DNA of 64,000 nucleotides from Streptomyces sp. SCSIO 30461 (GTDB lineage Bacteria; Actinomycetota; Actinomycetes; Streptomycetales; Streptomycetaceae), in NCBI RefSeq assembly GCF_037023745.1, contig NZ_CP146101.1, positions 3,650,001 to 3,714,000 of the forward strand, read 5' to 3'. Numbering within the stretch: position 1 is the first letter of the stretch; each line of letters opens with the position of its first letter. A model generated the notes under the pieces. It was not told the DNA's origin. It saw only the letters and a program-made list of their open reading frames with translations, and did not search any database. The position numbers and the translations under genes are program-made. Of the stretch, positions 1-64,000 are shown in pieces.

Positions 1-1005
1 CGACGCCGGAGTGTGTCCGCTGCCGTCCGACAGTCGGTGGAAGTCGACGGACACGAAGTTCGGGCTGCGGCCTCCTGCCGCCGGCCGGCACTGCTCGGCG
101 ACGCGGTTCCTCAGCTTGCTGCCGTTGTCCAGTGCGGCCGTGAGGGCCGTGGGCACATTGCGGTGGTGGCTCATCATGAACAGGCGCCGGAATCCGGGCT
201 CCTGGCGGTCCAGGGGGATGTCCGGCCAGCGGCTGACGCACGCCACGTCGTTGCCGAGGTCCCCGAGGCTCCAGTAGTTGGACACCGTCCAGGACTTGTC
301 GTGCATGACACCGAGATGCTCGCGGTCGGACCTGTCCGAGAAGACGAGCAGTCGCTTGCCGGTCGTGACGAGCTCGGACACCTTCGGCCATCCGTGCTGC
401 CGCACGCCCCATTCATCAGGCCTGAACAGCATCTCGGAGAGCCCCGCGACCCGGTCCAGGGAACGACCCAGCTGCTCCGGGCTGACGTAGTCCTCCAGGA
501 AGACGGTCACGAACTCCTCGGGGTGGGCTGCGAGGAAGTCCACCACCGTCTGCATCGTGCCGTGGAAGGACTGCCTGGGTAAGGCGTAGGTGATGCCGGC
601 GAAGGTCTTGCACTCGCCGTGGCAGAGGTACACATCGCTCGGGTAGCAGTCGCTTCCGAAGCTGATGACGCACAGCCAGGTGCTGCGTTCGTACCAGTGC
701 GTGTCCAGGCTCAGTGCGCGTACCCCGTTGTCCAGCTGGGCGCGCACCGACTCGGACTGGTTCACGGAACTCCAGCGGGAGTCCTCGTAGTTGGTGAAGG
801 AGTTGTGGGTGGCGAGGAAGGCGACCTCGTCGAGCCTGCGGTCGCCCCATAGCGCGGCGGCGGATGAGGCCGAGCCCGAAGCGCGCGTGGAGTCCGGGGC
901 GGACGGCGGCGCGGCGGTGGCGGCGGTCGCCGTACCCAGGAGGGCCAGCAGGAGGAGGCACACGAAGACGTGCCCACGCAGTCTCATCATGCTCATGCCA
1001 GTCAT
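1..1005 (-). CDS. Secreted PI-PLC X-domain phospholipase, 3' end outside the window
   Basis: The frame is open from an ATG at 1005 to the window edge (335 codons, no stop), so the C-terminus is missing. The protein begins with a signal peptide: short basic start, hydrophobic run VCLLLLALLG, then an Ala-rich cleavage region near residue 30. The catalytic core of bacterial phosphatidylinositol-specific phospholipase C is visible: ATHNSF carries the first catalytic His and LCHGEC the second, followed by a DFHRLSDG segment. Members cleave the phosphodiester of phosphatidylinositol or related lipids outside the cell. An in-frame ATG at 996 and others to 987 are alternative starts, since no clear Shine-Dalgarno picks one. 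It diverges from the ctaD gene. A second, differently built PI-PLC lies at 19.0-20.1 kb. Family call is firm; substrate is inferred. Confidence 0.85.
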   Translation of the reverse strand, partial: MTGMSMMRLRGHVFVCLLLLALLGTATAATAAPPSAPDSTRASGSASSAAALWGDRRLDEVAFLATHNSFTNYEDSRWSSVNQSESVRAQLDNGVRALSLDTHWYERSTWLCVISFGSDCYPSDVYLCHGECKTFAGITYALPRQSFHGTMQTVVDFLAAHPEEFVTVFLEDYVSPEQLGRSLDRVAGLSEMLFRPDEWGVRQHGWPKVSELVTTGKRLLVFSDRSDREHLGVMHDKSWTVSNYWSLGDLGNDVACVSRWPDIPLDRQEPGFRRLFMMSHHRNVPTALTAALDNGSKLRNRVAEQCRPAAGGRSPNFVSVDFHRLSDGSGHTPAS

Positions 1006-1232
1006 GCGGCGGAGGGTAGCGCGCCGGCTCCCGAAACGCTGCCCCCGTGGGCGGGGCGTGTATTCGTCCGCCAAGTGGCTCAGACCCTGTCTCCCATCGG
1101 GTGACATGGGTGCGCCGGATGGAAGACTTCTCGTCCTTGTTGGGAGAGAAAGGCACCGTAAGTGTGCGCTGACCCGGTCGACTTGAGCCGAGGCCTGCGC
1201 CGAGGCCGAGTCAGCCAGGAGCCCGCGTCGCC

Positions 1233-2954
1233 ATGCAACCCAAGACCCCGTCCAGCGACCTGGTTGACGACGCGTACGAGAACGAGGTCCCACTCAGGTC
1301 CAGGCAGCCGGGGAATGCGGTGGTGAAGTGGCTGACCACCACCGACCACAAGACCATCGGAACCCTGTACATCACCACCTCCTTCGGCTTCTTCTGCGTC
1401 GGCGGCCTCTTCGCGATGTTCATGCGGGCGGAACTGGCGCGCCCCGGGATGCAGATCATGTCGAGCGAGCAGTTCAACCAGGCGTTCACGATGCACGGCC
1501 TGATCATGCTGCTGATGTTCGCGACGCCGCTGTTCGCCGGCTTCGCGAACTGGATCATGCCGCTTCAGATCGGGGCGCCGGACGTGGCGTTCCCGCGGCT
1601 GAACATGTTCGCCTACTGGCTGTACGTCCTTGGCTCGCTGATCGCGCTCGCCTCGCTCCTCACCCCGAACGGCGCACCGGACTTCGGCTGGTTCATGTAC
1701 TCGCCGCTGTCGGATGCCCAGCACACGCCCAACGTGGGCGCCGACATGGTGATCATGGGCCTGGCCTTCTCCGGCTTCGGTACGATCCTCGGCTCGGTCA
1801 ACTTCATCACCACCATCATCTGCATGCGCGCACCCGGCATGACGATGTTCCGTATGCCGATCTTCTGCTGGACCGTGCTGCTGACCGGTGTGCTGGTCCT
1901 GCTCGCCTTCCCGGTGCTGGCCGCCGCGCTGCTCGCCCTGGAGGCCGACCGCAAGTTCGGTGCCCACATCTTCGACGCGGCCAACGGCGGCGCCCTGCTC
2001 TGGCAGCACCTCTTCTGGTTCTTCGGACACCCTGAGGTGTACATCATCGCCCTGCCGTTCTTCGGCATCATCTCGGAGGTCGTGCCGGTCTTCAGCCGCA
2101 AGCCGATGTTCGGCTACATCGGCCTGGTGGCCGCGACGATCGCGATCGCCGGTCTGTCCGTGACCGTGTGGGCCCACCACATGTTCGTCACCGGTGCCGT
2201 GCTGCTGCCGTTCTTCTCCTTCATGACCTTCCTGATCGCGGTACCGACCGGTGTGAAGTTCTTCAACTGGATCGGCACCATGTGGAAGGGCTCGCTGTCC
2301 TTCGAGACACCCATGCTCTGGGCCACCGGATTCCTGGTGACCTTCCTGTTCGGTGGCCTGACCGGGATCATCCTGGCCTCGCCCCCGATGGACTTCCACG
2401 TCTCCGACTCGTACTTCGTCGTCGCGCACTTCCACTACGTCGTCTTCGGCACCGTGGTGTTCGCGATGTTCGCCGGATTCCACTTCTGGTGGCCGAAGTT
2501 CACCGGCAAGATGCTCGACGAGCGCCTCGGCAAGATCACCTTCTGGACCCTGTTCATCGGCTTCCAGGGCACGTTCCTGGTCCAGCACTGGCTGGGCGCC
2601 GAGGGCATGCCACGCCGCTACGCCGACTACCTGGCCGCCGACGGTTTCACCCTGCTGAACACCGTCTCCACGATCAGCTCGTTCCTGCTGGGCCTGTCCA
2701 TTCTGCCGTTCTTCTACAACGTCTGGAAGACGGAGAAGTACGGCAAGAAGATCGAGGTCGACGACCCGTGGGGCTACGGCCGTTCGCTTGAATGGGCGAC
2801 GTCCTGCCCGCCGCCCCGGCACAACTTCGTCACCCTGCCGAGGATCCGCTCGGAATCCCCCGCGTTCGACATGCACCACCCGGAGTTCGCGGAGATCCAG
2901 GCCGACGGTGCGTCGGAGCGGCACCTGAGCGGGCCAGGGACGGACCGGCGGTGA
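1233..2954 (+). CDS. ctaD: Cytochrome c oxidase subunit I (aa3 type), orphan copy
   Basis: 573 aa, full length for subunit I, with about 12 membrane segments. All ligands are present: heme a His88 (TMHGLIM) and His401, CuB ligands His266 (in HPEVY, cross-linked Tyr270) and His315/His316 (WAHHM), heme a3 His399 (AHFHYV). It is the catalytic subunit that reduces O2 to water and pumps protons in the cytoplasmic membrane. GGAG around 1216 precedes the ATG. There is no ctaC, ctaE, ctaF or qcr gene nearby, so it is probably a second copy that would have to borrow the other subunits from the main locus. It overlaps the next small membrane gene by four bases (GTGA), indicating translational coupling. 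Confidence 0.96.
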
Positions 2955-3292
2955 GCGGCCCCTCCCCGTACGAGGGAGTGAGAGACGGACTGCGCCGACT
3001 CGACGGCTACCTCTACTGGCAAGCCGAGCTGGCAGCAGCGCGCAGGGAAGCCGTCGCCTTCTGCGAGACGCTTCCCTGGCTCACCACCGCCGAGCGCCGC
3101 GAGCTCGAAGAGCATTACACCCGGGCGCGTGTGGACATGTCCAAGGTGATCACCCGCCGCGTCGCCGACCGATGCGTCGAACTACGCGGGGAGTACGAGT
3201 CGCGCTACCAGCGGCTGCGCCGCAGGACCGTCGTGCTCAGTCTCGTAGGCTGCTTCCTCCTGCTCATGGCCGGGGAACTGCTTCGCCGGTGA
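2951..3292 (+). CDS. Small C-terminally anchored membrane protein coupled to ctaD
   Basis: 113 aa beginning at the GTG that overlaps the ctaD stop codon (GTGA). An upstream extension of the frame lies inside ctaD and is not credible. The N-terminal about 85 residues are soluble, charged and probably helical ([26 protein letters not shown]). Then comes a single membrane segment [18 protein letters not shown] at the very C-terminus, so it should be tail-anchored with the N-terminus in the cytoplasm. I recognise no named family. The four-base overlap suggests an accessory or stability factor for this oxidase subunit, but that is inference from context only. Confidence 0.75.
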
Positions 3293-3305
3293 ATGCCACG
3301 GCAGG

Positions 3306-3590
3306 GTGACGGCTCGCCTCGCGGCGCCTCGGGGCGGGCAAGTCCACGCTGTCCCGATCGATGACCCGGTTCTCCGATCCCACCGAGGGCGCCGTGTGCC
3401 TCGACGGCGTTCCGCTGCCCCGATTGCCGCTGGAGTTCCTGCGGGGCAGCGTGACCCTGCTGCCGCAGGAGAGCCTCGTCCTGCGCGGCACCATCCGCGA
3501 GAACACCGGGGCGCTCGCCGCGGCGCGAGCGCCGACGAGATCCGGCAGACTGCCGTCGACGCCGCCGCGCACGAGTGCCGATGGTAGGCT
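3306..3590 (+). pseudogene. Remnant of an ABC-transporter ATPase domain (frameshifted)
   Basis: One frame contains a Walker A (GAGKSTLSRSM), the usual following segment FSDPTEGAVCLDG, and a Q-loop region VTLLPQESLVLRGTIRENTG, all typical of ABC exporter nucleotide-binding domains. After about 3535 the homology continues in another frame as GASADEIRQTAVDAAAHE, so at least one frameshift is present. Nothing resembling the signature motif, Walker B or a membrane domain follows, and the region upstream of Walker A is missing too. It sits between the small membrane gene and the hydrolase. Non-functional; a relic of a larger transporter gene. Confidence 0.8.
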
Positions 3591-3718
3591 CGATCCCGCC
3601 GTGCCCCACCGCGAATCGAGGAGGTGAGACCGATCAACATGTCGACAGGTCGGGACTCCCTTCCCCGCATGGCCCGGGGAGTGCCCGCGTAAGGCAACCC
3701 GAAAGGGCTTGAGCCGCT

Positions 3719-4453
3719 GTGCGCTTCCTCTCTGAGACGTCGTCCGAAGGCGTCTGCGAACAACTCTTCACCCTGGGTGAGATACCCGGTGTGCTCTGGA
3801 CGCCGCAAGGCGCCACCGGCACGCGCCCCCTGATTCTCATGGGACACGGCGGAGGCCATCACAAGAAGGAACCCGCCATCCTCTACCGCGCTCACCGCTT
3901 CGTGGCCGAAGGCGGGTTCGCGGTGGCGGCGGTGGACGTACCCGGCCACGGCGACCGGCCGAAGCACGAGGAGTACCACCGCATCGCCACCGAGAACCAG
4001 GCCCGGGCGGCGGCAGGGGAGGAACTGGCACCACTGGTCGCCGGTTTCCAGGCGCTCGTCGCCCGCCAGACCGTTCCGGAGTGGCGGGCCGTGCTGGACG
4101 CGCTCCAGGAGTGCGAGCACGTCGGTCCCGGTCCGGTGGGCTACTGGGGTGTGTCGCTCGGCTGTGGACTCGGTGTTCCGTTCGTCGCCGACGAACCCCG
4201 GGTCCGTGCGGCCGTGCTGGGTCTCGGCGGAGCCCTGGCATCTGCGGACGCGGCCGCGCGGGTCACGGTGCCGGTGGAGTTCCTGGTCCAGTGGGATGAC
4301 GAGCGTGTGCCTCGGGACCGATGCCTGGCGCTGTACGAAGCCTTCGCCTCGACCGAGAAGACGCTGCACGCCAACCCCGGCAAGCACATGGAAGTGCCGG
4401 ACTTCGAAACGGACAGCGCGCTGCGGTTCCTGACCCGTCATCTCTGTCCGTAG
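3719..4453 (+). CDS. Alpha/beta hydrolase (dienelactone-hydrolase-like esterase)
   Basis: 244 aa from a GTG start with a weak GAAAGGG upstream. The fold marks are LILMGHGGGHHKK (oxyanion-hole region), DVPGHGDR, the nucleophile elbow GYWGVSLGCGLG (GxSxG, Ser nucleophile), EFLVQWDDERVPRD (acid region) and a late NPGKHMEVPDFE with the candidate catalytic His. No signal peptide, so it is cytoplasmic. Such proteins hydrolyse ester or lactone bonds; substrate unknown. The last bases run into a 7-bp tandem repeat, and a strong inverted repeat follows before the convergent phosphoesterase remnant. Confidence 0.85.
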   Translation: MRFLSETSSEGVCEQLFTLGEIPGVLWTPQGATGTRPLILMGHGGGHHKKEPAILYRAHRFVAEGGFAVAAVDVPGHGDRPKHEEYHRIATENQARAAAGEELAPLVAGFQALVARQTVPEWRAVLDALQECEHVGPGPVGYWGVSLGCGLGVPFVADEPRVRAAVLGLGGALASADAAARVTVPVEFLVQWDDERVPRDRCLALYEAFASTEKTLHANPGKHMEVPDFETDSALRFLTRHLCP

Positions 4454-4480
4454 TCCGTAGTCCGTAGTCCGTAGTCCGCA
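4446..4480. repeat. Tandem repeat of a 7-bp unit (5 copies)
   Basis: Four perfect copies of gtccgta followed by gtccgca. The first copy overlaps the end and stop codon of the hydrolase gene. A 7-bp unit is not a multiple of three, so slippage would alter the C-terminus of that gene only if it involved the first copy. Confidence 0.9.
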
Positions 4481-4497
4481 GCCCGTGACCCCGGTGG

Positions 4498-4528
4498 CGC
4501 GCCGATCGGAACCTGCCCGATCGGCGCG
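4498..4528. terminator. Hairpin between convergent genes
   Basis: Perfect 12-bp inverted repeat (cgcgccgatcgg and its complement) with a 7-nt loop, lying between the ends of the hydrolase and the phosphoesterase remnant. No T-run, as is usual for streptomycete terminators; it could serve both strands. Confidence 0.75.
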
Positions 4529-4552
4529 TCAGGCGGCCGGTGCAGCTCACGG

Positions 4553-4801
4553 TCACTCCCGCGGCGGCAGCCGGTGCAGCGTGACGTCCGCCAACGCCCC
4601 ACCGGCGAGCTCGACCGTCATGTATGTGCAGTGCGGCTGCCGTCGGCGGTCCGTCGGCGAGCCGGGGTTCAGCAGTCGCAGTCCGCCCGCCGCAGTGGTG
4701 TCCCGCGGGATGCGGCTGTGCCCGAACTCCGCCAGCAGGAGGTCCGGAAGCATCCGGGCACGCTTCGGCACATGGGTGTCGGATGTCGGCAGCAGCCGCA
4801 T
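4553..4801 (-). pseudogene. Internally deleted YfcE-type metallophosphoesterase
   Basis: The 82-codon frame has a good start (ATG at 4801, AGGAGA upstream) and begins like a YfcE/MJ0936-type phosphodiesterase: MRLLPTSDTHVPKRAR, with the first metal motif DxH. After about 25 residues it jumps directly to the C-terminal motif FGHSRIPRDTTAAGG and then LLNPGSPTDRRR. In the family these segments are separated by roughly 70 residues that hold the GD/GN and central His metal ligands. Those are absent, with the frame kept. The metal site cannot be complete, so I call it a pseudogene produced by an in-frame internal deletion, although it may still be transcribed and translated. Confidence 0.8.
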
Positions 4802-4963
4802 GGTCTCTCCTGTGGCCTGATCGGACGCGGTGGTGCTGGCCCCACCATGTGCCACAGGGACTACCCCCGGCCCGTCCGGATGGTCGCCCCATGGTTGCGA
4901 AGGCGCTTGGATCCGTACGTTTCTCCAGGTCGGAGTAGTTCCCGCCGATAGACCGGAGACGAG

Positions 4964-6058
4964 ATGCCCCAGACCACCGTCATCGCCCGAGTCGGCGCGC
5001 CGCAATCGCCGCCGAGTGGGCCCGCCACCCGGGCAGCGGGCAGTGACTTCGCACCACTCCTGCGCACGGCGAAGCAGGAGGGCCTGCTCGATCGCCGCAC
5101 CGGCTGGTACGCGCGCACGATGGCGGTGAACGGACTGGCGCTGGCAGCGATCGCGACGGGCATGGTCCTGATGGGCCCCTCCTGGTGGACGCTGCCACTG
5201 GCCGTGCCGTTGGCGCTGTTCTCGGCGCGCACCGCCTTCATCGCCCATGACGCCGGGCACGCGCAGATCTCCCCGCACCGCCGCACAAGCCGCCTCATCC
5301 AGCTCGTCCACGGCAACCTGCTGCTCGGGATGAGCCAGGACTGGTGGAACGACAAGCACAACCGGCACCACGCCAATCCCAACCACCTGGACAAGGACCC
5401 CGACGTAGCGCCCGATGTCCTCGTCTTCAGCGAGGAGCACGCGGTGGGACGCATGGGGATACGAGGCTGGCTCACCCGCCACCAGGCCGTGTTGTTCTTC
5501 CCGCTGACGACTCTCGAAGGACTGGCTCTCAAGGTCTACGGCTTCCGGCATGTCTTCGGACGGCGGCCGGTGCACCGCCGGGTGTCCCTGGGCGCACGGA
5601 CGGTCGAAGGCGGCCTCCTCGTGCTTCATGCGGCCGGATACACCGCCCTGCTGCTGGCGGCACTCGCCCCCCTGCAGGCACTCGCCTTCGCGCTTCTGCA
5701 CCAGATGCTGCTGGGCCTTCATCTGGGTATGGCCTTCGCGCCGAACCACAAGGGCATGGAGATGCCGGACGGGACCCACGACAGGGACTGGGGCCACTTG
5801 CAGCGCCAGGTACTGACCTCCCGGAACATACGCGGCGGCATGCTCACCGACTGGTTCCTGGGCGGGCTCAACTACCAGATCGAGCACCATCTCTTCCCGA
5901 GCATGCCGCGTCCGCATCTGAGGCTCGTCCGGCCGTTGGTCAGGGCGCACTGCCGCGGACTCGGGATGCCCTACACGGAGACCGGGCTGATCGACTCGTA
6001 CCGTCAGGCGCTCGGCCATATGCAGACGGTGGGGGAGGCGCTGCGTGCCGGCGAGTGA
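4964..6058 (+). CDS. Membrane fatty-acid desaturase (three-histidine-box family)
   Basis: 364 aa, start supported by GGAGACGAG just upstream. It has the three di-iron histidine boxes of acyl-lipid/acyl-CoA desaturases: HDAGH (95-99), HNRHH (132-136) and QIEHH (305-309). The QxxHH third box is the kind found in linoleoyl-CoA/delta-6-like and related front-end enzymes. Hydrophobic segments around residues 55-90 and 215-260 place it in the cytoplasmic membrane. It introduces a cis double bond into a membrane fatty acyl chain using O2 and an electron donor; position and donor cannot be read. A small membrane protein gene follows 100 bp downstream. Confidence 0.92.
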   Translation: MPQTTVIARVGAPQSPPSGPATRAAGSDFAPLLRTAKQEGLLDRRTGWYARTMAVNGLALAAIATGMVLMGPSWWTLPLAVPLALFSARTAFIAHDAGHAQISPHRRTSRLIQLVHGNLLLGMSQDWWNDKHNRHHANPNHLDKDPDVAPDVLVFSEEHAVGRMGIRGWLTRHQAVLFFPLTTLEGLALKVYGFRHVFGRRPVHRRVSLGARTVEGGLLVLHAAGYTALLLAALAPLQALAFALLHQMLLGLHLGMAFAPNHKGMEMPDGTHDRDWGHLQRQVLTSRNIRGGMLTDWFLGGLNYQIEHHLFPSMPRPHLRLVRPLVRAHCRGLGMPYTETGLIDSYRQALGHMQTVGEALRAGE

Positions 6059-6159
6059 TCCGATGGTCGCTGGAGAAGACCGGCACGCCGGGGAACCGAA
6101 CAGGGCGCGGGAGCGTTCTCACCACAGGTGCGGCCTCGGGGCCGCAGAGGAGGCATGAG

Positions 6160-6342
6160 ATGTCCACAGGTGCGAAGATCGCCATCGGGGGAGTGGCCGT
6201 GGGCCTGCTCCTGATCCCGCTGATCGGGTTCTGGATGTCGCTGCTGGTGATCGTCGGAGTGCCCGCGGTGGCCTACTTCGCGCTCGACCCCTCGCAGCGT
6301 CGCCGGCTCAAGAGGATCAACCGCCGGCAGATCGGCCGGTGA
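6160..6342 (+). CDS. Small two-helix membrane protein
   Basis: 60 aa, with a very good Shine-Dalgarno (GAGGAGG at about 6147-6153). The sequence is a hydrophobic hairpin, IAIGGVAVGLLLIPLIGFW then SLLVIVGVPAVAYFAL, followed by a strongly basic tail (RRRLKRINRRQIGR). Topology is probably both ends inside. No family recognised. It may be co-transcribed with the desaturase upstream (101-bp gap), but no functional link can be shown. Confidence 0.7.
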   Translation: MSTGAKIAIGGVAVGLLLIPLIGFWMSLLVIVGVPAVAYFALDPSQRRRLKRINRRQIGR

Positions 6343-6452
6343 CGCCCGCCCGCAGCTGCACCGGCCGGGTCATACGGCTCGGCTCCCCCGGGCCGTGACC
6401 GCCCTCGCCGGGACGTTCCGCAGCCGTGACGTCCCGTCCGCACGGTCGTGGC

Positions 6453-7265
6453 TCAGGCCGGTCGTACGGCCATCTTGTCCAAGGCCGCCAGCAGTCCGGG
6501 CAGCTCGGGACCCCGGCCCACGGGCAGTACCTCGCCCGGTTCGTCGTCGAGGAGCACGAAAGCCATGTCGTCGGTGCGGGCCACCAGGGACCAGCCCGGT
6601 CCGTCTGCGCGGATCATGCGTGCCCCATCCGGTGCGAACGTGGACCTGACGCGTCCGAGTGGCGGGACCTCGTCCACATAGCCGTGCAGTTCCTTGAGCA
6701 CCCGGCGAACGCCCTCGTGCCGCGGGCCCTTCTGCGCGCCGTCCTTTGCCGGCTCCTCGGACGGTTCGAGGGCCATCCGGTCGGCCACCCGCTGGCGCCA
6801 CGTCGACCACTGGAGGGCGAGCTCGTCGGCGCCCAGTCGGCGCTGCGCGGAGCCCCAGGTGTCCGTCGGAGGAGGCACCAGGGGCGGCCGGCCCGCGTCG
6901 TCCTCAGCCGGGTCATGGGGAGCGGGGACGCCGGGCGCGGCGGTCGCGACCTCCAGCGGCCAGCCGGGCAGGACCGCGACCACGCTGCGATCGCTGGGCG
7001 ACAGGTCGTAGTCCATGCCGCAGTCCCAGGACGCGATCGCCACCGCCACCAGCGAGACGTCGTCCACGACGACCGTCCAGCGGGCGCCATCGGCGTCCTG
7101 GCCGATGACCAGCCCGTATCCGTCGCCGTACGGTTCGAGTCCAAGGGACACGCACGCCTCAGGAAAGTCGTCACCGAGCACACTCGGGAACTGCGCGGGC
7201 GTGAGCAGCAAGGCCGTCAGCACATAGAGCGTGTCGTCGTCGGCGACCTCTTCCGTCCCGCCCAC
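6453..7265 (-). CDS. Conserved actinobacterial hypothetical protein
   Basis: 270 aa from a GTG preceded by GGGGAGGG. No signal peptide or membrane segment; acidic, with a Pro/Asp-rich linker in the middle (PAPHDPAEDDAGRPPLVPPP). The N-terminal part (EEVADDDTLYVLTALLL, GYGLVIGQDADGARWTVVVDDVSLVAVAIASWDCGMDYDL) resembles uncharacterised streptomycete proteins I know only as hypothetical. The C-terminal third (WSLVARTDDMAFVLLDDEPG) looks like a small beta domain. It is monocistronic; the transposase remnant begins just upstream. Function unknown. Confidence 0.75.
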   Translation of the reverse strand: MGGTEEVADDDTLYVLTALLLTPAQFPSVLGDDFPEACVSLGLEPYGDGYGLVIGQDADGARWTVVVDDVSLVAVAIASWDCGMDYDLSPSDRSVVAVLPGWPLEVATAAPGVPAPHDPAEDDAGRPPLVPPPTDTWGSAQRRLGADELALQWSTWRQRVADRMALEPSEEPAKDGAQKGPRHEGVRRVLKELHGYVDEVPPLGRVRSTFAPDGARMIRADGPGWSLVARTDDMAFVLLDDEPGEVLPVGRGPELPGLLAALDKMAVRPA

Positions 7266-7349
7266 CGCGCCCTCCCCTGTCCGTTCGTTCGTCGGCGCAC
7301 CCTAACCAGGGGGTGGCCCCTCCGTCGAGTACCTGAGCTTGTTCTTTAT

Positions 7350-7680
7350 CTACCAAGATCTTCCGGGCTTGCCGATGGCTTTGAGGGTCTCGGGGCGTTT
7401 GACGGTCTTGCCGACGTCGTAGCGGGGTGCCCGGTGTTTGTTCTTGGCCCCGAAAGGCCGTCCGGGTCCTGCCCCTCGTGGTTTGGGAACACGGGCGGGG
7501 CAGGCGAGGTGAGCGCGGATGTTCCTGGAACCCCCGGCGGACCCGGGCCGGCGTGAGCCGGTGGGAGACGGCGGGCTTCTCCCATGGCCGACGGAGGTCC
7601 TCGGCGAGCGGGCGGGCGAGCCGGAGCCGGGTGTGGGCGACGATCAGGAGGCGGAGAGAACGACCGGACGCCGAGGAGGT
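7350..7680 (-). pseudogene. C-terminal remnant of an IS transposase (frameshifted)
   Basis: On the minus strand, LLIVAHTRLRLARPLAEDLR followed by RRPWEKPAVSHRLTPARVRR matches the C-terminal end of a transposase family common in Streptomyces. At RRGF the frame shifts by one inserted base and the homology continues as AHLACPARVPKPRGAGP, then GAKNKHRAPRYDVGKTVKR and PETLKAIGK to a TAG at 7350-7352. The catalytic part of the protein is absent, and no terminal inverted repeats or target duplication were seen. The fragment abuts the coding end of the gene at 7680. Dead insertion-sequence relic. Confidence 0.8.
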
Positions 7681-7991
7681 CAGGACACCGGCAGCCCGAG
7701 GAGGCCGCGGGCCACGGCCCGAGGCGACTCGTCGCGCTCGCGGGCGATCGCGATGACGGCCCGGCAGGCCAGCTCGTTCACACCGAAGGACAGTGCCTCG
7801 GGCGACACCCAGCCTGACGCCTCGTCCATGCCCTGCTGATCGTCTTCGGCACACGCGGACACATAGGCCGCCGCCGCTTCGAACAGGTTGTGCTGCCGTG
7901 CTCGTGCGGCAGGAGCCGGGGCTGCCTTCCGCCCCTCGTTCCGTCCGCCGGCGAACAGGCCGCGGATCCTCTCCATCGCTCCGCCGATCAC
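7680..7991 (-). CDS. Conserved small hypothetical protein
   Basis: About 103 aa from a GTG at 7991 with AAGGGGG seven bases upstream; an in-frame ATG at 7976 (GGAG four bases upstream) is an alternative. After a basic N-terminal stretch (MERIRGLFAGGRNEGRKA) there is an alpha-helical domain (QHNLFEAAAAYVSACAEDDQQG, FGVNELACRAVIAIARE). No transmembrane segment. No named family recognised. Its 3' end touches the transposase remnant, so the C-terminus (ARGLLGLPVS) may have been set by that insertion. Confidence 0.6.
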   Translation of the reverse strand: MIGGAMERIRGLFAGGRNEGRKAAPAPAARARQHNLFEAAAAYVSACAEDDQQGMDEASGWVSPEALSFGVNELACRAVIAIARERDESPRAVARGLLGLPVS

Positions 7992-8142
7992 TCTTGGCCC
8001 CCTTCCGACCGACGCGGCCGGCGCTCGTCCAGCCGACCACTCACTCACCCGTTTCGCGGACACCTGTGCGAGGAGTCTGCCCGGTTCCGGCCCTCGATCC
8101 ACACGATCGGGGGCGTTTGCGGAGCCACTTCGGCTCTGCGGT

Positions 8143-8742
8143 TCAGTCCCGGCGCACCGCCAGGGCCAGGAAACGCTCCTCCTCGTCGACGTACGAGAGC
8201 AGCCGCCAGCCCGAAGCGGTCAGCAGTCGGGTGAGCCGGGGCTCGGCCCGCAGGTCGTCGTCGGACAGCTCCCTGCCCTGACGCGCGGCGAGCGCGGCAC
8301 GCCCCAAGGGGTGGAACAGCGCGAGCCGCCCTCCTGGGCGGACCACACGCGCCAACTCGCGGAGATCAGCCTCCGGCCGGGACAGATGGCCGATCAAGCC
8401 GGCGGCGAACACCGCGTCGAGAGACTCCGCGCGCAGCGGCAGCCGTGCCACGTCGGCGAGCAGCAGGGTGCCCGGCCCGCCCCGGCCGGCATCGTTCGCC
8501 GCGGCCAGCATCTGCGGTGTGAGATCGACTCCGATCACCGTGCCGTCGGGCCCGACGGCCTCCCGCAGCAGGTGCAGGGCCCGCCCCGTGCCGCAGCCCG
8601 CGTCCAGGACGGCGTTCCCCGGGAGCAGCCCGAGTGCGGCGACGCCGTCCGCGAACGCCGGCCCGTCGTGCGGGAAGCGCGTGTCCCAGTGCGCTGCTCG
8701 CGCACCGAAGAACTCCTGGATGTGTGCTCGGTCGTCGGCCAT
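8143..8742 (-). CDS. Class I SAM-dependent methyltransferase
   Basis: 199 aa starting MADDRAHIQEFFGARAAHWD; a longer frame upstream has no good start and is rejected. Motif I is VLDAGCGTGRAL (about 55-66), motif II acidic IGVDLTPQML, motif III LLLADVARLPL, then LARVVRPGGRLALFHP, the usual post-motif III of the UbiE/Methyltransf_11 group. It binds S-adenosylmethionine and methylates an unknown small-molecule substrate in the cytosol. Transcribed alone; the divergent MHYT gene lies 349 bp away. Confidence 0.88.
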   Translation of the reverse strand: MADDRAHIQEFFGARAAHWDTRFPHDGPAFADGVAALGLLPGNAVLDAGCGTGRALHLLREAVGPDGTVIGVDLTPQMLAAANDAGRGGPGTLLLADVARLPLRAESLDAVFAAGLIGHLSRPEADLRELARVVRPGGRLALFHPLGRAALAARQGRELSDDDLRAEPRLTRLLTASGWRLLSYVDEEERFLALAVRRD

Positions 8743-9091
8743 GAGGACATGATTCCGCACTGGCCTGGGAACGTGTGCCCGAAGAGTCGTGAAGTCGGTG
8801 GCGCGGCAGCCCGGGAGGTCGCGCCACCGGCCGGTGTCTGTGCCGCGAAGGCGGTTCCCGCCACGCGGCGCCGGAGACCGATCCTGGCTGAGGCGCGCCG
8901 CCACGCGGACCGCACATCGGCGGCGGTGGCGCCTCACTGGGCTGCCGCATGGCCGCTGTGCGCAGCCGAAACGATCTGGGCACCTGTTCGGGCTCGGTGC
9001 GATCGTTCAGTAGCGTCTCTCTGTCATATTCCAACAGCTTTCGAAACGCGCACCCGCCCTGCGCCCCTGCCGGGACTAGCGTCCCTGAGCC
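8743..9091. other. Intergenic region between divergent genes; candidate promoter for the MHYT gene
   Basis: No gene seen in these 349 bp. A -10-like TAGCGT at 9077-9082 ends nine bases before the MHYT ATG, and there is no Shine-Dalgarno, so that gene may be read from a leaderless or near-leaderless transcript. The methyltransferase promoter should also be here but no convincing -35/-10 pair was found. Confidence 0.4.
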
Positions 9092-9871
9092 ATGGGACAC
9101 CTGGACCACGCCACTTTCGGCTGGCTGACGCCGGTGCTGTCGTACCTCATGGCATGCATCGGCGCCGCACTCGGACTGCGCTGCACCCTCCGGGCCCTGG
9201 AGACGAGAGGCGGTTCCCGGCGCAATTGGCTCATCACCGCCGCGTCCGCCATCGGCAGCGGCATCTGGACCATGCACTTCGTCGCCATGCTCGGCTTCGG
9301 TGTGGTCGGCACCGACATCCGGTTCGACGTAACCCTGACCATCCTCAGCCTGCTGGTCGCCATGGGCGTGGTGGGCGCCGGTGTGTTCGCCGTCGCCCAC
9401 GGCCGCCACCGCGTCCGCGCCCTGCTGCTGGGCGGGCTCACCACCGGACTCGGCATCGCCGGCATGCACTACCTCGGAATGGCTGCCCTTCGACTGCACG
9501 CGACATTGCGATACGACCCCTTGCTGGTCACGCTCTCCATCGCCATCGCGGTGGTCGCCGCGACCGCCGCACTCTGGGCCGCTCTCAGCATCACGGCACC
9601 CATCGCGGTCGCAGCCGCCTCACTCGTCATGGGCGCGGCCGTCAGCAGCATGCACTACACGGGCATGCTCGCAACCACCGTGCAGGTCGAGCCCTCGCGC
9701 GAGGAGCTGCCTGGAGCCACGGCCATGCAGTTCGTCTTCCCGCTCGCCGTCGGCCTCGGGTCGTACCTCTTCCTCACGGCCGCGTTCGTGGCCCTGTCTC
9801 CCACGGCACGTGAACGCGCCGCCCACGCCTCGGCCGGGCGGACCCCCGGACCGGCCGCCACACCGCGCTGA
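9092..9871 (+). CDS. MHYT-domain integral membrane sensor
   Basis: 259 aa with seven predicted membrane helices and the three MHYT-type motifs that define the domain: MHFVAM (about residue 67), MHYLGM (about 125) and MHYTGM (about 188). MHYT domains are thought to bind copper through Met/His and to sense O2, CO or NO. Here there is no attached output domain, so it is a stand-alone sensor or transducer. It ends 65 bp before the conservon histidine-kinase-like gene on the same strand, so it may feed a signal to that protein; this is inferred from position. Confidence 0.9.
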   Translation: MGHLDHATFGWLTPVLSYLMACIGAALGLRCTLRALETRGGSRRNWLITAASAIGSGIWTMHFVAMLGFGVVGTDIRFDVTLTILSLLVAMGVVGAGVFAVAHGRHRVRALLLGGLTTGLGIAGMHYLGMAALRLHATLRYDPLLVTLSIAIAVVAATAALWAALSITAPIAVAAASLVMGAAVSSMHYTGMLATTVQVEPSREELPGATAMQFVFPLAVGLGSYLFLTAAFVALSPTARERAAHASAGRTPGPAATPR

Positions 9872-9936
9872 CGCAGGCACCAGGCGCTTATCGGCACACA
9901 CGCCGCACCCACCGTCCCCTCCGGAACGAAGAGGCC

Positions 9937-12555
9937 ATGGGCACACCCCGCAGCACCCCCGGCGCAGGTACGCCACCACCGCCCGGCGCCGCCCAAGGCG
10001 GGTCCGGCGCACCGCTCATCCGCGGGCGGCGCGCCCATGCGGGGCCCCCAGCGGACGAGCAGTTCGAAACGGCGCTGGACCGGGGATGGGCCTCAGGGGC
10101 GCCGGGCGCCCGGCGCCCCCGAGAGCGCTGGAGTCCGCGCCCCAGGACCGTACGCGCCAAAGTCATCTCCCTGCTGATGGTCCCTGTCGTCTCGCTGCTC
10201 GCCCTCTGGGGCTTCGCCATCGTCACCACAGCCCAGGACGCCGCTCGGCTGCGCCAGCTCCAGGACATCGAAGAGCACGTCCGCCGCCCGGTCGGTGAAG
10301 CCCTGTCCGCACTGCAGGACGAACGCCGTGCGGCGCTGCGCCGGATCGCAGCCCCCACCCCGGAACATGCCGCCGACTTCCGGCGGCAGACCGATGCCAC
10401 CGACGCCGCCTTCGCCGCGCTCGCGCTCGGCGACACCCACACCATCGCCGATGCGGGGGACCTCCCGCCGGCTGTCGCGGACCGCCTGGACGCCCTCGTC
10501 ACCGCGAGCGCCGGGCTGCCCGTCCTGCGCACCAATGTGCTCGGCCGCAAGCCCGATTGGGACCGGGCATTCGAGCAGTACACGGCAGCGATCAGCGCCG
10601 CCTTCGGGGTTCACGGCGCCCTTGCGGGCGGCCGGACCGCGGCACCGGGCGCCTACACCCGCGTACTCGTCGAGTTCGGCCGCGCCGCCGAGATGCTCGC
10701 CCGCGAAGACGCGCTGTTCTCCGCGGCGCAGACCCAGGGGACCTTCGGCGCCGAGCGCAGAAGGCAGTTCATCGGAGCGGTCGGGGCCCGCCGCGCGCTC
10801 ATCGAGGCAGCCGTCGGCGACCTGCCTGCGCCTGACCGGGCCGCATGGAACGCACTCACCGTCCAGAAGGCCTACCGGGCACTCGAATCGGCCGAGGGCG
10901 GCGTCGTCGACGCCCGATCGGACCGGCGAGCCGCCCAGGCGGTGTCCGCCGAGGCCTGGGACTCGGCCCACGGCGCCGTGCACACGGCCATGCGCGACAT
11001 CGAGGAGCACGTCAGGACCGGTACGCCCACCACGGACGATCCCTTCGCAGGCAGACTGCGCACCCCGGCCGGAATGGCCGTGCTCTTCGGCCTTGTGGCG
11101 GTCGCGGCAGCGCTCGTCATCTCCGTGCGCATCGGGCGTGCTCTGGTGCTCGAGCTCGTCAGTCTCCGCAACACCGCCCTGGAGATAGCCCGGTACCGGC
11201 TGCCCCGGGCCATGCGCGTGCTCCGCTCCGGCGAGAAGCTCGACGTCCGGGCGGAGGCTCCCGAAGGCCCGCCACCGCGGGACGAGGTCGCCGAAGTCGG
11301 CGAGGCGCTGCGGACCGTGCACCGCGCCGCGCTCGACGCCGCCGTCGAGCGGGCCGAGCTCAGCCGGGGGATCTCGGGGGTCTTCGTCAACCTCGCCCGC
11401 CGAAGCCAGGTCCTGGTGCACCGTCAACTCAATCTGCTCGACAGCATGGAACGGCGCGCCGAGGATCCCGACGAGCTCGGCGACCTGTTCCGGCTCGACC
11501 ACCTCACCACCCGTATGCGCCGCCACGCTGAGAGCTTGATCATCCTCTCCGGTGCCGCGCCCGGGCGTGCCTGGCGCACGCCCGTACCGCTGACCAACGT
11601 CGTCCGCGCCGCCGTCTCGGAGGTGGAGGACTACGCACGCGTCGAGGTGCGACCGCTCCCGGAGGCCGCGGTCATCGGCACCGCCGTGGCGGACCTCACC
11701 CATCTCCTCGCCGAACTGATCGAGAACGCGACACAGTTCTCACCGCCGCACACCAGGGTCCGGGTCAACGGCGAACCCGTCGGCAACGGCTATGCGCTCG
11801 AAATCGAAGACCGCGGCCTCGGCATGGGCAAGGAGGCGCTCACCGAGGCCAACCGACGGATCGAGGAGACCGAGGCGCTGGATCTGTTCGACAGCGACCG
11901 GCTCGGACTCTTCGTCGTCAGCAAGCTCTCCGCCCGTCACGACGTCAAGGTGAGACTGCGGACATCGCCCTTCGGAGGGACCGCCGCCGTCGTGCTGCTC
12001 CCGAACGCGCTCCTCCAGGACGTGTCTCCGTACGACGAAGCCGATTCCGGTACGGGCACCGGCAGCGTCCCCGAAGCCGCAACCGAGGCCGCAACCGCGG
12101 TAGCACCGGGAGTCGATGCCGTCGTGGGAGCCCAGCCGTCGGCCGCATCGCCCCCCGGCGTCATCGCGCTGCGTGCGCCGAGCCGCACTCGCGCGGTGCA
12201 TGAGGCGGCCGGCCCACAGACCCCGCCCCGTACCACGCCTCCTACGGCACCGCGGCGCGCGCCCGTCCCCGGGGCGGCGGACGACACGGCGGCTTCAGGC
12301 GTGCTTCCCCGGCGTGTCCGGCAGGCTCATCTGGTGCCCCAGTTGCGAGCGGCCCGCGATCCGGAGGCTCCCGTCGCGGAAGCGGCCGGGTCGGACGGCA
12401 GTGCTGCTTCCGACCCACCCGATCCCACCCCTGAGCAGGCCAGGGAACGCATGGCCGCCTTCCGCGCAGGCTGGACCCGCGGCGGCGGCAACACTCATGT
12501 CCGTGAACGCGTCGACCGCGCACTCGACGAAGCAAACGAAGGAGACGACACATGA
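9937..12555 (+). CDS. cvnA: Conservon CvnA-type sensor histidine-kinase-like protein
   Basis: 872 aa. Order: disordered cytoplasmic head (1-70), membrane segment KVISLLMVPVVSLLALWG (about 74-95), an extracellular helical nitrate/nitrite-sensing-type domain (about 100-370), a second membrane segment AVLFGLVAVAAALVISV, a HAMP-like linker, then an ATPase domain with N box LIENATQFSPP (about 592-602) and G1 box DRGLGMG, and a long Pro/Ala-rich tail. This is the CvnA architecture; these proteins start conservon operons that couple a kinase-like receptor to a roadblock protein, a DUF742 protein and a Ras-like GTPase. It overlaps the next gene by ATGA. Confidence 0.9.
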   Translation: MGTPRSTPGAGTPPPPGAAQGGSGAPLIRGRRAHAGPPADEQFETALDRGWASGAPGARRPRERWSPRPRTVRAKVISLLMVPVVSLLALWGFAIVTTAQDAARLRQLQDIEEHVRRPVGEALSALQDERRAALRRIAAPTPEHAADFRRQTDATDAAFAALALGDTHTIADAGDLPPAVADRLDALVTASAGLPVLRTNVLGRKPDWDRAFEQYTAAISAAFGVHGALAGGRTAAPGAYTRVLVEFGRAAEMLAREDALFSAAQTQGTFGAERRRQFIGAVGARRALIEAAVGDLPAPDRAAWNALTVQKAYRALESAEGGVVDARSDRRAAQAVSAEAWDSAHGAVHTAMRDIEEHVRTGTPTTDDPFAGRLRTPAGMAVLFGLVAVAAALVISVRIGRALVLELVSLRNTALEIARYRLPRAMRVLRSGEKLDVRAEAPEGPPPRDEVAEVGEALRTVHRAALDAAVERAELSRGISGVFVNLARRSQVLVHRQLNLLDSMERRAEDPDELGDLFRLDHLTTRMRRHAESLIILSGAAPGRAWRTPVPLTNVVRAAVSEVEDYARVEVRPLPEAAVIGTAVADLTHLLAELIENATQFSPPHTRVRVNGEPVGNGYALEIEDRGLGMGKEALTEANRRIEETEALDLFDSDRLGLFVVSKLSARHDVKVRLRTSPFGGTAAVVLLPNALLQDVSPYDEADSGTGTGSVPEAATEAATAVAPGVDAVVGAQPSAASPPGVIALRAPSRTRAVHEAAGPQTPPRTTPPTAPRRAPVPGAADDTAASGVLPRRVRQAHLVPQLRAARDPEAPVAEAAGSDGSAASDPPDPTPEQARERMAAFRAGWTRGGGNTHVRERVDRALDEANEGDDT

Positions 12556-12989
12556 TCGACCACGGGAGGATCGCCCCGGAGCACGCCTCCGGGGAACTCG
12601 ACTGGCTGCTCGACGACCTGGCGACGCGGGTGCACGGTGTCCGGCACGCGGTCGTCCTGTCCGGCGACGGTCTGGCGGTGGGAGCGTCCGACGGCCTCAT
12701 CCGCGAGGACGCCGAGCACCTCGCGGCCGTGGCGTCCGGATTCCACAGCCTGGCCAAGGGAACCGGACGCCACTTCCGGGCCGGCTCCGTCCGTCAGACC
12801 ATGGTCGAACTGGAGCGTGGCTTCCTCTTCGTGGCGGCGGCGGGAGAAGGCTCCTGCCTCGCCGTCCTCAGCACCGCCTCCGCAGACATCGGTCTCATCG
12901 CCTACGAGATGGCCCGCCTCGTCAAGCGGGTGGGCGAGCATCTGCGCACACCGCCGCGGCTATCCGCCACCCCGCCCACCGCCGGCTGA
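12552..12989 (+). CDS. cvnB: Roadblock/LC7 protein, CvnB type
   Basis: 145 aa. The ATG overlaps the cvnA stop (ATGA), so translation is coupled. The roadblock fold is recognisable from LDWLLDDLATRVHGVRHAVVLS, GLAVGASDGL, DAEHLAAVASGFHSLAKG, HFRAGSVRQTMVELE and SCLAVLSTASADIGLIAYEM. CvnB proteins act as partners or activators of the Ras-like CvnD GTPase, as MglB acts on MglA. About 60% of visible positions match the second roadblock gene at 18.0 kb by eye. Confidence 0.92.
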   Translation: MIDHGRIAPEHASGELDWLLDDLATRVHGVRHAVVLSGDGLAVGASDGLIREDAEHLAAVASGFHSLAKGTGRHFRAGSVRQTMVELERGFLFVAAAGEGSCLAVLSTASADIGLIAYEMARLVKRVGEHLRTPPRLSATPPTAG

Positions 12990-13011
12990 CCGGAGAGAGG
13001 CACCACCGACC

Positions 13012-13422
13012 ATGGACGATGCCGGCGACGGCGGTCGGAAGCCGGGCAGCCGCTGGTATGACGCCGAGGCCGGGCCCCTCGTGCGTCCCTATGCCATGAC
13101 CGGAGGGCGGACGAAGCCCGGGGCCGGTGCCGAACGCTTCGACCTCATCGCGCTGGTCGACCTGGCTCCGGACGCGCTGGCCCGGGCGGAGCAGTCCCTC
13201 ATCGGCCCCGAGCACCGGACGCTCATCGTGCTCTGCTCGCACGACACCCAGTCGGTGGCGGAACTCGCCGCGGGCGCCGACCTGCCCGTGGGTGTCGTAC
13301 GCGTCCTTCTGGGCGACCTGCTCGAAGCCGGTCTGGTAGCCGTCAGCAGGCCCGTGCCCCCGGCCCAGCTCCCGGACGAGAGGATCCTCCGGGAGGTGAT
13401 CGACGGCCTCAGAGCGCTGTGA
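13012..13422 (+). CDS. cvnC: DUF742 winged-helix protein, CvnC type
   Basis: 136 aa from ATG with GGAGAGAGG 11 bases upstream. It begins with the usual acidic/Gly head, RWYDAEAGPLVRPYAMTGGR, and contains a small winged-helix unit (STALIVLCSHDTQSVAELAA-like region, then VGVVRVLLGDLLEAGLVAV). CvnC proteins are always found between CvnB and CvnD and are thought to link membrane signals to gene expression. The expected fourth gene, a Ras-like GTPase, does not follow: after 124 bp comes a nucleoside hydrolase. Confidence 0.9.
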   Translation: MDDAGDGGRKPGSRWYDAEAGPLVRPYAMTGGRTKPGAGAERFDLIALVDLAPDALARAEQSLIGPEHRTLIVLCSHDTQSVAELAAGADLPVGVVRVLLGDLLEAGLVAVSRPVPPAQLPDERILREVIDGLRAL

Positions 13423-13545
13423 GGATGCGACGACCGGGTCAGGCCGGGGGCGGGCGGGGACGACGTCGGCGTCGCGGTCCCCGGGTCCCGCACGGCACAC
13501 TGGTGTGGCACCTCCACGACCGGACGAGACAGCCGAGGAGCACCC

Positions 13546-14511
13546 GTGCCCGTCCCGATCATCATCGACTGCGATCCCGGACACGACGACGCGATCGCCA
13601 TCCTGCTCGCCGCCGGCGACCCCGCGGTCGAGTTGCTGGCGATCACGACGGTGGCCGGCAACCAGGTGGTCGAGAAGACCACCCTGAACGCCCGTCGTAT
13701 CTGCACTGTCTCCGCCATCACCGACGTCCCGATCGCCGCCGGCTGCGCCCACCCGCTCGTGGGACCCCGCGATGTGGCCGATGACGTGCACGGGCACTCC
13801 GGGATGGACGGCCCGAGCTTCGGCGAGCCCACCGTGAGCGCTGTCCCCGAGCACGCCGTCGATCTGACGTACCGGATCCTCACCGGCCACCCGGAGCCGG
13901 TCACCCTTGTCCCGACCGGCCCTTTGACCAATATCGCCCTGCTGCTGACCCGCTATCCCGAGGTGGCGCCTCACATCCGGGAAATCGTCCTCATGGGAGG
14001 TTCCACCGATCGGGGGAACCGCACTCCCGCGGCGGAGTTCAACATGTACGTGGACCCCGAGGCCGCCGACATCGTCTTCCGCAGCGGTCTGCCCGTGACC
14101 ATGTGCGGGCTCAACGTCACCCACCAGGCGCTGGCCACACCCGATGTCCTCGCCCGCTTCGAACGACTCGGCACCGAGCTCGGCGGCATCTGCGTGGACC
14201 TGATGACGTTCTTCGCCGCCAGTCACCGCAAGCTGTGGGGCTTCGAGGCTCCGCCTCTCCACGATCCGGTGGCGGTGGCCAGGGTCATCGATCCCGCGAT
14301 CGTCCACTGCGCCGAGGCGAGTGTGGCCGTCGAACTACGGGGGGCGCACACGCGCGGGGCGACCGTCGTGGACCTGGACCGGTATCTGGACCGGCCGGTG
14401 AACGCCCGGGTGGCGCTCGGCCTCGATCGTGAGAAATTCTGGGACCGGATCGTCACGGCGGTCGGCAGGCTCGGCGAACGTGCGGTCAGGGCCCGGCAGG
14501 CCGGACCCTGA
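13546..14511 (+). CDS. Inosine/uridine-preferring nucleoside hydrolase
   Basis: 321 aa from a GTG with GAGGAG seven bases upstream. The calcium-binding signature of the family is intact: IIDCDPGHDDAIAILLA near the N-terminus, PTGPLTNIALLL, the ribose-contact segment EFNMYVDPEAA and a late PPLHDPVAVA. It cleaves the N-glycosidic bond of ribonucleosides to base plus ribose (salvage, cytosol). It occupies the place where a cvnD gene would be expected. Confidence 0.93.
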   Translation: MPVPIIIDCDPGHDDAIAILLAAGDPAVELLAITTVAGNQVVEKTTLNARRICTVSAITDVPIAAGCAHPLVGPRDVADDVHGHSGMDGPSFGEPTVSAVPEHAVDLTYRILTGHPEPVTLVPTGPLTNIALLLTRYPEVAPHIREIVLMGGSTDRGNRTPAAEFNMYVDPEAADIVFRSGLPVTMCGLNVTHQALATPDVLARFERLGTELGGICVDLMTFFAASHRKLWGFEAPPLHDPVAVARVIDPAIVHCAEASVAVELRGAHTRGATVVDLDRYLDRPVNARVALGLDREKFWDRIVTAVGRLGERAVRARQAGP

Positions 14512-14675
14512 CCGGCGGTACTCGGCTCCCGGTCGATCAGCGTGTCCGAGCGTCTCAACGCCCGGGCCGGCAGGCCGCAAACGCGGTGGTGGACGATATC
14601 GGCGGACTGCGAGAATGCCTGTTCGAGCCGGGAGGCTCGGGTTGGTGGAAACCTGAACGAACGAGGTGCGACGTC

Positions 14676-15650
14676 GTGTCGGAGCAGCGCGGGACAGATG
14701 CCCGCAGGACAGGCACGCCTGGGGCAGATGTCCGTGCGGCAGACGCGCGCGGGGCGGACACGCGACGCCGGACGGAGCCATGCGGCACCGACGCCACCAG
14801 GACCGCCGTGGGCGGGGCGCCCGACGCGGCCGGCGGCGCGGCCGGAAACCCGGAGCTGCGGGCCGACTGCGGGAGCTGCTTCGGTCTGTGCTGCGCAGCC
14901 CTGCCGTTTGCCGCATCGGCCGACTTCGCTGTCGACAAGCCCGCCGGAAAGCCCTGCAGCCACCTCGGCGACGACTTCCGGTGCGGCATCCACGACCGGT
15001 TGCGGGAGCGCGGCTTCCCGGGCTGTACCGTCTACGACTGCTTCGGCGCCGGTCAGAAGGTCTCCCAGGTCACCTTCGGTGGCGTCAGCTGGCGCCGGCG
15101 GCCCGAAACGGCACAGCGGATGTTCGCGGTCTTCCCTGTGCAGCGGCAGCTGCACGAACTGCTCCGTCATCTGGCCGAGGCACTGGAACTGCCGGCCGCA
15201 CGCAGTCTGCACGCCGAGATCCGCCGTCTCCGGGACGACATCGACTCGCTGACCCGTCAGGAGCCCGCCGCTCTGCTCGAGGCTGATGTCGCGGCCCTAC
15301 GAGCCCAAGCCGGTGATCAGCTGCTGCGCGCGAGCGCCTTGGCCCGGGCCGATGCGAAACCCGGGCGCAGGAAGAACCGGCGGGGAGCCGACCTCTTCGG
15401 TGCGCGACTGGCCGGAGCCGACCTGCGGGGAGCCGATCTGCGTGGTGCCTGCCTGATAGCCGCCGACCTCAGCACCGTCGACCTGCGCCTCGCGGACCTC
15501 CTCGGCGCCGACCTCCGCGACGCGGATCTGAGCGGCGCCGACCTGACCGGCAGCATCTTCGTCACCCAGCCCCAGCTGCAGCAGGCAAAGGGCGACGCGA
15601 CGACCCGGCTCCCACGGGGGCTGAGTCGCCCCGCCCACTGGTCCGTGTAG
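14676..15650 (+). CDS. Cys-cluster plus pentapeptide-repeat protein
   Basis: 324 aa from a GTG at 14676 (GAGG nine bases upstream); earlier in-frame ATGs lack a ribosome site. After an Arg/Ala-rich head there is a cysteine-rich domain (DCGSCFGLCCAALPF, GKPCSHLGDDFRCGIH, GFPGCTVYDCFG) resembling the YkgJ-type metal or iron-sulfur binding domain. A helical spacer follows, and from about residue 235 come pentapeptide repeats A(D/N)LxG (GADLFGARLAGADLRGADL and onward, about 12 repeats). Pentapeptide stretches form a right-handed quadrilateral beta-helix. No signal or membrane segment. The combination is known in Streptomyces genomes but its role is not. Confidence 0.82.
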   Translation: MSEQRGTDARRTGTPGADVRAADARGADTRRRTEPCGTDATRTAVGGAPDAAGGAAGNPELRADCGSCFGLCCAALPFAASADFAVDKPAGKPCSHLGDDFRCGIHDRLRERGFPGCTVYDCFGAGQKVSQVTFGGVSWRRRPETAQRMFAVFPVQRQLHELLRHLAEALELPAARSLHAEIRRLRDDIDSLTRQEPAALLEADVAALRAQAGDQLLRASALARADAKPGRRKNRRGADLFGARLAGADLRGADLRGACLIAADLSTVDLRLADLLGADLRDADLSGADLTGSIFVTQPQLQQAKGDATTRLPRGLSRPAHWSV

Positions 15651-15820
15651 CCCGCGAGCCAGGATGCGGGCCCCCTCTGCTCCCGTCACTTTCTCCTCGT
15701 TCGGCATAAGGCTGCGCTACACGGGTAGGTGCCAGCCTTGTCAGGTCGCGTCCCGCAGATGCGTTCCGACCACCCGGCGGGCCGGCACCGCAAGCGGGGT
15801 GTGCAGGAGTAGCCGAGACC

Positions 15821-16381
15821 ATGAACATCGCCTTCCTCATGGCGCCGGAAGGCGTCGAGCAGATCGAGCTCACCGCTCCCTGGCAGGCCGTGGCGGGTAT
15901 CGGCGGAACACCGCTGCTGCTTTCCACCGAGCCCGGCCGTATCCAGGCGTTCCACCACCTCGACAAGGCCGACTCGTTCCCGGTGGACCTGGTGGTCCCA
16001 GGTGGTTCCGCGCTGGACTACGACGGGTTGATACTGCCCGGAGGCGTCGCCAATCCTGATGCCCTGCGTATGGACGAGCGAGCCGTGGCGTTCGTCCGGG
16101 CGTTCTTCGAGGAGGGCAAGCCGGTGGCGGCGATCTGCCATGCGCCGTGGATGCTTGTGGAGGCCGACGTCCTCCGTGGCAGGGCTCTCACCTCGTGGCC
16201 CAGCCTGCGCACCGATATCCGCAATGCGGGCGGCATCTGGGTCGACGAACCGGTGAAGGTGTGCAGGGAGGGTCCGAACACACTGGTCACCAGTCGTAGG
16301 CGGAGCGATCTCAAGGCCTTCTGCTCGGCCGTCTCAGCGGAGTTCGCCAGGGCTGTGGCCGGGGCGGGCGCCGGTCGCTGA
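15821..16381 (+). CDS. DJ-1/PfpI family protein
   Basis: 186 aa starting MNIAFLMAPEGVEQIEL, with GGAG upstream. The class I glutamine-amidotransferase-like fold shows the nucleophile elbow AAICHAPWML (Cys about 106, His beside it) and the conserved acidic residue in the LMAPEGVEQ segment. PfpI/YhbO proteins act as cysteine-dependent hydrolases or deglycases in stress responses. No signal peptide; cytosolic. Transcribed alone, 170 bp after the pentapeptide gene. Confidence 0.9.
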   Translation: MNIAFLMAPEGVEQIELTAPWQAVAGIGGTPLLLSTEPGRIQAFHHLDKADSFPVDLVVPGGSALDYDGLILPGGVANPDALRMDERAVAFVRAFFEEGKPVAAICHAPWMLVEADVLRGRALTSWPSLRTDIRNAGGIWVDEPVKVCREGPNTLVTSRRRSDLKAFCSAVSAEFARAVAGAGAGR

Positions 16382-16404
16382 CCGTACTCCCGGTACTCGG
16401 GGAT

Positions 16405-16900
16405 GTGACGGCCGCGTGTCACTCACTTTCCGGGACACCGGAGAACCGGGCGAGCTCGGGCGACGCCGAGTCCAGTGGGACCGACCAGGAGCGAAGCAGG
16501 CCGAGTTGCACACCTTGGCGTGCGAGAACCGTGTCCGGCCGCCAGCCGATCGCGACCCGCACCCGGTTGCCCGGCATGGCGGCGAGGTGGTAGCCGTGGG
16601 TGACAGCGCCCGCCCCGGGTCCGGACAGCGGGGATGCCCATCGGATTGGCAGCCGCCCGCACTCCGCCCAGATCCACCGCGAAACCCAGGTCATGGTGCT
16701 TGTACGGCCGGGCTGTCCCGTAACCCGGGGAGGCGGTCGCGTTGTTGACCGCGACGGCGCCCTGCCGCGTGGCGTGCTGCGCGGTCATCGGGGTCAGGGG
16801 GGAACCCCCGCTCACCGCCGTCACCCGTGTCACCGGAACCCGGGCGGGTCAGGTCGGGTACGGCCGCGGCGTCCCCGCGACGACCCGGGCCACTTGGTTC
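16405..16900 (-). pseudogene. Decayed NAD(P)/FAD oxidoreductase (NDH-2-like), C-terminal part
   Basis: Read on the minus strand, segments typical of the C-terminal half of type II NADH dehydrogenase-like flavoproteins appear in three different frames: GDAAAVPDLTRPG (FAD contact), then TPMTAQHATRQGAVAVNNAT with YKHHDLGFAVDLGGVRAAAN, then SGPGAGAVTHGYHLAAMPGN and RQGVQLGLLRSWSVPLDSA. At least two frameshifts separate them, and the N-terminal FAD and NAD binding domains are gone. Clearly a relic; the ends are approximate. Confidence 0.78.
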
Positions 16901-17282
16901 CGGGGCGTCGGTTGGTCGGGTTGTGGCTGGGGTTGGGACCGGGGCCGGCGCTGCACGGCAAACCGCCTCCCACGAGAAGGGGGTGTGCGATGGGCGTGGC
17001 AGACGGAATGTCCGCCCGTTGGACCCTCTGAGCCAGGGTCTCTCGGACGAGTTGTCGCGGCCATGCGAATTGCGAATCCATCAGATCAGTCAATGAGTCA
17101 GGAACGATCACATCGGGCAAAAAGCGATCACGACCCCCGGGTCTGCCACGTCGGTTGCCATACTTCTCACGCCACACAGAACAGATGTGCTGATGTCGGA
17201 TCCCTGCGGGTTTCCTCGTCCGAAGGCGGGTCCTGACCTGCGGTCCTTTCCGGCGCTTGGCATCCGACGAGAGAAGTGATGC
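16901..17282. other. Non-coding stretch upstream of the CvnD-like gene
   Basis: No credible gene. From about 17040 the DNA is less GC-rich and less codon-like, which suits a promoter region for the GTPase gene, but I could not identify a specific -35/-10 pair. Confidence 0.4.
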
Positions 17283-17891
17283 ATGGCCACCGAGCTCTCT
17301 GGCGGCGCAGGAGCGGATTCCGCCGCTCTCGCGCTGAAGATACTGGTCGCCGGCGGATTCGGGGTCGGCAAGACGACCCTCGTGGGGGCGCTCAGTGAAA
17401 TCCGTCCGCTGCGTACCGAGGAACAGCTCAGCGCGGCGGGTCAGACCGTGGACGACACCGGGGGAGTCGACCGGAAGGCCACGACGACCGTGGCCATGGA
17501 CTTCGGCCGCATCACCATCCGCTCGGGGCTGTCGCTCTATCTCTTCGGCACGCCAGGCCAGGACCGCTTCTGGTTCCTATGGGACGAGCTCGCCCAGGGG
17601 GCACTCGGTGCCGTGGTGCTCGCCGACACACGGCGTCTTGCGGACAGCTTTCCCGCCGTGGACTACTTCGAGCACCGTGCCATCCCCTTCGTCGTCGCCG
17701 TCAACTGCTTCCCTGGCGCGCGCACATACGGGGCGCACGAGGTATCAAGCGCCCTCGACCTCGACCGCGGTACCCCGGTGGTGCTGTGCGACGCGCGCGA
17801 CCGCGACTCGGGCAAGGAGGTGCTCGTGCGTCTTGTCGAGTACGCGGGGCGCATGCATACGGCCCGACTGCTCAATGCCGTGAGTTCGTGA
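17283..17891 (+). CDS. cvnD: Ras-like GTPase, CvnD type
   Basis: 202 aa, GAGAGAAG before the ATG. Switchable small GTPase of the conservon (MglA-like) group: P-loop GGFGVGKTTLVG, switch/G2 region TTTVAMDFGR, G3 replaced by the conservon form LFGTPGQDRFWF, and G4-like VAVNCFPGAR. CvnD binds GTP and works with roadblock partners. It is followed 135 bp later by a roadblock gene but not by cvnA or cvnC, and lies about 3.9 kb downstream of a cvnABC set that lacks a GTPase. Whether this protein completes that set is inference. Confidence 0.93.
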   Translation: MATELSGGAGADSAALALKILVAGGFGVGKTTLVGALSEIRPLRTEEQLSAAGQTVDDTGGVDRKATTTVAMDFGRITIRSGLSLYLFGTPGQDRFWFLWDELAQGALGAVVLADTRRLADSFPAVDYFEHRAIPFVVAVNCFPGARTYGAHEVSSALDLDRGTPVVLCDARDRDSGKEVLVRLVEYAGRMHTARLLNAVSS

Positions 17892-18026
17892 GCATGACGG
17901 GGCACTTACGGGGCGGCGATCCGGAGCCCCCGGGGCGTTGGGCCCCGGTCGAGTCCTTGCCCTTACGCAGACGGTAGGCGAGGCTTGCGCAGACGGGGAT
18001 ACGGGGATACCTGGGGAGGATCGGGC

Positions 18027-18440
18027 ATGGCGTTGGACAAGGGACTCGACTGGCTGCTGGACGACCTGATCAAGCGCGTCGACCACATACGGCACGCGCT
18101 GGTGCTCTCGAACGACGGCCTGGTGACCGGGGCGAGCACCAGCCTCGCACGGGAGGACGCGGAGCATCTCGCCGCGGTCTCGTCGGGGCTGCACAGCCTC
18201 GCACGGGGCTCGGGCAGGCATTTCCGTGCGGGAAGCGCCCGTCAGACGATGGTCGAGTTCGACGACGCGATGCTGTTCGTCACCGCCGCGGGTGAGGGCA
18301 GTTGCCTCTGTGTGCTGAGCGAAGCCGAGGCTGACGTCGGTCAGGTCGCCTATGAGATGACCCTGATGGTGAGCCGGGTGGGGGAGCATCTCGCGGTGGG
18401 CGCTCGCCAGCCCGGCCGGATGACGCTCTCCGGGTTCTGA
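18027..18440 (+). CDS. Second roadblock/LC7 protein (CvnB-like)
   Basis: 137 aa. The start is set by GGGAGGA at about 18013-18019, eight bases before the ATG; a longer frame to 17985 has none. Roadblock features are LDWLLDDLIKRVDHIRHALVLS, GLVTGASTSL, DAEHLAAVSSGLHSLARG, HFRAGSARQTMVEFD and SCLCVLSEAEADVGQVAYEM. It is plainly a paralogue of the protein at 12.55 kb. Coupled in position with the upstream GTPase, it probably acts as that GTPase's regulator. Confidence 0.9.
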   Translation: MALDKGLDWLLDDLIKRVDHIRHALVLSNDGLVTGASTSLAREDAEHLAAVSSGLHSLARGSGRHFRAGSARQTMVEFDDAMLFVTAAGEGSCLCVLSEAEADVGQVAYEMTLMVSRVGEHLAVGARQPGRMTLSGF

Positions 18441-18530
18441 GGCGCCCTTCGGGCTGTCGGTTCGGAATTCGTCCACAGGCTCAGCGGGAATCTGCACTTC
18501 GCGCTACCGTCGTGACTCAGAGTGATCGAC

Positions 18531-19023
18531 ATGTATGAGAGCGCGGGGGAGTCCGTCATGGCCGAGAGCAACACCGCAACTACCGCGAACGGTGCGACTG
18601 CGCCTGCGGTATCGCCAGGGCCTTTCGGACCAGGTCGGATCAGGGACCAGGGCACGCGAGCCCGGCAGGATCGAGCGGGCGTATGTGGAGCGGCTGCGCC
18701 CCGACCCACCGGACAAGCCCCCGGCGCCGTTCACCGTCCCCGCGGCAAGGGGCGAGCCGCTGCTGGCGGACGACCCGGACGAGGTCGCATGGCACCGGAT
18801 GGGCCCGTTCCTCGCTGTGGACGAGGCGCGGGCTTGGCACCCGGAACCTGGTCATGACGGCGGGCGGGCGCCGCCACCGAGACCGGGCCCGTCTCGTACC
18901 CCGGCGCCCGTCCCGGCGGTCGCGGACCTCGGCGGTGTGCGAAACCCGCGGGCGCGACGGGCGGTCCGGCGACTCCTCACGCGGCTGAGTCCGCGCGGGA
19001 AGTCACCGGCCGGAAGGGGGTGA
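18531..19023 (+). CDS. Hypothetical, possibly frameshifted gene
   Basis: Two overlapping frames share this stretch. One begins with a plausible start (MAESNTATTANGATAP, GGGGGAG five bases upstream of its ATG near 18558). The other runs to a TGA at 19023 and has codon-like composition in its second part (RIERAYVERLRPDPPDKPP, GEPLLADDPDEVAWHRMG, then a Pro-rich and a basic tail). They may be one gene broken by a frameshift near 18650. No family recognised in either part, and no membrane segment. Low certainty that it is a working gene. Confidence 0.3.
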
Positions 19024-19032
19024 CATCCCGGA

Positions 19033-20115
19033 TCAGGGTGTCCGGGAGCCGCTGCCGCCCGAGGTTCCACGCGGTACGACCGTGCTGAGCACGGACGGAA
19101 GCGGATACCAGTCGGTGGAGACCACGGTGGCGTGCTTTCCGGCGAGCAGGGCCACCCGGTCGCGTGCCTGCGCCTCGGTGGGGTTCGTGCCGTCGATGGC
19201 GGGTGCCACGCCGGCCGCGCCGGTCATGACGAGCAGGTAGTGGTTCCGGTCGTACCAGGCGGTGTCGATCGACCCGGCGGCGAACGCGGAGGCACCGCCG
19301 TCGAACACCACGAACCAGGGCCGGATCGTGGTGTCCGCGTAGCGCGTGCGAGGGTCGCCCGCCTGAGCTCCGAGCACGGCGGGGAACGCGGCAGCCTCGG
19401 TCAGGCGCCCCGAGGCTGCCAGTCCGCGCAGATGCTCGGCGTACTCACGATCGGTCCACAGGGTGTCGAACGGGTTCTCCTGCTCCAGCGTTCCCGGGAT
19501 CAGCTCGACGATGAACTTGCCGGCCATGTCCGAGCGTGAAGGCCAGCCCTGGGCGCGCACGGCGGTGTCGAGGTCGCTGTGGCGCCCCGACAGCTCGGCC
19601 GGCCGGAACAGCGCGTCGCCCAGCCGTGCCGTCAGCAGGGCGTCGAGCGCGGCCGGCCCTCGGCCGTACTTGCCCTGGAAGCCGTCCTTGAACTCCATCT
19701 TGAGCACGATCGGCCGGTGCCCGGGGTTGGCGTTGTGCCAGGCGCGGATGTCGGAGAGGCAACCGCCGAGATCCTGGTTCCGTGACTTCGCCCGCAGTTG
19801 CGAGGCTGTCGCCGCGTTCACGCAGTTGTTGTCGTTTCCGAAGGGGTTGCTGTGCGAGACACGCCATGACTTGCCGAACACATTGGTCCACACGTCCAGT
19901 TCGAGCATTCCTGCACCCGAGTCGAGGGCGTCCGCGAGATACGGGTACTTCGTCTTCTCATAGGCGTTGTGGAGGCCGACCGAGGTCGTGGACGAGTACG
20001 CCGGTCCGGCTGTGGTCCCATGCGCCGCGGCCGACTGGGCGCCCGTCGGTGCGAGCACGATCCCTGCCAGCGCCACGGCGATCGCGGGCGCGGCCGTACG
20101 CGAGAGCTTTCTCAT
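19033..20115 (-). CDS. Secreted phosphatidylinositol-specific phospholipase C
   Basis: 360 aa. The ATG at 20115 has AGAGGA five bases upstream; an ATG 36 bases earlier has none. Signal peptide MRKLSRTAAPAIAVALAGIV, cleavage near AQSAAAHG. Active-site features: SVGLHNAYEK (first His), LELDVWTN (metal Asp/Glu), VSHSNPFGND (second His), VLKMEFKDG, and FIVELIPG. This layout fits the calcium-dependent actinobacterial PI-PLC group rather than the Bacillus metal-free enzymes. Secreted and acting on phosphatidylinositol or related lipids. Distinct in sequence from the PI-PLC at the left edge. Confidence 0.9.
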   Translation of the reverse strand: MRKLSRTAAPAIAVALAGIVLAPTGAQSAAAHGTTAGPAYSSTTSVGLHNAYEKTKYPYLADALDSGAGMLELDVWTNVFGKSWRVSHSNPFGNDNNCVNAATASQLRAKSRNQDLGGCLSDIRAWHNANPGHRPIVLKMEFKDGFQGKYGRGPAALDALLTARLGDALFRPAELSGRHSDLDTAVRAQGWPSRSDMAGKFIVELIPGTLEQENPFDTLWTDREYAEHLRGLAASGRLTEAAAFPAVLGAQAGDPRTRYADTTIRPWFVVFDGGASAFAAGSIDTAWYDRNHYLLVMTGAAGVAPAIDGTNPTEAQARDRVALLAGKHATVVSTDWYPLPSVLSTVVPRGTSGGSGSRTP

Positions 20116-20341
20116 GGTCCTCTGCCTGCTGTGTGTCGGTGGATGAAGCAAATCGACGGCAGGTTAGGGGAGTTGGGTGGCGGATGGGAGGTGTTCAGCC
20201 GTCCTGCGGGAATTCGGTGGTGGACTTCGGCGGTGTGCGCGAGAGCAGGGAGGTCTCCCTGGAAGGGGAATGGCTGCACCGTCCGGTGTCCGCTGAGCCG
20301 TAGCACGTGCACATCGGCGGCGGACCGGGCACGATGGCGGC

Positions 20342-21901
20342 ATGCTGCTGGCCCGTCTCGCGGAGGTGTCGCGGCAGGTCGCCGCTGAGCCGTCCCGCAC
20401 CGCCAAGATCGCGTCGCTCGCCTCGCTGTTCTCCGGCGCGCGACCCGAGGATGCCGCCCTGGTCATCTCCTACCTCGCGGGCAGACTGCCGCAAGGACGG
20501 CTGGGCGTCGGCTGGAGGGTGCTCAAGGACCGTGTGCCGCCGTCCGCCGAACCGGTGCTGACGGTCGCGGCGGTCGATGCCGCGTTCACCGCGCTCGCCC
20601 AGGTCTCCGGGGCCGGTGCCCAGGCGGAGCGCAAGCGCAGGGTCCAGGACCTGATGGGCGCGGCGACGGCGTCCGAGCAGGATTTCCTGCTCCGTCTTCT
20701 GACGGGCGAGGTGCGCCAGGGCGCGCTGGACGCGGTCGCGCTGGAAGGCGTCGCCAAGGCCGCGGGTGCCTCCGCGGCCGAGCTGCGGCGCGCGGTCATG
20801 CTGGAGGGCTCGCTCGCCCGGGTGGCCGAGGCGCTACTCGCCGAAGGCCCCGATGTCCTCCCGTCCTTCCGACTGCGCGTGGGCAACCCCGTGCAGCCCA
20901 TGCTCGCGCACACAGCCGCGTCCGTCGCGGATGCGGTGCGAGCCGTCGGGGCGTGCGGGATCGAGGAGAAGCTGGACGGGGTGCGCGTCCAGGTGCACCG
21001 CTCCGGTGCCGAGGTACGTGTCTACACGCGGTCCCTTGACGACATCACAGCGCGGCTCCCCGATGTCGTCGCCGCGGTGTCCGCACTGCCGGAGGAGCGC
21101 TTCATCCTGGACGGCGAGCTGATCGCGCTCGGCCCCGACGGCAGGCCTCTGCCCTTCCAGGACATCGCCTCGCGCGTCGGTTCCCGTGCCGATGTGGCCG
21201 CTGCGACCGCCGCCGTGCCGCTCTCTCCCGTCTTCTTCGACATCCTCGCAGTCCGGGGCGGCGGCAAGGCAGGCACCGGTGATCTGCTCGACATGCCCGG
21301 ACATGAGCGCCACGCGGCCCTGACCCGCCTTGTGCCGGAGCGCATGCGTGTGCGCCGCTGCGTCGTGGCGGACCCCGGTTCGGTAGCACAGCTGAGGGCG
21401 GCCGAGGCATTCCTGGCGGAGACCCTCGACCGCGGTCATGAGGGCGTCATGGTGAAGGCGCTGGACGCCCACTACGTAGCGGGGCGCCGCGGTCGCTCAT
21501 GGCTGAAGGTGAAGCCCGTACACACCCTCGATCTCGTGGTCCTGGCCGTGGAGTGGGGTCATGGTCGCCGTACCGGACTGCTGTCCAACCTCCACCTCGG
21601 CGCCCGCAGGGCCGACGGCGGCTTCGTCATGCTCGGAAAGACCTTCAAGGGACTCACGGATGCGATGCTCCGCTGGCAGACGGACCGGCTGGGCGAACTC
21701 GCGGTCTCCGATGACGGCTTCACCGTCGGCGTCCGGCCGGAGCTCGTCGTGGAGATCGCCTACGACGGCCTCCAGCGTTCCACCCGCTATCCCGCGGGTG
21801 TGGCCCTGCGGTTCGCCAGGGTCGTACGGCACCGGCCCGACAAGAGCGCGGCGGACGCGGACACCATGGAGCAGGTGCTCTCCCCCACGGCAAGCAGGTA
21901 G
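20342..21901 (+). CDS. lig: ATP-dependent DNA ligase
   Basis: 519 aa, similar in size to the archaeal-type ligases found as secondary ligases in actinobacteria (LigB group). N-terminal DNA-binding helical domain (1-180), adenylation domain with motif I EEKLDGVRV (Lys210 forms the AMP adduct), motif III FILDGELIAL, motif IIIa PVFFDIL, motif IV EGVMVKAL, motif V SWLKVK, then a C-terminal OB fold. It seals nicks in DNA with ATP. NAD-dependent LigA remains the replicative ligase, so this one likely serves repair. Its 3' end is 17 bp from the convergent LPMO gene. Confidence 0.94.
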   Translation: MLLARLAEVSRQVAAEPSRTAKIASLASLFSGARPEDAALVISYLAGRLPQGRLGVGWRVLKDRVPPSAEPVLTVAAVDAAFTALAQVSGAGAQAERKRRVQDLMGAATASEQDFLLRLLTGEVRQGALDAVALEGVAKAAGASAAELRRAVMLEGSLARVAEALLAEGPDVLPSFRLRVGNPVQPMLAHTAASVADAVRAVGACGIEEKLDGVRVQVHRSGAEVRVYTRSLDDITARLPDVVAAVSALPEERFILDGELIALGPDGRPLPFQDIASRVGSRADVAAATAAVPLSPVFFDILAVRGGGKAGTGDLLDMPGHERHAALTRLVPERMRVRRCVVADPGSVAQLRAAEAFLAETLDRGHEGVMVKALDAHYVAGRRGRSWLKVKPVHTLDLVVLAVEWGHGRRTGLLSNLHLGARRADGGFVMLGKTFKGLTDAMLRWQTDRLGELAVSDDGFTVGVRPELVVEIAYDGLQRSTRYPAGVALRFARVVRHRPDKSAADADTMEQVLSPTASR

Positions 21902-21918
21902 AGCGGGCTGAGAGGCGA

Positions 21919-22836
21919 TCAGACCCGGTGTCTGCGCCGAGCGTAGGCGGCCCCCGTGACAGCAGCGGCTACGGCCAATGCCCCCAAGCCCGCCACCAGC
22001 ATGACGGGAACGCCGCGGCTGCTTGTGCCGGCGGCGGGAACAGCGGCGACGCCGGAATCGGTACGCGAGTGAGCCGAGCCCGTACCGGATGCGCTCGTAC
22101 GGGCGGGGGCCGGGGCGGCGCTGGTACGGGTGGGGGCTGCCGTCGGCGGGTTCGCCGACGGAGGCGTGGGCGCACTCGGGGCAGCCGCCGGCCGGGCAGG
22201 GGAGAGCACCACATCGGAGCAGGAGTAGTACGTGTCAGGCGTGTCGGAGTTCTGCCAGACGGTGTAGAGCACGTGGCGGCCCTCCCGGCCCTTCGGCAGC
22301 GCGCCCCGGACGCGGTAGACGCCGCCGCGGAGCTCCGGATCGGTGACCGAGGCGACCGGCTCGTTCTCCAGGTCGTCCCAGCGCAGGGGGACGCCCGGGT
22401 CGTAGCCGTCCTTGGTCAGATACACCCGGAACGTTCCCCGATGCGGAATCGTCGAGGCGTACGTGAGCGTGAACGGTGCCCCCGCCTTGAGTGAGGTGGC
22501 CGGCCAGTCGTCTCGTGCCGCGTCGAGTTCCTTGTAGAGGTCGATGCCCGCACTGCAGAGCTGCCGGTCGGGAATCATCAGGCGGTCGCGCCCCGCGACA
22601 TCCGCGACACGCAGGTTGTCCCACTTCGCGAAGGCCGTGGCTCCGCCCGCCCGCACCGCCGCGACGCATGCGGCCGACCGCGCGTGATCACCACGGGGAC
22701 CGCAGGCGACCGCCCGACTCGCCGGATCCGTCGGAGCGCCGTGTGCCCCGGCCTGTGTGGCGCAGACCGCGACGAGAACGCTCGAAGCGCCACCGATGAG
22801 AGCCGCCAGTGCGACGGGGCTGCGGTGAACGGACAT
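21919..22836 (-). CDS. AA10 lytic polysaccharide monooxygenase with C-terminal membrane anchor
   Basis: 305 aa from ATG 22836 (GGGAGGAG about 10 bases upstream). Signal peptide ends QAGA, leaving His as mature residue 1 (HGAPTDPASR), which is the amino-terminal half of the copper histidine brace. The second brace His may be in YASTIPHRGTFRVYLT. The catalytic domain runs to about residue 215 (YTVWQNSDTPDTYYSCSDV), then a Pro/Ala/Thr-rich linker, then a hydrophobic segment VMLVAGLGALAVAAAVTGAA and a basic end RRRHRV. So the enzyme should sit on the cell surface, anchored by its tail, rather than free in the medium. It oxidises chitin, cellulose or a cell-envelope glycan; substrate not readable. 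Confidence 0.9.
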   Translation of the reverse strand: MSVHRSPVALAALIGGASSVLVAVCATQAGAHGAPTDPASRAVACGPRGDHARSAACVAAVRAGGATAFAKWDNLRVADVAGRDRLMIPDRQLCSAGIDLYKELDAARDDWPATSLKAGAPFTLTYASTIPHRGTFRVYLTKDGYDPGVPLRWDDLENEPVASVTDPELRGGVYRVRGALPKGREGRHVLYTVWQNSDTPDTYYSCSDVVLSPARPAAAPSAPTPPSANPPTAAPTRTSAAPAPARTSASGTGSAHSRTDSGVAAVPAAGTSSRGVPVMLVAGLGALAVAAAVTGAAYARRRHRV

Positions 22837-22964
22837 GCTCGGGGGGCTCCTCCCGGCGCGGGGTGGCGACAGCGGAGGCTGCCGTCTCCCCTCATACGGT
22901 CCGAGGGGCACCCGTCGTTCATCCCGGGCCGCGAACGAGCGGGGGCGACGGGGCCCTCAGGCTC

Positions 22965-22978
22965 GTGACATCAGTCAC
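22965..22978 (+). promoter_or_regulatory. Candidate Crp-type operator
   Basis: gtgacatcagtcac matches the streptomycete Crp consensus GTG(N)6GNCAC and is itself an inverted repeat with 5-bp arms. It lies 114 bp before the VanW-gene start and 129 bp upstream of the divergent LPMO start, so it could affect either. Match only; no proof of use. Confidence 0.4.
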
Positions 22979-23091
22979 AAGCGGAGTGCATTTCGCCCGT
23001 TTTGGTGAATTATGGATATTCGTTTTGTGTGGTTTGGGCCTTCTGTGGCCCCGAGAGGGTCCCCGATCAGTCGGAGCCCGCAGGGAGAAAT

Positions 23092-25014
23092 ATGAGACAG
23101 GCGCTCCGCAAGGCGGGCACCAGGCGTATCGCTCTGCCCGTCGTAGGAGGAGCTGTCGTGGCCGGGCTGGGTCTCTACGCCGCCGGTCTCGCGGCCGGGG
23201 ACATACCCGACGGCACCCGGGTGCGCGGCATCGACATCGGCGGCATGAGCCGAGTGGACGCCCAGCGGGCCCTCGACCGCAAGCTCAGCCCGGACTTCGC
23301 CGAGCCCATCGCCCTGAAGATCGGTGACCGCACCGAGAAGGCTGCTCCCGGCACTCTGGGGCTCTCCCTGGACACGGCCGCGATCGTCGAGCGTGCCGCC
23401 GATCCGGCTTCGGACCCCGTGACGGTGATCCGCAGAGTCGTCGCGTCCCCCGCACGCGATGTCGAGCCCGTCGTACGTGTCGACGAGGACAAGACGCGCG
23501 CCGCGATCGAGCGCATCGGCCGGAGCATCGAGCGACCGGCCCGGGACGGAGCCATCACCTTCGAGAACGGCGCGGCGCACGCGAGCGCACCGGTCACCGG
23601 GACGGCGCTGGACCAGGACAAGGCGCTGGCCGCCGTTCGAGAGGCTTCCCTGCGTCCCGCCACGGCCACCAAGGAGGTCGTCCTGCGGGTCAAGCGGACC
23701 CAGCCCCGCATCGGCGCCGACGAGACGGCCAGGGCCATGCGCGAAATCGCCCGGCCCGCGATGTCGGCCCCCGTGACGCTCACGCTCGGCGACCGGCACA
23801 TCACCATCGCCCCGGCCACACTGGGCAAACACCTGGCGATGAAGGCCGGCAACCCCGGCGGATCCGCCAAGGGCAACCGGCTCGCCATGTCCCTCGACGT
23901 GCACGGCCTGATGACCGACCCGGCCGTCGCCCAGCCGCTGCGCGAGGCCTCCCAGGGGCCCCGGGAGCCGAAGTTCCGTCTCGACGCCCGCGACCGCGTC
24001 GTGGTGGCAGAGGAGGCTCGAGTGGGACGACCAGTCACCGAGAAGGCCTTCGGAGACGCCGTCCGTCCCCTCCTCACCCGCTCGGGCAAGGCTCGTACCG
24101 GCGAGATCGCGGCACGCGCGATCCAGCCACAGCTCACCTCCGCATCGGCACGTGAGCTGGGGATCACGGAGAAGGTCTCCTCGTTCACCGTGAACTTCCC
24201 GGCGGCACCCTACCGAAGCACCAACATCGCCCGTGCCGTGGAGCTCATCGACGGCTCACTCGTCATGCCCGGCAAGGAGTGGAGCTTCAACCGGACCGTC
24301 GGCGAGCGGACCCCGGAGAACGGCTTCGTCGACGGCATCATGATCAACGACGGTCGGTATGTGAAGTCGCCGGGCGGCGGGGTCTCCGCCGTTGCGACGA
24401 CCATGTACAACGCCATGTTCTTCGCCGGGGTCAAGCCGCTGGAGTACGGCGCCCACTCGTTCTACATCGAGCGCTACCCGGAGGGCCGCGAGGCCACGGT
24501 CGCGTGGGGCACACTCGACCTGCGCTGGAGCAACGACTCCGGCCACGCCCTCTACATCCAGGCCTCGTCCACCGACACGTCGGTCACCATCACGTTCCTC
24601 GGCACCAAGAAGTACGACGAGATACGCGCCACCAAGGGCCCGCGCACCCGCATCACACCCCCGGGCAGTCGCGAGGACAGCGGTCCCACCTGCGAGGTCC
24701 AGACGCCGCTCGAGGGCTTCGACGTCTCTGTCGGACGTGTCTTCGTCCAGGACGGCCGCGAGGTCAAGCGGGAGGACTACGAGACCCACTACACGCCCCG
24801 GGACAAGGTCACCTGCACTTTGGAGGAGTCCGAGAAGCCCGCCGCCACGCAGAGCCTCCCCCCGGAAACCTCGGATGCCCCGGCGGCCCCCGCCTCATCG
24901 GATGCCCCTGCCGCCGCCACGGGGACCCGGGCGGCCACGGAGACCTCCGTGGCCTCGCCGACCTCGGTGGCCAAGGAGGTCGCCGCCGAGAACCCCGAAC
25001 CCGGCGTCGGTTGA
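23092..25014 (+). CDS. VanW-domain peptidoglycan-binding membrane protein
   Basis: 640 aa. ATG 23092 has GGGAGA five bases upstream; the longer frame starting at 23002 has none. A basic start and one hydrophobic helix (IALPVVGGAVVAGLGLYAAG) act as uncleaved signal anchor. Two or more repeats of a putative peptidoglycan-binding module follow (GTRVRGIDIGGMSRVDAQRAL and TAIVERAAD-type segments, about 45-330). From about 360 comes the VanW fold (STNIARAVELIDGSLVMPGKE, WSFNRTVGERTPENGF, GGGVSAVATTMYNAMFFAG), then a long Ala/Pro/Ser tail. VanW proteins are linked to cell-wall metabolism, but the reaction is unknown. Faces the periplasm-like wall zone. Confidence 0.9.
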   Translation: MRQALRKAGTRRIALPVVGGAVVAGLGLYAAGLAAGDIPDGTRVRGIDIGGMSRVDAQRALDRKLSPDFAEPIALKIGDRTEKAAPGTLGLSLDTAAIVERAADPASDPVTVIRRVVASPARDVEPVVRVDEDKTRAAIERIGRSIERPARDGAITFENGAAHASAPVTGTALDQDKALAAVREASLRPATATKEVVLRVKRTQPRIGADETARAMREIARPAMSAPVTLTLGDRHITIAPATLGKHLAMKAGNPGGSAKGNRLAMSLDVHGLMTDPAVAQPLREASQGPREPKFRLDARDRVVVAEEARVGRPVTEKAFGDAVRPLLTRSGKARTGEIAARAIQPQLTSASARELGITEKVSSFTVNFPAAPYRSTNIARAVELIDGSLVMPGKEWSFNRTVGERTPENGFVDGIMINDGRYVKSPGGGVSAVATTMYNAMFFAGVKPLEYGAHSFYIERYPEGREATVAWGTLDLRWSNDSGHALYIQASSTDTSVTITFLGTKKYDEIRATKGPRTRITPPGSREDSGPTCEVQTPLEGFDVSVGRVFVQDGREVKREDYETHYTPRDKVTCTLEESEKPAATQSLPPETSDAPAAPASSDAPAAATGTRAATETSVASPTSVAKEVAAENPEPGVG

Positions 25015-25024
25015 GTCGCGTACG

Positions 25025-25726
25025 TCAGGGCCCCGCCAGCCGGGCCGCCGCGCTCTCGATGAGCATGTCCAGAGCTGCCGGATACGCGCTGACGTTCATC
25101 TCCGCGACCAGGTAGGGCGCCGCAGGAGCGATATGCGGGTGCGTGCTCGCGGGCAGTCCTGCGTAGGTGGCTCGCCACACCGCCTCGTCCGCGCGCCGGG
25201 CAGCCTCCGGCAGGGCGAGAGCGGCGGCGTCCAGCGCCGCGAAGGCGAGTGTCTGGTCGATGAAGCAGTGGTAGACGCGCACCGCGTCGGCGGTGGCGAA
25301 GCCCGCCCGGTGCAGCACGCCCAGGACCGCTTCGTCCGAGGCGATCTCGTGCGCCCTGCCCGACACCCGGCTCGCCGTCAGCACAGCGGCCTGGGGATGT
25401 GCCAGATACGCGGTGTGGATCCGCAGACCGAGCGTCCGCAGGTCCTTCTGCCAGTCGTACGTCGGTGACCACCCCCGCAGGGCCCGCCCGATGAGCGCGT
25501 CCCCGACCGCAAGGGTCAGTTCGTCCATGCCGCGGAAGTACCGGTAGAGCGTGCTGGGGTCAGCACCCAGCGCCGCGCCGAGCCGACGTGCCGTGAGTCC
25601 CTGGCCGCCGTGTTCACGCAGCATCCGCAGCGCCGTGTCCACGATGAGCTGCTCGGAGAGCACCGTGCCGCCCTTGGTGGGGCGTCGGCGACGACGCAGA
25701 TGCTCGGGTACCACCCTCTTCGGCAT
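25025..25726 (-). CDS. TetR-family transcriptional repressor
   Basis: 233 aa from ATG 25726 (MPKRVVPEHLRRRRRPTKGG). Helix-turn-helix at about 35-60: LREHGGQGLTARRLGAALGA then DPSTLYRYFRGMDEL, the TetR recognition segment. The C-terminal TetR_C domain (about 100-230) binds an unknown ligand. It is divergent from the saccharopine-dehydrogenase-like gene with an inverted repeat in between, so it probably controls that gene and itself. Its 3' end is 10 bp from the convergent VanW gene. Confidence 0.9.
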   Translation of the reverse strand: MPKRVVPEHLRRRRRPTKGGTVLSEQLIVDTALRMLREHGGQGLTARRLGAALGADPSTLYRYFRGMDELTLAVGDALIGRALRGWSPTYDWQKDLRTLGLRIHTAYLAHPQAAVLTASRVSGRAHEIASDEAVLGVLHRAGFATADAVRVYHCFIDQTLAFAALDAAALALPEAARRADEAVWRATYAGLPASTHPHIAPAAPYLVAEMNVSAYPAALDMLIESAAARLAGP

Positions 25727-25769
25727 CGACCGACCAGCCTCACTCTCGGTGACTCTTACGCCAACGCTA

Positions 25770-25782
25770 TTGACCGTATCAA
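25770..25782. promoter_or_regulatory. Inverted repeat, probable TetR operator
   Basis: ttga-(5)-tcaa dyad (ttgaccgtatcaa) in the 127-bp gap between the divergent TetR and dehydrogenase genes, a usual place for a TetR operator. Short arms, so the call is tentative. Confidence 0.4.
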
Positions 25783-25853
25783 CGGCCCTGCGTTTCATCC
25801 AGGCACGGGGCGACGCCTCGTGCAGACTTCGGGCTGAGCGAAAGGACCTGGCT

Positions 25854-27092
25854 ATGCGTGTATTGCTGATCGGTGCCGGTGGGGTGGGGACGGCCTTCAC
25901 CCGGATCGCGGCTCGTCGAGACTTCTTCGAGCGGATGATCGTGGCCGACTACGACGAGTCACGAGCAGTGTCGGCGGTGGAAACCCTCGCCATGGCGGGG
26001 GAGGGGGCTCGCCCGGACGGGCGCTTCGCCGCAGCCCGTGTCGACGCGTCGGACGAAGCCGCCGTCACCGCGCTGCTGGAACGCGAACGCTGCGACGTCC
26101 TGGTCAACGCCACCGACCCCCGATTCGTCATGCCCTTGTACCGCGCGGCGCTCGCCGCCGGCGCCCACTACCTCGACATGGCGATGTCCCTGTCCCGGCC
26201 GCACCCCGAGCGCCCGTACGAGGAGTGCGGGGTCAAGCTCGGCGACGAGCAGTTCGCCCTGGCGGACGAGTGGGAGAAGTCCGGGCGGATCGCGCTGGTC
26301 GGCATGGGGGTCGAACCGGGCCTCTCCGACGTCTTCGCCCGCTACGCGGCCGACGAACTCTTCGACACCATCGAGGAGGTCGGCATCCGGGACGGCGCGA
26401 ACCTCACCGTCGAGGGCTATGACTTCGCGCCCTCGTTCAGCATCTGGACCACCATCGAGGAGTGCCTCAACCCTCCGGTGATCTACGAGAAGGGCCGTGG
26501 CTGGTTCACCACACCGCCGTTCAGCGAGCCCGAGGTTTTCGAGTTCCCCGAGGGAATCGGCCCGGTGGAGTGCGTCAACGTCGAGCACGAGGAGGTGCTG
26601 CTGATCCCCCGCTGGGTCAAGGCCGACCGCGTCACCTTCAAGTACGGGCTCGGCGAGGACTTCATCAACACCCTCAAGGTCCTGCACCAGGTGGGCCTGG
26701 ACCGTACCGACCCCGTGACCGTGAGGTCGTCCGACGGGCCCGTCCAGGTCTCCCCCCGTGACGTGGTCGCCGCCGGGCTCCCCGATCCGGCCCGACTCGG
26801 CGACAGGATGCGCGGGAAGACCTGCGCGGGCACCTGGGTCAAGGGGACCAAGGACGGCAAGCCCCGTGAGGTGTACCTCTACCACGTCGTCGACAACGAG
26901 TGGTCCATGAAGGAGTACGGCTCCCAGGCCGTGGTCTGGCAGACCGCCGTCAACCCGGTCGTCGCCCTGGAACTCGTCGCCGACGGGTCGTGGACGGGGA
27001 AGGGCGTGCTCGGGCCTGAGGCCTTCGCGCCGAAGCCGTTCCTCGATCTGCTCACCGCCTACGGCTCTCCTTGGGGTCTGCGCGAGGACTGA
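25854..27092 (+). CDS. Saccharopine dehydrogenase-like oxidoreductase
   Basis: 412 aa, AAAGGA eight bases before the ATG. N-terminal Rossmann signature VLLIGAGGVGTAFTRIA, then VADYDESRAVSAVETLA and CDVLVNATDPRFVMPLYRAA, typical of the LYS9/saccharopine-dehydrogenase superfamily, which also includes carboxynorspermidine synthase. A C-terminal catalytic domain follows (VGMGVEPGLSDVFARYAADE and VYLYHVVDNEWSMKEYG). It catalyses an NAD(P)-dependent oxidoreduction of an amino-acid or polyamine adduct; substrate not readable. Likely repressed by the divergent TetR protein. Confidence 0.88.
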   Translation: MRVLLIGAGGVGTAFTRIAARRDFFERMIVADYDESRAVSAVETLAMAGEGARPDGRFAAARVDASDEAAVTALLERERCDVLVNATDPRFVMPLYRAALAAGAHYLDMAMSLSRPHPERPYEECGVKLGDEQFALADEWEKSGRIALVGMGVEPGLSDVFARYAADELFDTIEEVGIRDGANLTVEGYDFAPSFSIWTTIEECLNPPVIYEKGRGWFTTPPFSEPEVFEFPEGIGPVECVNVEHEEVLLIPRWVKADRVTFKYGLGEDFINTLKVLHQVGLDRTDPVTVRSSDGPVQVSPRDVVAAGLPDPARLGDRMRGKTCAGTWVKGTKDGKPREVYLYHVVDNEWSMKEYGSQAVVWQTAVNPVVALELVADGSWTGKGVLGPEAFAPKPFLDLLTAYGSPWGLRED

Positions 27093-27212
27093 CGGCGCTA
27101 CGGTTCCCCGCCGCGTCATCCTTTCGCTACGGGTACCGCCGCCCTGGAACCCACCCCTGGCTCACCGCCATCCTCCCCACCGGATGCCAACCGAGCACAA
27201 GGGACAGCCCTT

Positions 27213-27425
27213 ATGGGCACGACGTCGGGGCGGGACACCGGTACGGAGGCGGTGGGGCGGGGAGCGGAGGGCGGAGGGCTCTCGCGCCGCGTGCTGTTGG
27301 GCGCGGGAGCCGCCGCCGGTGTGGGCGCGGTCGCCGCGAGCACCCAGCAGGGCAGCCTGCCGGGCCGCAACCCACAGGGCCGGGTGGCGCGCGAATCGTA
27401 TGCGGACGCTGCACCGCACGTTCCC
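27213..27425 (+). pseudogene. 5' fragment of a Tat-exported protein gene
   Basis: A good start (AAGGGA before ATG) opens a typical twin-arginine signal: EGGGLSRRVLLGAGAAAGVG then AVAASTQQG. Coding sense ends at about 27410-27425 (SYADAAPHVP). From there the frame reads the antisense of a penicillin-binding-protein remnant and continues only as noise to 27587. So the 3' part of the gene was lost in a rearrangement. Parent protein not identified. Confidence 0.7.
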
Positions 27426-27429
27426 TGTC

Positions 27430-27930
27430 GCCGGAGCCGGCCGCCGGGTCGAAGGCGTTCCCGCCTTTCAGCAGCGCTGCCAGGAAGGCGCCCTGACTGG
27501 GGTTCAACCGGTCGACGCCCACCCCGTAGTACGCCTTCGCCGCAGCCTGGATCCCGTATGCGCCGCGGCCGAACCAACTGGTGTTGAGACAGCCCTGGAG
27601 GATCTCGTCCTTCGGCTTCCGGCTGTCGAGCTTCAGCGCGATGCAGAATTTCCTGCACCTTGCGGGACAGCGTCTGCTCCTGGGACAGATAGGTGTTCTT
27701 CACATACTGCTGGGTGATGGTGGAGCCGCCCTGGGTCTCCTGCCCCCGGGCCATGTTGCCGACCGCGCGCGCCAGCCCGGTGAAGGAGACACCGGAGTCC
27801 GAGTAGAAGCCCGCGTTCTCGGCGGCGATGGCGGCGTTGCGGACCGACACGGGCACGGTGGCCAGCGGTACGTTCTGGCGGTTGACCGCGCCCACGGTCA
27901 CCATCGGGCTGCCGTCGGCCCAGTGCCTCC
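27430..27930 (-). pseudogene. Remnant of a class A PBP glycosyltransferase domain
   Basis: On the minus strand the GT51 transglycosylase motifs are present but in two frames: ADGSPMVTVGAVNRQNVP, AAIAAENAGFYSDSGVSF (with the EN of motif I), ETQGGSTITQQYVKNTYLSQ (motif II) and EQTLSRKVQE, then a frameshift and VDRLNPSQGAFLAALLKGG, NAFDPAAGS. The cytoplasmic/membrane N-terminus and the whole transpeptidase domain are absent. Its 3' end is joined back-to-back to the Tat-signal fragment. Non-functional. Confidence 0.8.
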
Positions 27931-28173
27931 GGTCAAGCCCCGCGCGTATCCACCGGAACCGCAAGGGTCTTACCGAGCAGTACGAAGATCGTGGGGGCTG
28001 TGTTGACCGCCTCGACCGTGATGGAGTTCACACCGTCGTCGGTCGCTGTGCCGGCCGGGACGGTCCGGCCGAGCGGTCGCAACGAGCGCGAGCGCGAGGG
28101 CGCCAAGCCTCGTAGATTGATCAGAGAGACGGGGTCGTCGTCCGTACGTCCGGAAGGGCAGGCGCGTGATGGC
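27931..28173. other. Intergenic stretch before the PAS-PP2C gene
   Basis: About 240 bp with no supported gene. Short reverse-strand frames here have no known motif. It should contain the promoter of the following phosphatase gene. Confidence 0.4.
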
Positions 28174-29397
28174 ATGACTATCGACTACTCAGCGCTGTTC
28201 GCCGCCACGCCCAGCCCGTATCTGGTGCTCGACACGGACTTCATGATCGTCGACGTCAACCGCGCCTATCTGCTCGCCACCTTCAGGACCAGGGAGGACC
28301 TGATAGGGCAGTACGTCTTCGACGCCTTCCCGGACAACCCCGCCACCCCGGACATCGACGGCGTGGCCAATCTCCGCTCCTCACTGCACCGCGTGGTGGA
28401 CAGCCGCTCGCAGGACTCGATGGCTCTCCAGCGGTACGACATCCCGCTCGTGGACCAGCCGGGCCGGTTCGAGGAGCGGTGGTGGTCCACGATCAACACT
28501 CCGGTCCTCGACGCACAGGGTGCCACCGCCTGGATCATCCACCGGGTCGAGGACGTCACCGCCTTCATCCGCTCCCGAAACACCGGAGGCGCGCCGAGGG
28601 AGCGAGAAGAGGAGATGGAGGCCGAGCTCTACGCGCGGGCACGCGAGCTCCAGCGGCTCAACGAGGAACTCCGCGACGCCCACGCCCGGGAGCGCCAGGT
28701 CGCGCTCACCCTGCAAGAGGCCATGCTGCACGCCCCCGACCTCGTCAAACACCAGGACATCGCGGTGCGGTATCTGCCCGCAGTCGGTTCGCTCAACGTC
28801 TGCGGTGACTGGTACGACGTCGCCGACCTCACCGAGGAACGGTTCGCCGTGGCGGTGGGCGACGTCGTGGGCCACGGTCTGGAGGCCGCGACCGTCATGG
28901 GCATGCTCCGCAGTGCCCTGAGCGCGGCGACCAGAGCCGTCGCGGGTCCGGCCCAGGCCCTGGAAGTGCTGGGTCTGTACGCCCGTTCCGTGGAGGGGGC
29001 GCTGGCGGCCACGGCCGCCCAGGTGGTCATCGACACCCGTAGCCGGCTGATCACATACAGCAGCGCCGGACATCCGCCACCCGTCCTGCTGCACGGCGAC
29101 GGCGCCTGCGAGCTGCTGGACCAGGCCACCGACCCTCCGCTCGGCACCCGCCCCGCCCATGTGCCGCGGCCGCAGACGAGCTGCTCCTACGGCGCCGACG
29201 CCGCGCTGGTGCTCTACACCGACGGACTCATCGAGCGACGCGGTGAGGACATCGATGCCGGTATCGCGAGGCTCACCGACGCCCTCGCCCAATATCACCG
29301 GCTCGGTGCCGAGCGCCTGGCCGACGCGGTGCTGGCGCGGCTGGGCGTCAGCGGCGGAGCCGGTGACGACATCGCCCTCGTGGTGGTGCGGCTGTGA
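28174..29397 (+). CDS. PAS-domain SpoIIE/PP2C serine phosphatase
   Basis: 407 aa; the start at MTIDYSALFAATPSPYLVL is chosen because the PAS domain begins there (GGAAGGG is rather far upstream; longer forms cross the 5' region). PAS about 1-130, helical linker with coiled-coil look (EEEMEAELYARARELQRLNE), then the SpoIIE phosphatase domain (about 175-405): motifs VCGDWYDV, AVGDVVGHGLEAA, SSAGHPPP, LYTDGLIERR and GDDIALVVVRL. All metal-binding Asp are present. It dephosphorylates phosphoserine, classically on anti-sigma antagonists. Cytosolic. Confidence 0.9.
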   Translation: MTIDYSALFAATPSPYLVLDTDFMIVDVNRAYLLATFRTREDLIGQYVFDAFPDNPATPDIDGVANLRSSLHRVVDSRSQDSMALQRYDIPLVDQPGRFEERWWSTINTPVLDAQGATAWIIHRVEDVTAFIRSRNTGGAPREREEEMEAELYARARELQRLNEELRDAHARERQVALTLQEAMLHAPDLVKHQDIAVRYLPAVGSLNVCGDWYDVADLTEERFAVAVGDVVGHGLEAATVMGMLRSALSAATRAVAGPAQALEVLGLYARSVEGALAATAAQVVIDTRSRLITYSSAGHPPPVLLHGDGACELLDQATDPPLGTRPAHVPRPQTSCSYGADAALVLYTDGLIERRGEDIDAGIARLTDALAQYHRLGAERLADAVLARLGVSGGAGDDIALVVVRL

Positions 29398-29453
29398 GTT
29401 CCGCATAGCGGTCCACGCTGTTGCGGGGGCCTGGCGGTGGGCGGATTCTGGAC

Positions 29454-31991
29454 ATGATGAAACCGGGCCGATGGGGCGCCGTGAGTGTGCGGATGTCAGC
29501 CGAGAACGTCGATTTCCGTGGCCCCCTGGACATCACCAGGGCGGCCACGTTGGTGCTCGACAACCGGTCGATGGTCATCGGCTGGAGTCCCGCGGCTCAG
29601 GAACTGCTGGGCTATCGGCCCGAGGATGTCGTGGGCCGGCCGCTGGAGACATTCCTGACCTATGCCTCAGAGGGTTCGGTGGCCGACGTGTCCGGCGGAT
29701 CCGTGCCACCACCCGGGGCCCCACGGCTCGACGAGGGGGATGTGTGCGTCGCGGTCCACCGGGACGGTCGGCGGATGACGCTCGTAGCCGCGGTCTGCCC
29801 GCTGACCGGTGCGGTCGGGGCGGGCAAGGTCCTGGTGGTGGCGGAACACGAGCGGCTCAGGCTGTGGAAGTCCCGCCTCGCCCTGCTGAACGGCCTGGCC
29901 ACCCAGTCTCCGGTCGGTCTCGCCATCCATGACACCGACCTTCATCTGATGTGGTGCAATGCCGCGTACGAAGGCGAGATCGGTATGCCGTTCGCCGCGT
30001 TCCGCGGCATGCGGGGCTCCGATCTGTACCCCGACGGCAGGTTCATCTCGCCGGGCTACCCGGAGTTGCTCGACGACGTCCTCGGCCATGTGCTGAAGAC
30101 CGGTGAGGCGCTGCTCGATCTGCACTTCCGCGGTGAGCAACCCAGTGATCCCGGCGTCGAGCACCTGTGGTCCTGCTCCTACTACCGGCTACAGGACCCG
30201 GACGGCTATGTGTTCGGCGTCTGCGAGGACGCCTTCGACATCTCCGAACGCTACGAAGCCCAAAGGCAGCTGAATCTGCTCGTGGAGGCCAGCCGTCGCG
30301 TCGGTACGACGCTGGACGTCGTCGCCACGACGGAGGAACTGGCGGAGGTGGCGGTACCGGCGTTCGCCGACCGGGTCGACATCGACATCGTCGCCGCGGT
30401 CCTGGAAGGGGAAGTGCCAGGGGTGCTGGGCCCGGACTCGGTGCTGGTCCGCACTGCCGGGCGCTGTGTCGAGACCCGGACCGGCGACAGCGGCGCAACC
30501 GGCGGGATCAGGGGCACCGGGCACGCCGTGCCGGCCGAGTCGCGGCCCGCGCGCCCGGTGACGTACCCCAGCGGGTCGCCGCAGCACCGCAGCCTCGCCT
30601 CGGGAGGTCTGGTGCTGGAGGAGGACACCCTGGTGGTGCCGTTGCGGATCGGCGGCAGCCCGCTGGGCCTCGTCAGCTTCGTCCGCGGTACCGGGCCGGG
30701 CGTCTTCGACAGGGGCGCGATCGCACTGGCGGACGAACTGGTCGGCAGGGCAGCGGTGTCCATCGACAACGCCCGGCGCTTCGCCCGCGAGCGCGCGGCG
30801 GCCCTCGCTCTCCAGCGCCGGCTGCTGCCGCGCCATCTGCCGCCGAACTCGGCGGTGGATCTCGCCTACCGCTATCTGCCCACGGACGACGTCACCGGTG
30901 TGGGCGGTGACTGGTTCGATGTCATCCCGCTGTCCGGAACCCGCGTCGGACTTGTCGTCGGCGACGTGGTGGGGCACGGGGTCCATGCCGCGGCCACCAT
31001 GGGCCGGTTGCGGACCACCGTACGGGCACTCGCCCCGCTCGACATGCCCCCCGACGAACTCCTCACCCGGCTCGACGACCTTGTGGTCCAGGCCGCCGAG
31101 GACCGTCCGGGCCCCGGAATCGACACCACCGGTCCCACGGCGCACTCCCGGTTCACGGGCTCCGCCGGGCCCGCTGCGACTGCGGGAACCCTTGGGTTCA
31201 CCGACAGTGAGGACGTGGCCACCGGAGCCACCTGCCTGTACGTGGTCTACGACCCGGCATCCCGGCACTGCACCATGGCCCGTGCCGGCCATCCGCCGCC
31301 GGCCGTCGTACACCCCGACGGGCGGGTCACCATCCTCGACCTGCCCGCAGGCCCGCCACTGGGCCTGGGAGGACTGCCGTTCGACTGCTTCGACGTCGAA
31401 CTTCCCGTGGGTAGCCTGATGGCGCTGTTCACCGATGGACTGGTGGAGTCCCGGGACCGGGACGTCGACGAAGGACTGGCCACCCTGAAGCACGTGCTCA
31501 CCGGCAGCAGCGGGTCACTCGGCGATATCTGCGACCGGGTGGTGGCCGCGCTCCTGCCGGACGGCACGACCAGCGACGACTCGGCCCTGCTGCTGGTGCG
31601 CACCCGTGAGCTCGACTGCGACAAGGTCGCGACCTGGGACCTGCCGGCCGAGCCCGCGGCGGTCGGACGGGCTCGTGAGTCGGTCGCGGAGCGGCTACGG
31701 GCCTGGGGGATCGACGACTTGGTGTTCCCCACCGAGCTGATCGTCAGCGAACTGGTCACGAACGCGATACGGCACGGGGAGGGTCCGCTGCACCTTCGCC
31801 TGATCCTGGACCGCGTGCTCGTGTGCGAGATCGCCGACGCCGCGCACACCTCTCCCCATCTGCGCCACAGCACGCCTGACGACGAGGGTGGGCGCGGCTT
31901 GTTCATCGTGGCCCAGCTCGTCCAGCGTTGGGGGACCCGCTACGGGGCGTCCGGGAAGACCATTTGGACCGAACAGGCCCTTTCGTCATAG
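29454..31991 (+). CDS. PAS-GAF-SpoIIE phosphatase with C-terminal HATPase (anti-sigma-kinase-like)
   Basis: About 845 aa; in-frame GTG/ATG codons from 29421 to 29490 are alternative starts, none with a clear ribosome site. Domains in order: PAS (about 20-130), second PAS (about 150-270), GAF (about 285-460, with an insert), SpoIIE phosphatase (about 475-720: GVGGDWFDVIPL, VVGDVVGHGVHAA, RAGHPPPAVV, LFTDGLVESR, SDDSALLLVRT), and RsbW-like HATPase (about 735-840: LIVSELVTNAIRHG, DEGGRGLFIVAQL). It joins a signal-sensing phosphatase and an anti-sigma-type kinase in one chain. Cytosolic; signal unknown. Confidence 0.9.
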   Translation: MMKPGRWGAVSVRMSAENVDFRGPLDITRAATLVLDNRSMVIGWSPAAQELLGYRPEDVVGRPLETFLTYASEGSVADVSGGSVPPPGAPRLDEGDVCVAVHRDGRRMTLVAAVCPLTGAVGAGKVLVVAEHERLRLWKSRLALLNGLATQSPVGLAIHDTDLHLMWCNAAYEGEIGMPFAAFRGMRGSDLYPDGRFISPGYPELLDDVLGHVLKTGEALLDLHFRGEQPSDPGVEHLWSCSYYRLQDPDGYVFGVCEDAFDISERYEAQRQLNLLVEASRRVGTTLDVVATTEELAEVAVPAFADRVDIDIVAAVLEGEVPGVLGPDSVLVRTAGRCVETRTGDSGATGGIRGTGHAVPAESRPARPVTYPSGSPQHRSLASGGLVLEEDTLVVPLRIGGSPLGLVSFVRGTGPGVFDRGAIALADELVGRAAVSIDNARRFARERAAALALQRRLLPRHLPPNSAVDLAYRYLPTDDVTGVGGDWFDVIPLSGTRVGLVVGDVVGHGVHAAATMGRLRTTVRALAPLDMPPDELLTRLDDLVVQAAEDRPGPGIDTTGPTAHSRFTGSAGPAATAGTLGFTDSEDVATGATCLYVVYDPASRHCTMARAGHPPPAVVHPDGRVTILDLPAGPPLGLGGLPFDCFDVELPVGSLMALFTDGLVESRDRDVDEGLATLKHVLTGSSGSLGDICDRVVAALLPDGTTSDDSALLLVRTRELDCDKVATWDLPAEPAAVGRARESVAERLRAWGIDDLVFPTELIVSELVTNAIRHGEGPLHLRLILDRVLVCEIADAAHTSPHLRHSTPDDEGGRGLFIVAQLVQRWGTRYGASGKTIWTEQALSS

Positions 31992-32236
31992 GTCGGCACG
32001 GCGACCCCGCCTGCCTGATGCCCAGTTGACGCGAACCCGGTGCCCGCGGCGGTGAAAGTCCGGCGCTGCTGCGGATTATTGACGCGACTTACCTTCGGAA
32101 ACACCTTTCCAGGCGGGTACTGCTGCCCCCACCATGGGCTCTTGTTCCCGCAGGCAACAAACCGGAGGTGCTCCGGTGGCGGACCGATCGGCGCCTGGGG
32201 GCCGTCTGTCATGTGTAGTGGATGAGGGGTCACAGG
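31992..32236. other. Intergenic region upstream of the RICIN protein gene
   Basis: 245 bp. A relatively AT-rich patch with a -35-like ttgacg at about 32087 is present, but no matching -10 at 16-18 bp was found. No gene supported. Confidence 0.35.
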
Positions 32237-33880
32237 GTGTCAGAGCTCCACCGTGCGGGTCCGGATGCCGCGCACGAGACGCGGACCCACACCGGCCTCA
32301 CCGACGCCGAGCTCACCGAACGAGTTCGTGCCGGCGCCCCGGCCGCACAGCCTGCGGCACTGGAACTCAGGCGTCGCCATCTGCCCGCACTGCTCGCCTA
32401 CACCCGCCTGTGCACAAGCAACCAGACGGCCGCCAACCAACTCGCCGTACGAGCCTTCGACCTCGCGATCCAGGAAACGCTCCGAGGCATCGAGCCGAGC
32501 GGGACATGGCGCCACCACCTGCTGAAGCTGGTGCAGCGCACCGGCCGTGACTGGGCCGCTCGAAGCCTCCGCCACCGCCTCGGACCCGGCTTCCTCGGCT
32601 GGATCGAGACCGGTGCGGAGGCCTCGTCCGCCATGGGCGTGGGTTTCGCCCGACTGCCGGAGCTGCTGCGTGGAGTCCTCTGGTACGCCGTCGTGGACAA
32701 CGAGCCGGACGCAGTCGTCGGGGGTTTGCTCGGTATCACCGCGGACGTGGTCCCCGAGCTGCGGCCGAGGGCCCTGGACGCCATGCGCCGGGCGTGGATC
32801 CAGGCACATCTGGAGCACGGCGGGGCACCGGGTTGCCTGGGGTTCCGCCGCATCATCGAGGCCGCCACCGGCCCCGGGGACCGCCGGTACAGCAGGGACC
32901 TGACGCTCCATCTGGAGGAGTGCTCCGGCTGCGCCGGGCTGGTGGCCGCACTGACCAGGATGGCCGACGACCCCGGGATGGTGTGTGCCGAAGGCCTCGT
33001 CGGATGGGGCGGGGCCGCCTACGTCGCACATGTTCCGGCGCCCGGACTGTTCGACGCCGTCGTGGCCGGCCACGACGGGGGAGCCGTGCGGGGCGACGCC
33101 GCTCCGTTCGCCGGTGTGAACCAGGTGAGCGGAGCGGATCGGTTCGCGGGTGCGGTACGCGCCTCGTCCCGGGCCGTCGCCGCGGCTGCCGCGGTCGCGG
33201 GCGCCATCACGCTCGGCACACTCCTTGCCGCGGCCTCCAATGACACCGCGGCGGTGCATACAGGTGCCGTGGAATCGCCGATCCGGCGGACCGGACCCAC
33301 CCTCGCCGCGCCTGTCCGCCCGTCCGACCCGTCGCCGTCCACGACACCCTCGAAGCGGCCCTCCCCTCGACCGACTGCGTCCGCGTCGGCGGCTCCACCG
33401 AAGAAGCCCTCCACATCGGAGCCCGCACCGTCCAGGAAGCCCGCTCCCGAGCCGTCGCGGATCCTTCCCGGTGGGGGTCGAACCCAGCTCGTCAACGGTG
33501 CGACGGGGTTGTGCCTGGACATCGAGGACGGCGTGCCGGCCAATCGCACCGATGTCGTGGCAGTGCCGTGCTCGGGAGCGGCCACCCAGCAGTGGAGCCT
33601 TGAGGCCAGCGGGCTGCTGCGCAGCGCCGCGGATCCGGCGTTCTGCCTGGACTCGCGTGGTGACACCGACCGTGGTGTCGGCATCTGGACATGTGACTCC
33701 GTCCACGGGGCGAACGGTGTGAACCTGCTCTTCACCATCGACGCCACGGGGATTCTGCACCCCCGGATCGCACCCGACTTCGCAGTGGAACCCAAGACGG
33801 ATGAGGCAGGCAGCGAGGTCGGCCTGGAGCGAACCGATGAGCCGGATCGGGACCAGCGCTGGTCCGGCGCACGAACATGA
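32237..33880 (+). CDS. Sigma-like/zinc-finger-like membrane protein with C-terminal RICIN lectin domain
   Basis: About 547 aa. GTG 32237 is preferred because GAGGGG lies seven bases before it; an ATG at 32222 is upstream in frame. N-terminal sigma-region-2-like helices (LTDAELTERVRAGAPAAQPA, ALELRRRHLPALLAYTRLC, ANQLAVRAFDLAIQETLRG), an anti-sigma-type HxxxCxxC finger (LHLEECSGCAGLVAAL, about 225-240), one membrane helix (AVAAAAAVAGAITLGTLLAA, about 325-345), a Pro/Ser-rich external linker, and an external beta-trefoil lectin (GLCLDIEDGVPANRTD, QQWSLEAS, DQRWSG). It looks like a surface-sugar sensor, but the true signal is unknown. The family is widespread in Streptomyces. Confidence 0.85.
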   Translation: MSELHRAGPDAAHETRTHTGLTDAELTERVRAGAPAAQPAALELRRRHLPALLAYTRLCTSNQTAANQLAVRAFDLAIQETLRGIEPSGTWRHHLLKLVQRTGRDWAARSLRHRLGPGFLGWIETGAEASSAMGVGFARLPELLRGVLWYAVVDNEPDAVVGGLLGITADVVPELRPRALDAMRRAWIQAHLEHGGAPGCLGFRRIIEAATGPGDRRYSRDLTLHLEECSGCAGLVAALTRMADDPGMVCAEGLVGWGGAAYVAHVPAPGLFDAVVAGHDGGAVRGDAAPFAGVNQVSGADRFAGAVRASSRAVAAAAAVAGAITLGTLLAAASNDTAAVHTGAVESPIRRTGPTLAAPVRPSDPSPSTTPSKRPSPRPTASASAAPPKKPSTSEPAPSRKPAPEPSRILPGGGRTQLVNGATGLCLDIEDGVPANRTDVVAVPCSGAATQQWSLEASGLLRSAADPAFCLDSRGDTDRGVGIWTCDSVHGANGVNLLFTIDATGILHPRIAPDFAVEPKTDEAGSEVGLERTDEPDRDQRWSGART

Positions 33881-34075
33881 CTGCAATCAAAGCTATTTGA
33901 CTGTTTGTCAGGTATGGGCGGGCACCCTTCGCGCGGAAGTGGGGCCGTCAAGCACTCTCGGCTGAAAGTGACTTGTGTGATCAAACTCTTCCCTTATGGG
34001 GTCATGGTCTGGCATCTTTCGTCCACCACTTCCCACATCGCGGCCCGGTACGTGTCACCGCACCACCGGGCTTTC

Positions 34076-34088
34076 GGAGGATGCTTTG
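34076..34088 (+). promoter_or_regulatory. Ribosome-binding site selecting a TTG start
   Basis: GGAGG at 34076-34080, five bases before TTG 34086-34088, which fits the beginning of the subtilase signal peptide (PTPISRRLRRSVVAIAAL). A nearer ATG at 34081 is out of frame, and the upstream frame to 33996 lacks a ribosome site. Confidence 0.7.
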
Positions 34089-35855
34089 CCTACCCCCATA
34101 TCCCGCCGGCTCAGACGCTCGGTCGTGGCCATCGCCGCCCTCGGTGCGGCAGCGGCGTTCGTGACTCCCGCGGCCGCGGCCGAGGCGGCGCCCAGTGCCC
34201 CCACCGCGGCCACCGCGTCCTGGGCCGCGGGCACAAGGGCCTACCTGGTCATCACCACCCCCGGTGACACCTCCGCGGTACGCGGCGCGGTCACCGGCAA
34301 CGGCGGCACGGTGTTCGCCTCCTACGACGCCATCGGTGTGATCGTCGCGCACTCGACGTCCAGCTCCTTCGCCGCCGCCATGCGCGGTGTCAGCGGTGTC
34401 CAGCAGGTCGGTGCCACGCGCACTTCCGACGTACCCGCCGACGCCTACAACCCCGCGCTGCCCACCGCGCCCAGGCAGGCCACCACCACCCTCACCGAGT
34501 CAAACCGCTGGGACATGACCCAGATCCAGGCGGACAAGGCATGGGCGGTCACCACCGGCTCCTCGGCCGTCAAGGTCGGAGTGCTCGACACCGGCGTCGA
34601 CGACCTGCACCAGGACATCGCCCCCAACTTCAACGCGGCCGACTCCGCGTCCTGCGCCTACGGCAAGGCCGACACCCGGTTCGGCGCCTGGCGCGACGTG
34701 GACGACCACGGCACGCATGTGGCCGGCACCATCGCGGCGGCCAAGAACGGCAAGGGCGTCATCGGCGTGGCTCCGGGGGTGAAGATCTCCTCCGTACGGA
34801 TCGCCGAGCCGGGCTCCAACCTGTTCTTCGCCGAGAACACCATCTGCGGCTTCATGTGGGCCGGCGACCACGGTTTCAAGGTCACCAACAACAGCTACTA
34901 CACCGATCCGTGGCAGTTCAACTGCCCGGACAACGTGGATCAGGCGGCGATCATCGAGGGCGTCAGGCGCGCCCAGGAGTATGCCGAGGGCAAGGGCTCG
35001 CTCCAGGTCGCGGCGGCCGGCAACTCCAACTACGACCTCGCCAACAAGACCACGGACACCGAGAGCCCCAACGACTCCACTCCGGTGACCCGTACCATCA
35101 CCAATGCCTGCATCGACATCCCCACCGAGCTTCCGGGTGTGGTGACCGTCTCCGCCATGGGCAAGGGCAACGTCAAGGCCTCGTACTCCAACTTCGGACG
35201 CGACATCATCGACATCGCGGCTCCGGGCGGCGACGGTGCGTCCGGCGTCTACTCGACGCTGCCGGGCGGCAAGTACGGCAACCTCAGCGGCACTTCGATG
35301 GCGTCCCCGCACGTGGCCGGAGTAGCCGCGCTGCTCGCGAGCACCAACCCCACCGCCACCCCTGCGGACCTGCGAGGCAAGCTGGCCTCACAGGCCACCG
35401 ACACCGCCTGCCCGTCCGACAGCAGGTGCACGGGCACGACCACCAAGAACGGGTTCTTCGGCGAGGGCCAGGTCGACGCGCTCAAGGCCGTCGGCACCAC
35501 CCCGCCGCCCGGCAAGTACTTCGAGAACACCACGGACGTCGCCATCGCCGACAACAGCACGGTCGAGTCCTCGATCGCCGTCACCGGTGTGAGCGGGAAC
35601 GCGCCGTCGGCCCTCAAGGTCGGTGTGGACATCAAGCACACCTACCGCGGGGACCTCGTGCTCTCGCTGGTGGCCCCCGACGGCACCGTCTACACGCTCG
35701 AGGACTTCCCGAACAACGACAGCACCGACAACGTCGCCAAGACCTACACGGTCGACACATCGTCGGAGACCGCCTCCGGCACCTGGAAGCTGCGCGTGCG
35801 TGATGCGGCGTCCCAGGACACCGGGAAGATCGACGCCTGGAACCTGACCTTCTAG
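34086..35855 (+). CDS. Secreted subtilisin-like serine protease (S8) with P-domain
   Basis: 589 aa from a TTG start. Signal peptide RRLRRSVVAIAALGAAAAFV, cleavage near AAAEAAPS; inhibitor-like propeptide (about 45-125); catalytic domain with Asp in GVLDTGVDDLHQD, His in DDHGTHVAGTIAA, oxyanion Asn in AAAGNSN and Ser in GTSMASPHVAGVAALL. C-terminal proprotein-convertase P-domain (about 485-589: KVGVDIKHTYRGDLVLSLVA, SGTWKLRVRDAASQDTG, DAWNLTF). Exported, broad extracellular protein hydrolysis. A 15-bp hairpin terminates it. Family call firm. Confidence 0.95.
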   Translation: MPTPISRRLRRSVVAIAALGAAAAFVTPAAAAEAAPSAPTAATASWAAGTRAYLVITTPGDTSAVRGAVTGNGGTVFASYDAIGVIVAHSTSSSFAAAMRGVSGVQQVGATRTSDVPADAYNPALPTAPRQATTTLTESNRWDMTQIQADKAWAVTTGSSAVKVGVLDTGVDDLHQDIAPNFNAADSASCAYGKADTRFGAWRDVDDHGTHVAGTIAAAKNGKGVIGVAPGVKISSVRIAEPGSNLFFAENTICGFMWAGDHGFKVTNNSYYTDPWQFNCPDNVDQAAIIEGVRRAQEYAEGKGSLQVAAAGNSNYDLANKTTDTESPNDSTPVTRTITNACIDIPTELPGVVTVSAMGKGNVKASYSNFGRDIIDIAAPGGDGASGVYSTLPGGKYGNLSGTSMASPHVAGVAALLASTNPTATPADLRGKLASQATDTACPSDSRCTGTTTKNGFFGEGQVDALKAVGTTPPPGKYFENTTDVAIADNSTVESSIAVTGVSGNAPSALKVGVDIKHTYRGDLVLSLVAPDGTVYTLEDFPNNDSTDNVAKTYTVDTSSETASGTWKLRVRDAASQDTGKIDAWNLTF

Positions 35856-35886
35856 GAGCCGGGACCCTTCCGGAACCCGGACCATC

Positions 35887-35923
35887 GCTGCCGGGGCGCG
35901 GCGCGCGGCCGCGCCCCGGCAGC
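35887..35923. terminator. Bidirectional terminator hairpin
   Basis: Perfect 15-bp stem (gctgccggggcgcgg and complement) with a 7-nt loop, between the convergent subtilase and gltD genes (90-bp gap). Confidence 0.85.
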
Positions 35924-35944
35924 CCGTCGTACCGACCTGTGAGG

Positions 35945-37453
35945 TCAGGCAACCAGTGGCTGGTCGCCGGGTGCGATCGGTGCCGGAAGTACGGTACTGC
36001 CCGTCAGATAGCGGTCCGCCGCGGCTGCCGCGGCCCTGCCCTCGGCGATGGCCCATACCACCAGCGACTGCCCACGCCCGGCGTCACCGGCGACGAACAC
36101 CCCGTCCAGTACGCCGCGGCCCGCATCGGTGGCCGTTCCCGCCAGTGCCCCGAAGCCTTCGTCCCGGGCGAAGTTCCCCCGTCCGTCCAGGGTGAGCCCG
36201 AGCTGCTCCCGCAGCCCGCCGTGCCGTTCGGGTCCGGAGAAGCCGAGTGCGATGAGGACCAGGTCCGCGGGGATCGCCCGCTCGGTGCCCGGCAGCGGAC
36301 TCCTGCGTACGGGTTCCACTTCCGCCAGGCACAGCGCCCGCACCTGCCCGGGGCGGCCCTCGGCGAAGCTGAGCGTGGCGGAGGCGAACAGCCTGGGATC
36401 CGATCCCTCGCGGCCACGTGCCTCCTGGTGGGCGTGCGAGATCCGGTACACCTTCGGATGGGTGATCGGCCAGGGCTGGTGGTCAGGGCGCTCCTCGCCC
36501 GGTTCCGCGTTGATGTCGAGCTGGACCACCGAGGCGGCTCCCTGGCGCAGGGCGGTGCCCAGGCAGTCCGACGCGGTGTCGCCACCGCCGACGATCACCA
36601 CCTGTTTGCCCTCGGCGCTGAGCGGGGTGGTCGCGTAGTCGCCCTCCTGGACGCGATTGGCGAACGTCAGATAGTCCATGGCCTGGTGAATGCCGCCGAG
36701 TTCCCGCCCCGGTACGGGCAGCTCGCGCTGTTCCATGGCGCCCACCGCGACGACCACCGCGTCATGGCGTCTGCGCAGCTCCCTGGCATCGAGATCACCG
36801 CCGACATCCACGCAGGTGCGGAACTTGGTGCCTTCCGCCCGCATCTGCTCGACGCGGCGGTCCAGATACCGCTTCTCCATCTTGAACTCGGGAATGCCGT
36901 AGCGCAGCAGTCCGCCGACCCGGTCGGCGCGTTCGTACACGGCGACGGTGTGACCGATTCGGGTGAGCTGCTGGGCGGCGGCCAGTCCCGCCGGTCCGGA
37001 GCCGATGACCCCCACCGACTTCCCGCTGAGACGCTCAGGAGGCTGCGGCGGCGTGTAGCCGCGTTCCCACGCTTCGTCGGCGATGGTCTGCTCGACGTTC
37101 TTGATGGTCACCGGGTCGGTGTTGATGGCCAGCACACAGGCGTCCTCGCAGGGTGCCGGACAGAGCCGCCCGGTGAACTCGGGAAAGTTGTTCGTGGCGT
37201 GCAGGCGCTCGGCGGCGGTCCGCCAGTCGCCCCGAGTGGCGTAGGCGTTCCACTCGGGGATGAGGTTTCCCAGCGGGCAGCCGCTGTGGCAGAACGGGAT
37301 ACCGCAGTCCATGCAGCGTGCCGCCTGCTCGGACACCAGAGGGAGCAGCGCCTGCCCCGCGTAGACCTCCTGCCAGTCGTCGAGCCGCTGCTCGACCGGC
37401 CGCGCCGGGATCGGGCGGCGTGGGGTCTTGAGGAAGCCGTGGGGGTCGGTCAT
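35945..37453 (-). CDS. gltD: Glutamate synthase small (beta) subunit, orphan copy
   Basis: 502 aa, with GGAGG just before the ATG. N-terminal 4Fe-4S cysteines CMDCGIPFCHSGCP (47-59) and LCPAPCEDAC (98-106), FAD-binding VGVIGSGPAGLAAAQ (about 147), NADPH-binding VVIVGGGDTASDC (about 287) and the late FAD motif GVFVAGDAGRGQS. It passes electrons from NADPH to the large subunit GltB, which makes glutamate from glutamine and 2-oxoglutarate. No gltB is adjacent in the window, so it either pairs with a gltB elsewhere or serves another electron acceptor. Confidence 0.93.
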   Translation of the reverse strand: MTDPHGFLKTPRRPIPARPVEQRLDDWQEVYAGQALLPLVSEQAARCMDCGIPFCHSGCPLGNLIPEWNAYATRGDWRTAAERLHATNNFPEFTGRLCPAPCEDACVLAINTDPVTIKNVEQTIADEAWERGYTPPQPPERLSGKSVGVIGSGPAGLAAAQQLTRIGHTVAVYERADRVGGLLRYGIPEFKMEKRYLDRRVEQMRAEGTKFRTCVDVGGDLDARELRRRHDAVVVAVGAMEQRELPVPGRELGGIHQAMDYLTFANRVQEGDYATTPLSAEGKQVVIVGGGDTASDCLGTALRQGAASVVQLDINAEPGEERPDHQPWPITHPKVYRISHAHQEARGREGSDPRLFASATLSFAEGRPGQVRALCLAEVEPVRRSPLPGTERAIPADLVLIALGFSGPERHGGLREQLGLTLDGRGNFARDEGFGALAGTATDAGRGVLDGVFVAGDAGRGQSLVVWAIAEGRAAAAAADRYLTGSTVLPAPIAPGDQPLVA

Positions 37454-37558
37454 ACGCCGCCTCCGTCAGTCACTCGCGGTGCGTTACGGCGGTGTGACCA
37501 GAGTACGCCTGGTTTGTCCCGCTTTCACCGGACCGACTTCCGGAGGGGTGGGGGTTTC

Positions 37559-38017
37559 TCAGTACGCGCCGTTGACGTTGTCGATGGACCCGTAGCGCTT
37601 GGCGGCGTAATTGCATGCGGCGGTGATGTTGGCGATCGGGTCGTAGATGTCCCAAGAGGTTCCATTGACATGATATGTCCGAAATGTCGGATCAATTACC
37701 TGCATGAGGCCTTTGGAGGGAATGCCCGCCTTGGCATTCGAGTCCCAGAGGTTGATGGCGAAAGGGTCGCCGCCCGACTCGCGGATCAGATTGCGGCGGA
37801 TCCCCTCGTGACTCCCGGGAATTCCCTCGGCCTTCATGACCAGTAGTGCGTGCTTGATCCAGACGTCGATCCGCTGAGGGCTGGCGGGAGTTGCCGATGC
37901 CTGGGCCGGGAAGAGGGCCGCGCCGGCGCCGAGCAGAAGGGTGGCGCCGACGGTGCCACCGGCGAGGCGGCGGAAAGCCTTGGATGTGGCCTTCTGGGGA
38001 AGAAGAGACAGCCGCAT
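37559..38017 (-). CDS. Secreted SLT-type lytic transglycosylase
   Basis: 152 aa, small. Signal peptide FRRLAGGTVGATLLLGAGAA, cleavage near ASATPASP. SLT domain: catalytic Glu in RRNLIRESGGDPFAINLWDS, then KGLMQVIDPTFRTY and IANITAACNYAAKRYGS. It cleaves the MurNAc-GlcNAc bond of peptidoglycan with 1,6-anhydro ring formation. The domain is complete but there is no LysM or other binding module. The upstream leader has a 7-bp inverted repeat (38064-38070 and 38086-38092). Confidence 0.88.
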   Translation of the reverse strand: MRLSLLPQKATSKAFRRLAGGTVGATLLLGAGAALFPAQASATPASPQRIDVWIKHALLVMKAEGIPGSHEGIRRNLIRESGGDPFAINLWDSNAKAGIPSKGLMQVIDPTFRTYHVNGTSWDIYDPIANITAACNYAAKRYGSIDNVNGAY

Positions 38018-38240
38018 ATGGCTAGGCCTTTCGCGTGATTCGTTCAGGTTGAGCCCGTCTGGTGCGGTTCATGGAATAAAAGTGAGAACCGCCCGGGGAA
38101 TTCCTAGGATCCGAATACGGACGGTCTACGGCAAGTGCCGGTTTCTGTGATTGCCGCCACAAGAGTCTGAATTGGGCGAACCATCCCTGTCTCATTTCGG
38201 ACATAAAGCCCCGATGGGGTGTGCTGTGAGTGGCGAAAAG
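38018..38240. other. 5' region of the transglycosylase gene
   Basis: No gene credited here. It holds a small dyad, gcggttc at 38064-38070 and gaaccgc at 38086-38092, in the presumed leader. It was inspected for the c-di-AMP (ydaO) riboswitch common upstream of streptomycete wall hydrolases; the conserved segments were not found. Confidence 0.4.
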
Positions 38241-38276
38241 CCCACGGGGCGACACCCTGAGGTGTCGCCCCGTGGG
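38241..38276 (-). terminator. Strong terminator downstream of the lipid kinase gene
   Basis: Perfect 16-bp stem (cccacggggcgacacc and complement), loop ctga, followed on the minus strand by a ttttc run. It lies about 70 bp beyond the stop of the lipid kinase gene. Confidence 0.88.
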
Positions 38277-38346
38277 TCATGGGGGTCAGGTCAAGTGCCG
38301 GTGCGGCACGTTGAGTTCCATGCGAGACCGTTCTGCGCGGTGTGCT

Positions 38347-39228
38347 TCAGTGCAGCACCTTCAGCGCGCCCGGCTGGACCCTGGCCGTCACCGGGAGTGT
38401 GGCGTTGACCTCTCCGTCCGTTCCGTAGGGGACGGCGCGGTCGGCCTCGATGCGCACTTCCCTGCCCCGCACGATCTCGACCTCGGGCCGCTCCACGTGG
38501 GCGCCGGTCTTGAGCTCGTTCATCATCGTGAAGAAGAGGTGCCTCGGTGCGTGCCTGATGATCACGACGTCCAGCAGCCCGTCGTCGATCCGCGCGCCAG
38601 GGGCGATGTTGCGCCCCGATCCGTAGTAGCCCGAGTTGGCGGCGACCACGGTGTAGCCGCTGCGCTCGTACTCGACACCGTCCACGGTGACCCGGAACGC
38701 GGCCGGCCGCCAGGTCGCCATGGCCCGCAACCCGCCCGCGTAGTAGGAGGCCGCCCCGCGCAGCAGCTTCGCGGAGTTGGCGTGGAGGTTGGCGACCGCG
38801 TCGACCCCGGCGTAGACACTGCCCAGCACGGATGTCCTGGGGTGCACGGCGGACTCGACCTCGATGGTGTCGACGGGCCGGGGCGGGCCGTTCAGCAGCA
38901 CGTCGACCAGCTCGCTCGGGTCGGTGGGCAGCCCCAGCGCGCGGGCGAAGTCATTGCCCCGCCCCGCCGGTACCAGGCCGAGCACCGTGTCCGTACCGCT
39001 CAGCGCCCCGCCCACACAGCCGGCCATCCCGTCACCGCCCACCGCGAGCACCACATGCCCCCGTTCACCGGCCTGGCGCGCGAGCTCCTGCGCGTGCTCC
39101 AGGCTCCGGCTGTACTGGGTGTCGAACTCGGCACCAGCCTCCCGCAGCAACCGGGCCACGACCAGCAGCCCGGCCGCTCCGCTGGAGCCTCCAGCGGTGG
39201 GATTGACGACGGCGGTGAACTGTCGCAT
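38347..39228 (-). CDS. Diacylglycerol kinase-type lipid kinase
   Basis: 293 aa, GAAAGG before the ATG. Catalytic-domain hallmarks: VVNPTAGGSSG at the N-terminus, VLAVGGDGMAGCVGGAL (GGDG motif), LGLVPAGRGNDFARALGL, and C-terminal GARIDDGLLDVVIIRHAP. Phosphorylates diacylglycerol or a related lipid with ATP. It is downstream of the ADPS-like FAD enzyme on the same strand (95-bp gap) and opposite TetR and glpD, together a lipid-glycerol cluster. Confidence 0.92.
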   Translation of the reverse strand: MRQFTAVVNPTAGGSSGAAGLLVVARLLREAGAEFDTQYSRSLEHAQELARQAGERGHVVLAVGGDGMAGCVGGALSGTDTVLGLVPAGRGNDFARALGLPTDPSELVDVLLNGPPRPVDTIEVESAVHPRTSVLGSVYAGVDAVANLHANSAKLLRGAASYYAGGLRAMATWRPAAFRVTVDGVEYERSGYTVVAANSGYYGSGRNIAPGARIDDGLLDVVIIRHAPRHLFFTMMNELKTGAHVERPEVEIVRGREVRIEADRAVPYGTDGEVNATLPVTARVQPGALKVLH

Positions 39229-39323
39229 GTGTGCGCCTTTCGGAAGGCCGGCCGGGTGAGGGGTCGGTGGCTCTGGGTGGTGGGTGGTGACGGGTGCCGA
39301 CGTGCCTCGGCAGGGCGGTGCGG

Positions 39324-40925
39324 TCAGCGGGTCGGAATCAGGATGCCGGGGCTGAGCACTCCCGAGGGGTCGAGCTCTGCCTTGACGGCCTGCAGGACGC
39401 GTACCCCGATGGGACCGATCTCGCGGGCGAACCAGTCGCGGTGGTCGGTTCCGACGCCGTGGTGGTGGCTGATGGTGCCACCGGCCTCGATGATCGCGTC
39501 GTTGGCGGCTTGCTTGACCGGGGCCCAGTGGGCGACCGGGTCCTCACCCTGTGCCGAGACCACGGTGAAGTACAGCGACGCACCGTTCTCGTAGACATGC
39601 GAGATGTGGCACATGACCAGCGGCGGTGTGCCCGCCTCGGTGAGCTTGGCGGTCAGGGTCCGACGGACGGCGTCGTAGAGCACCGGCAGATTCGACCAGA
39701 ACGTGGCCGTCTCCAGTGTCTCCGCGAACGCCCCGGCGTTCAGCAGGGAGTCCCGCAGGTAGGGGGCGTTGTAACGGCCGTGCGCCCAGCGCTCGCCCGG
39801 CTCCTCGCCCGCGAACTCGCCGCCGCACGCCAGGAGTACCTTCCGGGCCTGCGTGCGTCGCTCCGCGGTGTCCTCGGCGGTGCCCTCGTATCCGGCGATC
39901 GCCATGCATCCGGCGGCCGACGGATCGGCGCTGCCGATCTTGTCCGGCTGCGCCAGGCCGATGAAGGTCTCCGACTCGTCCGACAGCCGCAGCACGGTCG
40001 GCCGAGGGCCGTCCTGGGCGAGCTTGCGCAGCGCCGCCGCACCGGCCTCGAACGACGGGAAGCGCCAGCCTTCGTAGATACGGACCTGGGGCAGTGGACG
40101 GATCCTGACGGTGACGGAAGTGATCACGCCCAGTGCGCCCTCGGAACCGAGGACCAGCTGGCGCAGATCAGGGCCGGCTGCCGACCGGGGAGCCCGGCCG
40201 GTGTCCAGGGTGCCCTCCGGGGTGGCCACGGTCAGGCCCAGCACCATCTCGTCGAACCGGCCGTACCCGGCGGACGCCTGGCCGCTGGAGCGGGCGGCCG
40301 CGAACCCGCCGATGGACGCCCACTCGTACGACTGGGGGAAATGGCCCAGGGTGAAGCCCCGCTCGTTCAGCAGCGCTTCGGCCTGCGGCGCACGCAGGCC
40401 CACCTGGAGGGTGGCGGTGCGGGAGATCTCGTCCAGGGCGGTCAGCCCGTCCAGCCGGCGCGGGTCCAGCGCGATGAACAGCCGCTCACCCTGTGGGGCC
40501 AGACCGCCCACGACCGACGTCCCGCCGCCGAAGGGCACGGCGGCCAGGCCGAGCTCGGCGCAGGCGCGCAGCACGGCGAGCACCTCGTCATGGCCGCCCG
40601 GCAGCACGACCGCTGCCGGGACGTCGTCGGTCTCCCCGGCGCGGATGCGCAGCAGGTCCGGGGTCGACTTGCCGCGCGTGTGCCGGAGGCGGCTCTCGGC
40701 GTCGGTCCGCACGTGCTCCGCCCCGCCGACGAGCTCGGCGAGCGTCCGGAGGGCCTTGTCGCCGAGCGGGGTCTCGGCGACCGGAATGTCGCCGAGCTCG
40801 GCGGGACCGCTCTCGCGGGGCACGACCCCGAGCAGGTCGCGCAGCAGGCCGGTCACCGATTCAGGCAGCGGGGCCGCCTTGGCCGGGTCTCCCCAGCCGC
40901 TCCACAACATGTCGGTCGCCATCAC
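39324..40925 (-). CDS. FAD-linked oxidase of the alkyl-DHAP synthase (ADPS) family
   Basis: 533 aa; starts GTG-ATG at 40925/40922 with AGGAAAG upstream. FAD_binding_4 (PCMH) domain: PAAVVLPGGHDEVLAVLRA, AVPFGGGTSVVGGL, HFPQSYEWASIGGFAAARSS, LVLGSEGALGVITSVTV. C-terminal cap with SHHHGVGTDHRDWFAREIG, the His motif characteristic of alkyldihydroxyacetonephosphate synthase, and SPGILIPTR. Eukaryotic ADPS exchanges the acyl group of acyl-DHAP for a fatty alcohol, forming the ether bond. The presence of glpD (makes DHAP) and a lipid kinase beside it supports a glycerophospholipid role, but D-lactate- or glycolate-oxidase-type activity cannot be excluded. Confidence 0.88.
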   Translation of the reverse strand: MMATDMLWSGWGDPAKAAPLPESVTGLLRDLLGVVPRESGPAELGDIPVAETPLGDKALRTLAELVGGAEHVRTDAESRLRHTRGKSTPDLLRIRAGETDDVPAAVVLPGGHDEVLAVLRACAELGLAAVPFGGGTSVVGGLAPQGERLFIALDPRRLDGLTALDEISRTATLQVGLRAPQAEALLNERGFTLGHFPQSYEWASIGGFAAARSSGQASAGYGRFDEMVLGLTVATPEGTLDTGRAPRSAAGPDLRQLVLGSEGALGVITSVTVRIRPLPQVRIYEGWRFPSFEAGAAALRKLAQDGPRPTVLRLSDESETFIGLAQPDKIGSADPSAAGCMAIAGYEGTAEDTAERRTQARKVLLACGGEFAGEEPGERWAHGRYNAPYLRDSLLNAGAFAETLETATFWSNLPVLYDAVRRTLTAKLTEAGTPPLVMCHISHVYENGASLYFTVVSAQGEDPVAHWAPVKQAANDAIIEAGGTISHHHGVGTDHRDWFAREIGPIGVRVLQAVKAELDPSGVLSPGILIPTR

Positions 40926-40996
40926 TCGAGTCTTTCCTCACCGTCGGTTTCGCGGGTGCGCAGTGCCGCGAGGGCTGTCAGGCCGTGTTTGAGTCC

Positions 40997-41052
40997 CCGG
41001 CGCCCGGCGCCCGGCGCCCGGCGCCCGGCGCCCGGCGCCCGGCGCCCGGCGC
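40997..41052. repeat. Tandem repeat of a 7-bp unit (8 copies)
   Basis: Eight perfect copies of ccggcgc in the gap between the divergent FAD-oxidase and TetR genes. The region is extremely GC-rich and able to fold back on itself. Copy number is likely variable between strains and may alter spacing in the promoter zone. Confidence 0.92.
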
Positions 41053-41201
41053 ACCGGACTCCGCGAGCCCCGTCATCGGACGGACGGCGCCGGTTCTCGC
41101 ATACGGCCCGGGGCTTGGTCTCCCCTCGGCCTCGGGGCCGGGGGATCCCCATCGGGGTGCGCTCGCGCGTGCCCTCCGGTTCGGTCGCCCCTGCACTGCA
41201 T

Positions 41202-41217
41202 TACACTGTGACAGATG
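41202..41217 (+). promoter_or_regulatory. Candidate leaderless promoter of the TetR-glpD operon
   Basis: -10-like TACACT at 41202-41207 ends seven bases before the ATG at 41215, with no Shine-Dalgarno, so transcription should begin at or next to the start codon. The segment ttacactgtgaca around it has weak dyad symmetry and could be the auto-operator. Confidence 0.45.
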
Positions 41218-41814
41218 ACGCCCATTCGTCACAACCATGCGGACCAAGATGCCGTCCTCGACGCGGCACGCGACTGCGTCCTGGCCGTCGGCGTGCGCCG
41301 TACCACGCTCACCGACGTGGCCCGCCGCGCCGGTGTGTCCCGGATGACGCTGTACCGTCGCTGGCCCGATGTGCGCTCCCTCGTCGGCGACCTGATGACC
41401 AGGGAATGGATCAGCGTCGCGGTCGCGACCATGCCCGCCGTCGTGGCGGGCACCCCCACCCGCACGCGGCTCGTGGACGGCCTTGTGGCCGGAGTCGGCG
41501 CCTTCCGGGCCCATCCGCTGTTCCACAAGATCCTCGACGTCGATCCCGAACTGCTCCTGCCGTATGTGCTCGACCGCCGCGGCGCCAGCCAGGAAGCACT
41601 GCTCGGGCTGATCACGGCTGCCCTGGCGGAAGGCCACGCGGATGGATCCGTCCGCAAGGAGCACACCGACCTGCAGGCCCGTGCGCTGCTGCTCGTCGTC
41701 CAGTCCTTCACGCTCTCGCTGCGCACGATGACCGACGAGGCCGATCCCCGCCTCACCGACGCGGCCTTCCTCGAAGAGCTGCGGACCCTTCTGGAGAGGA
41801 TCCTCACCCCATGA
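41215..41814 (+). CDS. TetR-family regulator of the glycerol-lipid cluster
   Basis: 199 aa. Helix-turn-helix about residues 27-50: TTLTDVARRAGVSRMTLYRR WPDV, a textbook TetR reader. The C-terminal half (about 70-199) is the ligand and dimer domain. Overlaps glpD by ATGA, so it is co-translated with it, and it is divergent from the ADPS-like gene. I infer it represses both directions and responds to a glycerol-phosphate or lipid-derived ligand. Confidence 0.92.
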   Translation: MTPIRHNHADQDAVLDAARDCVLAVGVRRTTLTDVARRAGVSRMTLYRRWPDVRSLVGDLMTREWISVAVATMPAVVAGTPTRTRLVDGLVAGVGAFRAHPLFHKILDVDPELLLPYVLDRRGASQEALLGLITAALAEGHADGSVRKEHTDLQARALLLVVQSFTLSLRTMTDEADPRLTDAAFLEELRTLLERILTP

Positions 41815-43406
41815 GCCGCCCCGCTGCCGCCTCGCACGCCGCCTCCGCCTCGTCGCTCACCGCGGCCCGTCGCGCCCGCGAACTCGCCCGGCTGGCCGAG
41901 GACGGCCGGGTGGACGTGCTCGTCGTCGGACTCGGCGCCACCGGTGCAGGAGCCGCCCTCGACGCCGCCACACGTGGCCTGAACGTCGTCGCCATCGACG
42001 CCCATGACTTCGCCTTCGGCACCTCCCGGTGGAGTTCCAAACTGATCCACGGCGGACTGCGCTATCTGGCCACCGGCCAGCTCGACGTCGCCCACGAGAG
42101 CGCTGTCGAGCGCGGCATCCTGATGGAACGCACCGCGCCGCACCTGGTGCGGGCCCAGCCGTTCGTCCTGCCGCTCACTCCGCTCGTCTCGCGCGGTCAG
42201 GCCGCTCTCGCCCAGGCCGGATTCCTCGCCGGTGACGTGCTTCGGCTCGCCGCCCGCACCTCACGCCGCACCCTTCCGGCCCCTCGCACGCTCTCCGCTG
42301 TCGAGACCCGGCACATGGCCCCCGCGTTGCGACCCGCAGGGCTCCGCGGCGGGCTGCTGTCCTGGGACGGGCAGCTCGCCGACGACGCCCGCCTCGTCAC
42401 CGCGATCGCCCGGACCGCCGCAGCACACGGCGCTCGCGTCCTCACCCGCACCCGCGCGCTCTCGCTGACCGGCGGCGGCGCCACCGTCCGCGACGAACTC
42501 ACCGGCGAGAGCATCGAGATCCGGGCCCGGGCCGTCATCAACGCGACCGGAGTCTGGGCCGGCGGCCTCGTCGGCGACATCCGGCTGCGCCCCTCCCGAG
42601 GCACTCACCTGGTGCTCCGCTCCGAGTCGCTCGGCGGCCTCGCGGCGGGACTGCACATCCCCATCCCCGGGGAGAGCAACCGCTTCGTCCTCGTCCTGCC
42701 GCAGGGCGACGGCCGGGTGTACGTCGGGCTGACCGACGAACCGGTGGACGGGGACATCCCCGACGTGCCCGAAGTGCCCGAGACGGACATAGGCTTCCTG
42801 CTCGACACACTGGGCTCCGCACTCGACATCCCCCTCAGCCGTGACGACATCGTCGGAGCCTTCGCAGGACTGCGGCCCCTGCTCGACACCTCCGGAGCGG
42901 AAGGCTCCGGCCGCACCGCCGACATCTCCCGCAAACATGCCGTGCTCACCTCGACGGAAGGCGTGGTGACCGTCGTCGGCGGCAAGCTCACCACGTACCG
43001 CCGAATGGCTCAGGACGCCGTGGACCGCGCCGTCGCCGCACGAGGTCTGACCGCCGGTCCGTGCCGAACCACCGACACACCCCTGGTCGGTGCCGCCCGC
43101 CCTGGCACCCTGGCGACGCTCAGCGCACCCCGGCGCCTGGTCCGCCGCTACGGCACGGAGGCCCCCGCCATCCACGCTCTGGCCCTCGCCGACTCCGAGT
43201 TGGCCAGGCCGGTCCTTCCCGGCAACCCGACCATCCGGGCTGAACTGTTCTGGGCGGTCCGGTATGAAGGCGCCCTCGACGAAGCCGACCTGCTCGACCG
43301 GCGCACCCGTATCGGCCTCGTGCCCGAGGACCGTGCGGCGGCGCTCACCGCGGCACGCGACGCCCTGGCCCGGGGGACGGCGGTCGTGGACCCGGCCGAG
43401 GCCTGA
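41811..43406 (+). CDS. glpD: Glycerol-3-phosphate dehydrogenase (FAD, membrane-associated)
   Basis: 531 aa, ATG overlapping the TetR stop. FAD signature VDVLVVGLGATGAGAALDAA near residue 34, then DFAFGTSRWSSKLIHGGLRY, the glycerol-3-phosphate dehydrogenase/oxidase family motif, plus VINATGVWAGG, RPSRGTHLVL, and HAVLTSTEGVVTVVGGKLTTY. C-terminal DAO_C domain. Oxidises sn-glycerol 3-phosphate to DHAP, feeding electrons to the quinone pool. A paralogue of the main glpD is likely elsewhere; here it may supply DHAP to the ADPS-like enzyme. A 17-bp hairpin follows. Confidence 0.94.
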   Translation: MSRPAAASHAASASSLTAARRARELARLAEDGRVDVLVVGLGATGAGAALDAATRGLNVVAIDAHDFAFGTSRWSSKLIHGGLRYLATGQLDVAHESAVERGILMERTAPHLVRAQPFVLPLTPLVSRGQAALAQAGFLAGDVLRLAARTSRRTLPAPRTLSAVETRHMAPALRPAGLRGGLLSWDGQLADDARLVTAIARTAAAHGARVLTRTRALSLTGGGATVRDELTGESIEIRARAVINATGVWAGGLVGDIRLRPSRGTHLVLRSESLGGLAAGLHIPIPGESNRFVLVLPQGDGRVYVGLTDEPVDGDIPDVPEVPETDIGFLLDTLGSALDIPLSRDDIVGAFAGLRPLLDTSGAEGSGRTADISRKHAVLTSTEGVVTVVGGKLTTYRRMAQDAVDRAVAARGLTAGPCRTTDTPLVGAARPGTLATLSAPRRLVRRYGTEAPAIHALALADSELARPVLPGNPTIRAELFWAVRYEGALDEADLLDRRTRIGLVPEDRAAALTAARDALARGTAVVDPAEA

Positions 43407-43439
43407 GGCATGCCGGGCGGCGTCCGGCGGACCCGTACC

Positions 43440-43477
43440 GGCGCCCCGCCTCGCGTGACCACGCGAGGCGGGGCGCC
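43440..43477 (+). terminator. Terminator after glpD
   Basis: Perfect 17-bp stem (ggcgccccgcctcgcgt and complement) with a gacc loop, 33 bp beyond the glpD stop. It separates the lipid cluster from the kinase gene. Confidence 0.88.
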
Positions 43478-43524
43478 GAGTCCGTCCGCGGGCAGCACAC
43501 CGGGCACCGGCACGGCCCGCTGGA

Positions 43525-43539
43525 TAGACTTCGCCCATG
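43525..43539 (+). promoter_or_regulatory. Candidate leaderless promoter of the kinase transcript
   Basis: TAGACT at 43525-43530 ends six bases before ATG 43537, the spacing expected when transcription starts on the ATG. That ATG opens an 18-codon leader frame which ends in the kinase start (see next feature). No good -35 hexamer seen. Confidence 0.45.
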
Positions 43540-43593
43540 TGGGAGCGGCATACCGCGCCGGAACGGGACGACGAGCGCCCCCGGACCCGCTGA
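43537..43593 (+). CDS. Possible 18-codon leader peptide coupled to the kinase
   Basis: MWERHTAPERDDERPRTR, stop TGA at 43591-43593. The kinase ATG begins at 43593 (TGATG), so a ribosome ending here could restart directly. The kinase start has no strong Shine-Dalgarno of its own. Very short and highly charged; existence of the peptide is inferred from the start codon, promoter spacing and stop/start overlap only. Confidence 0.35.
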   Translation: MWERHTAPERDDERPRTR

Positions 43594-44648
43594 TGGATCC
43601 GGCGCAGGGCGAGGTGAACCCGTACGCCGGGCGGCCGTCCGGCCTGATCGGCGAGCAGATCGCGGGCTACCGCGTGGAGCGTGAGATCGGACGCGGCGGC
43701 ATGGCCGTCGTGTACCAGGCGCGGGACCTGCGCCTGGACCGCACTGTGGCACTCAAACTGCTTGCCCCGGAGCTTGCCCGCAACGACACCTTCCGGCGCC
43801 GCTTCACCCATGAGTCCCGCGTGGCCGCCGCGATCGACCATCCCCATATCGTGCCGGTCTTCGAGGCGGGCGAGACCGAGGGCATCCTGTACATCGCGAT
43901 GCGCTATGTCTCCGGTCTCGACCTGCGCGCCCTGCTCGACCGCGACGGACCGCTGCCCACGGCCACGGCCATCCGCATCACCGCTCAGGTGGCGTCAGCC
44001 CTCGACGCGGCACATGAGCACGACCTGGTCCACCGGGACGTCAAGCCCGGCAACATCCTGGTCGCCAAGGGCACCGACAGCGACCACCCCGAGCATGTCT
44101 ACCTCACCGACTTCGGGCTGACGAAGAAGTCGCTGTCGCTCACTGGATTCACCACCGTCGGCGAATTCGTCGGCACCCTCGACTACGTGGCACCGGAGCA
44201 GATCTCCGGTCGCCCGGTGGACGCTCGATGCGACCTCTACAGCCTTGCCTGCGTGGTGTACGAGGCCCTCACCGGCAAGCCGCCCTTCCAGCGTGACGAG
44301 GACATCGCGCTGCTCTGGGCACACCAGTACGACCAACCGCCTCTCCTGAGCGAGCGACGCCCCGGCAGCGAGCCCGGACTCGACGGTGTGCTCGCCAAGG
44401 CGCTCGCGAAGGTGCCGGACGACCGTTTCGACTCCTGTCTCGAATTCGTCGCGGCCATGCGTGCCGGCTCGGCGGGCGGGGGCGGTGTCGGCAGTCACCC
44501 GCAGACTCGGGTGGACACCCTGGTCGCGGTGTCCCCGGCGTCCACCCCGCCCCCGGTGTATCCGAATCCTCCGCCCGGCCCGCCGGACTGGGCCGCGCCG
44601 GTGTTCCGCCGGGCCGCGGTGGGCGGAGCGGATCCCGCGAACGCCTGA
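43593..44648 (+). CDS. Hanks-type Ser/Thr protein kinase, soluble
   Basis: 351 aa. Kinase domain about 25-290: glycine loop EIGRGGMAVVYQARD, Lys55 in VALKLL, Glu in RFTHESRVAAAI, catalytic loop VHRDVKPGNIL (Asp149, Asn154), DFG at 173-175 (TDFGLTKK), activation segment to GTLDYVAPEQ, and DLYSLACVVYEALTGKPPF. The tail is Pro-rich (PASTPPPVYPNPPPGPPD) with no membrane helix or PASTA repeats, so it is a cytosolic kinase. It faces a SpoIIE-phosphatase/HATPase gene, which could act in an opposing way. Confidence 0.94.
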   Translation: MDPAQGEVNPYAGRPSGLIGEQIAGYRVEREIGRGGMAVVYQARDLRLDRTVALKLLAPELARNDTFRRRFTHESRVAAAIDHPHIVPVFEAGETEGILYIAMRYVSGLDLRALLDRDGPLPTATAIRITAQVASALDAAHEHDLVHRDVKPGNILVAKGTDSDHPEHVYLTDFGLTKKSLSLTGFTTVGEFVGTLDYVAPEQISGRPVDARCDLYSLACVVYEALTGKPPFQRDEDIALLWAHQYDQPPLLSERRPGSEPGLDGVLAKALAKVPDDRFDSCLEFVAAMRAGSAGGGGVGSHPQTRVDTLVAVSPASTPPPVYPNPPPGPPDWAAPVFRRAAVGGADPANA

Positions 44649-44671
44649 CAGTGAGGATTGATCGTGGCATC

Positions 44672-44692
44672 GCCCGCGTCGTGTACGCGGGC
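44672..44692. terminator. Hairpin between convergent kinase and phosphatase genes
   Basis: 8-bp perfect stem (gcccgcgt and complement) with a 5-nt loop in the 64-bp gap; weak but well placed. Confidence 0.5.
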
Positions 44693-44712
44693 CCCGACAC
44701 TCCGGCGCTCCC

Positions 44713-46341
44713 TCACGCGCCGGTGAGGAGCACCTGCTCGGCCCAGATGGTCTTGCCGGTCGGTGTGTGCCTGGTGCCCCAGCGGTGCGCGAGCTGGGCG
44801 ATGAGGAGCAGCCCGCGGCCCCCTTCGTCGTAGGTGCGGGCGCGGCGCAGATGCGGGCTGGTGTTGCTGGTGTCGGAGACCTCGGTGGTCAGGGTGTCGT
44901 CGTGGCGGAGGAGGCGGAGCCGGATGGGCGGAGTGCCGTAGCGGATGGCATTGGTGACCAGTTCGCTGACGATGAGTTCGGTGACGTACGTGCTGTCCGG
45001 GATCTGCCAGGTGAGGAGTTGGTCGGCGGCGTGATGCCGGGCCTGGGCGACGATCGCGGGATCGTCGGGGAGCGTCCAGTCGGCGATCTGCCCGGCACCG
45101 AGGGTGCGGGTACGGGCCATGAGGAGAGCGATGTCGTCGCTCGGCGGCCGGGTGAGAAGAGTGGTGAGGAGGCGGTCGGCCAGGGTGTCCAGTGTGGAGG
45201 CTGGCCGGGCGAGTGTGGTGAACATCGTGTCGAGCGTCTCGTCGATGTCCTGGTGGTGGGGCTGGAGGAGCCCGTTCGTGAAGAGGGTGAGCACAGTGCC
45301 TTCGGGCAGCTCGATGTCGACGGTCTCGAAGGGCAGACCCCCCAGGCCGAGTGGCGGACCCGCCGGAACGTCGAGGAAGTACACCGTGCTGTCCGGTGTG
45401 ACGATGGCGGGCGGGGGATGCCCCGCCCGAGCGAGGACGCAGTGCCGGCTGGTGGGGTCGTAGACGGCGTAGAGGCAGGTGGTTCCGACACCCGACTCGG
45501 TCTCGGGTGCGTCGTCGGGTGTGCCGTCCGTGGACAGATGGATGACGAGGTCATCGAGGTGGGTCAGCAGTTCGTCGGGGGGCAGGTCGACATCTGCGAG
45601 GGTGCGCACCGCGGTGCGCAGCCGGCCCATGGTCGCAGAAGCCCGGATGCCGTGGCCGGCGACATCGCCGACGACGAGTGCGACCCGTGCGCCGGACAGT
45701 GGGATGACGTCGAACCAGTCGCCGCCCACCCCGGTGTCACCCCCGGCGGGCAGATAGCGGCTGGTGATGTCGAGCGCGGCCTGGTGGGGGAGCGTGTGGG
45801 GGAGCAGGCTGCGCTGGAGCGTCATCGTGGTGGTGCGTTCGCGGGCGGTGCCGATGCGCGCCGCTTCGGCGATGAGCGACTCGCGCTGGGTCGCGGGGGC
45901 CTGTCGGGCCGTGTCGGCGATGCGATGTGCCACCAGGCATACGCCGCGTACCCGCCGGTCGGAGTCGCGCAGAGGGACCGCCGTCGCGGGCTGTCCGGAT
46001 CCGAGCGGCAGCCGGGTCTCATGGCGGTCACCGGTTCCGAGCGCCGTGCGCAGCGAGGCCTCGACCGTTTCGCCCAAAGGACCGGGAAGGATCTCCGGCA
46101 GGAGCAGCCCGGGGGGCGGGGTATCGGTGAGACCGAGCTCGCCCGCCATCCCGGCGTTCGCCCGGACCAGGCGCAGGTCCGCGTCGAAGACGGCCACGGC
46201 GCAGGGATGTTGGGTGAACGCCCATTCGCGCAGTTGTACCGCGAGCTGTTCGTCCAGCGGCCCACGGTCGGAGCGGTCCTCGGGGACGCACGACCGAGCT
46301 GCGGAAGGGGAAGAAGTGGGGGGCTGCTCCATTGCGGTCAT
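44713..46341 (-). CDS. PAS-SpoIIE phosphatase-like protein with C-terminal HATPase; altered metal motif
   Basis: 542 aa; starts at 46341 or 46332. PAS about 40-125, SpoIIE phosphatase about 170-410 (GVGGDWFDVIPLSG, VVGDVAGHGIRAS, RAGHPPPAIV, LFTNGLLQPH, SDDIALLMARTR), RsbW-type HATPase about 425-540 (LIVSELVTNAIRYG, DEGGRGLLLIAQL). The TDG motif, which supplies a metal-binding Asp in this family, reads TNG here, while the three other SpoIIE proteins in the window keep Asp. The phosphatase may therefore be weak or inactive, leaving an anti-sigma-type kinase. Convergent with the Ser/Thr kinase gene. Confidence 0.9.
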   Translation of the reverse strand: MTAMEQPPTSSPSAARSCVPEDRSDRGPLDEQLAVQLREWAFTQHPCAVAVFDADLRLVRANAGMAGELGLTDTPPPGLLLPEILPGPLGETVEASLRTALGTGDRHETRLPLGSGQPATAVPLRDSDRRVRGVCLVAHRIADTARQAPATQRESLIAEAARIGTARERTTTMTLQRSLLPHTLPHQAALDITSRYLPAGGDTGVGGDWFDVIPLSGARVALVVGDVAGHGIRASATMGRLRTAVRTLADVDLPPDELLTHLDDLVIHLSTDGTPDDAPETESGVGTTCLYAVYDPTSRHCVLARAGHPPPAIVTPDSTVYFLDVPAGPPLGLGGLPFETVDIELPEGTVLTLFTNGLLQPHHQDIDETLDTMFTTLARPASTLDTLADRLLTTLLTRPPSDDIALLMARTRTLGAGQIADWTLPDDPAIVAQARHHAADQLLTWQIPDSTYVTELIVSELVTNAIRYGTPPIRLRLLRHDDTLTTEVSDTSNTSPHLRRARTYDEGGRGLLLIAQLAHRWGTRHTPTGKTIWAEQVLLTGA

Positions 46342-46596
46342 CTCGCCGTCGCTTGCTCGTGGTGCGCACGGTCGTGTGCTCGTGTGCGCGCCTTCGCGCG
46401 GAGTCCTGTGCAGGCCAGAGCCAGGGCGCTACTGACCAGCATGATCCTGCGGCGCGAGGAGCACCAGCGGCGCGGCGGAAGTCCGGCCCGGCAACACATG
46501 CACCGACGCCCGGACAGGATCCAGGCCGGCATCCTGTGCCCACTTGCGCGACCACGGCCGGTCCTGTCTCCGGGACGCGACACAAACCAGAAGTTT

Positions 46597-46617
46597 GCGC
46601 TTTCTAAAAGAAAGTGC
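46597..46617. promoter_or_regulatory. Operator-like inverted repeat upstream of the flavodoxin gene
   Basis: Arms gcgctttct (46597-46605) and agaaagtgc (46609-46617) around aaa, one mismatch, unusually AT-rich for this DNA. It is 72 bp before the GTG start. Placement fits a redox-responsive HxlR/MarR-type repressor site; no regulator gene is next to it. Confidence 0.6.
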
Positions 46618-46689
46618 TTACCTCTGGTTGGGCGCCACTGCCTGGTGGCGCCGCCCCGCATGTCATCCAGCGTTACGAGGAGCACTCAC

Positions 46690-47277
46690 GTGACTACCGC
46701 TGTCGTCTCGATCGCCTACCACTCCGGATACGGGCACACCGCTGTCATCGCGGAGGCCGTGGCCGCGGGCGCGGCTCGTGGTGGCGCCGAAGTCCATCTG
46801 GTGAAGGTCGACGAGATCACCGAAGCCGGATGGGAGCTGCTGGACCGCTCCGATGCGATCGTCTTCGGGTCACCCACCTACATGGGCACCGCGTCAGGCG
46901 CCTTCCACGCCTTCGCCGAAGCCACGTCGAAGCGCTGGTTCGCCGACGCGTGGCAGGGCAAGCTGGCAGCCGGCTTCACCAACTCTGCCTCCAAGAGCGG
47001 AGACAAGCTGCACACCCTGCAGTTCTTCCAGATCCTCGCCGCCCAGCACGGTATGCACTGGATCGGGCTCGGCCACAAGCCCGGCTGGAACTCCAGCACC
47101 GGTTCCGAGTGCGACCTCAACCGCCTCGGGATCTTTCTCGGTGCGGGTGCCCAGACCAACTCGGACGCGGGGCCCGAGGCCGTACACAAGGCCGACATCG
47201 CCACCGCTGAACACCTCGGCCACCGTGTCGCCGAGACGACGCGGGTCTTCGTGGTGGGTCGCGCGGCCGTCGCCTGA
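46690..47277 (+). CDS. Flavodoxin-fold NAD(P)H quinone reductase-like protein (WrbA-like)
   Basis: 195 aa from a GTG with GAGGAG about eight bases upstream. Flavodoxin-like FMN site: SIAYHSGYGHTAVIAEAV at the N-terminus, IVFGSPTYMGTASGAFHAFA, and GFTNSASKSGDKLHTLQFFQ, then HWIGLGHKPG. WrbA-type enzymes reduce quinones by two electrons with FMN and NAD(P)H. The AT-rich operator and a 26-bp hairpin frame it as a single-gene unit, typical of a quinone or electrophile-induced gene. Confidence 0.9.
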   Translation: MTTAVVSIAYHSGYGHTAVIAEAVAAGAARGGAEVHLVKVDEITEAGWELLDRSDAIVFGSPTYMGTASGAFHAFAEATSKRWFADAWQGKLAAGFTNSASKSGDKLHTLQFFQILAAQHGMHWIGLGHKPGWNSSTGSECDLNRLGIFLGAGAQTNSDAGPEAVHKADIATAEHLGHRVAETTRVFVVGRAAVA

Positions 47278-47290
47278 GCTTCTTGCCCGG

Positions 47291-47347
47291 CCTTTGTACG
47301 GGTGCCCCGCACACGCCGACAGCGTGTGCGGGGCACCCGTACAAAGG
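47291..47347 (+). terminator. Exceptionally long perfect hairpin terminator
   Basis: 26-bp perfect stem, left arm 47291-47316 (begins cctttgtacg) and right arm 47322-47347, with a 5-nt loop (cgaca). It starts 14 bp after the flavodoxin stop. Confidence 0.88.
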
Positions 47348-47628
47348 TCGGTGCTGCGCGATGTCGGCCGCGCTCCCGCTGCTCTCGTGAGTCGAACGAT
47401 CCCCCGCGGCTTGTCCGGTGGGTGCGCCGACCATCCCGAACGTCCCCACCGGGCGAGCGCGATCGACGGAACGCCGACGATCACTTCACAATGTCGCGAT
47501 CGGCTCTCGTTGCCGAGAGGGCTCAACTGAGCTTTTTCAGACACCTTTTGATGGGACAATCAATCATCCCGTTCGCGGCGGCTCCACAACCGCTCATCCT
47601 GCCGTCAGAGTCCGGCGGTACACAGGAA
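47348..47628. other. Intergenic region, no gene seen
   Basis: About 280 bp between two terminator hairpins. No open frame with a known motif on either strand; composition is less codon-like and locally AT-richer near 47525-47570. Confidence 0.4.
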
Positions 47629-47667
47629 GACCCGCCGTCGCAGTGGTCTCCACAGCGGCGGCGGGTC
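47629..47667 (-). terminator. Terminator after the histone-like/winged-helix gene
   Basis: 13-bp stem (gacccgccgtcgc against gcggcggcgggtc, one mismatch), 13-nt loop, located 29 bp beyond the stop of the minus-strand gene. Confidence 0.7.
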
Positions 47668-47695
47668 GGTTCCCCTGACGTGATCGGGGCACGTG

Positions 47696-48415
47696 TCAGC
47701 GGTCGAGCGCCTCGTACAGCCCTCGGCCCGCGCGGTGGACGCGGGAGGTGGCGACGAGGCGGTCCAGGGTGCTGCGGACGGTGTTGATGCTGCCGGCGCT
47801 GTCGTCGCGGCCGATGGCCTGGGCCACATCACGGGCACGCAGCGCCGTTCCGGAACTGCCCGTGAGGACGGTCAGCACCTGGTCGGTGAGTCCGCTGCCG
47901 TCCACGGCCGCGTGCTGTGCGGGCTTCGGGGCCGACGCACCACCGCGCTTCGCTGTCCTGGTGGTTGCCGATTTCCTGGAGGGGCGGCGCCCGTCCGCCT
48001 GCTTCACTGCCGCCTTGGCCGTGGTGCGCTTCGCCGTGGCGCCGGTGGCCTTGCGTGCCTTTCGGGACGACTTGGTCCCGCTCGGCTCGGTGGCGACGGC
48101 CTCTCGCGCATCCGCCGGTGCGGACTCCACGGCCTGGGTATCCTGCTCCACCACCGTGTCTGCCGCGGGCTCCGGCGAGCGCCGCACCGCGGCGCGGGTG
48201 ACCTGCTCGTCGGCGGTGGTGCGAGGACGGGGGAGGTTGGTGGCCGACAGGACGCTCAGCGCCGTCAGTGCGCCGCGCACTGATTCCAGCCGTTCGGAGA
48301 CCACTGCAAGCTCGGCCTGCAACACCTCCTGCTGCTTCTCCAGTTGGGGAAGCTCTGCGCGGAGCAGTGCTGTTGTGGCTTCGACGCTGCCGGTTGCGGT
48401 GACTTCTGCTGTCAT
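47696..48415 (-). CDS. Coiled-coil, Lys/Ala-rich (histone H1-like) protein with winged-helix C-terminus
   Basis: 239 aa; ATG 48415 has GGAG seven bases upstream, and longer starts are rejected. N-terminal coiled coil (LLRAELPQLEKQQEVLQAEL then VVSERLESVRGALTALSVL), middle basic low-complexity tract (KSSRKARKATGATAKRTTAK, PSRKSATTRTAKRGGA) like histone H1/HupS tails, and a C-terminal small winged helix (LTDQVLTVLTGSSGTALRAR, NTVRSTLDRLVATSRVHRAG). It should bind DNA and may dimerise through the coiled coil: a nucleoid-associated or regulatory protein. Precise role unknown. Confidence 0.82.
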   Translation of the reverse strand: MTAEVTATGSVEATTALLRAELPQLEKQQEVLQAELAVVSERLESVRGALTALSVLSATNLPRPRTTADEQVTRAAVRRSPEPAADTVVEQDTQAVESAPADAREAVATEPSGTKSSRKARKATGATAKRTTAKAAVKQADGRRPSRKSATTRTAKRGGASAPKPAQHAAVDGSGLTDQVLTVLTGSSGTALRARDVAQAIGRDDSAGSINTVRSTLDRLVATSRVHRAGRGLYEALDR

Positions 48416-48671
48416 TGGTGCGCTCCAGAGAAGTGAGAGTGCGTCTTGGGACGTGCCTGCGTGGCTTCGGGGTGCGACCGCCGCCATGACGGTGGCACAT
48501 GCACGTGTGACTGTCTCAAGTCGCCGCTCAGTTGTGTTGCCTTCGCCCTAGGGGGCGAGAGCGACACCGTACCACCGCGGTACCGCATGCGAGGTGGCCG
48601 GAACCGCATCGTGAAGGCGAGCGGACGGCGCCCGACGCCCGGCAAGTGCCCCCCCAGAGCGCCGATGCCGC

Positions 48672-49457
48672 TCACACCTGCCGCAGAGCCCCGCCGTCAA
48701 CTCCCCATTCGGATCCGGTGACTTGGCAGGCCAGTGGGGAGAGCAGATAAGCCACCACCGGCGCGACATCGTCCGGGCTTCCGATCCGCCCCGACGGTAG
48801 CCGGCGCACCTCGCGGATGAAGTGGTCGACCGCCTCGTCCGCGGGCAGTCCGAAACGCTCGCCGAGCTGCTCGGCGAAGCCGCCTGGCGCGTCGAACAGG
48901 GCGGTTCTGGTGGGACCGGGCAGCACGACGTTCGAACGCACACCCTGCGGACCGAACTCACCTGCAAGGGTCTTGGACACCGACAGCAGGGCGGTCTTCG
49001 CCGCCGAGTAGTCGGCGATGGCCGGCTCGGGCAGGCGGGCGGCCTCGCTCGCGACATGCACGATGGACGCGGCGTCGGACTTCACGAGTACGGGCAGGGC
49101 TGCACGGGTCATGCGCACCGCCGAGTGGAAGTTGGTTTCGAACGCCGCTCCCCAGTCCTTGTCGGAGATGTCGAGGAATCCCTGGTGGGACCGCAGCGCT
49201 CCGACGTTGTTGACCAGTCCGTCGAGCCGTCCGTGGCGCTCGACGACCTGCTCGACGACGTATTCCGCGGCCTCCGGCTCCGCCAGGTCCGCGGTGACGG
49301 TGCTGCCCCGCCCGTCGGGGGCGTCGAGCGTCCAGGGTTTGCGGGCGACACCGACGACCCTGGCCCCTTCGGCGGCCAGCAGTCTGGCCGCAGCGGCGCC
49401 GATTCCCGATGAGGCGCCGGTGATGAGGTACACGCGGTCTTCGATATGCAGATCCAT
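48672..49457 (-). CDS. Short-chain dehydrogenase/reductase
   Basis: 261 aa. ATG 49457 has GAGGAA six bases before it; the longer frame upstream has none. Classical SDR: cofactor motif TGASSGIGAAAARLLA, NNVGALRSHQG, catalytic Ser near VHVASEAARLPE, Tyr/Lys in DYSAAKTALLSVSK, and C-terminal WGVDGGALRQV. Acidic residue pattern after the Rossmann beta-2 (VVGVARKPW) favours NADP. Reduces or oxidises an unknown alcohol/ketone. An 18-bp palindrome lies 52 bp upstream. Confidence 0.93.
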   Translation of the reverse strand: MDLHIEDRVYLITGASSGIGAAAARLLAAEGARVVGVARKPWTLDAPDGRGSTVTADLAEPEAAEYVVEQVVERHGRLDGLVNNVGALRSHQGFLDISDKDWGAAFETNFHSAVRMTRAALPVLVKSDAASIVHVASEAARLPEPAIADYSAAKTALLSVSKTLAGEFGPQGVRSNVVLPGPTRTALFDAPGGFAEQLGERFGLPADEAVDHFIREVRRLPSGRIGSPDDVAPVVAYLLSPLACQVTGSEWGVDGGALRQV

Positions 49458-49815
49458 CGGGGTTCCTCGAAAAGAGCGGCGATGGGCAACGGGGACCACC
49501 TGCCGGCGGTCGGATGGCCATCCGACGGTGGGTGGCGGCAGAGACGTCAAACTACCGGCCTCGTCCGCCGCCGTCGGGTGCGCGAACGAGGCGCCGCGGA
49601 GCTCTTGCCAAAAGTCACCCGAACGCGGAGCGGGGTGGGTGGCATCGAGGGTGCGAGAACCTGGCATCACTTCACCGACACGCTCCTACTGGTAGATTCA
49701 GGGCAAATTCGGCGACCCCGGTCGCTGGATGCCGGGTGCGGAGCGGTTCGCGGTGGTCGCGCTTCCCGTCCGCCTCATTGCGTGTACCTGTACGAATCAA
49801 GGTCGGGAGTGGGTC
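49458..49815. other. Intergenic region between divergent SDR and AMIN-like genes
   Basis: 358 bp without a gene. Contains the 18-bp palindrome (see next) and a -10-like tagatt near 49693-49698 facing the plus-strand gene. Confidence 0.45.
49509..49526. promoter_or_regulatory. 18-bp perfect palindrome, operator candidate
   Basis: gtcggatggccatccgac, perfectly self-complementary, 52 bp upstream of the SDR start. Too short and without a T-run for a terminator; more likely a dimeric regulator site. Confidence 0.55.
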
Positions 49816-50385
49816 ATGCGGAGGTTCTGGGCAGCGGGCGTGAGTCTTGTCGTGGCGGCTGCGGGAGTGATGAGCGGCGCCGGTACGGCCGGTTCGGCAC
49901 CGCACCGCGCGCCGGCTGCGGCTGCCGGGTGCTCGACCGTCTGGGGGAGTGGTGCCAAGTCCGCCGAGAACACGGAAGGGAAGTCACTGAAGAACATCAC
50001 GACGAGTCGGGGGAAGTGCTACGACCGCATGGTCTTCGAGGTCGGTGGGGCCGCGCGGAGCCTCGGCTACCGGGTGGGATACGTGGACGCCTTCCGTCGT
50101 GACGGTTCCGGTGACGCGATGCGCGTGGCCGGAGGTGCCATCCTCCAGATCTTCGTGTCCGCGTCGAGCTGCGATCCGAACACCTTGCGACAGACGTACG
50201 CGGGCCGGGCCGGGAAGCCGTTGCCAGGGGTGGACGTCACCGGCTACAAGACCTTCCGCGACGCCAGGTTCGGATCGAGTTTCGAAGGTCGGACACAGGT
50301 CGGGCTCGGTGTCCGGGCCAGGCTCCCCTTTCGGGTGACGCAGTCGCACGGCAAGCTTGTCGTGGACGTGGCACACACCTGGTGA
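49816..50385 (+). CDS. Secreted AMIN-like domain protein
   Basis: 189 aa, ATG 49816 with GGGAG upstream (a GTG at 49813 is possible). Signal peptide MRRFWAAGVSLVVAAAGVMS, mature from about residue 30. The C-terminal domain resembles the AMIN-like beta-sandwich of actinobacterial secreted proteins: RMVFEVGGAARSLGYRVGYV, VAGGAILQIFVSASS, GYKTFRDARFGSSFEGRTQV and GLGVRARLPFRV to KLVVDVAHTW. AMIN domains often bind peptidoglycan or help localise wall enzymes. Monodomain, no enzyme attached. Confidence 0.85.
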   Translation: MRRFWAAGVSLVVAAAGVMSGAGTAGSAPHRAPAAAAGCSTVWGSGAKSAENTEGKSLKNITTSRGKCYDRMVFEVGGAARSLGYRVGYVDAFRRDGSGDAMRVAGGAILQIFVSASSCDPNTLRQTYAGRAGKPLPGVDVTGYKTFRDARFGSSFEGRTQVGLGVRARLPFRVTQSHGKLVVDVAHTW

Positions 50386-50462
50386 ACCCGGCAGCCGCCC
50401 GGGCGGCTCGCAGCGCACCAGGCGGGGCTCGGGGCCGACTGCCTCTCCTCGGCCTCGGCCGA

Positions 50463-51842
50463 CTATCTCTCCTCCGTCTTCCGCGGCACGCACCGCCACG
50501 CGAGCCCCGCGGCGGCCAGATAGGCCAGCGCTCCCACGGCCATGCTGGTGCGCAGTCCCGCACCGTAGCCGGCCGCGGTGGCGAGCAGCGTGCCGCCCAG
50601 TGCCACGCCGGTGGCGCTGCCGATCTGCCGTGCCGTGTTGAACAGGGCGGACGCGGTCCCCGAGTATCCCGTCGGCGCAGCGCCCATCACCGTGGCGGTC
50701 GAGCCGGTGAGGGCGAAGGAAGTGCCGAATCCCGCGGCCATCATGGGTGCCACGAGCAGCGGATACGCTGGGTCGTCCCCCGCGGCGACCCAGCCCGCCA
50801 ACCCCATTGCGGCCAGGAGCATCCCGGAGATCACCAGGGGGCGGTGACCGGTGCGACGACTCAACCGCCCCGACAGTGCGGAGGCGAACATCGTCATCGC
50901 CACCGCCGGGAACAGCGCTGCTCCCGCATCGATGGCGCTGTAGCCGCGCTGGTGCTGGAAGTCCAGGCTCGCGGTGAAGACCATGCCGTAGAAGGCGAAG
51001 TTGAACAGCAAGCCGATGGCGGCACCACCGCTCGTCGCACGCGAGCGCAGCATTCCCAGGGGCAGCGCGGGTGACCGGGCGAGCCGTTCGCGTACCGCGA
51101 AAGCCGCGGTGGCCAGCACCGTCAGCCCCGCCCCGGCGAGCACGAAAGGATCGGACCAGCCGCGCCGTCCGAATTCGTTGAGCGTCGCGGTCAGCGCCGC
51201 CACCGCCGTCACGACCGCCAACTGGGCGGGCCAGTCCAGTGCCCGTGCCGGGTGCCGGGGTGAGCGCGAGACCAGGCGCAGCGTCAGCGCGATACAGACG
51301 ATGCCGACGGGCACATTGATGAGGAACACCCAGCGCCAGCCCACGGTGGACACGATGAGCCCGCCCAGCAAGGGTCCCGCCGAAGCGGCGATTCCGGCCA
51401 GCGACCCCCAGAGGCCGAACGCCCGGGCACGGCTGATCTTGTCGGGGTAGGCCTGCTGGAGCAACGCCAGCGATCCGGGCACGATCAGCGAGGCGCCGAG
51501 CCCTTCCAGAAGCCGGGCGGCGACCAGGGCCGGGGTGTTCTGCGCGAGCGCGCACGCGGCCGACGACGCGATGAACACCCCCACGCCGACACAGAAGATT
51601 CGGCGGTTGCCCAGACGGTCGCCCAGCGTGCCACCGGTCATCAGCAGCCCCGCGAACACCATCGTGTATCCGTCGGTGATCCACTGGATCGCGGGGAGCG
51701 AGGCCGACAGGTCGTGGCCGATGACCGGTACGGCCACATTGATGATCGTGACATCCAAGATCACCATGAAGTATCCGGCGCCCGCGGCCAGCAGCGGCCC
51801 CCACGAATGTCTCCCCGGTGCCGGGGTCGGCTCGGACGACAC
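50463..51842 (-). CDS. MFS drug-efflux transporter, DHA2 (14-TMS) family
   Basis: 459 aa from GTG 51842 (GGAG eight bases upstream). A longer frame begins at TTG 51920, whose ttgaca looks more like a -35 box. Fourteen membrane segments expected. Motif A-like GTLGDRLGNRRIFCVGV, QWITDGYTMVFAGLL, motif C region GLWGSLAGIAASAGPLLGG, and SASLPAIQW. A proton-driven exporter of drug-like compounds. No regulator adjacent; the small exported protein cassette is divergent 183 bp away. Confidence 0.92.
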   Translation of the reverse strand: MSSEPTPAPGRHSWGPLLAAGAGYFMVILDVTIINVAVPVIGHDLSASLPAIQWITDGYTMVFAGLLMTGGTLGDRLGNRRIFCVGVGVFIASSAACALAQNTPALVAARLLEGLGASLIVPGSLALLQQAYPDKISRARAFGLWGSLAGIAASAGPLLGGLIVSTVGWRWVFLINVPVGIVCIALTLRLVSRSPRHPARALDWPAQLAVVTAVAALTATLNEFGRRGWSDPFVLAGAGLTVLATAAFAVRERLARSPALPLGMLRSRATSGGAAIGLLFNFAFYGMVFTASLDFQHQRGYSAIDAGAALFPAVAMTMFASALSGRLSRRTGHRPLVISGMLLAAMGLAGWVAAGDDPAYPLLVAPMMAAGFGTSFALTGSTATVMGAAPTGYSGTASALFNTARQIGSATGVALGGTLLATAAGYGAGLRTSMAVGALAYLAAAGLAWRCVPRKTEER

Positions 51843-52025
51843 GTCCTCAACTCCATCCTGCAGGGAGATCGCCACCGAAAGCCACGATAGGCGAAATGTG
51901 AACTCTCGACGATTTGTCAAGCCCCGAGTCTCAGCGGCGTGACGGGAATTGCTCGACGGGGGTTAATCGAGGCATGAGTTCACGTGAATCACGTGGACGT
52001 TCTCATCCAGTGAAGGAGAAACATC

Positions 52026-52304
52026 ATGGCTCGGACTTCCCGCACGCGGCGTCTTGTCGTACTGAGTGCCTCGACCGCTCTGGCCGCGGGAGGCGTGCTG
52101 CTTCCCACGAGCGCTTTCGCGGTCACGGATCCGTCACATGCGGTGACCGCGAAGGCGGCCGCTCAGGGTGACCACTGGCGTCACGGAAAGCACGGCAAGC
52201 GCGACGGCGGAGGAAACCAGGGCGTCGGAAGGGGAAACGTCGTCATCATCATCGGAAATGGAAATACGGTGCCGATCAACAATGGCACCGTCAACAATCG
52301 CTGA
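52026..52304 (+). CDS. Small exported protein with His/Gly/Asn-rich tail
   Basis: 92 aa, AAGGAG seven bases before the ATG. Signal peptide RRLVVLSASTALAAGGVLLP, cleavage near AFAVTD. The mature part has a basic His-rich middle (QGDHWRHGKHGKRDGGGNQG) and a hydrophobic/Asn tail (VVIIIGNGNTVPINNGTVN) with alternating pattern that would suit beta-strand stacking. No Cys. Not a chaplin. First gene of a three-gene cassette of exported proteins, 28 bp before the next. Confidence 0.8.
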   Translation: MARTSRTRRLVVLSASTALAAGGVLLPTSAFAVTDPSHAVTAKAAAQGDHWRHGKHGKRDGGGNQGVGRGNVVIIIGNGNTVPINNGTVNNR

Positions 52305-52332
52305 ATTTCCTGAGTTGCAGGGAGAAGGAATC

Positions 52333-52806
52333 ATGTCTCGTAATATCAACACCCACGCCCTTTCCCGGCCCAAGCGTCCGCGCTTCCGCCTCGTGGCGGT
52401 GCTCGCATCGGCCACGATGATCGGCGGGGCGGCCTTCTTTCCGGCCACTGCCATGGCCGACCCGAAGCCCGCCTCGCCCGTGGTCAGCCTCGCCGGCCAT
52501 CACCCTGAGGTCAGGGCCGGCACGGGTGGTGCCGGTGGTGACGGGATCTTCGGTGGCACGGGTGGTGCCGGTGGTGACGGGATCTTCGGTGGCACGGGTG
52601 GTGCCGGTGGTGACGGGATCTTCGGCGGCAAGGGCGGCAAGGGTGGCACCGGAGTCTTCGGTGGCAAGGGCGGTGCCGGTGGTGACGGGATCTTCGGTGG
52701 CACGGGTGGTGCCGGTGGTGACGGGATCTTCGGCGGCAAGGGCGGCCCAGGCGGTAACGGGGTCTTCGGCGGCACCGGCGGTCCGGGCGGCGTCGGCATC
52801 TTCTGA
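52333..52806 (+). CDS. Exported glycine-rich repeat protein (GGxGGxGGxGxF)
   Basis: 157 aa, GGAGAAGGA before the ATG. Signal peptide FRLVAVLASATMIGGAAFF, cleavage about AMADPKP. After a short spacer (PASPVVSLAGHHPEVRAG) the rest is eight 12-residue repeats GTGGAGGDGIFG / GKGGKGGTGVFG, ending in GVGIF. This resembles PE_PGRS-like and collagen-glycine-like arrays, with a Phe every 12 residues. Nothing else: no anchor, no Cys. Likely an extracellular structural or adhesive fibre. A 14-bp hairpin follows the stop. Confidence 0.82.
   Translation: MSRNINTHALSRPKRPRFRLVAVLASATMIGGAAFFPATAMADPKPASPVVSLAGHHPEVRAGTGGAGGDGIFGGTGGAGGDGIFGGTGGAGGDGIFGGKGGKGGTGVFGGKGGAGGDGIFGGTGGAGGDGIFGGKGGPGGNGVFGGTGGPGGVGIF
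52524..52803. repeat. 36-bp tandem coding repeat (8 units)
   Basis: DNA underlying the 12-residue glycine repeats. Several units are nearly identical at base level (the ggtgccggtggtgacggg core recurs), so recent expansion by slippage or recombination is likely, and copy number may vary among strains. Confidence 0.85.
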
Positions 52807-52856
52807 TCCCGGCCGTCCGATGGTCCGGCCCCTCACGTCCGGACCATCCCGCCCCT

Positions 52857-52888
52857 CATGGAGGCCCCGGTCTGCCGGGGCCTCCATG
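52857..52888 (+). terminator. Hairpin after the glycine-rich gene
   Basis: Perfect 14-bp stem (catggaggccccgg and complement), loop tctg, 51 bp after the stop. It could end or attenuate the cassette transcript before the third gene. Confidence 0.8.
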
Positions 52889-52939
52889 CACACGGCGGGT
52901 GAGAACAGCACCCCCCGGACCCACGAAATGGAGACCCTC

Positions 52940-53470
52940 ATGTCCGGAAACCTGTGGCAGCGTCCTGCCATCCTCATGACGACCGCGGCGGCCCTCGCCC
53001 TCGGCTCTGCGTGCGCCGCGACCCCGTCGCACAACTCCCCCACACCACCTCGTGCCGCTCGCGGCAACCATGCGGCTCATGGCACGGACAGCGGCGGGGA
53101 CGGTCTGCTCGGCCGACCGGGTGAGCCCGGAAAGCCCGGTGTGGGAGGGCGTGGCGGTGACGGCGGGCGCGGTGGCGACGCGCTCTTCGGGGGAACGGGA
53201 GGGCGTGGCGGTGACGGCGGTATCGGCGGACGGGGTGGCGACGGACGCGGTTGCCTGCGGCTGAGCGACCTGCCGGACAAGCCGAAGCAGAGACTCACGG
53301 TCGGGGACAGGGTGCGGATCGTGATGGTGGTCCTGTACGGGGACGCTACGAGCGCCGAAGTCGCGAGAAAGTACCAGCTCTCACAGAACGACGTCGACAC
53401 CTGGAAGGAGCAGTTCCTCGACGGGGACTGGTTCGCCCTGGCCGGTGTGGGACCGCCCTTCTCCTCCTGA
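52940..53470 (+). CDS. Exported glycine-rich protein fused to a transposase-type HTH
   Basis: 176 aa; ATG 52940 has GGAG six bases upstream. Signal-like start (LWQRPAILMTTAAALALGSA) with Cys31, imperfect lipobox. Then a Gly-rich tract with collagen-like GRPGEPGKPG and GGRGGDGGRGGDALFGG units (about 70-110). The last about 65 residues (DKPKQRLTVGDRVRIVMVVL, GDATSAEVARKYQLSQNDVD, TWKEQFLDG) match the helix-turn-helix of IS3/IS-type transposase OrfA proteins. A DNA-binding domain on an exported glycine-rich protein is unexpected; either a recent fusion, or export does not occur. The frame has no stop or frameshift at the junction. Confidence 0.75.
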   Translation: MSGNLWQRPAILMTTAAALALGSACAATPSHNSPTPPRAARGNHAAHGTDSGGDGLLGRPGEPGKPGVGGRGGDGGRGGDALFGGTGGRGGDGGIGGRGGDGRGCLRLSDLPDKPKQRLTVGDRVRIVMVVLYGDATSAEVARKYQLSQNDVDTWKEQFLDGDWFALAGVGPPFSS

Positions 53471-53583
53471 CGTATGACGTCGGCCGAGAGCCGCGGAGCC
53501 CGGCAGTGAGTGCCGGGGGCGGGCCGCTGTTCCTCGGCGCCGGGAACGCCCCGGGAGCTCGGTGCCCCGTACGACGTCATACG
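53471..53583. repeat. 11-bp inverted repeat pair
   Basis: cgtatgacgtc at 53471-53481 and gacgtcatacg at 53573-53583 flank 91 bp without a gene between the end of the HTH-fused gene and the end of the convergent UspA gene. Perfect arms; too widely spaced for a simple terminator. Confidence 0.6.
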
Positions 53584-53595
53584 GCATCACGCGAC

Positions 53596-54096
53596 TCAAC
53601 CGCAGTGATGCGGCCCGTGTGGTGACGGTGGCAGGGTGGATGCGCAGGGTGCCGCCTCCGGCCACACCAGCAGCACGGAGCACGGCGCATGGTCCACGAT
53701 GAAGCGGCCGGCGGGACTGAGGCTGGGCGGGCCGAGGTGCGAGCGGTCGCCGTCGCGGGCGATGACCAGCAGCTCGGCGCCTTCGGCTGCCGCGACGACC
53801 TCCCGCTCTGCGCGTCCCTGACGTTCCTCGCGGGTGCAGGGACGTCCCAGCCGGTCGGCCGCCGCGGCGAGCAACAGCTCGGCGGACACCGCGGCGATGT
53901 GCTCCATCTCCGTACCCGGATCGAGATCGGGACGGGCACGGCCCAGCAGCCCGGCGTACGCGCCACGGGCTGCGCCCGGAACCTCCGGACCCGAGACATG
54001 AAGCAGCACGATGTCGGCGTCCTCCGGCGCGTGGGCACGGACCGCGTCGACACACGCGGGCCAGGTTCCCTCCATGATCCAGGCGATGACGGTCAT
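53596..54096 (-). CDS. Universal stress protein (UspA family)
   Basis: 166 aa; GGAGG for the ATG 54096 lies inside the end of the upstream transporter gene, a 5-bp gap, so they are an operon. UspA fold: MTVIAWIMEGTWPACVDAVR, DIVLLHVSG, ELLVIARDGDRSHLGPPSLS, FIVDHAPCSVLLVW. Contains the late G-2x-G-9x-G(S/T)-like region in degraded form, so ATP binding is uncertain. Position suggests a regulatory or stress partner of the transporter. Confidence 0.88.
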   Translation of the reverse strand: MTVIAWIMEGTWPACVDAVRAHAPEDADIVLLHVSGPEVPGAARGAYAGLLGRARPDLDPGTEMEHIAAVSAELLLAAAADRLGRPCTREERQGRAEREVVAAAEGAELLVIARDGDRSHLGPPSLSPAGRFIVDHAPCSVLLVWPEAAPCASTLPPSPHGPHHCG

Positions 54097-54101
54097 GGTG
54101 T

Positions 54102-55439
54102 TCAGCCTCCGATCACTTGGAGCGATGCCCACAGCGCCAGTACCGACAGCAGCAGCGCCGCGGGCACGGTGAGCAGCCCGAGGCGGGTGAACTCGCCCAG
54201 ATCCACCTCGGTGTCGTGTTCGCGCACGATACGCCGCCACAACAACGTGGCGAGTGAACCGGCGTAGGTGAGGTTGGGCCCGATGTTCACACCCAGCAGC
54301 ACGGCGAGTACGGCGCCTGGCCCGACAGAGGCGGTCAGCGGCAGCAGCACCAGCACGGCAGGCAGGTTGTTGATGACGTTGGCCAGTACGGCCGCGAGCG
54401 CCGCGACGGCCAGCAGTGCGGCCAGCCCGGTACCGTCCGGCACCACGTGGTCCAGCACATCGGCAAGACCGTTGTCCACGACGGCACGTACCACGATCCC
54501 CAGAGCCAGGACGAACGCGAGGAACGGCACCGCCGATGCCCGCACGATCGCGGTGGGGGTGGTGTCGCGCCGATTCAGCGCCCGGCAGGCGAGCACCGCG
54601 GCGCCGGCCGCCGCCGCCCATGCCGGGCTGATCCCGAACGTGGACGTCACTACGAACCCAGCCAGCGTGCACACGACCGTGGCCAGGGCGAACACCGGCA
54701 CCTCGCCGACCGGCGGGGTCCCCGGCAGCTGTGCCCCGGCGTCCAGGTCGGTCGCGAAGAACCGCCTGATGACGATGTACTCGACTCCGACAGCCACCAG
54801 CCAGGGCAGCGCCATGAGCGCGGCGAAGCGGGTGAAGCTCAAGCCGCTGGCGGCGAAAGCGAGCAGGTTGGTCAGGTTGGACACCGGCAGGAGCAGCGAG
54901 GCGGTGTTGGAGAGATGAGTGCAGGCGTACACGTGAGGTTTCGGCCGGGCGCCGAGGCGGGCGGCGGTGGCGAACACCACGGGGGTCAGTAGCACCACCG
55001 TCGCGTCCAGGCTGAGCACCGCGGTGATCAGCGAGGCCGCGGTGAACACATGGAGCAGCAGCCGCCGCGGCCGTCCCGCCGCAGCGCGGGCCATCCAGGC
55101 ACCGCATGCCCCGAACAGGCCCTCGTCATCACACAACTGAGCCAGCACCAGCACAGCCGCCAGGAAGCCGATGACCGGACCGAGACGTGCGGCCTCCTCC
55201 GCCGCGTGGTCGAAGGAGATCGCACCGGTCGCGACCACCAGCACCGCGGCCGGAACGGCGACCACGGCCTCCGGCCAGCCCCACGGGCGCATCACGGCAC
55301 AGGCCAGGACCGCCACGAGCAGTACGGCGGACAGTGTTTCTGCAAGCGGGGCGCTCAGGGCAGGGGCCTTTCCGGAGAAAGCGCGATGACGGAAGACGGG
55401 CTGCCTCCGTACCGTCAGCAGTATGAACGCCGTGAGCAC
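54102..55439 (-). CDS. ArsB/NhaD-type ion transporter (IT superfamily)
   Basis: About 445 aa. The start is uncertain: GTG 55439 gives an odd N-terminus (MLTAFILLTVRRQPVFRHR), and no better start is in frame before the first helix ETLSAVLLVAVLACAVM. About 11 membrane segments. Conserved family segments: FDHAAEEAARLGPVIGFLAA, SLDATVVLLTPVVFATA, THLSNTASLLLPVSNLTNLL, VINNLPAVLVLLPLT and VNIGPNLTYAGSLATLLWRR. This fits the ArsB arsenite/NhaD Na+/H+ antiporter branch, ion not readable. The 5' end overlaps a divergent exonuclease fragment. Confidence 0.87.
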   Translation of the reverse strand: MLTAFILLTVRRQPVFRHRAFSGKAPALSAPLAETLSAVLLVAVLACAVMRPWGWPEAVVAVPAAVLVVATGAISFDHAAEEAARLGPVIGFLAAVLVLAQLCDDEGLFGACGAWMARAAAGRPRRLLLHVFTAASLITAVLSLDATVVLLTPVVFATAARLGARPKPHVYACTHLSNTASLLLPVSNLTNLLAFAASGLSFTRFAALMALPWLVAVGVEYIVIRRFFATDLDAGAQLPGTPPVGEVPVFALATVVCTLAGFVVTSTFGISPAWAAAAGAAVLACRALNRRDTTPTAIVRASAVPFLAFVLALGIVVRAVVDNGLADVLDHVVPDGTGLAALLAVAALAAVLANVINNLPAVLVLLPLTASVGPGAVLAVLLGVNIGPNLTYAGSLATLLWRRIVREHDTEVDLGEFTRLGLLTVPAALLLSVLALWASLQVIGG

Positions 55440-55620
55440 ACAAGGATCAGGAAGACTGCTGCCGAGTGTCGTGGATGTCGAGGCCACCTGCTGGGACGGT
55501 GGGCCGCTGCCCGGGGCGGTCAGCGAGATCATCGAAATCGGACTGACGGTGGTCGACCTCGACAGGGCCGAACGGGTGGCCCGCCCGGGGCGCCTGGCCC
55601 CGATCCACCGGCTGAAGCCG
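55423..55620 (+). pseudogene. Truncated DEDD 3'-5' exonuclease (ERI-1/KapD type)
   Basis: The N-terminal about 60 residues read LPSVVDVEATCWDGGPLPGA then VSEIIEIGLTVVDLD, with the first catalytic D-x-E of the DEDDh exonuclease family. Soon after, the frame runs into the end of the convergent reductase gene and ends as noise. The remaining three catalytic acids and the His are missing. It overlaps the 5' end of the ArsB-type gene. A truncated relic. Confidence 0.75.
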
Positions 55621-55625
55621 GAATC

Positions 55626-56636
55626 TCAGTGGGCCGGCGGAGTGTGGTCGGAGGGCACCGCCTCTTCCGGGGCGACCGGCTCGGGCGCCGTGCCCTCGCC
55701 GAACGGATGCCCGCCGAGCGACGCACGGTCGTGGGGCGCGAGCCAGTTCTCCAGGTTCGGGCCCACCGGCACGATCCCCGTCGGGTTGATGTCCCGGTGC
55801 ACCTGGTAGTAGTGCCGCTTGATGTGGTCGAAGTCCACCGTGTCGCCGAAGCCTGGAGTCTGGAACAGGTCCCGCGCGTATGCCCAGAGCAGCGGCATCT
55901 CCGCCAGCTTCAGCCGGTTGCACTTGAAGTGACCGTGGTAGACGGTGTCGAAGCGCACCAGCGTGGTGAACAGCCGCACGTCCGCCTCGGTGATCGTGTC
56001 GCCCACGAGGTAGCGGGATCGTTCGAGTCGCTCGGAGAGCCGGTCGAGCCGGTCGAACAGACGCCGGTAGGCCTTGGCGTACGACTCCTGAGAGCCGGCG
56101 AATCCCGCTCGGTAGACGCCGTTGTTCACGTCCTTGTACACCACGTCGTTCACCGCGTCGATCTCCGCGCGCAGCGCGGGCGGATACAGGAGCGGTGCCC
56201 CCTCGCGGTGGTAGGGCTCCCACTCCACCGACATGTCGATGGTGATCTGCGGGAAGTCGTTGGTCACCACCTGGCCCGTCGGTACGTCGACGATCGCGGG
56301 GACCGTGATGCCCCGGTCGTACCCCGGGTCGCGGGCGAAGTACGCCTCCTGGAGCCGTTCGATGCCGAGCACCGGATCGCGTCCGCCCGGGTCGAGGTCG
56401 AACGTCCAACTGCGCTTGTCGTGGGTGGGCCCAGCGATGCCCATCGGCAGCACTCGCTCGAGCCCGAGCAGCCGCCGCACGATCACCGCCCGGCTCGCCC
56501 ACGGACAGGCGCGGCTGACCACCAGGCGGTACCTCCCCGGCTCCACCGGGAAGCCGTCGCGTCCATCGGCGGTGATCCGGGTGGTGAGATACCTGCTGTC
56601 GCGCGCATACTCGCCACCCGGTTCCACATAGGTCAC
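55626..56636 (-). CDS. Glutathionyl/mycothiol-hydroquinone reductase-type GST
   Basis: 336 aa from GTG 56636. GST-Xi family: N-terminal thioredoxin-like half with catalytic Cys in VVSRACPWASRAVIVRRLL, THDKRSWTFD, VTNDFPQITIDMSVEW; C-terminal helical half with FDRLDRLSERLERSRYLVGD and CNRLKLAEMPLLWAYARDLF. In other bacteria it reduces glutathionyl-hydroquinones; actinobacteria lack glutathione, so mycothiol is the likely partner. C-terminal tail is Pro/Glu-rich. Its 3' end abuts the truncated exonuclease. Confidence 0.92.
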   Translation of the reverse strand: MTYVEPGGEYARDSRYLTTRITADGRDGFPVEPGRYRLVVSRACPWASRAVIVRRLLGLERVLPMGIAGPTHDKRSWTFDLDPGGRDPVLGIERLQEAYFARDPGYDRGITVPAIVDVPTGQVVTNDFPQITIDMSVEWEPYHREGAPLLYPPALRAEIDAVNDVVYKDVNNGVYRAGFAGSQESYAKAYRRLFDRLDRLSERLERSRYLVGDTITEADVRLFTTLVRFDTVYHGHFKCNRLKLAEMPLLWAYARDLFQTPGFGDTVDFDHIKRHYYQVHRDINPTGIVPVGPNLENWLAPHDRASLGGHPFGEGTAPEPVAPEEAVPSDHTPPAH

Positions 56637-56748
56637 AACGGAGCCCTACCCCGCGGGCGGCGGAACGAAAATTCGTACGGTGCACGGAAAGAGTTCGGCG
56701 GCTCCACATGGGAAAACTGCGTGGGACATCGTGTCGGCGAGTGAGCGG

Positions 56749-56998
56749 CTACGGACGTGTGGCCGGGGCCGTCCGCGCACGGGCGCGGGTTCCCCGGGTG
56801 TGCAGCCACCATCCGGCGACGGCGTAGACGAAGGTGACGTAGAGGAGGACCGCGAGAGCCGCCCCGGCGACGGTGAGGCCGATCCTCGTGGCCGCGAACT
56901 CCCAGTCGCCCCGTGCCGTGCTGCATTCCGAGGAACCGGGAGACGACGGTGAGACACAGCGTCCACCAGCCGTGGCGGAAGGGTCCGACCAACTGCAT
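56749..56998 (-). pseudogene. Frameshifted small membrane-protein gene
   Basis: One frame starts MQLVGPFRHGWWTLCLTVVS; the continuation with sense is in another frame, GDWEFAATRIGLTVAGAALA then VLLYVTFVYAVAGWWLHTRG, ending at 56749. Together they would make an about 80-residue two-helix membrane protein. No start codon serves the second part alone. Probably one frameshift near 56930. Confidence 0.5.
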
Positions 56999-57041
56999 CG
57001 CGGGCCGTCGCCCCCGGCAGGTCGTGCACCGGTTTCGCGGC

Positions 57042-58922
57042 TCAGTTGCGGCGCAGCACACGGTTGGCGGATGTGGCGGCGACGGTGGCCAGGAGCCAGC
57101 CCGAGCAGATGAGGAGGAAGGCGAGCCACTGGTAAGGGCCATCCGCCGCGTAGAAGCGGTCCTGGCCCAAGTCGGTGAGGGGTATGAGCAGGTCGAGCGT
57201 GTACAGCGGTGCGTTGAACGCGGGGTACGGTCCGTCGCCGACCGGTTTCGGATGGTGCGCGGAGAACAACGCCGACCCCAGGCCCAACAGCAGCAGGAGC
57301 AGCCACACCGCTCGCCGGGGCAGGTAGCCGTAGCCGATCACCAGGTCCTGGAGCAGCCCCCAGAGCCGCTGCGGTGCTGGCAGCGTGGCGCGCAGCCGCC
57401 GGTGTTTGGCGAGCAGCACGGTCCGGGCGTCGGTGTCCCGGCCGATGCGCTGGTAGTGGGCGGCGAGCTGCTCGTACGGCTGCGGGACGAAGCCCGCGGG
57501 GTCCCTTGCGAGCCAGGAGAGGCGATCGGCGGCGGAGACCCGGCCGGGCAGCGCGTCGTACTGCAGGCCGTCCAGCACGAGCGCGCGCGGCCAGGTGGTG
57601 CGGTCGTCCCACAGGACGCCGAACTTGGCGAAGCTCATATGGACGCAGCCGGTCGGAGCCTCACGCAACCGCAGCGCGAGCTCCGGAGCGGTGACGCGCC
57701 GCAGTATCAACGCGTCCCCGTTCCGGGGAGCGGAGATCGTCGCCCCGTTGAAGGAGATGCGGCTGGCCACGGCGGCGCTGCTGAGCCACACACTGCCCCG
57801 CGCGGTGATGTTTTGGCAGTCGATCCGTGCCCCCACCACCAGGTTGCGCGCCCGGAGCGCCATGCCGTCGTGGCCGGTGAGCACAGCGCCTTCCAGCAGC
57901 AGCGAACCGCCGATCCTGGCTCCGGAGAACTCCAGTGCGCCCACCGCGACAAGCCCGCGACGCGCGTGGAGGTCCCCTTCGACCTGCAGGCGGAACGCCC
58001 GGATCGCCGGGCCGTCGTGATGGGTCAACTGTGCGCCGTCCAGGTTGACCGTGCCCCGGATCTGGGTGTCGCGCAGATCGATGCAGCCGTCCACCCGCAC
58101 ACCCTCGCCGCCTTGCAGATTGCCGTCCACGGTCGCGCACACCAGCCCCAGCGCGGTCTGGCCGCGGCCGGTGCCCCTGCCCGTCAGCGTCGCCTCCTCG
58201 ATGTGCACCGAACCGCCGACGGACGCGCGGTAGAGGTTGATCGGTCCCTCGTTGACGAAGCCCCGGTCGAGGTGGAGGCTGCCTCCGACGACGAGTTCGG
58301 GTGCTCGCAGGCGGGCTTCAGGGCCGAGTAGCCGCGCGGCGCGGAAGCCCAGGTACTCCTGGATGTTCGCGCTGCCCAGGTCGACGGCGCCTTCGCAACG
58401 CAGCCCGCTCGCGGACATCCCCTGCTCCACACTCAGCGACTGGGCGTCCAGAGCGGGGCGGCCCGGCAGGGCCTCCAGCCTGGACCCGTCGAGGCTCAGC
58501 CAGGCACCGACGGTGAAGGAGCGCAGGTCGAGGGTGCCGGTCACCCGGCAGTCGACGAACTTCGCCTCCCGGGCGGTCGCCGCACCACTGGCCGCGAGTC
58601 CGGGCAGGTCACAACCGATCAGTACGAGGGCGTCCAGCCGGGCGCCGCGCAGGATCAGTGGGCTCTCGAAGCCGCACCGATGCATGCGGACGGGCACGGC
58701 GACGCCGACATCCGCGAGATCGAGCCCACCGGTGATCCTGGCGCCCCGCAGATGGAGCCTCGCCGTCTGACCGGTCTCCGGAGCAGGGGCGGTGAGCAGC
58801 AGTGACCGTACAGCGGCTGCCCCGACCTCGGTGGCATCGCACCACTCACCGCGGCGGTACTGCCGCCACATGTGCTGCTCGTCCGCGGTCCAGTGGTCCG
58901 GCGGGCTGAGGGGCGGCGTCAC
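57042..58922 (-). CDS. Large beta-helix-like repeat protein with C-terminal membrane segments
   Basis: 626 aa from GTG 58922 (GGAGAGG rather far upstream). Residues about 55-430 are degenerate repeats of the form G(A/S)x(I/L)xGxLxLxG (ARLHLRGARITGGLDLADVG, GSVHIEEATLTGRG, CIDLRDTQIRGTVNLDGAQL) that predict a right-handed beta-helix. After a helical region (YEQLAAHYQRIGRDTDARTV) come two hydrophobic segments (AVWLLLLLLGLGSALF; WLAFLLICSGWLLATVAA). No signal peptide, so the helix probably lies in the cytoplasm. Older databases call such proteins oxidoreductases without visible reason. Function unknown. Confidence 0.8.
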   Translation of the reverse strand: MTPPLSPPDHWTADEQHMWRQYRRGEWCDATEVGAAAVRSLLLTAPAPETGQTARLHLRGARITGGLDLADVGVAVPVRMHRCGFESPLILRGARLDALVLIGCDLPGLAASGAATAREAKFVDCRVTGTLDLRSFTVGAWLSLDGSRLEALPGRPALDAQSLSVEQGMSASGLRCEGAVDLGSANIQEYLGFRAARLLGPEARLRAPELVVGGSLHLDRGFVNEGPINLYRASVGGSVHIEEATLTGRGTGRGQTALGLVCATVDGNLQGGEGVRVDGCIDLRDTQIRGTVNLDGAQLTHHDGPAIRAFRLQVEGDLHARRGLVAVGALEFSGARIGGSLLLEGAVLTGHDGMALRARNLVVGARIDCQNITARGSVWLSSAAVASRISFNGATISAPRNGDALILRRVTAPELALRLREAPTGCVHMSFAKFGVLWDDRTTWPRALVLDGLQYDALPGRVSAADRLSWLARDPAGFVPQPYEQLAAHYQRIGRDTDARTVLLAKHRRLRATLPAPQRLWGLLQDLVIGYGYLPRRAVWLLLLLLGLGSALFSAHHPKPVGDGPYPAFNAPLYTLDLLIPLTDLGQDRFYAADGPYQWLAFLLICSGWLLATVAATSANRVLRRN

Positions 58923-59019
58923 CGTTGTCGGGTCCTCTCCGGTCCGGGCGGTGCGGTGCCGGTGTGCGGCTCCCGCGGCCCGGCGCGGCTGTCCTCAGCC
59001 GCCCCAACAGTCAATCACG

Positions 59020-60495
59020 TCAACGAAGTTGACCGGCTTCCAGGTCGGCGTTCAGACCGGAGTCCAGACCGGTCTCCGGCCCAGGGGCGTGCGGCCGGGC
59101 GAGGTTGGCCGGGCGCAGGATGCGCTGGAGCTCCTCCTTCGTGAGCAGCTTCCTGTCGAGCACGAGGTCCTGGACGCTCCGGCCCGTGACGAGTGCCTCC
59201 TGCGCGACAGCCGTGGCCTGCTCGTACCCGATGTGCGGGTTCAGTGCGGTCGCCAGACCGATCGAGCAGCCGACGAGGCGTGCGAGGTGCTCGCGGTTGG
59301 CGGTGATGCCCGAGACACAACGCTCGGCGAGGGTCGCGCAACCGGCCGTCAGATGGGTCAGGCTCTTCAGCAGGCTGTGCGCGATCAGCGGCTCGAAGGC
59401 GTTGAGCTGGAGCTGTCCGGCCTCGGCGGCCATGGTCACCGCCATGTCATTGCCGACGACCTCGAAGGCTATCTGGTTGACCACCTCGGGTATGACCGGG
59501 TTGACCTTGCCCGGCATGATGCTGGAACCCGCCTGCACCGGCGGCAGGTTGATCTCGGCGAGCCCCGCGCGCGGGCCGCAGGAGAGCAGCCGGAGGTCGT
59601 TGCAGGTCTTGGAGAGTTTGACGGCGACCCGCTTCAGCACGCCCGACAACTGGACGAACGCTCCGGCGTCCTGAGTCGCCTCCACCAGGTCGGCGGCGAC
59701 GGCGAGCGGAAGTCCGGTGAGGTCCCGCACGTGGTGGCAGGCCAGTTCCGCGTACCGGGGGTGGGCGTTGAGCCCGGTTCCGATGGCGGTGCCACCGAGG
59801 TTGATCTCACGGATCAGAGCCCGCGCCTCGGTGAGGCGCTGGCGGTCCTCGTCGAGCATGACGGCGTAGGTGGCGAACTCCTGGCCCAGCGTCATGGGGA
59901 CCGCGTCCTGGAGCTGCGTACGGCCCATCTTGAGCACATCCGCGAACTCCTCGGCCTTCGCGGCGAACGCGGTGCGCAGCCGGAGCATGGCGTCCAGCAG
60001 GCGCTGGGCGGCGAAGTCGAGGGCGATCTTCACGGCGGTGGGGTAGACGTCGTTGGTGCTCTGCCCCGCGTTGACGTGTTCCAGAGGGTGCAGGACCGCG
60101 TAGTTCCCCTTCCGCTCGCCGAGGAGTTCCAACGCGCGGTTGGCGATGACCTCGTTGGCGTTCATGTTGGTCGATGTGCCCGCGCCGCCCTGGATCACAT
60201 CGACCACGAACTGGTCGTGGAGTTTCCCCGAACGGATCTCCGTACAGGCGGCGATGATCGCGTCCGCGCGTGCGGTCGTCAGCAGACCGAGGTCGCGGTT
60301 CGCCAGGGCCGCGGCCTGCTTGACGCAGGCGAGTGCGGTGACCAGGTCCGGGTAGCACGAGATCGGTGTGCCGGTGATGGGGAAGTTCTCCACCGCCCGA
60401 AGGGTGTGCACTCCGTAGTAGGCGTCTGCGGGGACGTCGCGGTCACCCAGCAGGTCGTGCTCGGTGCGGAACGGTGGGCTGGCGGGCGCGGCCAT
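59020..60495 (-). CDS. aspA: Aspartate ammonia-lyase
   Basis: 491 aa, GGAG about 10 bases before the ATG. Fumarase/aspartase superfamily: GAGTSTNMNANEVIANRA, HPLEHVNAGQSTNDVYPTA, LQDAVPMTLGQEF and the signature GSSIMPGKVNP (about 323-333). Converts L-aspartate to fumarate and ammonia. The last about 25 residues (PGPETGLDSGLNADLEAGQL) extend beyond the normal end. It follows ansA by 105 bp on the same strand, giving asparagine to aspartate to fumarate. Confidence 0.93.
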   Translation of the reverse strand: MAAPASPPFRTEHDLLGDRDVPADAYYGVHTLRAVENFPITGTPISCYPDLVTALACVKQAAALANRDLGLLTTARADAIIAACTEIRSGKLHDQFVVDVIQGGAGTSTNMNANEVIANRALELLGERKGNYAVLHPLEHVNAGQSTNDVYPTAVKIALDFAAQRLLDAMLRLRTAFAAKAEEFADVLKMGRTQLQDAVPMTLGQEFATYAVMLDEDRQRLTEARALIREINLGGTAIGTGLNAHPRYAELACHHVRDLTGLPLAVAADLVEATQDAGAFVQLSGVLKRVAVKLSKTCNDLRLLSCGPRAGLAEINLPPVQAGSSIMPGKVNPVIPEVVNQIAFEVVGNDMAVTMAAEAGQLQLNAFEPLIAHSLLKSLTHLTAGCATLAERCVSGITANREHLARLVGCSIGLATALNPHIGYEQATAVAQEALVTGRSVQDLVLDRKLLTKEELQRILRPANLARPHAPGPETGLDSGLNADLEAGQLR

Positions 60496-60600
60496 GGGCT
60501 GAGGGCTCCAGATAGGGCGAAGGTGGACCCGAGGGTGGACTCGGGGGTTGCAGGGCTGTCTGCTCCGGGGTCGCCGGGGCCTTTCGCGGCGCTGGAGCGC

Positions 60601-61605
60601 CTACGTCGAGGGGAGAGCGTCGGTGCGCCGTTCGGCCAGGGCATGACGCAGTACCGTGTCCCGCCGTGTGCGGTCCGTGCCGGCGAGCAGCGCGCTGAGT
60701 ACGGCGACGCGGGCCTGTCCGGCACGCAGCGTCCCGGTCGGCACCGCCCCGGCGGCCACGAGGTCGACGGCGCCGCCCTGGGTGTAGATCTCGGTGACGG
60801 GACCGGCCGCCACCCGCGTGGTCAGAGCGACGAGCACACCACGGGATGTGGCTGAGCCGACGGCTTCGGCGAACTCAGGGCTGGCGTTTCCGGCACCGGT
60901 GGCGACCAGGACGATCCCCTGGGCGCCGGCGTCCACGGCCGTGTCCAGCAGGAGTGTGTCGGCGCCGGCGTGGTGCATCACCATGTCGACGCGGGGCGGG
61001 ACGCCGGGGAGGGCGGGCAGGCTCAACGCGGCCGGGCGCTCGGGGCGGCGCTCGATGGATGCCTGGCCGAAGCCCATGGCTCCCAGCGGGGCGCCGCTGG
61101 GGTCGGCGAAGGCGTCGGCGGCCAGTGTCTGCGTCTTCACCGTGCCGCGAGCGGCGTGGACCTTGCCGGCGAAGACGACGAGAACGCCCAGGTCGCGCAT
61201 TGTCGCGGCGGCCACCAGCGAGTCGTGGAGGTTGCCGGGTCCGTCCCCTTTCGCCGCCCCGAGGGGGAGTTGGGCACCGGTGAAGACCACGGGCCGCGGG
61301 TCGTCGTGGTGCAGATCGACCAGGAACGCCGACTCCTCCAGAGTGTCGGTGCCGTGGGTGACGACGACACCGTCCACGCCGGGGTCGGACAGCACCTCGT
61401 GCACGGTGTGGAGCAGTCTGAGCTGATGGGCGGTGGTGAGACGCGGGCTGTTGACCCGGAAGAGCTCGACCACCTCGACGGACACGCCATCGGGCAGCGG
61501 GGCTGTCGCCATGACCTCATGCCCCTGGGCGTCCGCGGCCAACCCTGCCCCCTGCCGGCGGCTGGCTATCGTCCCGCCGGTGCTGATGACGACGATCCTG
61601 CGCAC
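60601..61605 (-). CDS. ansA: L-asparaginase (type I/II fold)
   Basis: 334 aa; GTG 61605 is preceded by AAGGAG with seven bases spacing, while a frame extended to 61677 has no ribosome site and would cover the promoter. Catalytic threonines: VVISTGGTIAS at the N-terminus and VVTHGTDTLEESAF, with further contacts GAAKGDGPGNLHDSLVAAA. Cleaves L-asparagine to aspartate and ammonia. No signal peptide, so cytosolic. First gene of the ansA-aspA pair, divergent from the Lrp/AsnC regulator. Confidence 0.93.
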   Translation of the reverse strand: MRRIVVISTGGTIASRRQGAGLAADAQGHEVMATAPLPDGVSVEVVELFRVNSPRLTTAHQLRLLHTVHEVLSDPGVDGVVVTHGTDTLEESAFLVDLHHDDPRPVVFTGAQLPLGAAKGDGPGNLHDSLVAAATMRDLGVLVVFAGKVHAARGTVKTQTLAADAFADPSGAPLGAMGFGQASIERRPERPAALSLPALPGVPPRVDMVMHHAGADTLLLDTAVDAGAQGIVLVATGAGNASPEFAEAVGSATSRGVLVALTTRVAAGPVTEIYTQGGAVDLVAAGAVPTGTLRAGQARVAVLSALLAGTDRTRRDTVLRHALAERRTDALPST

Positions 61606-61754
61606 TCTGGGGCTCCTTGTCCCTCTGGGGTCCTGCTCCGGACTGATGGCCAAGCCACCGGACTGGTGTTCGGCCACTGTTCTGGCGCAATAGTAGAGAA
61701 GAGCGGGCGCCTGCCGATTGCCAATTCGTATGCCGATACCGCAAGCGCGTAGTG

Positions 61755-61769
61755 GATAATTGCGTCATG
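61755..61769 (+). promoter_or_regulatory. Leaderless-type promoter of the Lrp/AsnC gene
   Basis: -10 box GATAAT at 61755-61760 ends six bases before ATG 61767; no Shine-Dalgarno precedes the ATG. Transcription is expected to start on or next to the A of the start codon. The divergent ansA promoter must share this 162-bp gap. Confidence 0.6.
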
Positions 61770-62222
61770 GACGAGATTGATCGCGAGATCTTGCGCGAGC
61801 TTCAGAGTGACGGTCGGTTGAGTAACCAGGAACTGGCGCAACGGGTCGGCTTGACTCCGTCGCCCTGCATGCGCCGGGTCCGTCAGCTGGAGCAGGACGG
61901 GGTGATCCGGGGCTATCGGGCGATCATCGATCCCGAGGCGGTGGGGCGGAGCTTCGAGGTGCTCGTCTCCATCGAGGTGAAGCGCGATCGCGAGGCGGTC
62001 GAGGCGTTCGAGGCGGCGCTCGACGACATTCCCGACGTCATCGAGGCCTATCGGCTGTTCGGCAGCCCCGGTTGCCTGCTGCGCATCGCCGTGGCGGATC
62101 TGCGTGCGTACGAGCGCCTCTGGATCGAGAAACTGACCGCGCTCTCCGCCGTCACCGAGGTCAACTCGCAGATCATCATGAAGCGGATCAAGGAGTCGAC
62201 CGGCCTGCCGGTGGGGAGCTGA
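61767..62222 (+). CDS. Lrp/AsnC-family regulator
   Basis: 151 aa. Helix-turn-helix about 5-50: MDEIDREILRELQSDGRLSN, QELAQRVGLTPSPCMRRVRQ LEQDGVI; C-terminal RAM ligand domain (VLVSIEVKRDREAVEAFE, EAYRLFGSPGCLLRIAVADL, EVNSQIIMKRIKES). Binds an amino acid; with ansA-aspA divergent, asparagine or aspartate is the likely effector, and control of those genes its likely task. An in-frame GTG at 61752 would overlap the -10 box and is rejected. Confidence 0.93.
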   Translation: MDEIDREILRELQSDGRLSNQELAQRVGLTPSPCMRRVRQLEQDGVIRGYRAIIDPEAVGRSFEVLVSIEVKRDREAVEAFEAALDDIPDVIEAYRLFGSPGCLLRIAVADLRAYERLWIEKLTALSAVTEVNSQIIMKRIKESTGLPVGS

Positions 62223-62716
62223 GCCCGCCGCGCTCCGCCTGCCCGATTCATACCTGTCCGATCCGTACCGGCGGCCACGCGCGCGGTCGGAGCGCTCCCG
62301 CACTCGCCCCTGCGCCCGTGAACGCAGCAGAGCCGCATGTTCGCGGGTCGGTGTGCCGCCGGAAGCGTGCTCACGACCCCACGCCGCAACGGAACCCGGA
62401 TCCGTGGTTCCGCCCACGAGACAGTCGAACAGCTCCTGTGACAGCGCAGCCTCGTCGGCGCCGTAGCCGGCCGGCCGCGGCCGAGCCCACGGTCGGCTCC
62501 TCCGCCCCGCGCTCCATCGTCATGACCCAAGCCTCGCTCTCGAATCCCCACACCGCCCTGTCTCGGAGGCCCGTCCGCCCCCCCCGCACCGCTCCGGTGC
62601 GGGGGGCGGACGCAGACACGCCGGCGGGTCGGAGAACAAGGGCCCGGCGCGGTCATGAGTGCTGCCCGAGGGCCACGAGATCGACCACGGGATCATATGG
62701 TCCGGTCAGCGACGAT
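62223..62716. other. Intergenic region, no gene seen
   Basis: 494 bp between the Lrp gene and the membrane phosphatase. Holds the hairpin at 62573-62611. A 21-codon frame (62655-62720) ends in TGATG at the phosphatase start. Otherwise no motif-bearing frame. Confidence 0.4.
62573..62611 (+). terminator. Hairpin, probable terminator of the Lrp transcript
   Basis: 16-bp stem (right arm ggtgcggggggcggac) with two extra C in the left arm as a bulge; 5-nt loop. It is 350 bp after the Lrp stop, so it may instead belong to the leader of the following gene. Confidence 0.6.
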
Positions 62717-63862
62717 ATGATGCCTTATGTGATAGCGCCCGGACGGCTGCGAGGCCGTCGCCGCTCTTACGCTGGCCGCTGGCAAGCCGCTCAGCTGTCA
62801 CCGCTGGCTCTCACCATCGTCATTGCCGCCTTCGCGTTCTCCACACCCAGGGAGATCGCCTTCAGTCGGCTGCTGCCCGTTGCGCCCGCGTTGGCCGCCG
62901 CGATGTGGCCGGTGATCCCCACCCTGCTCCTGGGTGCGGGCTGCCTTCTGATCATGATCACGCTCAGCTTCTTCTACGCCGATCTGGGCACCCAGTACAC
63001 CTCGGCCGCCATCGTGCTGGTCACCCTCGCAGCCGCGTACGCGAGCCATGTCAGGCGCCAGCGTGAGGAAGTCCTGTTCCATATCCGGCTTGTCGCCGAT
63101 GCGGCCCAGAAGGTGCTGCTGCGCCCCGTACCGCGCAGGATCGAGGGCGTCGAGATCGAGTCGCTGTACCTGGCCGCGCAAGAGCAGGCCCGTATCGGAG
63201 GCGACTTCTACGAAGCGGCGGACACACCGTACGGAATCCGGCTGCTCATCGGGGACGTGCGAGGAAAGGGCCTGTCCGCGGTGGGGGCGGCGTCCGCGGT
63301 GATCAGCTGCTTCAGGGAGGCGGCCTACGACGAGCCCGATGTGACCGGCATCATCCACCGGCTGGAGACCAGCATCAGCCGCTACAGTGCCGCGTTTCCC
63401 GGTCAGGACCTCCCCGAGCGCTTCGCCACCGCGATCATCGCGGAGATCCCGCCCACGGGTCGCCGGCTGCGGCTGCTCAACTGCGGTCACCCGCCGCCGC
63501 TGCTGGTCCGGGACAGTGAGGTGCTGGTCCTGGAGCCCAGTCAATGCTCGCCGCCGCTCAATCTCGCACCGCTCATCGGCGACCACTACGTCGTCGACAC
63601 GACCGCCTTCTCGCCGGGCGACCAGCTGCTGCTCTACACCGACGGTGTGACGGAGACCCGCGATCGGGCAGGGGAGTTCTTTCCGCTGACGGACTGGCTG
63701 CGTCGGCAGGGATCGGTGCGGCCCCGCGAACTGCTCGACCGGCTGCACCAGGATCTGCTGCGCTACAGCGGTGGACGGCTCGGCGACGACATCGCGGCCC
63801 TCGCGCTGCGATCCCCTGAGCCCGTTGCCGAGCACAGGGGGGACGACGGCCGCGGGCTGTGA
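62717..63862 (+). CDS. Membrane-bound SpoIIE/PP2C serine phosphatase
   Basis: 381 aa; ATG-ATG at 62717/62720, without a clear ribosome site, the second ATG overlapping a TGA (TGATG). N-terminal membrane region with three to four helices (LALTIVIAAFAFS, LLPVAPALAAAMWPVIPTLL, GCLLIMITLSFFYADLG, AAIVLVTLAAAYASHV; about 25-115), then the SpoIIE domain (about 140-370): ARIGGDFYEAAD, LIGDVRGKGLSAVGAAS, NCGHPPPLL, LLYTDGVTETRDRAG, GDDIAALAL. Metal-binding Asp residues all present. Dephosphorylates a Ser/Thr protein such as an anti-anti-sigma factor; no partner gene is adjacent. Confidence 0.9.
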   Translation: MMPYVIAPGRLRGRRRSYAGRWQAAQLSPLALTIVIAAFAFSTPREIAFSRLLPVAPALAAAMWPVIPTLLLGAGCLLIMITLSFFYADLGTQYTSAAIVLVTLAAAYASHVRRQREEVLFHIRLVADAAQKVLLRPVPRRIEGVEIESLYLAAQEQARIGGDFYEAADTPYGIRLLIGDVRGKGLSAVGAASAVISCFREAAYDEPDVTGIIHRLETSISRYSAAFPGQDLPERFATAIIAEIPPTGRRLRLLNCGHPPPLLVRDSEVLVLEPSQCSPPLNLAPLIGDHYVVDTTAFSPGDQLLLYTDGVTETRDRAGEFFPLTDWLRRQGSVRPRELLDRLHQDLLRYSGGRLGDDIAALALRSPEPVAEHRGDDGRGL

Positions 63863-64000
63863 CGGCCGAGGCCGCAGCGGCCGTACGGGGTGTGGTGCCC
63901 GGCCCGGCCGGCGGCCGTACGGGGCGTGGCGGAGGCTGCCGTGCGTGTCGCGGTGGTGGGTCACCCCGATACGGTCAGCCCCAGCCGAAACGGCGGTCCA
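63863..64000. other. Window end, no gene assigned
   Basis: 138 bp. Contains a direct repeat of ggccgtacgggg (63877 and 63910 areas). No frame with recognisable sense on either strand; may be the start of an intergenic region. Confidence 0.3.

Follow-up and report, generated by a model that had tools for sequence, protein, structure and literature searches.

A putative variant, in Streptomyces sp. SCSIO 30461, of a conserved cassette of exported repeat proteins with a candidate LuxR-type regulator

Chaplins and rodlins are, in the part of the source available, small proteins under sigma-BldN that coat aerial hyphae, and chaplins are said to be in all streptomycetes (PMC4255298). The PGRS regions of mycobacterial PE_PGRS proteins are described, in the accessible portion of a second paper, as glycine-rich triplets with Phe at the turns and C-terminal functional modules, and a polyglycine-II sandwich with 3-4 triplets per helix is proposed for them (PMC9436101). 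We analysed a stretch of 64,000 nucleotides from Streptomyces sp. SCSIO 30461 (hereafter the window) that carries three genes, P1, P2 and P3 (Table 1), whose nearest kinds are chaplins and rodlins by likely role and PGRS domains by sequence style; the features tested as defining either kind were absent. As with chaplins and rodlins in that available text, these Streptomyces proteins are small and (here putatively) exported, number several per genome and have a dedicated (here candidate) regulator; in contrast to them, the cassette carries Gly repeats without a chaplin or rodlin match in Pfam or NCBIfam, its candidate regulator is of the LuxR type and not an ECF sigma factor, and it is found in at least 27 of 392 Streptomyces genomes, where chaplins are said to be universal. 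A literature search returned no such cassette or regulon among the matches listed, subscription journals lying mostly outside its reach.

The first-pass annotation of this DNA described three consecutive same-strand genes, each with a signal peptide and a ribosome site, outside the chaplin, rodlin and SapB families, and this description holds. Position and strand were confirmed; a ribosome site precedes each open reading frame (GAAGGAGAA before P1, GGGAGAAGG before P2, GGAG before P3); and neither Pfam nor NCBIfam gave a match to a chaplin, rodlin or SapB family, chaplin and rodlin profiles giving nothing at E<=1 against the three proteins. P1 and P2 matched no Pfam family at E<=1, and all NCBIfam matches of the three proteins were below cut-off. 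Read from the sequence, the N-termini of P1 and P2 are Sec-type signal peptides, while that of P3 is hydrophobic and ends in LGSAC, so that P3 could be a lipoprotein or could carry an ordinary signal peptide. The Cys occurs at residue 25-27 in 27 of 28 P3 sequences (absent in L057), and its G-[ST]-A-C context also allows cleavage by signal peptidase I. Since 28 nt separate the end of P1 from the start of P2, the three genes may form a single transcript. A long G+C hairpin lies in the P2-P3 gap at 20 of 23 loci (all parseable ones, including the window; 19 of 22 others), and the intergenic stretch that holds it in the window has a folding z of -4.28; as judged from its sequence, the hairpin may limit read-through and leave P2 in excess over P3.

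Table 1. Features of the P1-P2-P3 locus and its surroundings, in window coordinates.
Feature	Position	Strand	Description
Ser/Thr kinase	43614..44612	+	76% identical to the kinase after P4 in many cassette loci
Upstream element, P1-type variant GTCAAGCCCCGAGTCTCAGCGGCGTGACG	51916..51944	+	Degenerate right half; probable regulator site, as judged from the sequence
TTAATCG	51963..51969	+	Placed like conserved TTACTTG/TTAATTG after the element in relatives; aligned by eye
P1	52026..52304	+	92 aa; signal peptide, then His/Gly/Asn-rich mature part with end NVVIIIGNGNTVPINNGTVNNR
P2	52333..52806	+	157 aa; signal peptide, then eight 12-residue GGxGGxGGxGxF repeats
P2 repeat part	52519..52803	+	Residues 63-157
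Hairpin, P2-P3 gap	52857..52888	+	Perfect 14-bp stem, 4-base loop
P3	52940..53470	+	176 aa; hydrophobic N-terminus up to Cys25, Gly-X-Y/GGX stretch, C-terminal HTH-fold domain
P3 C-terminal domain	53252..53440	+	Residues 105-167; helix-turn-helix fold

The gene set recurs well beyond one strain. A profile search with P3 in 392 Streptomyces genomes gave 45 at E<=1e-4, of which 27 (E<=1e-20) were counted and 18 weak partial matches dropped, and the P2 search gave 36 at E<=1e-8, of which 25 (E<=1.3e-40) were counted. Because each search scored only a few of the candidates in a genome (for P3, 9 of about 100; for P2 and P4, 8), the genome counts are lower bounds: strong relatives of P3 are present in at least 27, and of P2 and P4 in at least 25 each, of the 392. 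P4 is a further exported Cys/Asn/Gly-repeat protein, found downstream of P3 in relatives and missing from the genome of Streptomyces sp. SCSIO 30461. P2 and P4 each occur in at least 24 of the 27 P3 genomes. Three P3 genomes are without a strong P2, among them G070, where a P2 end sits at the edge of a contig, and G220, with a weaker P2-like match, and the only genome with a strong P2 and no P3 (G274) has its P2 pieces at contig ends. Of the 29 loci that were parsed, 26 have P2 at 83-199 nt upstream of P3 and 24 have P4 downstream of P3; the P2 of one genome (G012, L046) is 1.67 Mb distant, two loci (L047, L054) start at contig ends, a third (L073) ends at its own contig, and P4 is missing at L054, at L071 of G242, in Actinacidiphila (L074) and in the window. 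Five of the 34 loci were left unparsed (L066, L067, L068, L070, L072); on reading, L066-L068 seem intact, L070 starts at a contig end, and the P3 of L072 is short and probably degraded. L063 and L064 are identical copies within one genome. The suggested test of whether the three genes stay together came out in part: P2 and P3 are linked across species, but P1-P2-P3 is not a conserved unit, the usual third member being P4.

Outside this set, 12 of a further 220 family genomes match P3 at E<=1e-8, nine of them strongly (E<=2e-26) and the other three in the HTH part only; two of the nine (g20 and G505) lie outside the genus, G505 carrying the same stretch as Actinacidiphila glaucinigra. The P3 domain is also found on four Streptomyces plasmids, and P2-P3-P4 is complete on both plasmids that were read, as hypothetical proteins where annotated (one plasmid). 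A tblastn search of the plasmids with P2 gave zero matches though P2 adjoins P3 on both, probably because masking strips the low-complexity query. Among 12 pairs of relatives dN is below dS in 11 (ratios 0.12-0.97), the top ratio belonging to the P3 C-terminal domain of one pair with small counts; the twelfth pair (L063/L127) is nearly identical and uninformative.

The regular repeat that had been described in P2 was confirmed: after the signal peptide and a linker come eight repeats, each precisely 12 residues long and with a Phe in every twelfth place, encoded by a 36-bp unit in 7.5 copies with 84% matches. Relatives in other genomes retain the GGX design, and this, together with dN below dS in 11 of 12 pairs, argues for more than chance. 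P2 resembles PGRS, as far as the available text describes it, in its Gly-rich triplets with Phe at what would be turns; it differs from PE_PGRS proteins in having an ordinary signal peptide and no PE domain (Pfam, E<=1), in that Phe stands at every turn of the window P2 and so is not confined to one edge, and in that the module sits on a separate protein, P3. AlphaFold gave a beta-solenoid for P2 in the best of five models, the other four being less confident, and we do not trust this prediction; a PDB sequence search with P2 gave low-complexity matches only.

A shared upstream element accompanies the cassette. The inverted repeat GTCANGTYCCG / CGGRACNTGAC, in the form GTCAAGYCMCGA-N5-CGGRACRTGACC with at most 3 mismatches, stands before P2 in all 22 other loci read, 152-254 nt from the P2 start. 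With at most 2 mismatches it is found in 25 of 28 cassette genomes (the 27 P3 genomes plus G274) versus 0 of 12 others, and a reversed-pattern control gave 0 of 40 genomes. The copy in the window has 4 mismatches to the P2-type pattern, scores 18.8 against a maximum of -0.3 over 600 random window stretches, and is one of only 3 own-genome sites under a relaxed pattern, the other two lying before a predicted membrane protein and before an SbnA-like gene. The TTAATCG behind it is, from its sequence and placement, a possible -10 region. A DHA2-type MFS exporter gene (50463-51920, minus strand) diverges from P1 across the element. Elsewhere in the window, a strong palindrome at 14485-14513, GTCAGGGCCCGGCAGGCCGGACCCTGACC, has a likeness to the element that is chance or a hairpin.

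Copies of the element apart from P2 occur in 18 of the 28 cassette genomes. By our own reading of the genes, the 28 regions behind element copies comprise 12 with small exported proteins, 10 without a clear gene, and two each with the Ser/Thr kinase, a P450-like gene and a small protein with RIRRLVLKIVTA; L184 and L185, counted among the 28, have P2 or P2-like genes in them. The small conserved protein, at L173 (G078) and L178 (G197), combines RIRRLVLKIVTA with PWA..MA.PSF.ILS and may be a peptide precursor, and the P450-like gene (our naming) encodes 545 aa at L172 (G070) and L175 (G233). At L204 of G242, copies of the element precede an SbnA-like gene and neighbour a divergent NRPS-like gene, with the LuxR-type gene and a PAS/PP2C gene nearby; this is possibly a biosynthetic cluster under the same regulon.

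P1 was dropped as a regular cassette member, since across the 392 genomes the window and G242 are the sole places where a P1 neighbours P2-P3 (1.2 kb upstream of P2 in the latter). The P1 search gave 41 rows in 28 genomes, many spanning the signal peptide alone, and this signal peptide is common to a family of small exported proteins with widely differing mature parts. Of 30 P1-type loci drawn from the 41 rows, 24 (23 of 29 besides the window) have the element within 350 nt upstream, at scores above the best of 600 random stretches; several of these are in genomes without the cassette, so that the regulon appears wider than the cassette. Mature parts include Asn runs (L083 of G274), Asn-Thr and Gly-Asn repeats (L085 of G236) and a Ser-rich sequence (L090 of G403), each of the three with the element upstream, as well as Thr/Lys-rich parts (L098, L100). 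The idea of a uniformly low-complexity regulon did not hold up: only 5 of 23 proteins tested have a composition entropy under the 5% point for ordinary proteins. In G130, which is without P3, a P1 relative of 60% identity lies about 1.1 kb from a weak P2-like match (E 2e-9; C33:46151-48004).

The likely candidate regulator, as judged from sequence, is a LuxR/GerE-type protein of 76 aa that consists of a GerE domain only; many loci have its gene close to the cassette. Copies with at least 69% identity occur in 28 of 28 cassette genomes versus 1 of 22 others (p 3e-13, shared ancestry ignored), the exception (G016) being the sole one of the 22 with a P1-type match, before which the element stands. 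In the genome of Streptomyces sp. SCSIO 30461 the gene lies outside the window (C1:4209303-4209527), 507 kb from the cassette, and on two of the four P3-bearing plasmids it is about 6 kb from P3, the other two being without it. A LuxR-type DNA-binding domain paired with a palindrome (here a candidate pair) is also a feature of OsdR/DevR-type regulons as far as the available text goes; the element here differs from the OsdR consensus AGGGCCGATCGGCCCT given in that text (PMC5069765), and the 76-aa protein has no receiver domain, unlike OsdR/DevR. The first-pass annotation had gone further and suggested a dedicated surface-structure system, assembled as an extracellular matrix or fibre. P2 and P3 are putatively exported, fall in no known surface-protein family and stay linked from species to species behind a conserved upstream element of their own, which makes a dedicated system likely; the matrix or fibre would be a putative further step, and it is the trio as a unit that did not stand.

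What is observed comprises the genes, how they are conserved and linked, the upstream element they share and the co-occurrence of the LuxR-type protein. From this we reach a tentative reading, close to an even call, in which the LuxR-type protein controls a set of exported proteins and these assemble outside the cell; the export, regulator binding, subunit roles and assembly that we infer would be as follows. The window would hold one variant of a cassette for exported repeat proteins that is conserved in Streptomyces. The LuxR/GerE-type protein probably binds the inverted repeat GTCA-N-GTYCCG-N6-CGGRAC-N-TGAC and would switch on the cassette plus further small exported proteins. The main structural subunit is probably P2, as a rod or sheet of Gly-X-X repeats; each repeat would contribute one turn that bears a Phe, and copies would associate through these turns. 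P3 probably serves, in smaller amounts, as an anchor or adaptor linking the P2 assembly to the cell, with possible lipidation at its N-terminal Cys, the collagen-like stretch as a spacer, and the HTH-fold domain acting outside the cell as a binding module and not as a transcription factor. P4, where found, may be a disulphide cross-linker; P1 would here be an extra small component, the P1-type proteins being strain-specific additions. A bolder form, which we consider rather unlikely, is a so far undescribed and partly plasmid-borne regulon of some Streptomyces in which the stand-alone 76-residue LuxR-type protein governs odd exported proteins held to the cell by P3 (P2 with its Gly repeats, the Cys/Asn/Gly protein P4, and P1-type proteins, parts of which are rich in Asn, Ser, His or Thr/Lys), the transposase/SciP-type HTH domain of P3 having turned into an extracellular binding module, as an exoskeleton of a second kind alongside chaplins and rodlins. 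If true, there are streptomycetes whose surface layer is governed by a small switch of its own and is unrelated to chaplins and rodlins, and a helix-turn-helix fold has been relocated to the cell exterior. The analysis yields a defined pair of candidate regulator and site, a handful of genes open to deletion and testing, and a Gly-repeat protein from nature, with a 12-residue period, that may be of use as a material.

The same genes could instead belong to a secretion or competition programme, in which exported effectors, carriers or metal binders, none of them structural, are made alongside specialised metabolites. This would fit the element copies ahead of an SbnA-like gene both in the own genome and in G242, the closeness of the element to the NRPS-like gene in G242, the His-rich members at L164 and L169, and the P450-like genes (again our naming) at L172 and L175; we think it unlikely, however, as P2 is a pure repeat with no plausible active part and the most constant members, P2 and P3, are without an enzyme domain.

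Another alternative concerns P3, which had been described as a Gly-rich protein with an extra domain. The domain is present and, as a correction, is a helix-turn-helix fold of DUF1153/SciP-like kind, which is odd for a protein carrying an export signal. Residues 105-158 score 25.8 bits against Pfam DUF1153, above the cut-off of 23.5 (HTH_Tnp_1 matched under its cut-off), and the best structural match is 2jrt, of the DUF1153/SciP kind; unlike SciP, the domain is preceded by an export signal and a Gly-rich spacer, and it scores 18.9 bits against the NCBIfam SciP equivalog, which has a cut-off of 100. By sequence, P3 gave a weak PDB match to 2oa4 (E 0.017), and a profile from three P3 sequences gave matches up to E 1 that are mostly chance, with 2jrt at 0.5. 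There was no match among 50,697 phage records, and PHROGs gave a single weak match of unknown function (E 0.006). DUF1153/SciP and transposase HTH domains are DNA-binding, and nearness to both could make P3 a DNA binder, either a membrane-tethered regulator with a cytoplasmic HTH or an extracellular binder tying cells to DNA outside them. We regard this as improbable: the collagen-like stretch and the Cys residues between the N-terminus and the domain fit the cell exterior, and the domain is neutral to acidic (net charge -9 to +1 in 28 sequences), an indecisive point as acidic residues are likewise found in this helix of 2oa4, a SciP relative. The stretch itself resembles bacterial collagen-like proteins in its Gly-X-Y triplets, including GEPGKPG, and departs from them in having about nine uninterrupted triplets in the window P3, most of all triplets being GGX, and no match to the Pfam collagen profile at E<=1.

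That the genes are a loosely selected, plasmid-spread repeat-protein set of little function, as presence in a mere 27 (at least) of 392 genomes, the P3 domain on four plasmids, near-identical copies in G393 and the NBC_01340 plasmid, and the short, probably degraded P3 of G325 might suggest, is very doubtful given the conserved gene order, upstream element and Cys positions, dN below dS in 11 of 12 pairs, and co-occurrence with one candidate regulator. Among neighbouring genes, the Ser/Thr kinase is a weak candidate for a specific cassette partner, being also present in 13 of 22 cassette-less genomes. PAS/PP2C-type proteins adjoin the cassette in many relatives, and the window encodes a PAS-containing protein at 29421-31991 (plus strand). 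Relatives of the window gene at 55626-56636 (minus strand) adjoin the LuxR-type gene in G034 (L202) and G254 (L207).
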